From IMG/VR virus record IMGVR_UViG_3300017989_000439, positions 1 through 23,899 of that record: a stretch of DNA of 23,899 nt. The stretch is one strand, 5' to 3'. This stretch comes from a virus. This document shows, piece by piece, positions 1 to 23,899 of the stretch. The stretch's first letter is position 1; every line of letters starts with the position of its first letter. Under the pieces are notes generated by a model, which made no database searches, was not told the origin of the DNA, and saw only the letters and a list, made by a program, of their open reading frames with translations. The position numbers and the translations under genes were made by a program.

Positions 1-1092
1 AATGTTATGAGCATCAACGCAGACAACTTCAAACTTTCTCTGACTAAGTAGGATTTCAGTCGAGTCAAGTTTTATTCTATGGCCGTTAACATTAAGGAAC
101 CACATAGGAGGTTCAGTCAGAATCTTGGTGAGACCGTCGACTGTGATTCCGGGGTCATCTGATGATCGCTTAATTCCAAATTCTCTGCGCCCACAAATTG
201 AACGGTTACATGCTCCGACTATCGGCGGTTCTTTACACTTGTAAAAGTATTTCTTTTTGTTAAGCTGCTTGAGTAGGATAGTTACTTCGTTATCTGATAA
301 TGGTGGCTGAAGATATTTCTTATTCATTTCTCTGACATGGTCCTGCCAAAGATCGCCATAGCACAGTTTACAAAATACTCCGAGATTATAAAGTGCCTGA
401 TTTCTTGTGCCTTCCGGAAAACCTGATCGAGCTAAGTGCTGTAAACAGGGAGGTGCTCCTTCTAATGCTGGATCTTGTTTTCCTTCGATCTTAACAAGTT
501 CATCTTCAGTAACTGCTTTTGTTTCTGCGTACTCGAGAAACTTCTTAAGGTCCATGATAGCTTCGCCGTTTTCAATTGCATATCTAGTTGTTCTCTTGCC
601 TGCAAAGTACGGCATGTTAATCCATGAGCCTATGTCGTCTTCCGATGCTATTTCTGATTGCTTAGGGAATACTTCTACATTAGGATGTCCAAGCAGAATG
701 GACCATTCCATTAATTTATCTCTGACTATTGAAGCCTTGGCGGAACCGTTTATAAACAAGTACAGATGAGCACCACCAGATTTTGTTCTAGTAGTAACCA
801 ACGGCAGACTAGCTTCTGTAATTCTCTTTTCAAGATGCTCGAGGTTCAGATCATATACATCGACATCAATAGCACCGAATCTTGTCAGACCTTCATCGTC
901 CACTGGGACGATCCCTAACCCAGACTTACCGGTCAGGTGATCGTCCCATTTGCGGACAGTGACTTTATCCTTCAGAGTACGGGCTTGTCCTTGTACCTTG
1001 CCTCGTGCATCCTGTTTTCCGGTCTGATAAGTTCCATGAGCTCTGAGTAAGCCACGAAACCTTTCAAGAAAACGTTCAGCAACTGACGACAT
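1..1092 (-). CDS. DNA primase, archaeo-eukaryotic primase (AEP) type, C-terminus cut by window edge
   Basis: Likely makes RNA/DNA primers at the phage replication fork. I translated this frame by hand: it is open from the ATG at 1092 to base 1 (364 codons) with no stop, so the 3' end lies outside the window. Visible AEP marks are the metal-binding DVD triplet at residues 76-78 (FGAIDVDVYD) and the SGGAHLYLF strand at 105-113, whose His is the usual nucleotide-binding residue. A cysteine cluster follows at C286, C295 and C300 (CNRSICGRREFGI), of the kind seen after the catalytic domain in phage primases. The SD GGAGG lies just before the start, 15 bases after the previous gene. It is the last visible gene of the leftward replication operon, after the helicase and ssDNA-binding-like genes. 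A fused helicase or PriCT region beyond the edge cannot be seen. Confidence 0.8.
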   Translation of the reverse strand, partial: MSSVAERFLERFRGLLRAHGTYQTGKQDARGKVQGQARTLKDKVTVRKWDDHLTGKSGLGIVPVDDEGLTRFGAIDVDVYDLNLEHLEKRITEASLPLVTTRTKSGGAHLYLFINGSAKASIVRDKLMEWSILLGHPNVEVFPKQSEIASEDDIGSWINMPYFAGKRTTRYAIENGEAIMDLKKFLEYAETKAVTEDELVKIEGKQDPALEGAPPCLQHLARSGFPEGTRNQALYNLGVFCKLCYGDLWQDHVREMNKKYLQPPLSDNEVTILLKQLNKKKYFYKCKEPPIVGACNRSICGRREFGIKRSSDDPGITVDGLTKILTEPPMWFLNVNGHRIKLDSTEILLSQRKFEVVCVDAHNI

Positions 1093-1107
1093 GAAAGCCT
1101 CCGTGTC

Positions 1108-1950
1108 TTAGAATAAAGGATCTGAATCGCCGGTAGCTGCAGCTGCAGCCTCAGGGGTTTCTGCCTGAGCTTTGCCCGTAGCGATCTGGTGGTTGAACTC
1201 CTTGCCGAGAAGATAGATGTCTGACTCGTCAGGAATATTAAGCAGTCGTTCGTGCTCGAACTTGATTCCTTTCCATGTTCCTTTGTCGTTAGACTGAGTG
1301 ATCGTGGAAAGTTTCCAGATGTTAGCCATCATCGGAACTGTCTGCTTCTTCTTGGTCTTCGGGTTTTCCGCCCTGAAGTCTCTCATTGCAGTCATCCAGT
1401 TCCTCGATGTTTTAATCTGTGTTGAGGACATACTCACAACTGCCTGTCGAGGACCTTCGTCCGTCATGTACAAACAGAAGTGATAGCGGGTATCCATCAG
1501 GTGATTCCCATTTTCCATTACGAACCGGCCCGACTCATCCCTTTCCATTGTCGCAAGATTCATTGACTCAGGTGCATGAGCTCCTCTGAATCCTCCGCCC
1601 TGATCGCGTGGTGTCCATTCAATAAGCTGTCGGACATACGCACAAGGAACTACAAGTATCTCGTCACCGAGAACTTCCTGAGTTGCTGTGTTGAAGAACA
1701 TCCCGGGTTCTGCACCCTTGATATATTCTCCTGCGTCCTTGTCACACTGCGGACTCATCTTCTGAAGGACTGACAGAAACGGAATCGAGTATGAATCCTT
1801 GTCAGCATCTTCAAAGCCTAAGCCTGAGTCGTCAAACATTCCGACTTCGGCCATGGCTTTCGGATCCTGCTTTGCTAAGGCAGTTTCCTTCTTCTTGGTT
1901 TTCTTTGCAGCCGGTTTCTTTTTGGCTGCTTTCTTTTTGGCTGTAGCCAT
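1108..1950 (-). CDS. Putative ssDNA-binding / replication protein with lysine-rich N-terminus
   Basis: 280 residues. Residues 1-21 are almost only K and A (histone-H1-like, several KKK runs). A globular region follows from about 52 (SYSIPFLSVLQKMSP) to 245, and the protein ends in a low-complexity A/E stretch and the tip GDSDPLF. That acidic-aromatic tip resembles the C-terminal tip of bacterial SSB (DDDIPF type), which recruits partner proteins. The position between helicase and primase genes fits an ssDNA-binding role, but I see no diagnostic OB-fold motif, so the function is inferred from context and the tail. A strong SD (AAAGGAG) precedes the ATG. A recombination or annealing protein is an alternative. 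Confidence 0.55.
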   Translation of the reverse strand: MATAKKKAAKKKPAAKKTKKKETALAKQDPKAMAEVGMFDDSGLGFEDADKDSYSIPFLSVLQKMSPQCDKDAGEYIKGAEPGMFFNTATQEVLGDEILVVPCAYVRQLIEWTPRDQGGGFRGAHAPESMNLATMERDESGRFVMENGNHLMDTRYHFCLYMTDEGPRQAVVSMSSTQIKTSRNWMTAMRDFRAENPKTKKKQTVPMMANIWKLSTITQSNDKGTWKGIKFEHERLLNIPDESDIYLLGKEFNHQIATGKAQAETPEAAAAATGDSDPLF

Positions 1951-1966
1951 TCTTGGTTGTCTCCTT

Positions 1967-2512
1967 TCAGACAGTAATCTTGGTCTGTTTTATTTCAAAA
2001 ACTCCGAGTAAATCCATCGGTACTTCTTCACCCTCTGCTAATTGCTCACGGACAAAGGCTCCGAGTGTTTGAGCATGTACAGAAGTTTTCCTTTTTACCT
2101 GTAGGTTTTTCTTCTCAAGCTGAGCCGTCAATTTATCAGCCTTCTTGTCTTCACCCTTACCAAAACTGACTGTGACATCATTCTTGATAAGAGACTCATG
2201 GCCATTATCTTTCAGCCATTTAAAAGCCTCAGCCTGATTCTTCTTTGCGATCGATGCTGTGATCTTTGTCTCCACTGAAACCTGAGCACCTGACTCAAGT
2301 TTAAATGAAGCCATTCCGATTTCATCCATTAAACTTGGAATGTCTTCCATGCTTGTCTGCTGAAGTGCTTTCTTGGCATCAGCGACTTGTGCCGTTAGTT
2401 CCTCGAATCTTTCTTGCTGTTCGAGTTGCAGCTTAGCAAGGTCAGCTAGCCTTGTCAACTTTGCTTCGTCGACAGGTAACTGTTCATCTTCAAAAAAATC
2501 AACATCAGTCAT
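1967..2512 (-). CDS. Conserved-looking phage replication-module protein, function unknown
   Basis: 181 residues; I do not recognise a named family. Residues 15-52 form a likely coiled coil (leucine/glutamate/glutamine-rich, LADLAKLQLEQQERFEEL). The middle (60-125) looks alpha/beta, with the phrase AFKWLKDNGHESLIKN. The C-terminus (150-181) has TLGAFVREQLAEGEEVPMDLLGVF. The start overlaps the helicase stop as TAATG, with an AAAGGAG SD inside the helicase 3' end, so translation is probably coupled. Lying between the SNF2-type helicase and the ssDNA-binding-like protein, it is probably an accessory replication or recombination factor. Confidence 0.6.
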   Translation of the reverse strand: MTDVDFFEDEQLPVDEAKLTRLADLAKLQLEQQERFEELTAQVADAKKALQQTSMEDIPSLMDEIGMASFKLESGAQVSVETKITASIAKKNQAEAFKWLKDNGHESLIKNDVTVSFGKGEDKKADKLTAQLEKKNLQVKRKTSVHAQTLGAFVREQLAEGEEVPMDLLGVFEIKQTKITV

Positions 2513-3993
2513 TAGCTTCTCCTTTCTGAATCACCAGTTATCTTGTCGGCGATCTTTCTTGATTTATGTAATATCCCTCTGACCTTCTCATCTACACTGA
2601 CTTCATTACCATAGCTGACAACAAGGTCGATATAAACGACCGGATGCTTCAGACCTATCCTATGAGCTCTATCTTCTGACTGATACCTTTGCTCATAAGA
2701 GAAAGGATTAGAATAATAGAAAACAGTTTCCGCAGCATGCAGAGTAATTCCAATACCTGATGCCTGTTGGCCAACTAAGAATCGGCAAGTATCATCGGTC
2801 TGAAACCTGTCTACTGAATTATCTCGTGCATCCCCTGTTACACCACCATGAATCTGCACAATTGACTGATGACCAAACTTCTCGCCGAGTGTCTGAACAA
2901 TCAAGTCAATCTCAAATCTGAACTTAGCCCAGATAATTGTCTTCCCGTGATAGTCATCTGTCACAGCATCAATTAAAAAGTTGAGCTTGGGGTTAGGGCC
3001 CGGAATTGCCTGACCACTGATTTGCGTGGTTGGGTCAATTTCTTCTGAAGGTATAAACCCTCCGGTAATCTGCTGCAACCTAAGGAGCTTAGTTATTTGA
3101 TGAGGTGCTAGAATTTCTAAGTTATCAAACTCAAGTATTCCATGCTCATCCATTCGATTATACAGTTTGCTCTGAGCCGGTGACATTGGCAGACTAATTG
3201 TTTTATAAATCTTCGGAGGTAAGTCCAGACACTCAGCCTTAGTCCGTCTGAATGAATGAGGCTTAATCCTTCTAGCAAGATCATCCAACCTCATGTGCTT
3301 GACAAGTTTTTCAAACTGTCTTGTCTGTCCGTTCTGGACTAAGACTTCTGTTTCCCAAATTCCGTAGTGATGTTTGAAAGCGTAATAAGAACCAAAGCCA
3401 AGGTAGTCAGCATCGAGAAATTTAAATTGTGTAAACAGATCAAACGGAGACTGAGTAACAGGGGTTCCAGTCAGTATCCTGCGATAAGGTGCTAGTCTAC
3501 CTAACTTGATAATGTTCTTCGTACGCTTGCTCTTAGGAGTTTTAATCCTTGAAGATTCGTCTACAACAAGCATACACTTTCGTGACCTGAGAAATTTCTC
3601 TGCGTCTTTTAAAGCATTGATTGATGTGGACAGAGCTTCAATATTAATTGCAAAAACACACAGACCCTCGTGCCTGAGAAATTCTTTCCAAAGTTTTTGA
3701 TAACTTTTGTTTTTCCTTTTAACTGTGTCGTATGCAAAGAGCATTGGATCTGCTCCGTCAGTCAAGTGAACCGGACATTCTCTGCGAATCCAGTTTGTGT
3801 GAACTCCGTTAGGAGCAAAGACCAGAAGACCAGCAATCTTATCCTCGTAAAACAGATAGGCGGCATTGTCCAAAATAACTTTGGTTTTTCCTAACCCCTG
3901 TTCTAATAAAAGTCCGTAAGCTCGTCTATCTTTTGATAGCTCAAGCGCTTCGGTCTGATGAGCATAAGGTTCTGTTACCATATAATCTTCCAT
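2512..3993 (-). CDS. SNF2-family DEAD/DEAH-like helicase (ATP-dependent DNA translocase)
   Basis: 493 residues from the ATG at 3993. The open frame extends 61 codons further upstream, but that part runs through the previous gene, while the chosen start has AAAGGAG 7 bases ahead and lies just after the previous stop. Helicase motifs in order: EQGLGKTK (Walker A, 31-38), VVDESS (motif II, 143-148, DESS instead of DEAH), LTGTPV (motif III, 174-179), TIIWAKF (motif IV, about 352-358), GIGITLHAA (motif V, 413-421) and QSEDRAHRIG (motif VI, 438-447, with both arginines). All residues needed for ATP hydrolysis appear present. The size is minimal for the SNF2 core, with no accessory DNA-binding domain. 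It probably remodels or unwinds DNA during phage replication or recombination. Confidence 0.9.
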   Translation of the reverse strand: MEDYMVTEPYAHQTEALELSKDRRAYGLLLEQGLGKTKVILDNAAYLFYEDKIAGLLVFAPNGVHTNWIRRECPVHLTDGADPMLFAYDTVKRKNKSYQKLWKEFLRHEGLCVFAINIEALSTSINALKDAEKFLRSRKCMLVVDESSRIKTPKSKRTKNIIKLGRLAPYRRILTGTPVTQSPFDLFTQFKFLDADYLGFGSYYAFKHHYGIWETEVLVQNGQTRQFEKLVKHMRLDDLARRIKPHSFRRTKAECLDLPPKIYKTISLPMSPAQSKLYNRMDEHGILEFDNLEILAPHQITKLLRLQQITGGFIPSEEIDPTTQISGQAIPGPNPKLNFLIDAVTDDYHGKTIIWAKFRFEIDLIVQTLGEKFGHQSIVQIHGGVTGDARDNSVDRFQTDDTCRFLVGQQASGIGITLHAAETVFYYSNPFSYEQRYQSEDRAHRIGLKHPVVYIDLVVSYGNEVSVDEKVRGILHKSRKIADKITGDSERRS

Positions 3994-3994
3994 C

Positions 3995-4210
3995 TTATTC
4001 TCCTTTATATCTTCGTCTGCCGTAATTCGATTCTGAATAAGTTCCTGTCCTTGTCCATCCATCTTCGAGTGTCCATTGCAGAACTGGATAGCTCTTCCAT
4101 GTTTCTTCAGGCCCTGATGGATAATATGGTTTGGGCTCATAGAAGAAACCAAAATACAGCAGGCCGAAAAATACAACCAGTAACATCATCAGGCAACCAG
4201 TCTTCGTCAT
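3995..4210 (-). CDS. Small single-pass membrane protein, coupled to the amidase gene
   Basis: 71 residues from the ATG at 4210, which overlaps the amidase stop as ATGA. A GTG two codons upstream is also in frame but less likely. Residues 7-24 are a hydrophobic segment (CLMMLLVVFFGLLYFGFF), followed by a Pro/Tyr-rich stretch and a polar tail ending in several arginines. There is no lipobox, because the only Cys lies at the start of the hydrophobic stretch. The tight coupling to a peptidoglycan amidase suggests a membrane partner of lysis (holin-like, anchor or spanin-like), but nothing in the sequence decides this. Confidence 0.6.
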   Translation of the reverse strand: MTKTGCLMMLLVVFFGLLYFGFFYEPKPYYPSGPEETWKSYPVLQWTLEDGWTRTGTYSESNYGRRRYKGE

Positions 4211-4833
4211 ACCCACACCGGCTTGAGTTCAGGATTAGAAGTATATCTGAAACCCGGATGCAGAGAATTAAAAGCAATGACATGATCTGCATACCAGCGG
4301 CCCCAGTCTGTTAGGTTACTCATTACATGGTCAATATATTTCATGACTACTTCATGATCCATATTCAGACCCGGACATTCTGTACTAGCAAGGTCGCTGT
4401 GGAATAGGAAAGGTGCATCAAACTCAATGATAAGAAAGGCAGCTAACAGACCAGCAGCTCTTGCCTGAGGATCAAGTCTGGTTGGCATTGGTTTTTCTGA
4501 GAAGTTACCGGTCATTACCATCGCGATCGCATGAGAGTTATGTCCGCCGATTGATGCAGGTGTCTTGTTGAAATTTCTTCCGAGCTGAATAAGCCCATTC
4601 TCAAGAATCACAAAATGATAACCAATACCAGACCAGTTTTTGATATTGCCCTGACTGTCTTTGTAAGTTCTCTTCTTGTGAAGTTTATCGATCTGTTCGG
4701 CAGTTGCCATCGGATGTCCAGCTGTATGATGGAAATGGATGGCTTCAGTATTCTGTGTTCGTCCAAGCTCATTAACGTCTCGGACGTCTCCGAGCAAAAC
4801 AAATTTCTGCTCGGGAGGTGTAAGATTAAACAT
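4207..4833 (-). CDS. N-acetylmuramoyl-L-alanine amidase, T7 lysozyme/PGRP (Amidase_2) family
   Basis: 208 residues; cuts the amide bond between MurNAc and the stem peptide L-Ala. Aligned by eye to T7 lysozyme, the zinc ligands are H35 (IHFHHTAGH), H145 (FHSDLA) and C153 (TECPG), with exactly T7's spacing of eight residues between the last two. The catalytic Tyr is Y72 (GIGYHF). T7's second catalytic residue, K128, is replaced here by T151, the residue I recall from eukaryotic PGRPs. No signal peptide is visible, so export would need a holin or the neighbouring membrane protein. The SD AAGGAG precedes the ATG, which abuts the previous stop. Like T7 gp3.5 it lies among replication genes. A second role on RNA polymerase, as in T7, is possible but unsupported. 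Confidence 0.88.
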   Translation of the reverse strand: MFNLTPPEQKFVLLGDVRDVNELGRTQNTEAIHFHHTAGHPMATAEQIDKLHKKRTYKDSQGNIKNWSGIGYHFVILENGLIQLGRNFNKTPASIGGHNSHAIAMVMTGNFSEKPMPTRLDPQARAAGLLAAFLIIEFDAPFLFHSDLASTECPGLNMDHEVVMKYIDHVMSNLTDWGRWYADHVIAFNSLHPGFRYTSNPELKPVWV

Positions 4834-5037
4834 TTAATTTATCTCCTTTAAGCCGACAATTTCGACTTGAGTTTCTATTCTTTTGCCTTGGTCATAACTG
4901 ATAGCTATCGGTTTCTTATCTTTCCACCACAACGACCTGAAACAATTTATACAGATAGTTGCCAGCTTAGGTTCATTTCTTTGCTGACTTAAAAATATCA
5001 ATCGTCCGCAAGTACATTTGGCAACTGATACTTTCAT
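4834..5037 (-). CDS. Small zinc-ribbon-like protein
   Basis: 67 residues. Two cysteine pairs, C8-x-C10 and C29-x2-C32 (TICINCF), are spaced like a zinc ribbon, followed by a basic/aromatic stretch (SLWWKDKK) and a short beta-rich tail. The ATG overlaps the preceding stop as ATGA, so it is translationally coupled to the gene before it. Small zinc-ribbon proteins in phage early operons are often transcription or nuclease accessory factors, but no function can be given here. Confidence 0.6.
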   Translation of the reverse strand: MKVSVAKCTCGRLIFLSQQRNEPKLATICINCFRSLWWKDKKPIAISYDQGKRIETQVEIVGLKEIN

Positions 5038-5333
5038 AATTCAGTAAAACCATCTTCATCTAACAAGTCAGAAATATCTAATGCGTCTGCATCAAATTCA
5101 TCGTCTTCAAAAGGCTCGTCCATTTCACACCTGCAGTTATGGTGGTCAGGCGGAACCACCGGACCGATAACTGCAAAGACTGGTTCTGACTGAGGATAAG
5201 TATACTTTCTTTTCTCGCAGTCATCACACATCGTTGAGCGATACCTTTTAACCAGATCATTTGCATGTCTTTCATGAACCATGACTTTTGTAAAGTGTCC
5301 GCGTGTTCTTTTGATCTTGAATTTTTTTATCAT
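5034..5333 (-). CDS. Small protein resembling the cysteine/histidine end of a MuF domain
   Basis: 99 residues from the ATG at 5333, which overlaps the HNH gene stop as TAATG and has AAGGAG at normal distance. A start six codons upstream is less likely. The N-terminus is very basic (MIKKFKIKRTRG). The middle carries C36-x2-C39 and then PPDHHNCRC (61-69). The PPxHxxCR arrangement is the signature end of the Mu gpF-like domain, and the same pattern occurs in the portal-MuF fusion of this phage (PPLHFQCR, residues 695-702). The last 30 residues are strongly acidic. The motif may simply bind zinc in a small regulator. Whether it derives from a MuF domain is inference. Confidence 0.6.
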   Translation of the reverse strand: MIKKFKIKRTRGHFTKVMVHERHANDLVKRYRSTMCDDCEKRKYTYPQSEPVFAVIGPVVPPDHHNCRCEMDEPFEDDEFDADALDISDLLDEDGFTEL

Positions 5334-5914
5334 TAGATTTCTCCTTCCCAAACTATATCAGGCAATCGAGACAAGTCCCCAACAATCGAGTCTCCTTTCC
5401 TGAAGATATACTTCGCAAAATGTACGAGATGTTTATCAGCATTACATTCAACACAACAAACCGCCAAGTTCCAAGGACGGTGTTCTCCATTGTCAGATAG
5501 TAGTGGAATAAGATGATCGAAACCACGAGGCTTTGACGGAGTGCAGGATGTCTGGACTTTGGTACCGCAATAAATACACTGTCCATTGTCCCTTTCAACA
5601 ATTTGCTGTAACTCTTCTTTTGTAACTCGGCCAGCTCTGATCTTAGCTTCTCGTTTCTTCCGATGCTTCTTGGCAACGTCCGGATTGTCTGAGTGCCATG
5701 CAGCCCACATACCGAGATATTTCCTGCGATTCCGTTCATATTTTTCTGCTCTCTTCCGTGCAAGCTCTTCTTTATTTTCCTCTCGATACTGAGGATTGTA
5801 GCTTGTCATATATGCCTGAGACCAATTCCTTCTACATACTGAACAACGTCTGTGGCCATCACCTTCTACAAAATGGTCTGAGCCACCACATATTCTGCAT
5901 TTGTATGGTCTCAT
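5333..5914 (-). CDS. HNH endonuclease with N-terminal zinc ribbon
   Basis: 193 residues. The N-terminus has CRICG (C6, C9) and CSVCR (C24, C27), a zinc ribbon likely to bind DNA. A long basic helical linker (45-105) follows. The HNH core runs from GQCIYCG (C113, C116) through FDHLIPL (D133-H134), WNL (N149) and CCVECN (C154, C157), with K161 and H162 completing the beta-beta-alpha metal fold. The start overlaps the previous stop as ATGA and has only a weak SD. It could be a homing-type nuclease (no intron or intein seen nearby) or a replication/recombination nuclease. Confidence 0.8.
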   Translation of the reverse strand: MRPYKCRICGGSDHFVEGDGHRRCSVCRRNWSQAYMTSYNPQYREENKEELARKRAEKYERNRRKYLGMWAAWHSDNPDVAKKHRKKREAKIRAGRVTKEELQQIVERDNGQCIYCGTKVQTSCTPSKPRGFDHLIPLLSDNGEHRPWNLAVCCVECNADKHLVHFAKYIFRKGDSIVGDLSRLPDIVWEGEI

Positions 5915-6105
5915 GCCATTGTTTGTTCTTTCACCATAAGGCCTGAGACATATCTTCTGAATGCTGGTTTCTTCATAGTCTTTGACTTGCGTACTCGAGT
6001 ACTTGACTTTGTTAACAGGGAGTAACCTCCATGTCCGTCAGACTCGACTTCCCTCCCTGTTACTCGGGCCCATTGTCGGATCTTATTCATTGAGAAGATT
6101 TTCAT
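5911..6105 (-). CDS. Small basic protein, unknown
   Basis: 64 residues, rich in Lys and Arg (STRVRKSKTMKKPAFRR in the middle), with an N-terminal amphipathic stretch MNKIRQWARVTGREV. It overlaps its neighbours by 4 bases on both sides (ATGA), with AAGGAA ahead of the start inside the thyX 3' end. Both overlaps support a real, coupled gene. The charge suggests nucleic-acid binding; no family recognised. Confidence 0.55.
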   Translation of the reverse strand: MKIFSMNKIRQWARVTGREVESDGHGGYSLLTKSSTRVRKSKTMKKPAFRRYVSGLMVKEQTMA

Positions 6106-6836
6106 TTGCTTTCCTTGTTGACCAGCATTCCAACTGAGCCGTATTCGCAGGTGTAATAAGGAACACCGAGATTGTCAACACCGATTTCTTCGAAGTCATC
6201 AAAGACAACAGGTACAGCATTCTGAAGTTGACGAAGAAGGTTACCCATGCAGGATCTGATTTCCCAATGAGCAGCTTTCTGCGTTCTCATCATAAAGATG
6301 TGACGCCATTGCCTGAAGTTAGTCGAGGCAATTATCTCGGCCTTAAGTCCAATAGGCAGAAACTGTCTTGCGTATCGAGGTTGAATCTTTTCGCTGATTA
6401 GTCCTCGGTAGAATGCCTCGATCAGTTCAACAAGTTCTCTTGCAGTCATTGCGTGATTGCCTGTTTCATCAAGAGGAACTTCTTGGTCAGGATTAATATT
6501 CGGTGGTATGATAAAGGTCACGTCAGACTCATCGACAAAGTGAGTTGATTCCTGAGAGAAAGCCATGGCCACTCGATGTCTGACAAGCTCATGTGTCACA
6601 CCTCTTGATGGATTAACAAGTTTGACTGGAACATGACTGTGCTCAAGCACTGACAAATGTCCCCGCTTCAAAAGCATCTTGCAGAATTTCTCGGCTGTCT
6701 CGTAGGTTATCGGACCTTTAATAGATTGATAACAAGTTCTGCCCGCTCGCTCGATAACAAGCAGTTGGTCATGCAGTTCCTTGTTGCTCAGAAGTATCTG
6801 AATATTCTTTTCAGTTCCTTCAAGTATTGTTGCCAT
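6102..6836 (-). CDS. thyX: FAD-dependent thymidylate synthase ThyX
   Basis: 244 residues. Makes dTMP from dUMP using methylene-THF, FAD and NADPH, supplying the phage with thymidine. The fold markers are GHLSVLEH (59-66), the ThyX signature starting LVRHR (84-88) and ending QESTHF (95-100), and the dUMP/FAD-binding half YARQFLPIGLKAEI...NFRQWRHIFMMR...AHWEIR (155-194). Two oddities: eight residues separate RHR from the signature serine (RHRVAMAFSQES) where the classical motif is RHRx7S, and the usual RY after it reads HF. The start overlaps the previous gene by 17 bases and has AAGGAG 11 bases upstream. It is the only nucleotide-metabolism gene in the window. Confidence 0.92.
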   Translation of the reverse strand: MATILEGTEKNIQILLSNKELHDQLLVIERAGRTCYQSIKGPITYETAEKFCKMLLKRGHLSVLEHSHVPVKLVNPSRGVTHELVRHRVAMAFSQESTHFVDESDVTFIIPPNINPDQEVPLDETGNHAMTARELVELIEAFYRGLISEKIQPRYARQFLPIGLKAEIIASTNFRQWRHIFMMRTQKAAHWEIRSCMGNLLRQLQNAVPVVFDDFEEIGVDNLGVPYYTCEYGSVGMLVNKESK

Positions 6837-7197
6837 CGGTAACTTTCTCCTTCATTTCTTCAGGTCTGAAGTTTGTTTCATTCGCCGCCATGGTATCCAT
6901 CCATGATCTGCATTTCCGATAGATGGATGATAACTGCGGCGAGAAGATAATCCCAGTCTTATCTGAGAAGCCACCAGACTGCTCGTACCAGCAGGCAAGT
7001 GTTATTGTATGCGTTTTACTTAGAACTTGGAACTTGGTCTTCTCGGTCTGCCTGACGACTCCTCGTAACAAGTTCATTATTTGATTTGCTACTTGTTGTC
7101 TATCATTATTTTCAAAGCAGACAACAATAACATCCCATCCGCGGTTAATGTAAATCTGAAGTTTTTCTATTACCGCTTGTGCTTCTTCGGGTCTCAT
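6820..7197 (-). CDS. Hypothetical protein upstream of thyX
   Basis: 125 residues, not recognised. The first 50 residues look like an alpha/beta unit (helix EEAQAVIEKLQIYINRG, strand WDVIVVCFEN, helix QQVANQIMNLLRGVV). Next come short strands with CWYEQSGG and an amphipathic helix SSIYRKCRSWMDTM. The C-terminus is polar. A good SD (GGAGG) precedes the ATG, and the 3' end overlaps thyX by 17 bases. No catalytic motif stands out. Confidence 0.6.
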   Translation of the reverse strand: MRPEEAQAVIEKLQIYINRGWDVIVVCFENNDRQQVANQIMNLLRGVVRQTEKTKFQVLSKTHTITLACWYEQSGGFSDKTGIIFSPQLSSIYRKCRSWMDTMAANETNFRPEEMKEKVTDGNNT

Positions 7198-7223
7198 GTT
7201 TCCTCCGATTATATTTTATCCAT

Positions 7224-7904
7224 TTATTCAGCAGACTGTTGATCTGCTTGAGTAACCATGTTAGGATTTTCATCAGGCCAAGGAATCTCAACAACATTTT
7301 TGTAATGAGCGAACAATGGGACAGACGAGTCTCTGACGTAAAGATCAACGTCTGTCCCATGTCCTACTCGGTCAACTGCAAGGAACAAGCCGTGTCCGTC
7401 AACCTGCAGGATGGGAGGTTGCTCGTCTCGGATTCGGTTGTACCATGGAGTTGTTGTCCAAACTGCGCAGATTCCATCGAGACCAAGTTCCTCTGCCCAT
7501 CGGCTTGCTGATGTCAGAGTCATTGGCCATCGAGCCACGTAGTTGGAAGGTGGGAACAAGGGACTGCCGTAATGCGTAATACGACAGACAATTATACGAT
7601 TAGGATCTACTGCAGGTTTTCGAGCATATGTAAATAGACGGTCTTTCTCAATCACACCGAACAGTCCGACAAACTCAGGTTCTGAAGTAGATAGTGGCTC
7701 CGAGCCGTTGGAACGAATTCCATCCGTGTCGTCTGATGAGACTGGGCAGGAGTTACCCATTTGAGGATCAGGCTCGGAGCCACCCGAAAGCTGTATCACA
7801 AGTGAAACCGTGATAGCTAATATAATTGATAAAGCAATGAACTCACGCCGATAATTATTGATGGTTGTCATTGCTCTTCTGTCTGCTTCAAATATTTTAT
7901 TCAT
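7224..7904 (-). CDS. Membrane-anchored protein with a 3D/double-psi-beta-barrel-like domain
   Basis: 226 residues from the ATG at 7904 (SD GAGGAAG). The frame is open further upstream but there overlaps the previous gene heavily. Residues 22-40 form one transmembrane helix (FIALSIILAITVSLVIQL) preceded by basic residues, so the rest is probably extracytoplasmic. A Ser/Asp-rich linker (41-80) leads to a folded domain (100-205). Its end, AVDRVGHGTDVDLYV, resembles the closing strands of the Asp-Asp-Asp (3D) domain of MltA/YabE-like murein hydrolases (D178, D185, D187), with CRITHYG (107-113) as the possible entry strand. This suggests a cell-wall-active or wall-binding protein. The family link was made by eye and is moderate. 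Confidence 0.6.
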   Translation of the reverse strand: MNKIFEADRRAMTTINNYRREFIALSIILAITVSLVIQLSGGSEPDPQMGNSCPVSSDDTDGIRSNGSEPLSTSEPEFVGLFGVIEKDRLFTYARKPAVDPNRIIVCRITHYGSPLFPPSNYVARWPMTLTSASRWAEELGLDGICAVWTTTPWYNRIRDEQPPILQVDGHGLFLAVDRVGHGTDVDLYVRDSSVPLFAHYKNVVEIPWPDENPNMVTQADQQSAE

Positions 7905-8238
7905 CTGTTTCTTCCTCATCTGCGAAGACGACATCATTGTAAAAATCATCTTCCCATTCCACGTCCATTTCAAAGTCTTCCAATTCTTGCTGATGATCGA
8001 TCGGACCATAGCAAATCAGACATGGGCTGTCAGGACTTACGTGAACTACCCTTTCATAACATTGCTCAAGCACATACTTGGCTTGGTATATCTGCAGTCC
8101 ATCTATCTCTTCGGCAAGTTTGTTTGAGCTCCATGGTTGAGGAACATAAGATACTTGTTGATAGACGACACAGAATCTTTTATCAGCAGCTTTCGGGTAG
8201 ACACGACCTTCATAAAGTAGATAGTGTGGTTGTGCCAT
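7897..8238 (-). CDS. First gene of the long early operon: acidic Cys-containing protein
   Basis: 113 residues, not recognised. The N-terminal 60 residues are mixed, with many Tyr. C60 and C73-x2-C76 (CLIC) with H81 could bind a metal. The last 33 residues contain 17 Asp/Glu, giving a very acidic tail. It lies directly behind the near-consensus promoter, with only 6 bases from the -10 box to the ATG, so the mRNA may be leaderless. An acidic, first-transcribed early protein could act on host RNA polymerase or nucleoid proteins, but that is speculation from position and charge. Confidence 0.6.
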   Translation of the reverse strand: MAQPHYLLYEGRVYPKAADKRFCVVYQQVSYVPQPWSSNKLAEEIDGLQIYQAKYVLEQCYERVVHVSPDSPCLICYGPIDHQQELEDFEMDVEWEDDFYNDVVFADEEETDE

Positions 8239-8244
8239 GACAAT

Positions 8245-8273
8245 AGTATACCTCTTAAGATTACTGATGTAAA
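8245..8273 (-). promoter_or_regulatory. Sigma-70-like promoter for the long leftward operon
   Basis: Reading the minus strand: -35 TTTACA (8273-8268), a spacer of exactly 17 bases, then -10 TATACT (8250-8245). The ATG of the first gene begins 6 bases after the -10 box, so transcription should start at or next to the start codon. Confidence 0.75.
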
Positions 8274-8325
8274 CCCTTAAAAGTGTTTTATGTTTTTAAA
8301 AATTTCGAGTGGAGAAATTGGTAAG

Positions 8326-8349
8326 AAAAAACCCTCCGAGAAGGAGGGT
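8326..8349 (-). terminator. Rho-independent terminator of the short leftward unit
   Basis: On the minus strand ACCCTCC, loop TTCTC, GGAGGGT, followed by a T run: a perfect 7-bp stem plus U tract. It lies 23 bases after the stop of the HicB-like gene and ahead of the next promoter, separating two transcription units. Confidence 0.88.
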
Positions 8350-8372
8350 CATGTAGCAGGGGTGGTAAGTAT

Positions 8373-8960
8373 TTACTGCGTGAAGCACTTACCGATTATT
8401 TCGCCGAGTTCCTTTGGCTTAGGGTTGTGGGCTATCGATTCTTTCTCAAGGAAATCGATATAGACAACATGGTGGACATAAGTCCTCATCTTGTCTGTCC
8501 ACTCGTCGGTCTCTGCTGAGTTGTCGCAAGCAACATCCAAACCGATAAGGTTCATAGTTCTGATTGCAACTTTGAGCTCGAGCTCATACTCGATCTGCTC
8601 AGCCTCTTGAGGATTCGAACCACCCGAGGCTCCTGCATAACAAAGATGTAAGCTGTCTCGGATTTCGTTCGAGTCGTCTGAGGAGGACAGTCTTCTCATT
8701 GCTCTGAAGATCGCATCGTTAATTTCAGATTCCTCTTCGCCAAGATCATAAGTGACATCAGCATGAGGATCATCATTGAACGGTGTGAAGTGAAGACTTT
8801 CCATCAGATCAGCAAAAGCTTTCCTCTTGGTGGATCCAATGCCTTTGTGTTCAGCATCAGGATCATACCAAGCACCATCAGCTTCTGCCATCCAACCGCC
8901 GTTGGTCAACTCGGTGAATAGTATGTTGGTCAATGGGACCTGCATTTTGATTTGGTTCAT
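8373..8960 (-). CDS. Acidic protein with HicB-like N-terminus
   Basis: 195 residues. The N-terminal 58 residues follow the HicB/partial RNase-H pattern: GGWMAEADGAWYD then GIGSTKRKAFADLMESL, as in the GxGxTxxEAxxxL consensus of that fold. No HicA toxin gene is next to it. The rest is acidic and mostly helical (EAEQIEYELELKVAIRTMN) with no motif I know. The start is one base after the preceding ORF's TGA, with AAAGGAA inside it. It is the last gene before the terminator. It may be a regulator or adaptor rather than an antitoxin. Confidence 0.6.
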   Translation of the reverse strand: MNQIKMQVPLTNILFTELTNGGWMAEADGAWYDPDAEHKGIGSTKRKAFADLMESLHFTPFNDDPHADVTYDLGEEESEINDAIFRAMRRLSSSDDSNEIRDSLHLCYAGASGGSNPQEAEQIEYELELKVAIRTMNLIGLDVACDNSAETDEWTDKMRTYVHHVVYIDFLEKESIAHNPKPKELGEIIGKCFTQ

Positions 8961-8961
8961 G

Positions 8962-9159
8962 TCATTTTCCTTTGAGCTGTCTCATCAGTGCCGAGAGCTC
9001 ATCCTCGGTCAGACCCTCCGAAGAGGGTTTCGACTTAGGCGTCAGATTCGAGTGCTCCCCAACCGACTGTCCATGTCGTTCCACCTTCAGTCTGAACTTT
9101 GGCAGTCCTTTGGTTTCGCTTGACCACAATTCCTCTGATGATTCCTCGGGTCTTGGCAT
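8962..9159 (-). CDS. Small ORF overlapping the SH3/KOW-like gene in another frame
   Basis: 65 residues. The first two thirds overlap the neighbouring gene by 125 bases in the +1 frame. The last 24 codons (…SSEGLTEDELSALMRQLKGK) lie alone and read like a normal amphipathic helix. The TGA ends one base before the next ATG and contains that gene's SD, filling what would otherwise be a gap of 74 bases in a gapless region. The upstream SD is poor. It may be a true overlapping gene, a shorter gene from an internal GTG, or the tail of the neighbour reached by +1 frameshift. Confidence 0.4.
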   Translation of the reverse strand: MPRPEESSEELWSSETKGLPKFRLKVERHGQSVGEHSNLTPKSKPSSEGLTEDELSALMRQLKGK

Positions 9160-9352
9160 CGAACTTAACCTTGTCGCCGATTCTGAAATTGCTCGCAGTG
9201 TCTGACGAGGCTCGCTTCATTGCTCTTTTGAAAATCGGAAGAGCTTGCTTCATTTCCTCGTTGTCCATTTGGCTCAGCAGAGTTTTGAACTGATCGATTC
9301 TGCTTTCCACGATCTTCAGCATCGGGCCATCTTTCTTAATGTGATCTGTCAT
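9035..9352 (-). CDS. Small protein with C-terminal SH3/KOW-like barrel
   Basis: 105 residues from the ATG at 9352, chosen because AAGGAG lies 8 bases ahead; a start seven codons upstream lacks this. Residues 1-55 are helical and charged (IDQFKTLLSQMDNEEMKQAL). Residues 56-100 read FRIGDKVKFDAKTRG...GIVVKRNQRTAKVQ...TWTVGWGAL, the pattern of small SH3-like barrels (F.hGD.V.F…G.V.K.N..ta.V…W.V) known from phage and regulatory proteins. First gene of the leftward short unit, behind the 9400-9428 promoter. Likely nucleic-acid or protein binding; role unknown. Confidence 0.65.
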   Translation of the reverse strand: MTDHIKKDGPMLKIVESRIDQFKTLLSQMDNEEMKQALPIFKRAMKRASSDTASNFRIGDKVKFDAKTRGIIRGIVVKRNQRTAKVQTEGGTTWTVGWGALESDA

Positions 9353-9399
9353 CTTGATTCTCCTTTTGTTCATCAGATTTTCGGGTACAACCCTACCTA

Positions 9400-9428
9400 A
9401 TTATATAATGTTATCTGTCTTTTGTATA
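9400..9428 (-). promoter_or_regulatory. Candidate promoter for the short leftward unit
   Basis: On the minus strand the -10 is TATAAT (9405-9400) and the -35 is TATACA (9428-9423, 4 of 6 to TTGACA), with a 17-base spacer. It lies about 50 bases upstream of the ATG at 9352, leaving a normal leader with an SD. Confidence 0.55.
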
Positions 9429-9602
9429 CTCCTATGGGTCAAAAAACGAGATAAAATGAAATTATTTTCTGCAGACACTTTTCACCCTGTGGTTACAGGA
9501 AACTCCTCTAAGGCTTATGGATAAAGGCTTCTGTTGATCTTGAGCCGTGACACATCAAAATCAAGTGTCACCCATGAAGTGTCACACCTGAAAGCCAGTG
9601 AT

Positions 9603-9624
9603 ACCAAGCCTCACGGAGCTTGGT
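9603..9624. repeat. 7-bp inverted repeat
   Basis: ACCAAGC (9603-9609) pairs with GCTTGGT (9618-9624) across an 8-base loop. The following sequence is T-rich but has no clean T run, so it is a weak terminator at best and could be a protein-binding palindrome within the array. Confidence 0.5.
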
Positions 9625-9645
9625 GACTTCATTATTATTTAAGGG

Positions 9646-9680
9646 AGTTATACGAAAAATTTTTTATTCTTTCATAACTC
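9646..9680. repeat. AT-rich inverted repeat, possible unwinding element
   Basis: GAGTTAT (9646-9652) and ATAACTC (9674-9680) are perfect arms. GAAA and TTTC extend the stem after a 2-base bulge. The loop is nearly all A and T (AAATTTTTTATT). Placed between the two halves of the TGTCAC array, it could be the easily melted part of an origin. Confidence 0.5.
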
Positions 9681-9869
9681 ATTTTGAAGCGTCACAAGTG
9701 TCACCAGACGCTGTAGACGTGATGGTTACTGGGTTTCAGTGTGACACTTCTCGAGACACTTCTTGTGACAGTACAAGGTTCAAGTGTCACCAGACAAAAA
9801 GCTAACAGGAAGGGTCTTTCCGCAGGCTTTTATTATCTGAATATACAAATCCACTCCCTGTTATCCAAT

Positions 9870-9875
9870 TATAAT
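9870..9875 (+). promoter_or_regulatory. Possible -10 box for rightward transcription
   Basis: TATAAT precedes the first rightward gene by 44 bases. I find no good -35 hexamer at 16-18 bases, so it would need an activator, for example a protein bound to the adjacent TGTCAC array. Treat as tentative. Confidence 0.3.
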
Positions 9876-9918
9876 ATAGGCTATGTACTTCTGCACCAAG
9901 GCGAGTTATATTTTCACC

Positions 9919-10107
9919 ATGAGAAAAATCATTTCAATACTAATTCTAACTGTCGGAATACTGATCGCTGCGAGCTGCTCGGGTGATACCCCTGTTACTC
10001 CAAATCCTGATGCTCAAGTCGGTCCAGTCAGAGACGGTTACTCAGACACATTGTGTGTAAGATCCTATACTGACAAAGGCTGTTTCATTTGTCACGAGGT
10101 TAGGTAG
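9919..10107 (+). CDS. Small lipoprotein with a CXXCH motif
   Basis: 62 residues from the ATG at 9919. Another in-frame ATG at 9883 would add 12 residues that spoil the signal peptide. MRK and a hydrophobic stretch (4-17) lead to IAASC with C20 as the lipidation site; the +2 residue is Ser. The mature part is Pro/Asp/Gly-rich, then C46, C55 and C58-H59 (GCFICHE), i.e. a CXXCH sequence at the very end. The SD is weak and distant (AAGG near 9898). It is the first rightward gene, 2 bases ahead of the terminase small subunit. An early superinfection-exclusion or surface role is possible; the CXXCH could be chance or a metal or heme site. Confidence 0.6.
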   Translation: MRKIISILILTVGILIAASCSGDTPVTPNPDAQVGPVRDGYSDTLCVRSYTDKGCFICHEVR

Positions 10108-10109
10108 CA

Positions 10110-10595
10110 ATGACCGAGACTGGCGACAATGGCCACGATCCAAACTCCGAACCTTCGCGGTTTATGGGTAAGGATAAAGTAACCAAGCGACGTCAAGAAA
10201 TTGTCGCGGACATTCTTGCTAATCCAACCAGCTTTCCAGATGTCGAAGAGCTTGCAGCAAAACATGGTGTCTCAGTTAGGACCATCAGACGAGACATGCA
10301 ATCCGATGAAATTATTCTTGCGGTAGATTCTACCGTGGAGGAAAAACTCGATGGTGAATTGATCCATCATGCTTGGGCAAATATCAGGCATGATATTATT
10401 GTTAACAAAAATACAGATAGATCTGTGTGGCTAGTCAGTCACAGATCGAAGCAAGCTAACGACGATCGTTTGTTTGAGCAGTTCCAGCAGAGACTTGCTC
10501 AGGAATTTGCAGCCACCTCAGGCTTAGATCCAGCGGACTTCGATCCTAATGAGTACATTGGAATCAAAATCAGAAGACCTTCTTTGCCAAGCTGA
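10110..10595 (+). CDS. Putative terminase small subunit (HTH protein)
   Basis: 161 residues. Residues 43-64 form a helix-turn-helix (VEELAAKHGVSVRTIRRDM). The region before it is basic (KDKVTKRRQEIVADIL), and the C-terminal half is helical and acidic. Its position directly before, and overlapping by 47 bases, the large terminase gene is the main reason for the call: small subunits recognise the packaging site through an N-terminal HTH and oligomerise through the rest. GAGG lies shortly upstream of the ATG. A transcription regulator is the alternative. Confidence 0.7.
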   Translation: MTETGDNGHDPNSEPSRFMGKDKVTKRRQEIVADILANPTSFPDVEELAAKHGVSVRTIRRDMQSDEIILAVDSTVEEKLDGELIHHAWANIRHDIIVNKNTDRSVWLVSHRSKQANDDRLFEQFQQRLAQEFAATSGLDPADFDPNEYIGIKIRRPSLPS

Positions 10596-12006
10596 CGAAT
10601 TTGACTTTCCAGTCAAGCGTTGGGAATGGTCGATGATGAAGGAACTTGGCTTTGAACCGCATCCCGGTCAGATAACTTTTTACCAAGTTATTGAAATGTA
10701 CAGAAGAATATTCTGTGCCAGTGGCCGAAGATGGGGTAAGTCAATGTTCTTGTCTATTCTTATCTGGCTGCAATGGCAGCGAATGCAATGGACACTGCCT
10801 AATCCCAATGATCCTTTTCAATGGCCTAGAAAGATTTTACTGGTAGCACCTCAGGACGATCAGCTAGATGTTATCTTCGATCAAGTTGCTGGTTTCGCTG
10901 ATGATCGAGGTATCCCACTTACAGTTGATAGACGAGCCAAGGGCAGCAAGCAATTAAGAACTCCTTGGGGTAGCGTGTTCAGAGGTATGACCGGTAAGAA
11001 TCCGCGTGCTGGTCGAGGATATTCATGGCAATATGTTTTTGCTGACGAAGCTCCTCATGTAGATCATCCACGCCAGCTTTACTATGAAGTCTTGTTTCCT
11101 ACAATGGCTGAATCAAAAGGAAAGTTTGTAGGGATAGGAACACCTGATGCACCCGGAACCTTAGCTCATCGATGGAAATTAATGGGCGAGAATCCAGATA
11201 ATAAGGAATGGGGTTTTACTGCAGGTCCATCAGTTGAGAACTGGCATATTCCTTGGCTAGCAGATGAGATACAAGCTATGATCGATGCAGGTGTTCCAAT
11301 GGACATTATCGATCGCGAGTGGAATGCAAAGTTTGTGCCAAGGTCTGGTGTTGTTTATAAAGAAGCTCAGGACTGCATTATGTCTCTGACAGAGTGTAAG
11401 GAAATAGCTTCTCTTTTATTTAAGCAAGGAACTTGGTACCGGTTTATAGACTTCGGTTTCGCTAATCCTTTCGCTTGTTTGATTGTTTGCAAGCTAGGTG
11501 AGACTTGGTATATCTGGAATGAATACTATCGAGCCAGAAGAACACCGACCGAGCATGCGATGGTCTTAGCTCAGATGGACAATATCTTTCCGTTCGAAAT
11601 CAATGTTGCAGATCCAGCTGAGCCGGGAACTATTAAAACATTAGCTACATGGAGACATCCACAGACTAACGCCAGACTCGGTGGTCGATGGATAAGGAAC
11701 TTTGACAAGCCGCCGATTATTGACTCGATAGATTCAGTCAGAGCAAAGATGGCAATGGGACAAGTTAGAATTCATCCTAGGTGCGAGGAACTAATTGCTG
11801 AATACGGCATGGAGAAATATCCAGAACAAAGGAACATGCAGAACTTTTCAGAGAAACCGGTTGATGCAAATAACCATGGAACATCGGCTTTCAGATATGG
11901 TAACTGGTATGTCTTTGGTAAGGTTACTGACTTGACTCCGCCTAAGCCTTCTGAGTTTGATACAATGAGAGAATCAGATGCAGCATTACAGGGGTATCAT
12001 GTATGA
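10549..12006 (+). CDS. terL: Terminase large subunit (packaging ATPase/nuclease)
   Basis: 485 residues; powers DNA packaging into the prohead and cuts the concatemer. Walker A is GRRWGKS (59-65), Walker B is YVFADE (162-167, D166-E167), and the coupling motif is GIGTPD (195-200). The C-terminal RNase-H-like nuclease shows FIDFG (D301), VADPAEPG (D355) and VDANNHG (D439), the three expected acidic ligands. The length is normal for the Mu gp28/Terminase_6 kind. The start has no clear SD and lies inside the small-subunit gene, so coupling probably drives it. The stop overlaps the portal start as ATGA. Confidence 0.93.
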   Translation: MSTLESKSEDLLCQADEFDFPVKRWEWSMMKELGFEPHPGQITFYQVIEMYRRIFCASGRRWGKSMFLSILIWLQWQRMQWTLPNPNDPFQWPRKILLVAPQDDQLDVIFDQVAGFADDRGIPLTVDRRAKGSKQLRTPWGSVFRGMTGKNPRAGRGYSWQYVFADEAPHVDHPRQLYYEVLFPTMAESKGKFVGIGTPDAPGTLAHRWKLMGENPDNKEWGFTAGPSVENWHIPWLADEIQAMIDAGVPMDIIDREWNAKFVPRSGVVYKEAQDCIMSLTECKEIASLLFKQGTWYRFIDFGFANPFACLIVCKLGETWYIWNEYYRARRTPTEHAMVLAQMDNIFPFEINVADPAEPGTIKTLATWRHPQTNARLGGRWIRNFDKPPIIDSIDSVRAKMAMGQVRIHPRCEELIAEYGMEKYPEQRNMQNFSEKPVDANNHGTSAFRYGNWYVFGKVTDLTPPKPSEFDTMRESDAALQGYHV

Positions 12007-14825
12007 CAGACACACCTCAACATAGTAAGCAGTTAATGAAGGAATTATCCAACGTTAATACTGCCCACGATGTCTTCTCACGGATGACTGCTTCACGGTC
12101 TCCTGATAAAATTATTTTACAAAGAGGACGAGGGGTACTTGATTATTACGATGTAATGGTTGATGCTGATCCTGTATTAGCTGGTCTGTTAGAAACTCGA
12201 GTTGATGCTGTGGCTGGTCTTGGTTGGGATGTAGTCTCTGCGTCAGATGATGATAGCGATGAAAAGATTGCCGAGTTTATTCGCTTTGGTTTCGGTCAGC
12301 TTAAACGATTTAAACAAGACCTTGAACAAATACTTTCTGCAGCTCGAACCGGTTTCTCAGTATGCGAAATAGTCTGGGACTTAGTTACATGGGAAGGTCA
12401 GCAAAAGTGGGTACCGGTTAAACTGCTTTCGAGAAGGCCTGAGCGATTTACTTTTGATGAAGAATATAATCTGAGACTTAAGACACGGACCAATTCATGG
12501 GATGGCGAAGAACTTCCTCCAAATAAGTTTATCCATCATATCTTCAGGCCAAGGTACGAGAATCCTTATGGCACAAGTCTGTGCACAAGTGTCTGGTGGA
12601 TGTGGTGGTTTAAACACCATGGAATGGCATGGTGGCTGAAGGCTGCAGAACGTGGTGCAGTTGTTACTCCTATTGGATACTATCCAGAAGGCTGGAATGA
12701 AAATCAGATAGAAGACTTTAAGAAATTCCTCAGAGGCATTATGGGTGATTCCTATGGCGCCTTACCTGAAGGATCTAACGTAGACTTTCCTCAGATTAAA
12801 ATTGATCCTGAGTTTGCATCAGCTTTACGAGAAGCTTGTAACGAGGAAATGATTTATCGTGTATTAGGTGGCACACAGTCTTCAGCAGGTAATGAAGGAT
12901 CAAGGGCAAAAGCTCAGGTCCATGAACACAGATTCCAAGAACGTAAAGAAGCTGATGCTGAATCTGTAATGGCTACTATCAATGACCAGTTGGTTAAGCC
13001 GATGGTCCTGCTTAATTTTCCTGAACCACAGGACTATCCTTTCTGGCGGTTGTTATATGATCCTGAGAAAGATACAAGTGCACTTGCTGATGTTCTTATC
13101 AAAGCTGCAAAGATTAAGATTCCAGTAGCTGTTGGTGATGCTGCTGAGATGTTGAATTTGCCGCTTGCTGAAGAGGGTGAACAGTTAATTGAAATGACTC
13201 AGGCACCAAGTCCGTTTATGCAGGATGTTCCTGCTGGTAAAAAGAAAGATGATCCTCAGGATCCAGATGAAGAACCGGATGATAATCCAGATGAGGGGGA
13301 AGCTGTAAACCCTAAGATATACCGCCTGAGTTTCTCGGCTCGTAAAAGAGCGGCTAAGTATATTGACAATCAACAGAAGCTGATTGACGGTGCCATCAAA
13401 AAGAGTAAGCCGGTTATGGATGATATTCTCAAGCAGGTTAAGTCATGGGTTAAACGACAGAAGACTATTGAGAACGCTGCCGAGAATGCTAACAGTTTTA
13501 AACTGGATTCTGATAAGCTTGCTGCCTATCTGCTTGATGCCCGTTATTATTCTATGCTAATGGGTTTCCATGACTTTACCAATGAGCCCGATGCCACCGT
13601 CAGGTTTAATCTTAAGAAATGGTTCTATCAGAAATTTATAGCTAAGTATGAATTCGAGCCTCTGCCATTTCAGGATGCTATTAAATTATTTGAAGATCGG
13701 TCTGTTATGGATCGTGAAGATTTTGATACTCTATTATCATTTGAAAGAAGGAACGCATTGACAGCCGCTGGTATGTCTGCCGAAACAATTGAGCATACAG
13801 TCCGAAGTCTTTTGGTAAGTGCTTTAAAAGAAGGTATGACATTACCTGATTTCATAGGCAACTTACAATTGCCAAATGTAGTCCATGCAGAAAATATCTT
13901 CAGGACTAACATGAGTAGTGCCTATAACAACGGACACATGGAAGGTATGTTTTATCCGGGTTATGAAGACACAATTGCAGCTATCGAATTTATAGCGATC
14001 ATGGATGGCCGCGAGACTGACATTTGTCGCGAGAGACATGGCAAACTGTACAAGCTAGAAGATCTTAAGACTGCAGGTGTTGCACCACCTCTTCACTTCC
14101 AATGCAGATCAACTATAGTAGAAGTCTTTGCTGATGAATTAGAGGGTCGAGAAATTTCGGGTACTCCCTCTGTTCCTGCACAATCTGGCTTTGGAGAATT
14201 TCAACCAGTCTTAGAACATCCGCCTGAACCTCAGTCAGGTATAGATATTTTTGTTAGTATGGTTCCTCACCTTGAGAAGCAACCAGATTTTGTAAAAGAG
14301 ACTTGGGAAGAAATACGAAAATTAGCAGAGAAATCTGGTACTGGATTAGAAGAGATTGAGCATGGAGCTATATTTGACAGAGATGGTTTTCTACTTGAAG
14401 AAACAGGTATTGTTAAAGGCGATCATTCAAGTGTAAGATTACCTATGCCTGTCGGTGCTGAAGAAACAATTATTCATGAGTATCCGGGTTTGATGACTAC
14501 ACATTCTCATCCATTAGATACAACATTCTCGGCCGAAGATATGATTAACATGTGGGCTAACCCGATGGAAACTGTATCTGTGGTTGTAGGTGAATATTCA
14601 ATACAGGCTCTTAAATACCGCGGCTTTGATGTACAGACTGAAGTAATGAGTAATCCGATTAAATATCAAGCTGAGGTACAAAAGATATATGATGCGGTAA
14701 CTGAGATAATGGAGAAGAGAGATGTAGGCATTAGTGACGCAATGGAAATCTATATTAATGAACATCCAGAAGACTGGCAGTATCAGCGAATTGGCTGGGA
14801 TGAGGTGTTAGATTATGGCGGATAA
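12003..14825 (+). CDS. Portal (DUF935/Mu gp29-like) fused to MuF and a JAMM/JAB-like C-terminal domain
   Basis: 940 residues, about twice a normal portal. Residues 1-400 are a Mu gp29-like portal (DYYDVMVDADPVLAGLLETR; FRPRYENPYGTSL at 181-193; VLGGTQSS at 287-294). An acidic Asp/Pro linker (415-434) follows. Residues 440-715 are a MuF minor head domain: AENIFRTNMSSAYNNGHMEG (629-648), then ICRERHGKLY (C675, H679) and PPLHFQCR (695-702). A Pro-rich linker leads to a third domain (745-940) containing H834-S-H836-P then S843-x2-D846, with E786 about 48 residues earlier, the layout of a JAMM/MPN metalloprotease. The H-to-S spacing is six residues, one shorter than the classical seven. Portal and MuF form the DNA gate and prohead-initiation complex; the third domain could be an injected or processing enzyme. 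Confidence 0.85.
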   Translation: MTDTPQHSKQLMKELSNVNTAHDVFSRMTASRSPDKIILQRGRGVLDYYDVMVDADPVLAGLLETRVDAVAGLGWDVVSASDDDSDEKIAEFIRFGFGQLKRFKQDLEQILSAARTGFSVCEIVWDLVTWEGQQKWVPVKLLSRRPERFTFDEEYNLRLKTRTNSWDGEELPPNKFIHHIFRPRYENPYGTSLCTSVWWMWWFKHHGMAWWLKAAERGAVVTPIGYYPEGWNENQIEDFKKFLRGIMGDSYGALPEGSNVDFPQIKIDPEFASALREACNEEMIYRVLGGTQSSAGNEGSRAKAQVHEHRFQERKEADAESVMATINDQLVKPMVLLNFPEPQDYPFWRLLYDPEKDTSALADVLIKAAKIKIPVAVGDAAEMLNLPLAEEGEQLIEMTQAPSPFMQDVPAGKKKDDPQDPDEEPDDNPDEGEAVNPKIYRLSFSARKRAAKYIDNQQKLIDGAIKKSKPVMDDILKQVKSWVKRQKTIENAAENANSFKLDSDKLAAYLLDARYYSMLMGFHDFTNEPDATVRFNLKKWFYQKFIAKYEFEPLPFQDAIKLFEDRSVMDREDFDTLLSFERRNALTAAGMSAETIEHTVRSLLVSALKEGMTLPDFIGNLQLPNVVHAENIFRTNMSSAYNNGHMEGMFYPGYEDTIAAIEFIAIMDGRETDICRERHGKLYKLEDLKTAGVAPPLHFQCRSTIVEVFADELEGREISGTPSVPAQSGFGEFQPVLEHPPEPQSGIDIFVSMVPHLEKQPDFVKETWEEIRKLAEKSGTGLEEIEHGAIFDRDGFLLEETGIVKGDHSSVRLPMPVGAEETIIHEYPGLMTTHSHPLDTTFSAEDMINMWANPMETVSVVVGEYSIQALKYRGFDVQTEVMSNPIKYQAEVQKIYDAVTEIMEKRDVGISDAMEIYINEHPEDWQYQRIGWDEVLDYGG

Positions 14826-14940
14826 AATATCACCGGGTTACAAAGACGATAGCACTTTACAGATGGTCCAACGAATGGAAGCTGAGGGTGCTAGTATCGA
14901 AGAAATAAAAGATGCGATCAAGGAGAAACGCAATGCCTGA
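14815..14940 (+). CDS. 41-residue protein between portal and protease genes
   Basis: The frame from the ATG at 14815 to the TGA at 14938-14940 overlaps the end of the portal gene by 11 bases and the start of the protease gene by 8. GAGG lies about 10 bases upstream. The peptide (MADKISPGYKDDSTLQMVQ, then two charged helices ending EIKDAIKEKRNA) is regular, soluble and helical. It fills the whole gap and contains the next gene's SD (AAGGAG). No family recognised; small capsid-assembly or regulatory peptides occur at such positions. Confidence 0.6.
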   Translation: MADKISPGYKDDSTLQMVQRMEAEGASIEEIKDAIKEKRNA

Positions 14941-16225
14941 TATTATAACTGACTATACAGAGAAAGTCAGAATGACCATCATGCGAGAAGGTGACTGGCA
15001 GGGTTTTAATATGACACCTGAGCTGATGAAGGAACTTGCAACAAGTTATGATACTCAGACTTTAAAAGCTCCGGTTGTTGTAGATCATATGGATGAAGGC
15101 CCGAGCTTTGGTCATATTTTATCATTAGAAGTTGTTAATGATTCTGATGATAAAGGTGAAGTCAGACTTGATGCTATTGTCGGGTTAACTGCTGAAGGGT
15201 CGTGGCTTGTTGAATCTGGATCCTATCCTGAGCGATCGGTTTTCATCAGGCGTGATTATCCGTTCGAAGGTATCTGGTATATGTGCCATATATCTTTACT
15301 CGGTGCGGGAAACCCGAGGGTCACAGGAATGGGTCCTGTTGTCAGGCTTGAAAATATTAATGATCTGGCAGCGGCGATGGAAGTTCCTGAGGAAGAACTT
15401 GTTGCGGCTTTTAATGCGGTCAAATTTATCTGGAGTCAGGATGATGAGCATATTACTTATCGTGTCCGGACACCTTCCAGATTTAATCCTAAGTCGCTGA
15501 AGACAGTTGACTTTAAAACCGACAAGCGGATCAAGGCTATTGTCGGAAAACTTAAGACTCAATATGTACCAGCAGATGGCGATAAGAACGGACTTGTGGT
15601 CCAGAGCTTATTGTTTGATAAATCAAAATGGGACTTGGTCAAAGCGAAATCTTGGATCAAATCACATACAAAAGAATTTAAAGGAGGCATCGACAAAATG
15701 GCAGACGATGTCAATGGTACCGAAGAAGGTACCACGAATGCTGACCAGATCGCCGAACTTACGGCCAGAGCTGAGTCGGCAGAAAGCGAGCTTGCCGCTG
15801 TTCGGGAATCCGAACAGGCAGCAGCCGCAGAACTCGATCGAGCCAACGTGCAATCGGCGATTGACACACTACTTGCAGCTGGAACAATTGTTCCTGCTCA
15901 TGTTGAGATGGGTCTCGTCGATGCCGTAACTGCTATTTCACCTGATCTTGTGATCGGTGAAAAGTCAGTCAGGAACATAGTCCTTGACTGTGTTGCACAT
16001 GCAACCGCTGCTCCTGTCAAAGGTGTAAAAACCGGCGACAAGCTGACGGTCGTTAAGGGTGGGGTCGACAACCGCGATCTGAATAGATTAGAAAATTCAG
16101 ACGTTCGTGTTGCACCCGGAACGATCGAGGTTACAGCTCGTGCACGTGAGCTAATCAAAGAAGGAACTAAGGTCTCAGACGCCTACTTACAGGCTAAGGC
16201 CGAACTCACGGGGGTAACAACTTAA
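14933..16225 (+). CDS. Prohead protease-scaffold fusion, Mu gpI-like
   Basis: 430 residues from the ATG at 14933, with AAGGAG 7 bases ahead; an upstream in-frame ATG lacks support. Residues 1-150 match the Mu I-type assembly protease pattern: GFNMTPELMKELATSYD, APVVVDHMDEGPSFGHI (His in VDHM, about 50) and a Ser-containing ERSVFI. Residues 170-250 contain FDKSKWDLVKAKSWIKSHTK, a short module seen near phage proteases. Residues 256-430 are an Ala/Glu coiled coil (ADQIAELTARAESAESELA) and helical tail typical of scaffolds. The protease would trim the scaffold once the shell is built. In Mu the same frame also yields the separate scaffold gpZ, and a strong internal start is present here too. Confidence 0.8.
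   Translation: MPDIITDYTEKVRMTIMREGDWQGFNMTPELMKELATSYDTQTLKAPVVVDHMDEGPSFGHILSLEVVNDSDDKGEVRLDAIVGLTAEGSWLVESGSYPERSVFIRRDYPFEGIWYMCHISLLGAGNPRVTGMGPVVRLENINDLAAAMEVPEEELVAAFNAVKFIWSQDDEHITYRVRTPSRFNPKSLKTVDFKTDKRIKAIVGKLKTQYVPADGDKNGLVVQSLLFDKSKWDLVKAKSWIKSHTKEFKGGIDKMADDVNGTEEGTTNADQIAELTARAESAESELAAVRESEQAAAAELDRANVQSAIDTLLAAGTIVPAHVEMGLVDAVTAISPDLVIGEKSVRNIVLDCVAHATAAPVKGVKTGDKLTVVKGGVDNRDLNRLENSDVRVAPGTIEVTARARELIKEGTKVSDAYLQAKAELTGVTT
15698..16225 (+). CDS. Nested scaffold protein from internal start (Mu gpZ analogue)
   Basis: Within the protease frame, AAGGAGG at 15681-15687 lies 10 bases before an in-frame ATG at 15698, giving a 175-residue product that starts MADDVNGTEEG and consists of the coiled coil plus tail. 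This SD is as strong as any between genes in the window, and such a sequence inside a coding region is not expected by chance. Mu makes its scaffold from a nested in-frame gene in the same way. Inference: free scaffold is made in excess over the protease fusion. Confidence 0.65.
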   Translation: MADDVNGTEEGTTNADQIAELTARAESAESELAAVRESEQAAAAELDRANVQSAIDTLLAAGTIVPAHVEMGLVDAVTAISPDLVIGEKSVRNIVLDCVAHATAAPVKGVKTGDKLTVVKGGVDNRDLNRLENSDVRVAPGTIEVTARARELIKEGTKVSDAYLQAKAELTGVTT

Positions 16226-16675
16226 ATGCCTTATCCCACAACACGACAGAAACATCAGAAGAGCCAGCATTCTCATTCCGTGCGGTTCTTCGCAGAGACA
16301 GCAGTTCTCATGGGTCAGGTAGTTACACTTGGCACAGACGACACTGAGGTTATTCCGTCGACAGCAGACGATGTGCCTCTCGGTGTTGCATTGAATACTG
16401 TTGATGCAGCTGACCTTGCAGCTTATGCCGCTGATGGAAATCAGGAGCATGTACAGTGTGAGGTTGCAATTCATGGAATGGTACCTGTTCTTGCCGGAGC
16501 AAAACTTACAATGGGCCAGATGGTGAAGTCAGATGCCAATGGTCGAGTGGTTCCCATTGTTGGTGGAGCAATCGAGTACGTCGTCGGTAAGATGTACAAT
16601 GTTGCCTCCGGAGATGGTGTTGAGTCTCATATGTGGATTACCATGTATGACAGCAAAGACGCTGCACCTGTTTAA
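16226..16675 (+). CDS. Head decoration/stabilising protein, DUF2190-like
   Basis: 149 residues. After a short polar His/Ser-rich N-terminus (RQKHQKSQHSHS) the protein is all-beta: MGQVVTLGTDDTEVIPSTADD, PLGVALNTVD, VQCEVAIHGMVPVLAGAKLTMGQMVKSDANGRVVPI. This is the pattern of capsid cement proteins such as DUF2190 members. It lies between scaffold and major capsid genes, where decoration proteins usually are, and begins directly on the base after the scaffold stop. It would trim the outside of the expanded shell. Confidence 0.75.
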   Translation: MPYPTTRQKHQKSQHSHSVRFFAETAVLMGQVVTLGTDDTEVIPSTADDVPLGVALNTVDAADLAAYAADGNQEHVQCEVAIHGMVPVLAGAKLTMGQMVKSDANGRVVPIVGGAIEYVVGKMYNVASGDGVESHMWITMYDSKDAAPV

Positions 16676-16709
16676 AATCTAATTCATCTCTTAAAGGAGA
16701 ACCTACAAA

Positions 16710-17696
16710 ATGTACGGAGAACCTACCATTGAACAAGGGCACATTGATGCTGCTCTTACCGACTTCAGTGTTCAGTCGTTCTACTTGAACACAAACTTTA
16801 TGGCGAACAACATTGCTCCCATAATTAAAGTCGGAAACCAGTCCGGTGGTTATCAGGTCATTTATCCGGGCGAGTCAATCAATGACGAGCACGAAGAAGA
16901 TCTGACCTACGGGCAGGAATCAACAGAGATGAATGAAGTCATTGACAAAGGGAATTATGCAACTCGCCTTATCGGTAAGTCTAATTTCCTTCCTGATGGA
17001 ATTCGTCTCAATGCAGATAATCCTGATGCAGTCGAGCAGAGGAAAGTTGCTGGTCTTGCACAGAATCAGGCTATCCGCAGGGAACGAATGTTGGCAGCTT
17101 TGATCGATGACGTGGATAACTTCCACGCAGCCGGTCATCACTTTGCAGCCGCGGCTGCGTGGGATGTTGCCACTACAAATCCCAAGATCGATATTGATGC
17201 TGCTGTTCGTCTTATCACGCTCGCAGCCGGTGTCGCTCCCAACCGTATGCTGATGTCACCTATCGCATACGACATCTTTTCAAGGAATGCAGTCCTTACC
17301 AATATGATCCAGTACACTCAGGGAGACAGTTATCTGAGAAGTGGATCACTCGGGGATGTTGTCTATAACTTGAAACTTATGAAGGCAGGTGCGATTTATG
17401 ATTCTGCTGCTCCTCTTGAAGCAGAAGCAACGGCCTTCATCTGGGAAGAGTTACCCAACATCGATGATGACTGGGCTTTCCTGTATTACTTCGATGAGAA
17501 CGGAACTACCGACACAGCAGGCTTTGCCCACCAGTTTGTCTGGAATGCAAACGTCCTGTCGCCCGGAATGATGGGCAGACTTCGCCGGTTCCGCATCGAA
17601 TCTCGTGAGGGTGAAATGTTTGACTTAAGGTCTGACTGGGATCTGCAGATTACGAATGGTCGCGCAGGTGCAGTCATTACCGGTATTCAGACATAA
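16710..17696 (+). CDS. Major capsid protein (HK97-like fold inferred)
   Basis: 328 residues with AAAGGAG 9 bases before the ATG. No N-terminal scaffold (delta) domain, consistent with a separate scaffold gene. The N-terminal arm includes DFSVQSFYLNTNFMANNIAP. The middle has a helix-rich spine (AVEQRKVAGLAQNQAIRRER) and an Ala-rich P-loop-like stretch (HHFAAAAAWDVATTNPKIDI). The A-domain part has PNRMLMSPIAYDIFSRN, typical of capsid proteins. Position after scaffold and decoration genes agrees. Codon choice looks more C/G-ending than in flanking genes, as for highly expressed genes. Confidence 0.85.
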   Translation: MYGEPTIEQGHIDAALTDFSVQSFYLNTNFMANNIAPIIKVGNQSGGYQVIYPGESINDEHEEDLTYGQESTEMNEVIDKGNYATRLIGKSNFLPDGIRLNADNPDAVEQRKVAGLAQNQAIRRERMLAALIDDVDNFHAAGHHFAAAAAWDVATTNPKIDIDAAVRLITLAAGVAPNRMLMSPIAYDIFSRNAVLTNMIQYTQGDSYLRSGSLGDVVYNLKLMKAGAIYDSAAPLEAEATAFIWEELPNIDDDWAFLYYFDENGTTDTAGFAHQFVWNANVLSPGMMGRLRRFRIESREGEMFDLRSDWDLQITNGRAGAVITGIQT

Positions 17697-17730
17697 GCCT
17701 TATTTATCCTGATTCTTTGGAGGAATCACT

Positions 17731-18114
17731 ATGGCTTATCGAGCTAACAAGACTCTTCATAAAGGTACCACCGGTAAAGTTGGTAAAAACAACTTCTTTA
17801 ATATCGGTGATGAAGTACCTGAGGATCATCCGTCATTCAAGCACTGGAAGAATAAGGGTTACCTGAATACTTTCACGCCGGGAGAAACGGAAGAGCCTGC
17901 TGGAGAGCCTGTAGAACCTGTTGACACTGGCTCGGGGGAAACCCCTGTTGACACTGGAATTTCAGACCTTGACTTTATAGATTCAACTCAAGCGGAAGTT
18001 CTTCAGGAAGCTGGTATACTTTCGGTCAGCGATCTGGAGGACTGGACCAAAGATGAACTTGTAAAACTTCAGGGTATTGGAGCCAAGACTGCGGAGAAGC
18101 TACTGGCATTATAA
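17731..18114 (+). CDS. Head-completion-region protein with C-terminal helix-hairpin-helix
   Basis: 127 residues. The N-terminus (1-50) is a small basic beta domain (MAYRANKTLHKGTTGKVGKN). The middle (52-76) is a Pro/Glu/Thr linker holding two copies of PVDTG. The C-terminus (83-127) is a Rad51/HhH-like fold: QAEVLQEAGILSVSDLEDW, then LQGIGAKTAEKLL, the GxG hairpin that contacts the DNA backbone. GGAGG precedes the ATG. It sits between the major capsid and connector genes. It could bind the packaged DNA end or act as a head-fibre or adaptor part. Confidence 0.65.
   Translation: MAYRANKTLHKGTTGKVGKNNFFNIGDEVPEDHPSFKHWKNKGYLNTFTPGETEEPAGEPVEPVDTGSGETPVDTGISDLDFIDSTQAEVLQEAGILSVSDLEDWTKDELVKLQGIGAKTAEKLLAL
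17917..17957 (+). repeat. In-gene 14-bp direct repeat encoding PVDTG
   Basis: CCTGTTGACACTGG occurs at 17917-17930 and 17944-17957, 27 bases (9 codons) apart. It produces the repeated PVDTG of the linker in the HhH protein. Probably a recent duplication of linker sequence. Confidence 0.7.
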
Positions 18115-18136
18115 TCATTTGAACGGAGACTGAAAC

Positions 18137-18643
18137 ATGGCTAATGAGAAATATACCACGGTTGAACTTGTCGCTGATCTTATGGGTGAGAGACATGCAG
18201 TCAACACTGCTATTGAACGGTCTGGCGGAGTTATAACTGATGCTGATGTAATAGCCAGCATCGAAGAAGTTATTCGTTCTGTTAGCCGTGAACTTGATGG
18301 TTATCTCAGGGGTCATGTGGAAGTTCCGTTCGATGATTATGCCACAGGTAATGTTTCTCCAGACATTGAGGTGATGGTCAGAGGATATGTAGCATATCGT
18401 CTGTGGGCACGTCGTGGTCGTTTTGACAAAGACAATCCTCACAACGATGAGAAGAAGATATTCTTTGAGCGTGTCACAATGGTTCAGAGAGGTCGGTGGC
18501 GGTTTGATACAGCATCAGGTAAAGAGGTTGCTCAGAAACCTGTTCGCTATGAGACAGACCGTGTTGCCGATGATGTTGAACGAAAAGACATTGGAAGGAA
18601 ATTTACTGATACTTCACTAACAGGATTTACGAACCCGCAATGA
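18137..18643 (+). CDS. Head-tail connector, Mu gp36-like (DUF1320)
   Basis: 168 residues: YTTVELVADLMGERHAVNTA at the N-terminus, then a helix with IASIEEVIRSVSRELDGYL and VRGYVAYRLWARRG. The order of an N-terminal short helix, a DGYL-type turn and a hydrophobic second helix is that of gp6/gp36 head-completion proteins, which form a ring under the portal. The C-terminal 60 residues are polar. CGGAGA serves as a weak SD. The stop overlaps the next ATG by 4 bases. Confidence 0.75.
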   Translation: MANEKYTTVELVADLMGERHAVNTAIERSGGVITDADVIASIEEVIRSVSRELDGYLRGHVEVPFDDYATGNVSPDIEVMVRGYVAYRLWARRGRFDKDNPHNDEKKIFFERVTMVQRGRWRFDTASGKEVAQKPVRYETDRVADDVERKDIGRKFTDTSLTGFTNPQ

Positions 18644-19098
18644 CTACTAATCCGACAGTAACTGTGTCAGGTATTGAAGACGTTAAAGAAATGGTCAGAC
18701 GTCTTGAACGTGCTGGAATTCACACAATGCCTGTTTTCCGTGGTATAGGTGCAAGGATGCGCCGAATACAACTGAATCATTTTAAGACACAGGAAAATGC
18801 TGACGGTTCACCGTGGCCACCTTTAAGTGAAGCAACCAAAAACAGACCGGGTCGTGGAGGAGATTCTTCTGAACCTCTGAAGGATAAAGGTTTGATGTTT
18901 GGTTCAATTCACTATCAGGCTAATGTCGGTGGAGCTATTGTAGGAACTAATGATCCTAAGGCCAGATTTCATAACGAAGGTGGTGAAGGTGATCGTCCTC
19001 CGATGAGAGAGTTTATTTACTTAACGGATAACGATCAGAATTTCTTAGTCGATGTCTTATATCAGAGAACTATAAAGGATCCAATAGAAGGCTCATGA
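18640..19098 (+). CDS. Virion morphogenesis / tail completion protein, Mu gpG-P2 gpS-like
   Basis: 152 residues. The N-terminal half is helical (VKEMVRRLERAGI). Then come FKTQENADGSPWPPLSEATKN and LKDKGLMFGSIHYQANVGGAIVGTNDPKARFHNEGG, the well-known signature of the phage virion morphogenesis family (W.PL...T, L..tG.l..si, Y...H..G). RPPMREFIYL closes the domain. Both ends overlap neighbours as ATGA. It is needed for a correct head-tail joint. Confidence 0.85.
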   Translation: MTTNPTVTVSGIEDVKEMVRRLERAGIHTMPVFRGIGARMRRIQLNHFKTQENADGSPWPPLSEATKNRPGRGGDSSEPLKDKGLMFGSIHYQANVGGAIVGTNDPKARFHNEGGEGDRPPMREFIYLTDNDQNFLVDVLYQRTIKDPIEGS

Positions 19099-19655
19099 CT
19101 GTACCGACAACAACAAAAGCGAAAGCTAACAGGATTATTTCTGCGGCTAGTGACCAGATTAAAAACGTGGTCTATTCTATCTGCAGTGATCCGGCACCTG
19201 CTGGTTATACTTTTAATGCTGATTGGCTTGCTCGCTATGAGGCTGTCAGTAATTTAAATGTCATGACACCTGTTGGTATTGATGGTTCAGATCTTCTGGA
19301 TTCTACGTCTGAACATACTGATCGTTTTCCTGCGATCGCATTTTTCATTGATGAAATTCAGCGACAACCTGAAGCTGAAGAACTAGTCACTGCTTCATTA
19401 GGTGTGAGGATCGAATGTCAAGGCGAAACTTTTGCAATTGCTCAATATGAGATGCACGAGATTTATCAGGCCATCAGGTCTATACTCGCCTTAGATAAAT
19501 CGCTTGGTCATGCTACAGGTCGAGGTGGAATAGTTGACTGGAATCAATGGACTTCAATGCAGCATTTAATATTCACTGAGGATGAAATGAGAAGGCCAGT
19601 TGTGGCTGCATCATTTTTCTTCGAGGTGAAATATAGGGATGTGATTTACTCATGA
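19095..19655 (+). CDS. Probable tail terminator / neck protein
   Basis: 186 residues. A helical N-terminus (KANRIISAASDQIKNVVYSI) is followed by an alpha/beta body with RFPAIAFFIDEIQRQP, LVTASLGVRIECQG and a last strand VAASFFFEVKYRDV. The layout (conserved strand, long helix EMHEIYQAIRSIL, final strand) and the position between the gpG-like and tube genes match tail terminators, which cap the tail tube at the head end. It could be related to Mu gp37. No single motif proves it. ATGA overlaps on both sides. Confidence 0.6.
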   Translation: MTVPTTTKAKANRIISAASDQIKNVVYSICSDPAPAGYTFNADWLARYEAVSNLNVMTPVGIDGSDLLDSTSEHTDRFPAIAFFIDEIQRQPEAEELVTASLGVRIECQGETFAIAQYEMHEIYQAIRSILALDKSLGHATGRGGIVDWNQWTSMQHLIFTEDEMRRPVVAASFFFEVKYRDVIYS

Positions 19656-20089
19656 CAGATTTAAACGACTATCGTCCGGTGCGAGTTATCGCTGGTCTGT
19701 CTGTTGCGGGTGATGACCTCAAAACACTTGAGGAAAGTTATCCGAACGGAGAGCCAACGGAAGTCAGTAGTCATGGAGCAAAAACGGGTACTGTCTCTCG
19801 CTCATATAAGCCGGGACAGGTGATTGATGCTCCGACACCGGAAGAACGTGTAATCTTTGATCTGGCTCCTGATTCTGTGGTTGCTGATATTCCTCAGCAC
19901 GATGAAGGATTTGATGATCCACGTTCCGGCTTGGCTCGATCGCGTGCCTCGTCTGAACTTGGTCGTCATAAGTTCATCATGGAAACCACAGCCCGAGCCA
20001 ACAAGGCGGCTACTTCTGCTAAGCCGAAGAAGAAATCTTCTAAGAAAAAATCAGCGGATAAATCCACGAAGAAAGGAGGCGACAGATAA
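19652..20089 (+). CDS. Unknown tail-module protein with lysine-rich tail
   Basis: 145 residues. The N-terminal 80 residues are small and beta-rich (VRVIAGLSVAGDDLKTL; SRSYKPGQVIDAPTPEE). From 115 onward the protein is helical and very basic, ending with many K/S repeats (KPKKKSSKKKSADKSTKK). It overlaps the previous gene as ATGA and carries the next gene's SD (AAAGGAGG) in its last codons. Positive tails of this kind bind nucleic acid or acidic surfaces. The position suggests a neck or tail-assembly factor. Not recognised. Confidence 0.55.
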   Translation: MTDLNDYRPVRVIAGLSVAGDDLKTLEESYPNGEPTEVSSHGAKTGTVSRSYKPGQVIDAPTPEERVIFDLAPDSVVADIPQHDEGFDDPRSGLARSRASSELGRHKFIMETTARANKAATSAKPKKKSSKKKSADKSTKKGGDR

Positions 20090-21298
20090 ATGAGCGACAC
20101 TAATCAGCACAGTCATCCAGAATTTGTGCAGATAGGTCCTGCGGTTCTGTGCCTTTATGATGAGGTAAATGACCACCTCGTCCGTGTCGGAAAGGTCGAT
20201 GACATCGTTCTTTCCAAAGAAGTCGAGTCTCAGGAACTCACTGAAATGATTCGGGGAGTTGAGACTGAGATTGATAGCAGACCAGTGAAGGAAACTTATA
20301 AGCTCAAAGGAATGTTCCGAGAGACTTTGGATCCTAACACTCAGCGTCTGTTTATGAAGAACTGCACCACCCCTGCAGTTACCGGTTGTTCTATCGAGAC
20401 CGTTACTGAAAGGTTACCGATGTATGATGGTCCTCAAAAGATCCTTACATACAACAGTGGCTTTTATGGAACAGGCGCTTTACCCGCGGCTGTTTCTGCA
20501 GTAGCTGGTGTTTTTGGAGTAGGCGGTACAATTCCAAACGGTACTTATGTCTTTGTAGTAACTGCTCTGTATGGAGTAACTGAAGGTACGCATGTTGAGT
20601 CTGTTGGTCAGGCCGTTGTGCTCGGTGAGAATGTCACTTTGACAATCACACCACCTGCCGGATGTGATCCTGATTCATACAATATTTATGTGTATGACAC
20701 AGCAGCTGCAGAGACAATCGCTAATGCAACACTTATCGCGAACGTAACAGAAACTGCGGTCTTCTTTACTTCGTGGGTAAGAGGTGCATTATACGTTGCC
20801 AATACAGGATCATTCACTGTGACGGATTCAACTGGTGGAACTACTTATCTGCCGGGAACTGATTACACTATTGATGAGACTCATGCGATGTTATGTGTGG
20901 TTTCAACAGGTGCAATTCCCGACGGAGAAGTCTTGATTGTAACTTATTCATACTACAAGAACGCGTGGGTGAATATGTCAATTGGTCCTCCGGACAGACT
21001 TCCGAAATATGTGCACCCTGTCATTGTCTCATTCAAAGACGATGACTCCATCAATCCGGTTGGCAGAGGACTTGAAGTCCATCTGTACAGAGTCGTTGCG
21101 AATTCTGCATGGGAGTGGGAACTCTCTAAGATGGAATTCAATACAGGCTTTGCTTTTGAGTGGAAGGTATTATCTGACCCGAGGAAACTCAGGCATGGTG
21201 ATGTTTTCACTTATCATCGTCAGCTTGCTACCTACGATCTTGTTGACTGGGCGGCACTGACTGAATTTGCAAACGCGGCCGATTGCGCACCACCGTAA
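20090..21298 (+). CDS. Major tail tube protein with inserted Ig/FN3-like region
   Basis: 402 residues. The core is residues 1-120 (FVQIGPAVLCLYDEVNDHL, RVGKVDDIVLSKEVESQEL) and 295-402 (GPPDRLPKYVHPVIVSFKDD, DVFTYHRQL). Between them lie about 175 inserted residues. Residues 128-230 look like an FN3/Ig-type beta sandwich (NGTYVFVVTALYGVTEG, VTLTITPPAGCDPDSYNIYV). Residues 232-290 resemble the tail-protein motif with TYLPGTDYTIDETHAML and GEVLIVTYSYY. Ig-like insertions in tube proteins stand on the outer tail surface and may bind cells. No sheath gene is present, so this is a non-contractile tube. A strong SD precedes the ATG. Confidence 0.75.
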   Translation: MSDTNQHSHPEFVQIGPAVLCLYDEVNDHLVRVGKVDDIVLSKEVESQELTEMIRGVETEIDSRPVKETYKLKGMFRETLDPNTQRLFMKNCTTPAVTGCSIETVTERLPMYDGPQKILTYNSGFYGTGALPAAVSAVAGVFGVGGTIPNGTYVFVVTALYGVTEGTHVESVGQAVVLGENVTLTITPPAGCDPDSYNIYVYDTAAAETIANATLIANVTETAVFFTSWVRGALYVANTGSFTVTDSTGGTTYLPGTDYTIDETHAMLCVVSTGAIPDGEVLIVTYSYYKNAWVNMSIGPPDRLPKYVHPVIVSFKDDDSINPVGRGLEVHLYRVVANSAWEWELSKMEFNTGFAFEWKVLSDPRKLRHGDVFTYHRQLATYDLVDWAALTEFANAADCAPP

Positions 21299-21336
21299 AC
21301 CGGCTGATTAATCTTTTCAACAAGGAGACAGTTAAA

Positions 21337-22032
21337 ATGAAAAGGTCTACGATTATATTAGCCTTCTTGTGCTTGGTCTTCTTGGTGTCTTGCGGAACTG
21401 CAAGCATGGATCCGTCTTCACCAGATACTCCTCTGCAGCCTTCGCCTGAGGTGAGTTCACCGGATACGGTCTACTACCCTGACGGAACTGCAGAGGGGTC
21501 TGGTGTCGATAACACAGTACACCAAGCTCCGGGCGAAAGATCTGGAACTATTTTACCGAGAGAGTTCTGGATTGAAGGATCAGACGGGAATGCGGTTTCT
21601 GTCTATGAATATCTCGGGAATTTTGTGAATGCTACCGAAGCTGAATTTCGAGAAGTGTATATAGATAAACTTAATACTCCTCGATCCGCAGAAGCGTTTT
21701 CAACTACTATGACACCTGATGAAATTCGACAGCATCTAGCCGCTGAGATTTGTGGTGCTATCGGACTTCCTCCCGGTTGTGAGTTTCCGATATGTGGCGG
21801 AACTCACATTGTTTCTTGTAAATGTTGGGTATACGATTATGCTGGAGTTTATCACGTCTATCCGACAGACTTAATCGGTTTTATCGGAATACACGGAATT
21901 TTTGTAACCCAGTACACAGATGCGGAGATTGATGCACTGGCAGATGCTTTGTACTGGATGGGATATGGACTACCTCCGAACGGTCCTCCTACTGATTCAC
22001 CTTGTCCACCGAATCTGCCGGATTGTAATTAA
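21337..22032 (+). CDS. Large Cys-rich lipoprotein inside the tail operon
   Basis: 231 residues from the ATG at 21337 (SD AAGGAG); the frame is open 18 codons further upstream but without an SD. MKR, a hydrophobic core and FLVSC (C19) form a clear lipoprotein signal peptide with Gly at +2. Residues 21-75 are Ser/Pro/Asp-rich and disordered-looking. The folded part (76-215) has FWIEGSDGNAVSVYEYLGNF, a helix around TPDEIRQHLAAEICGAIG and six or seven Cys (139, 148, 153, 161, 163, 223, 230) that could form disulfides outside the cytoplasm. It sits between the tube and chaperone genes, an unusual place for a cell-surface protein. A surface-modifying or superinfection-exclusion function is plausible but unproven. 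Confidence 0.75.
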   Translation: MKRSTIILAFLCLVFLVSCGTASMDPSSPDTPLQPSPEVSSPDTVYYPDGTAEGSGVDNTVHQAPGERSGTILPREFWIEGSDGNAVSVYEYLGNFVNATEAEFREVYIDKLNTPRSAEAFSTTMTPDEIRQHLAAEICGAIGLPPGCEFPICGGTHIVSCKCWVYDYAGVYHVYPTDLIGFIGIHGIFVTQYTDAEIDALADALYWMGYGLPPNGPPTDSPCPPNLPDCN

Positions 22033-22052
22033 GCAAGAAGGAGCTAATAGCA

Positions 22053-22601
22053 ATGACACAGACACCAAGAGAAGAACTCGAGCGTGAAGTTAAGATTGTT
22101 GCTCGCAAAGGAAAGCAGATCGAGTTCCTTGGCAAGCAGGTTCAGATTGTTGGAATACCATGGGAAATAGTCGAAGACATCGGCGATCATATCATCATGA
22201 TCTTTTCGCCGATATTTGAATTGGCTGTTAGCTCGGTCGGTACCGGTAATCAAGAGACTGCCGGTACCGACATTTCCAACATCTCAGCCATACAGGCTTT
22301 TGATCCTCAGATGTTTACTAAGATTGGTGGTAATGCAAAAGAGGCTATCAAGAGTCTGGTAACTTATGGTACAGACCTCGAGTGGGATGAAATTAAGAGC
22401 GCTGATTTTGCCGCTGTTGTTGAGTTGGCAACAGAAGTTCTTAAGTTCAATGTTGGTCCGAGCTTGACAAAAAACTTGTCGTCCGGTCTGAACGAAACGT
22501 TAAAAGCCTTCGGGGTAAACCTGACACCGGTCGATCGTTCTACTACCTCGAAGCAGTCCTTACCGGATGGGGATACACCTCAGCCGAAATCAGTGGACTA
22601 A
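22053..22601 (+). CDS. Tail assembly chaperone, short form (lambda gpG analogue)
   Basis: 182 residues. N-terminal charged helix and strands (LEREVKIVARKGKQIEFLG), then PWEIVEDIGDHIIMIF and two helical parts, with a polar Ser/Pro-rich end after the frameshift site. Position between tube and tape measure genes, size, and an in-frame slippery heptamer identify it as the zero-frame product of the tail chaperone pair. These proteins coat the tape measure protein during tail assembly and are absent from virions. AAGGAG lies 11 bases before the ATG. Confidence 0.8.
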   Translation: MTQTPREELEREVKIVARKGKQIEFLGKQVQIVGIPWEIVEDIGDHIIMIFSPIFELAVSSVGTGNQETAGTDISNISAIQAFDPQMFTKIGGNAKEAIKSLVTYGTDLEWDEIKSADFAAVVELATEVLKFNVGPSLTKNLSSGLNETLKAFGVNLTPVDRSTTSKQSLPDGDTPQPKSVD

Positions 22602-22789
22602 CTCTAGGCGAATACCTTTGCAAAGTTGATGCTGTCAACTATGCCAGAAGATTGATAGCTCTTGAGGATCGTATAAAAGCTGTAAGCTCAATGCCATTTA
22701 TGAAAGATCCTGACAAAGTTATTAAGAGCTTGATGCTGGAAATAGATGCACTCAACTCAGCTTATATGAATCTGGAGGAATTGAGTTAA
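22053..22789 (+). CDS. Tail assembly chaperone, long form by -1 frameshift (lambda gpGT analogue)
   Basis: Reading zero frame to base 22475 and then the -1 frame from 22475 gives 245 residues with no stop until the TAA at 22787-22789. The T-part reads LVVRSERNVK, then RSFYYLEAVLTGWGYTSAE, GLTLGEYLCKVDAVNYARR, ending AYMNLEELS, with the helical look of chaperone T domains (GW..AEI..LTL.E). The terminal TAA overlaps the tape measure ATG as TAATG. Without the shift this 188-base stretch after 22601 would be an unexplained gap. Confidence 0.82.
22469..22475 (+). promoter_or_regulatory. -1 ribosomal frameshift site A AAA AAC
   Basis: The heptamer is in the correct register (ACA AAA AAC in zero frame) 42 codons before the zero-frame stop. 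It follows the X XXY YYZ rule and joins the chaperone short frame to an open -1 frame. Confidence 0.85.
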
Positions 22790-23899
22790 TGCCGTTATCA
22801 GGCGCCAGTAAAGTCTTTGATGTTGAGGTAAGGTTCGGCCTTGAGAATACCGAGTTCCTGAACAAGCTGAATAAAATTGGACAGGACCTAACTCAAGTCG
22901 GACGAAATCTCACAGCAGGAATAACAGTTCCTATCGTCGCGATGGGTACTGCTGCCATCAATGCAGCTATAGACTTTAATGCTGGTATGGCAGACATAGC
23001 CACATTAATTCCGGGTAATTCAGAACGAGTTGAAGAACTCAAAGAAGGTATTCAAGATCTAGCTATAGCAACCGCTCAGACGACAGAAGATATGTCCGCC
23101 GGTATGTACCAAGTCATTTCGGCTTTTGGTGATACCGATGATTCTCTGGCTCAGCTCGATATCAATGCTCGAGCAGCCGCAGCCGGAGCAGCTACTGTCA
23201 CTGAAGCGGTTGCTTTAACTTCTGCAGTTACCAAAGGTTATGGTGACACATCAGCAGAGGCAATGCAGAAGGTAGCGGATTTATCCCTGTTAACAGTTCG
23301 ATTAGGTCAGACAACATTCCCTGAATTAGCATCAGCAATTGGTAGGGTAGCTCCTATCACTGCTGGTTTAAATGTTTCTCAGGAAGAATTGATGGCGACC
23401 TTTGCAACTCTAACTGGTGTAACAGGAACTGCTGCCGAAGTAGCTACTCAGATGAGAGCTTCAGTTCTTGCCATGGCTAATCCTACAGATACAATGACTA
23501 AGGCCATGGAGGGTTATGGTTACGAGACTGCTGAAGCAATGATTCAGGCTAATGGTTTCGTTGGTGCCTTACAGATGTTGATTGAGGGAACTGATGGCAC
23601 GACCGAATCTATTCTTCAGTTATTCCCGTCGCAAGAAGGTCTTGCTGCTGTCATGGCTTTGGCTGGTGAAAATGCTGATGACTTTACGGCCAAGCTAGCA
23701 GAGATGGATAATGCCGCTGGTACATTGGATCAAGCTTTTAATGAAGTTGCAAACGGAGTTAATTCAGCAGGTTTCCAATGGGCTCAGATGAAAGAACAAA
23801 TTAAAGTTCTGCTGCAGCAACTTGGCGATGCACTTATTCCTGTTCTCTCTGAAATAATGACAAATTATATTCAGCCGTTCATTGCTCAACTTGGTGAAT
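22789..23899 (+). CDS. Tape measure protein, N-terminal part (cut by window edge)
   Basis: 370 codons are visible and the gene continues past the edge. Residues 15-60 give NTEFLNKLNKIGQDLTQVGR and NLTAGITVPIVAMG, the usual start of TP901-type tape measures. The central part (about 60-260) has the conserved core: FNAGMADIATLIPG, AIATAQTTEDMSAGMYQVIS, NARAAAAGAATVTEAVALT, TTFPELASAIGRVAPI and VSQEELMATFATLTG. It sets tail length and is threaded through the tube. The start codon overlaps the chaperone stop. Confidence 0.92.
   Translation, partial: MPLSGASKVFDVEVRFGLENTEFLNKLNKIGQDLTQVGRNLTAGITVPIVAMGTAAINAAIDFNAGMADIATLIPGNSERVEELKEGIQDLAIATAQTTEDMSAGMYQVISAFGDTDDSLAQLDINARAAAAGAATVTEAVALTSAVTKGYGDTSAEAMQKVADLSLLTVRLGQTTFPELASAIGRVAPITAGLNVSQEELMATFATLTGVTGTAAEVATQMRASVLAMANPTDTMTKAMEGYGYETAEAMIQANGFVGALQMLIEGTDGTTESILQLFPSQEGLAAVMALAGENADDFTAKLAEMDNAAGTLDQAFNEVANGVNSAGFQWAQMKEQIKVLLQQLGDALIPVLSEIMTNYIQPFIAQLGE

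Follow-up and report, generated by a model that had tools for sequence, protein, structure and literature searches.

The window, the whole stretch of DNA analysed here, is a linear 23.9-kb IMG/VR fragment (23,899 nucleotides) of a tailed phage and not a full genome. Its genes diverge from one intergenic region (Table 1). The leftward genes (9373 to 1) encode the thymidylate synthase ThyX, an HNH nuclease, an amidase, an SNF2-type helicase, phrog_2378, phrog_2402 and a truncated primase, and the rightward genes, from 9922, encode a 61-residue ORF, the terminase small (TerS) and large (TerL) subunits, a Mu-type portal fused to MuF, a protease and a capsid protein. In a profile alignment, the primase family (window 1–1092) matched two AEP domains of known structure, 7nqd and 7nqf (E = 5e-11). 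An SF3 helicase (PF19263, PF13148) was detected neither in the window nor in the sampled relatives sharing its replication module. The portal–MuF fusion (12003–14825) consists of 940 residues, for which Pfam yielded Portal_Mu and Phage_Mu_F only; its C-terminal region HSHPLDTTFSAED resembles, by eye, a JAMM metalloprotease motif.

A dense array of 9-bp repeats was located between the two gene blocks. It is flanked by the 105-residue ORF on one side and by the 61-residue ORF and TerS on the other, and is not directly 3' of a Rep or primase–helicase gene. The distance from the end of the array to the start of TerS was 320 bp, and the arrays of relatives were found at 0–181 bp from TerS.

Table 1. 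Features of the window, and arrays of two cultured relatives (locus given before the coordinates).
Feature	Coordinates	Strand	Remarks
AEP-type primase, phrog_21866	1..1092	-	cut by the left end of the window
First leftward ORF, 105 aa	9035..9352	-	from ATG after AGGAG; no family
Promoter-like TATACA-17-TATAAT	9400..9428	-	leftward early genes; consensus match only
Iteron, 1 mismatch (ATGTGTCAC)	9547..9555	-	
Iteron AAGTGTCAC, exact	9563..9571	+	
Large inverted repeat, left arm GAAGTGTCACACCTGAAAGCCAGT	9576..9599		pairs with 9728-9750
Iteron AAGTGTCAC, exact	9577..9585	+	
Hairpin CCAAGC..GCTTGG	9602..9625	+	left part of array; terminator-like by consensus only
AT-rich core	9645..9680		candidate melting element; contains A5T6 (9655-9665) and the inverted repeat GAGTTAT/ATAACTC
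Iteron, 1 mismatch (AAGCGTCAC)	9687..9695	+	abuts the 9696 site, forming an 18-bp tandem
Iteron AAGTGTCAC, exact	9696..9704	+	
Large inverted repeat, right arm	9728..9750		holds the 9741 site
Iteron AAGTGTCAC, exact	9741..9749	-	inside the right arm (9728-9750)
Iteron, 1 mismatch (AAGTGTCTC)	9753..9761	-	
TGTCAC core	9765..9770	-	
Iteron AAGTGTCAC, exact	9782..9790	+	
-10-like TATAAT, without good -35	9870..9875	+	ahead of rightward genes; by eye
61-aa ORF	9922..10107	+	between array and TerS; lipoprotein-like N terminus by eye
Probable TerS	10110..10595	+	phrog_24579, weak, E 0.0027; DeoR-like HTH
TerL	10549..12006	+	
PMBT28 arrays	L488 about 19664-19757; L491 1644-1902		
Kokobel2 arrays	L487 19705-19799; L492 14182-14428		

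Sites and symmetry of the array

The array spans 9547–9790 and consists of five exact copies of AAGTGTCAC, three copies with one mismatch and one bare TGTCAC core. A preliminary description of this DNA had reported five exact 9-mers and further cores in both orientations within about 250 bases, a 15-bp exact duplicate, and an AT-rich inverted repeat flanked by the array. All of these were found: the sites were located with their strands, the duplicate (CAAGTGTCACCAGAC) lies at 9695–9709 and 9781–9795, and the sites form a left set (9547–9585) and a right set (9687–9790) around the inverted repeat, whose halves are GAGTTAT (9645–9651) and ATAACTC (9674–9680). The AT-rich stretch between the two sets (9627–9684) gives the array an anatomy of the PICI/SaPI type. 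The pairing of the large arms is complete except for one 1-nt gap and one mismatch, and these arms and the AT-rich inverted repeat have a common axis at 9663, the centre of which is the A5T6 core. The observed axis score was reached by 3/500 shuffles in which the iterons were kept. Single-stranded DNA folding of the stretch was unusually good (z −8) because of the inverted repeats in the array, and no Rfam match was obtained for it.

The expected number of exact AAGTGTCAC copies was approximately 0.0025 per 250 bases against the five observed, in line with the earlier estimate of well under one. Seven of the 19 TGTCAC of the window were within the array, and the density elsewhere was 0.13 per 250 bases, so that the equal density throughout the fragment by which the preliminary description could have been contradicted was not seen. 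None of the 60 simulated windows contained a 9-mer above 3 copies per 250 bases. The Poisson probability of the AAGTGTCAC clustering was ~1e-15, or ~1e-8 once all 9-mers and positions were allowed for, and the array was the only one of its kind in the 23.9-kb fragment. That it is a chance or low-complexity repeat without function is hardly credible, being refuted by these probabilities and by the independent recurrence of AAGTGTCAC arrays in unrelated phages. The array was confirmed as a genuine feature of the window.

The same repeats in other phages

When IMG/VR was scanned for two copies of AAGTGTCAC within 30 bases, at least 120 stretches were returned, compared with 49 for the reversed-motif control; pairs of the one-base variant AAGTGTAAC likewise gave at least 120 stretches. 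At least four exact AAGTGTCAC within 400 bases were present in 39/120 stretches among the matches listed and in 3/49 control stretches; one control stretch (L154) itself has a repeat array (GTGAACA) 5' of a TerS. The GC content of array-bearing contigs ranged from 29 to 67%. In most genomes checked, one cluster holds all copies, and the spacings between neighbours in arrays among the matches listed were often 9, 11–12 or 20–21 bases.

Neighbouring gene families were named by Pfam and PHROGs. Dereplication of the matches listed was incomplete (three related loci, for instance, have the identical 323-bp distance), so that the counts are not all independent. Among these matches, 57 AAGTGTCAC arrays with at least three copies were divided into 25 on the helicase side, 12 on the terminase side and 20 unlabelled. 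Thus 25/37 labelled arrays adjoin SF3/D5, DUF5906, DUF3987 or prim-pol helicase genes (mostly within ~200 bp; 14 on the 3' side of the gene, 11 on the 5' side), and 12/37 are directly 5' of TerS or TerL. Of the AAGTGTAAC arrays among the matches listed, 23 were at 0–181 bases 5' of TerS and none on its 3' side, one was 5' of TerL, six adjoined an SF3 helicase and 21 were unlabelled, which gives a terminase-side share of 24/30. For both motifs together, the terminase-side arrays among the matches listed were on the 5' side in 36/36 cases. Three loci, L013, L047 and L110, were excluded because their repeats are periodic ones within ORFs, although the last two are still counted as unlabelled.

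The arrays tended to have AT-rich interiors, 34/47 and 29/39 of those among the matches listed being in the lowest quarter of contig spans, as is partly expected for any intergenic stretch. The A5T6/TCTTTCAT core was common to only a few arrays; a search for a second motif common to all arrays found none, TTTTTT-TCTTTC occurring in a few only. In Microbacterium phage Fizzles, one AAGTGTCAC array is beside the replicative helicase gene at 46 kb, and TerL is at 6.5 kb. The array-adjacent helicase of L018 matched the PDB entry 7ola (E 6.5e-5), which was deposited under the name 'DNA primase' and which we take to be SaPI5 Rep. A literature search for the motif string returned no relevant paper.

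Its repeats place the window array in a family of arrays found in many unrelated phages beside a replication-helicase or packaging gene. The occurrence of the 9-mer in both niches suggests that they may share one type of binding domain for it. Apart from phages, dispersed chromosomal copies of a AAGTGTCACAAGTGTCAC array were observed in Bacteroides (L177–L222), at about 16 loci in sp. 224 and 3 in sp. 519; those of sp. 224 are within an element of ~280 bases with copies 73–85% identical. Their neighbours are housekeeping genes (RmuC, DnaG and malic enzyme), so they are not phage origins in any obvious way.

Arrays in relatives with the same replication module

Alignment of the primase defined 80 loci as replication-module relatives. 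No AAGTGTCAC array of at least three copies was found in their fetched loci. Copies of AAGTGTCA were found 5' of the TerS of contig G016, and several relatives had arrays built of a different repeat: AAGTGTAAC in L256, GTGTAACG in L241, AGGTAACA in L280 and L303, ACGTAACA in L296 and GGTGTAACC in L284. At least five repeat copies were present upstream of TerS in 8/21 module relatives, compared with 2/559 control gene starts. The relative nearest in its replication module, L224 (53% to the primase of the window), has the same layout, with early genes leftward, an array, and TerS, TerL and portal–MuF rightward. At the homologous place, its array is made of another repeat, ATATCAGG, around AAAAATTTTTTCTTTCAT, and this place and the AT-rich core of the window have AAAAATTTTTT..TCTTTCAT in common. 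Across relatives, the repeats at this place thus differ: the repeat drifts, and its location is kept.

The primases of Salmonella phage PMBT28 and Providencia phage Kokobel2 belong to the same family as that of the window. Each contains two arrays of its own repeat (CGTTCCAT and GGTTCCAT, respectively), of which one directly precedes the AEP primase on its 5' side and the second occupies an intergenic gap ~2–4 kb ahead of the terminase genes. An array 5' of the AEP primase was not the rule, being found in 0/78 metagenomic relatives. A search for a close relative spanning the array locus found none, and L004 (75% in MCP) begins inside TerL; for TerS, TerL and the 105/112-residue ORF, IMG/VR and the phage records likewise yielded no close relative. 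In two other phages, repeats were observed at terminase genes: the cultured Pelagibacter phage HTVC023P has five CTAGGAAA in one orientation 5' of TerS (L490 11680–11765), and phage DSL-LC04 has GC-rich repeats (ACGGCCC/GGGCCGT) immediately 5' of TerL (L007 38350–38642), possibly a drifted array.

Candidate functions of the array

The preliminary description had left two functions side by side, an operator cluster and an iteron-type origin. The origin was the better supported of the two, and the operator is still a candidate. We give about an even chance to the reading that the array is the iteron-type replication origin of the phage at the early/late boundary. This reading was preferred because the array has the anatomy of SF3-initiator and PICI origins, and since arrays of the family adjoin a replication-helicase or a packaging gene, a replication start site is the most likely role of the window array. 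The sites, the dyad, the AT-rich core and the position were observed in the window. In other phages, these sites were seen to accompany replicative SF3/prim-pol helicase genes, an association that was found by motif search and so bears on the motif elsewhere and not on the window itself. The arrays just 5' of a same-family primase in PMBT28 and Kokobel2 also argue for an origin. Against it, many arrays are strictly 5' of terminase genes, which is not required of an origin, and neither the window nor the sampled module relatives yielded an SF3 helicase that could act as initiator. A switch of cumulative GC skew at 9.6 kb does exist, but it is uninformative because the direction of transcription switches at the same place; in seven array-bearing contigs of other phages, the turning point of the skew did not track the array.

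PICI origins consist of two iteron sets flanking an AT-rich stretch, a possible melting site (PMC6092414). The window array is built similarly, with a set of short iterons on each side of an AT-rich stretch, and D5/SaPI5-Rep-like helicase genes of other phages have AAGTGTCAC at their 3' end. It differs from SaPI/PICI origins, in which the iterons are bound by Rep and are 3' of pri-rep, in being 5' of terminase genes and in belonging to a module with an AEP primase, without an SF3 helicase or a recognised Rep. In SCCmec, Cch2, a D5-type SF3 helicase, binds AAGTG iterons beside its gene via its C-terminal domain (PMC7581432). AAGTG is the first half of AAGTGTCAC, and the combination of a D5-type helicase with a site beside its gene is the same; however, the putative SCCmec origin, which belongs to a different element, has three repeats of 5 nt within 23 bp, and the remainder of the repeat is not the same.

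For the window phage, we infer initiator binding, melting and origin function. The origin would lie where the leftward early/replication genes diverge from the rightward terminase/structural genes, and a putative phage-encoded initiator would bind both 9-bp site sets, whose sites are in both orientations, with roughly one or two helical turns between those that are close together. The initiator complex might then assemble around the dyad at 9663 and open the A5T6/AT-rich core between the sets, allowing the helicase and the AEP primase to load.

It is unlikely that the array instead serves as an operator or enhancer for a phage transcription regulator acting on divergent early and late promoters. 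Its position between the leftward promoter-like site and the −10-like site, which is without a −35, ahead of the late genes would suit such a role, as would the same-repeat arrays of PMBT28 and Kokobel2 in two gaps preceding gene blocks and the array of L096, which directly adjoins a gene whose PHROG family has the annotation transcription antiterminator. However, no repressor gene was recognised in the window, array-bearing phages had no regulator in common (the widest ORF cluster covered 11/40 loci), and tandem spacing of 9 bp with two-sided sets round an AT-rich core is usual for initiators and less so for regulators.

A third reading, missed by the preliminary description, is suggested by many relatives and arises because the array sits 5' of TerS: a cos/pac-like packaging start, at which the TerS encoded downstream would bind the repeats and TerL would cut nearby. 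We regard it as possible, though doubtful. In lambda, cosB lies ahead of Nu1, and the pac site of P1 is flanked by repeats. In all three, short repeated sites stand directly 5' of the TerS gene or inside it; the window array differs in its dyad symmetry, at odds with a directional process, and in that its repeats are also found at helicase genes of other phages. The distance of 320 bp to TerS, the enrichment of repeats upstream of TerS in module relatives, and the AAGTGTAAC arrays confined to the 5' side of TerS among the matches listed are consistent with packaging. Related TerS are, moreover, accompanied by differing repeats (GTGTAACG, TGTAACAA, GTGTCACA, AGGTAACA, CGTAACA and GTGAACA), as a co-evolving binder would be; on the other hand, the TerS of L224, which matches the same PHROG family as that of the window, is accompanied by an unrelated repeat, and a single repeat is found with TerS belonging to different families. 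In addition, the site is not confined to a packaging context: PMBT28 and Kokobel2 have an array 5' of the primase, and the same 9-mers are also found at SF3 helicase genes that lie a long way from TerL, as in Fizzles. How TerS recognises DNA was described as still unanswered in a review (PMC9611059).

A broader proposal, which we consider rather improbable, is that the iteron code AAGTGT[C/A]AC and its drifted forms constitute a combined control site, movable between a helicase/primase gene and terS, with the starts of replication and packaging sharing a cis site or a binding fold. The two fixed neighbourhoods, at the SF3 helicase and 5' of terS, raise the question whether these starts are coupled via the same repeats. 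To our knowledge, replication origins are not known for most uncultured phages. An iteron family recognisable at GC contents from 29 to 67% would allow origins to be called in metagenomes from sequence alone, and, if TerS is the binder, the TerS genes whose neighbouring repeats differ would offer a good entry to the study of DNA recognition. Separately, the TerL ORF of L009 (968–2623) was found to contain intein/HINT-type matches at residues 381–515.

What the first reader, a model, noticed from the sequence alone, without database searches (positions are those of the whole stretch)
14238..14822. Portal-MuF protein carries a third, JAMM/JAB-like metalloprotease-type domain
After the portal and MuF domains the protein continues about 195 residues with THSHP followed by S843-x2-D846 and an upstream E786, the ligand layout of JAMM/MPN enzymes. 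The sequence shows the motif directly. It is established that MuF domains of some phages are fused to C-terminal toxin or effector domains and that JAB-type domains occur in such polymorphic systems. Inference: each virion carries portal-linked enzyme copies that could act on the prohead, or on host proteins after ejection. The H-x-H-x6-S spacing is one shorter than the classical x7, so activity is uncertain.
Basis: partly seen in the sequence, partly recalled or inferred. Interest (0 to 1): 0.72.

Follow-up and report, generated by a model that had tools for sequence, protein, structure and literature searches.

The report
Capsid-portal protein carrying a JAB-type enzyme domain
A phage portal protein carries at its end a divergent JAB-type (zinc hydrolase-like) domain that recurs on unrelated phage head proteins, usually followed by a tiny overlapping gene, so it looks like a swappable enzyme cargo that the virus particle delivers rather than a structural part.

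Summary
Confirmed: the 940-aa ORF 12003-14825 is portal (residues 47-384), MuF (599-705) and a 195-aa C-terminal domain with E786, H834-x-H836-P and S843-x2-D846. The domain belongs to a divergent phage JAB family assembled here (49 distinct relatives). A profile built without the window finds it at 7e-10; E/H/H/S/D are kept in 49-50 of 50 rows, and the 'odd' x6 spacing is the family's commonest (26 of 47). Family model (pLDDT 95) and window model (pLDDT 77) match JAB/MPN structures best, individually weakly; HHalign to E. coli RadC gives 83%, rank 1 of 124. Curated JAB models are not passed. The domain is accessory: a 60%-identical portal-MuF (L002) lacks it, and it recurs on other portal and minor-capsid types. 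Fused genes are followed by an overlapping small ORF far more often than other long genes (17/32 vs 7/87), as reported for MuF toxins; the window has a 41-aa one, L002 none. Best reading: a virion-delivered effector of MuF polymorphic type with a RadC-like JAB hydrolase. Substrate and release from the portal are unknown; the window copy lacks a near-invariant Arg.

The parts
12003..14825 (+). fused portal-MuF-JAB gene, 940 aa
   Evidence: single open frame; Pfam hits
12141..13154 (+). Portal_Mu domain, residues 47-384
   Evidence: PF06074 E=4.1e-75
13797..14117 (+). MuF domain, residues 599-705
   Evidence: PF04233 E=2.8e-10
14118..14237 (+). Pro-rich linker, residues 706-745; the domain-less relative L002 ends at the matching point
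   Evidence: translation and L002
14238..14822 (+). divergent JAB-superfamily domain with C-terminal helical extension, residues 746-940
   Evidence: family HMM E=6.9e-10; AF2 and Foldseek
14358..14360 (+). E786 codon, predicted catalytic Glu
   Evidence: E in 49 of 50 rows
14502..14510 (+). H834-S835-H836, predicted metal ligands
   Evidence: both His in 50 of 50 rows
14529..14540 (+). S843-x2-D846, predicted active-site Ser and metal-ligand Asp
   Evidence: S in 49, D in 50 of 50 rows
14815..14940 (+). 41-aa small ORF overlapping the stop by 11 bases, SD-like GAGGT upstream; candidate partner or immunity peptide
   Evidence: absent from L002
14933..16225 (+). candidate head maturation protease/scaffold gene, 430 aa
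   Evidence: phrog_976 head maturation protease 5e-17; start chosen by AAGGAG

Best explanation
Residues 746-940 are a divergent, probably metal-binding JAB-superfamily hydrolase domain, added as an exchangeable cargo module to the C-terminus of a fused portal-MuF protein. Shown by sequence and models: membership in a phage JAB family with intact E-HxH-S-D residues, accessory presence, and repeated fusion to different portal, MuF and minor-capsid proteins. Inferred: the domain sits inside the capsid at the portal, is freed by the head protease (or otherwise released), enters the host with the DNA and acts on a host target, as proposed for MuF polymorphic effectors. The small overlapping ORF downstream would encode a partner or immunity peptide that restrains it in the producing cell.
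For: HMM without the window 6.9e-10, above all 5,000 motif-kept shuffles; ligands in 49-50 of 50 rows; family model pLDDT 94.8 with JAB/MPN best matches; window model best match RadC; viral library led by phage minor capsid and uncharacterised proteins; HHalign to RadC 83%, rank 1 of 124; L002 lacks the domain; fusions to three other head architectures and MuF+JAB in one frame in 16 of 48 records; copy near T4SS genes on a plasmid; overlapping small ORF 17/32 vs 7/87, as for MuF toxins.
Against: Foldseek PDB E-values are 0.004 or worse with TM below 0.5; no curated JAB model is passed. The window copy is divergent: R859 and E857 replaced. The domain is covalently tied to the portal and no cleavage is shown. 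Small-ORF counts are not phylogenetically independent, and the commonest small ORF also occurs without JAB. No activity, metal or toxicity data.
Confidence: 0.6

Rival explanations
1. The domain is an assembly factor: a portal-tethered protease that trims portal, scaffold or other head proteins during prohead maturation.
For: Location in the head gene block and on the portal; standalone relatives also lie among head-tail genes.
Against: A separate head maturation protease candidate is the next full-size gene (phrog_976 5e-17); L002 has the same head genes without the domain; the family also occurs beside conjugation genes.
Confidence: 0.15
2. The window copy is a decayed or purely structural remnant of the family, with the fold but no activity.
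For: R859 and E857, near-invariant in the family, are replaced; insertions around residues 800-830; low family score of about 34 bits.
Against: All metal-site residues are intact and the frame is open to the stop.
Confidence: 0.12
3. The domain is a virion-delivered nuclease or nucleic-acid processing enzyme of RadC type rather than a peptidase.
For: RadC is the best structural match of the window model and matches the family profile; most members have HNHP as RadC does. RadC and Tox-JAB are argued to be nucleases (PMC5512222, PMC3482391).
Against: The family model's best matches are deconjugases and MPN proteins. A nuclease role for RadC-type JABs is itself a hypothesis.
Confidence: 0.3

Closest known systems
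MuF polymorphic toxins of phages (Jamet 2017, PMC5576092; MuF delivery in Zhang 2012, PMC3482391)
   Same: MuF domain with a variable C-terminal enzyme-like domain and a small ORF right downstream; metallopeptidase C-domains are reported in 20% of them.
   Different: Here MuF is itself fused to the portal, and the C-domain is a JAB-type family not named in the main texts read; toxicity and lysogeny are unknown.
RadC clade of JAB domains in polyvalent proteins (Iyer 2017, PMC5512222)
   Same: JAB fold; most members of the new family share HNHP with RadC; RadC is the top structural match of the window model.
   Different: No PF04002 match over cut-off; x6 rather than x7 spacing; C-terminal helical extension; RadC-MuF or RadC-portal fusion not found described in the passages read.
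Tox-JAB-1 and Tox-JAB-2 (DUF4329) polymorphic toxin domains (PMC3482391)
   Same: E, H-x-H, S, D pattern at the end of delivered proteins.
   Different: No DUF4329 match over cut-off (one member at 4.9e-5); the table lists other secretion routes, not MuF.
JAMM/MPN+ deconjugases (PfJAMM1, BubCD, AMSH)
   Same: Ligand layout; nearest PDB folds of the family model.
   Different: No curated JAB model passed, spacing differs, and no ubiquitin-like or E1/E2 partner gene was identified in the part of the window annotated.

Membership tests
JAB/MPN(+) (JAMM) superfamily | Glu, H-x-H, Ser and Asp active-site residues | tested here: met
   E786, H834, H836, S843, D846 present and conserved in the family
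JAB/MPN(+) (JAMM) superfamily | MPN/JAB fold | tested here: inconclusive
   best PDB matches are JAB/MPN for both models but E 0.004-0.03 and TM below 0.5; HHalign to RadC supports
JAB/MPN(+) (JAMM) superfamily | classical H-x-H-x7-S-x2-D spacing | tested here: not met
   x6 in the window and in 26 of 47 relatives
JAB/MPN(+) (JAMM) superfamily | bound zinc and hydrolase activity | not testable with these tools
   no coordinates or assay available
Pfam Prok-JAB, DUF4329, RadC | score over the curated cut-off | tested here: not met
   window no match; three members or fewer match, all below cut-off
MuF polymorphic toxins | MuF domain plus C-terminal extension carrying an enzyme-type domain | tested here: met
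MuF polymorphic toxins | small ORF (<150 aa) directly downstream | tested here: met
   41-aa ORF 14815-14940 in the window; 28 of 32 fused relatives by the wider rule, 17 of 32 overlapping
MuF polymorphic toxins | encoded by a temperate phage | not tested
   record is a 24-kb linear piece; no lysogeny genes were searched for systematically
MuF polymorphic toxins | toxicity neutralised by the small protein | not testable with these tools
   needs expression

The most novel reading that the evidence does not exclude
A capsid-delivered JAB family that strips protein conjugates (for example ubiquitin-like tags of Bil-, Bub- or CBASS-type systems) from incoming phage or host proteins: a virion-borne counter-defence deconjugase with its own small partner gene.
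Probability: 0.1. Interest if true: 0.85.

Novelty: new variant of a known kind. Interest (0 to 1): 0.52.

Why it matters
It adds a JAB-type hydrolase to the enzyme cargoes mounted on phage MuF and portal proteins, as a family that no Pfam, NCBIfam or PHROGs model caught at threshold here. It has a clear active site for mutation and a small adjacent ORF to test as its partner or inhibitor. JAB enzymes are central to bacterial ubiquitin-like pathways, some of which are antiphage, so a virion-borne JAB makes a concrete counter-defence hypothesis testable.

Tried and rejected
The first tblastn hit (MT835985, E=2) lies antisense in a contig of sugar-metabolism genes and was dropped. Searches with the window domain alone found no relative in viral or genome contigs; relatives came through a THSHP-x4-FSxxD pattern hit (L005), then L006/L007 and their alignments. 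Sequence search of solved structures gave nothing useful. Both scans of genome contigs gave no relative. I considered the Cys-rich small ORF (about 10 loci) as a JAB-specific immunity protein and rejected that: it also follows a MuF with a HExxH-type C-domain (Flavobacterium phage lotta8-2) and occurs away from MuF in Brevibacillus phage Jenst. A zinc-pocket distance check was not possible because model coordinates are not exposed.

Full report
Observation. The ORF 12003-14825 (+) encodes 940 residues. Pfam finds Portal_Mu at 47-384 (4e-75) and MuF at 599-705 (3e-10). A comparable motif arises in 5 of 200,000 shuffles of the protein. Directly, the domain has only a sub-threshold Prok-JAB match on the motif (E=0.066) and no useful NCBIfam or PHROGs match.

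Relatives. The domain alone found nothing in viral or genome contigs. A THSHP-x4-FSxxD DNA pattern hit one 112-kb viral contig (L005). Its last domain led by tblastn to Aphanizomenon phage CL131 gp044, a standalone 226-aa protein among head-tail genes (L006), and to a human-gut phage MuF protein (L007). L007 in turn led to Dorea phage DO134P1, MuF plus JAB in 502 aa. Alignments without the window then gave several dozen IMG/VR loci, 49 distinct domains in all.

Is the window a member? An HMM built without the window finds it at 32.9 bits, E=6.9e-10 among 262 ORFs of the window; the next ORF is at E=2. With the enlarged set and the motif-pattern relatives also removed, the ORF scores 29.8 bits, E=7e-9. 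The domain alone scores 34.1 bits and exceeds all 5,000 shuffles that keep residues 833-846 in place (best 30.8), so residues outside the motif contribute, although the motif carries much of the score. E786 is E in 49 of 50 rows, H834 and H836 are His in 50, S843 is S in 49, D846 is D in 50. Part of the His conservation is ascertainment, because several scans used THNH-containing patterns; E, S, D and G795 lie outside those patterns. The x6 spacing is the commonest, 26 of 47; longer forms of 15-18 occur. The window deviates at R859 (Ser; Arg in 49 of 50) and E857 (Thr; Glu in 44 of 50).

Fold. The window domain folded with 21 sequences gives pLDDT 77, pTM 0.73. Its best PDB matches are RadC 2qlc (E=0.004, prob 0.92), with BubCD, AMSH and PfJAMM1 following. 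The viral library gives 21 matches at E<=0.001, led by phage minor capsid and uncharacterised proteins, with a phage metalloprotease among them and RadC and MPN proteins just below. A representative (L017, 43 sequences) gives pLDDT 94.8, pTM 0.89; its ten best PDB matches are BubCD, PfJAMM1, Npl4 MPN and AF2198 (E 0.026-0.14, TM below 0.5). HHalign of the family with E. coli RadC gives 83%, E=8.8e-6, rank 1 of 124 targets, the best other target being at 5%. Curated Prok-JAB, DUF4329 and RadC models touch single members below cut-off. I conclude: JAB superfamily, divergent, with RadC-like features; not a member of the curated families.

Architecture and mobility. L002, a contig whose portal-MuF is 60% identical over residues 1-736, stops at residue 745 and its next gene begins at the stop: no JAB domain. 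MuF and JAB share one open frame in 16 of 48 relative records (frames matched by record and open-frame length). L017 is Phage_portal+MuF+JAB, L015 Portal_Mu+JAB, L030 Phage_min_cap2+JAB. Standalone copies lie among head-tail genes (L006), and one Hymenobacter plasmid copy lies beside a Fic protein and close to a T4SS coupling protein. So the domain is an accessory cassette attached repeatedly to different DNA-delivery proteins.

Downstream ORF. Of 32 fused JAB genes (ORF of 400 aa or more) with downstream sequence, 17 have a small ORF (35-149 aa) whose start overlaps the stop, against 7 of 87 other long ORFs in the same loci (Fisher p=4e-7, rows not phylogenetically independent). The small ORFs form at least three recurring kinds: Cys-rich about 70 aa, acidic 46-51 aa, and 57-59 aa. 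The window has a 41-aa ORF at 14815-14940 overlapping the stop by 11 bases, with an SD-like GAGGT. Jamet et al. report small downstream ORFs for 89% of MuF toxins and 25.5% of short MuFs and read them as immunity genes (PMC5576092). For a prophage-encoded polymorphic toxin of Bacteroides, two immunity proteins are shown experimentally (PMC11699363).

Mechanism. Most likely (about 0.6) a virion-carried effector: the portal/MuF part places the domain at the portal, and release and ejection (inferred; the neighbouring candidate head protease, phrog_976, could cut the Pro-rich linker) bring it into the host, where a metal-dependent hydrolase acts. Whether it cuts peptide or isopeptide bonds, or nucleic acid as argued for RadC and Tox-JAB (PMC5512222, PMC3482391), is open. 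A prohead-maturation role is less likely because the phage has its own protease candidate and L002 does without the domain. Decay of the window copy cannot be excluded given R859S.

Novelty. MuF effectors, including metallopeptidases, and JAB toxin domains are each known. A JAB family on MuF and portal proteins is not named in the passages read; supplements could not be opened. The family is rare among isolated phages: three of 50,697 records in two searches with typical members. New variant of a known kind.

Noticed in passing
L005 3259-11202 (-) (IMGVR_UViG_3300037424_002358): 2647-aa phage protein with about a dozen copies of a linker motif RGGPGSGHFGHEGRPGEVGGSAPG between small domains, ending in a JAB domain; the motif may be a virion-targeting or processing signal.
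   Followed up: no
L015, L017, L021, L028, L030, L043, L046, L057, L068 downstream of the JAB gene: Recurring Cys-rich protein of about 70 aa (SPxCxxCxH...CxAFPxxIPxxIWxGxNDHxxPxPGDxGIQF), often overlapping the MuF-JAB stop; also after a MuF with another C-domain (L085) and away from MuF in Brevibacillus phage Jenst (L086).
   Followed up: partly
L006, L012, L013, L018, L055, L066: Standalone JAB genes of the cyanophage type are followed by a conserved larger gene with EFDAPVxxLTA...GxLLSxGxFYxY, 200-453 aa, a possible functional partner.
   Followed up: no
L033 2836-3408 (Hymenobacter sp. DG01 plasmid NZ_CP040937.1): Standalone member of the JAB family beside a Fic protein and close to a T4SS coupling protein gene.
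   Followed up: partly
L085 3425-4975 (Flavobacterium phage vB_FspM_lotta8-2 gp028): MuF protein with an unannotated C-terminal HExxH (HEFGHVI) zincin-like stretch, followed by the Cys-rich small protein.
   Followed up: no
window residues 857 and 859 (14571-14579): The family's near-invariant E-x-R after the active-site helix is T-V-S in the window; role unknown.
   Followed up: partly
window 2512-4176, 5333-5914, 6102-6836 (-): Minus-strand genes: helicase (phrog_62), HNH/endonuclease VII-like, thymidylate synthase; late genes run on the plus strand from about 10110.
   Followed up: no
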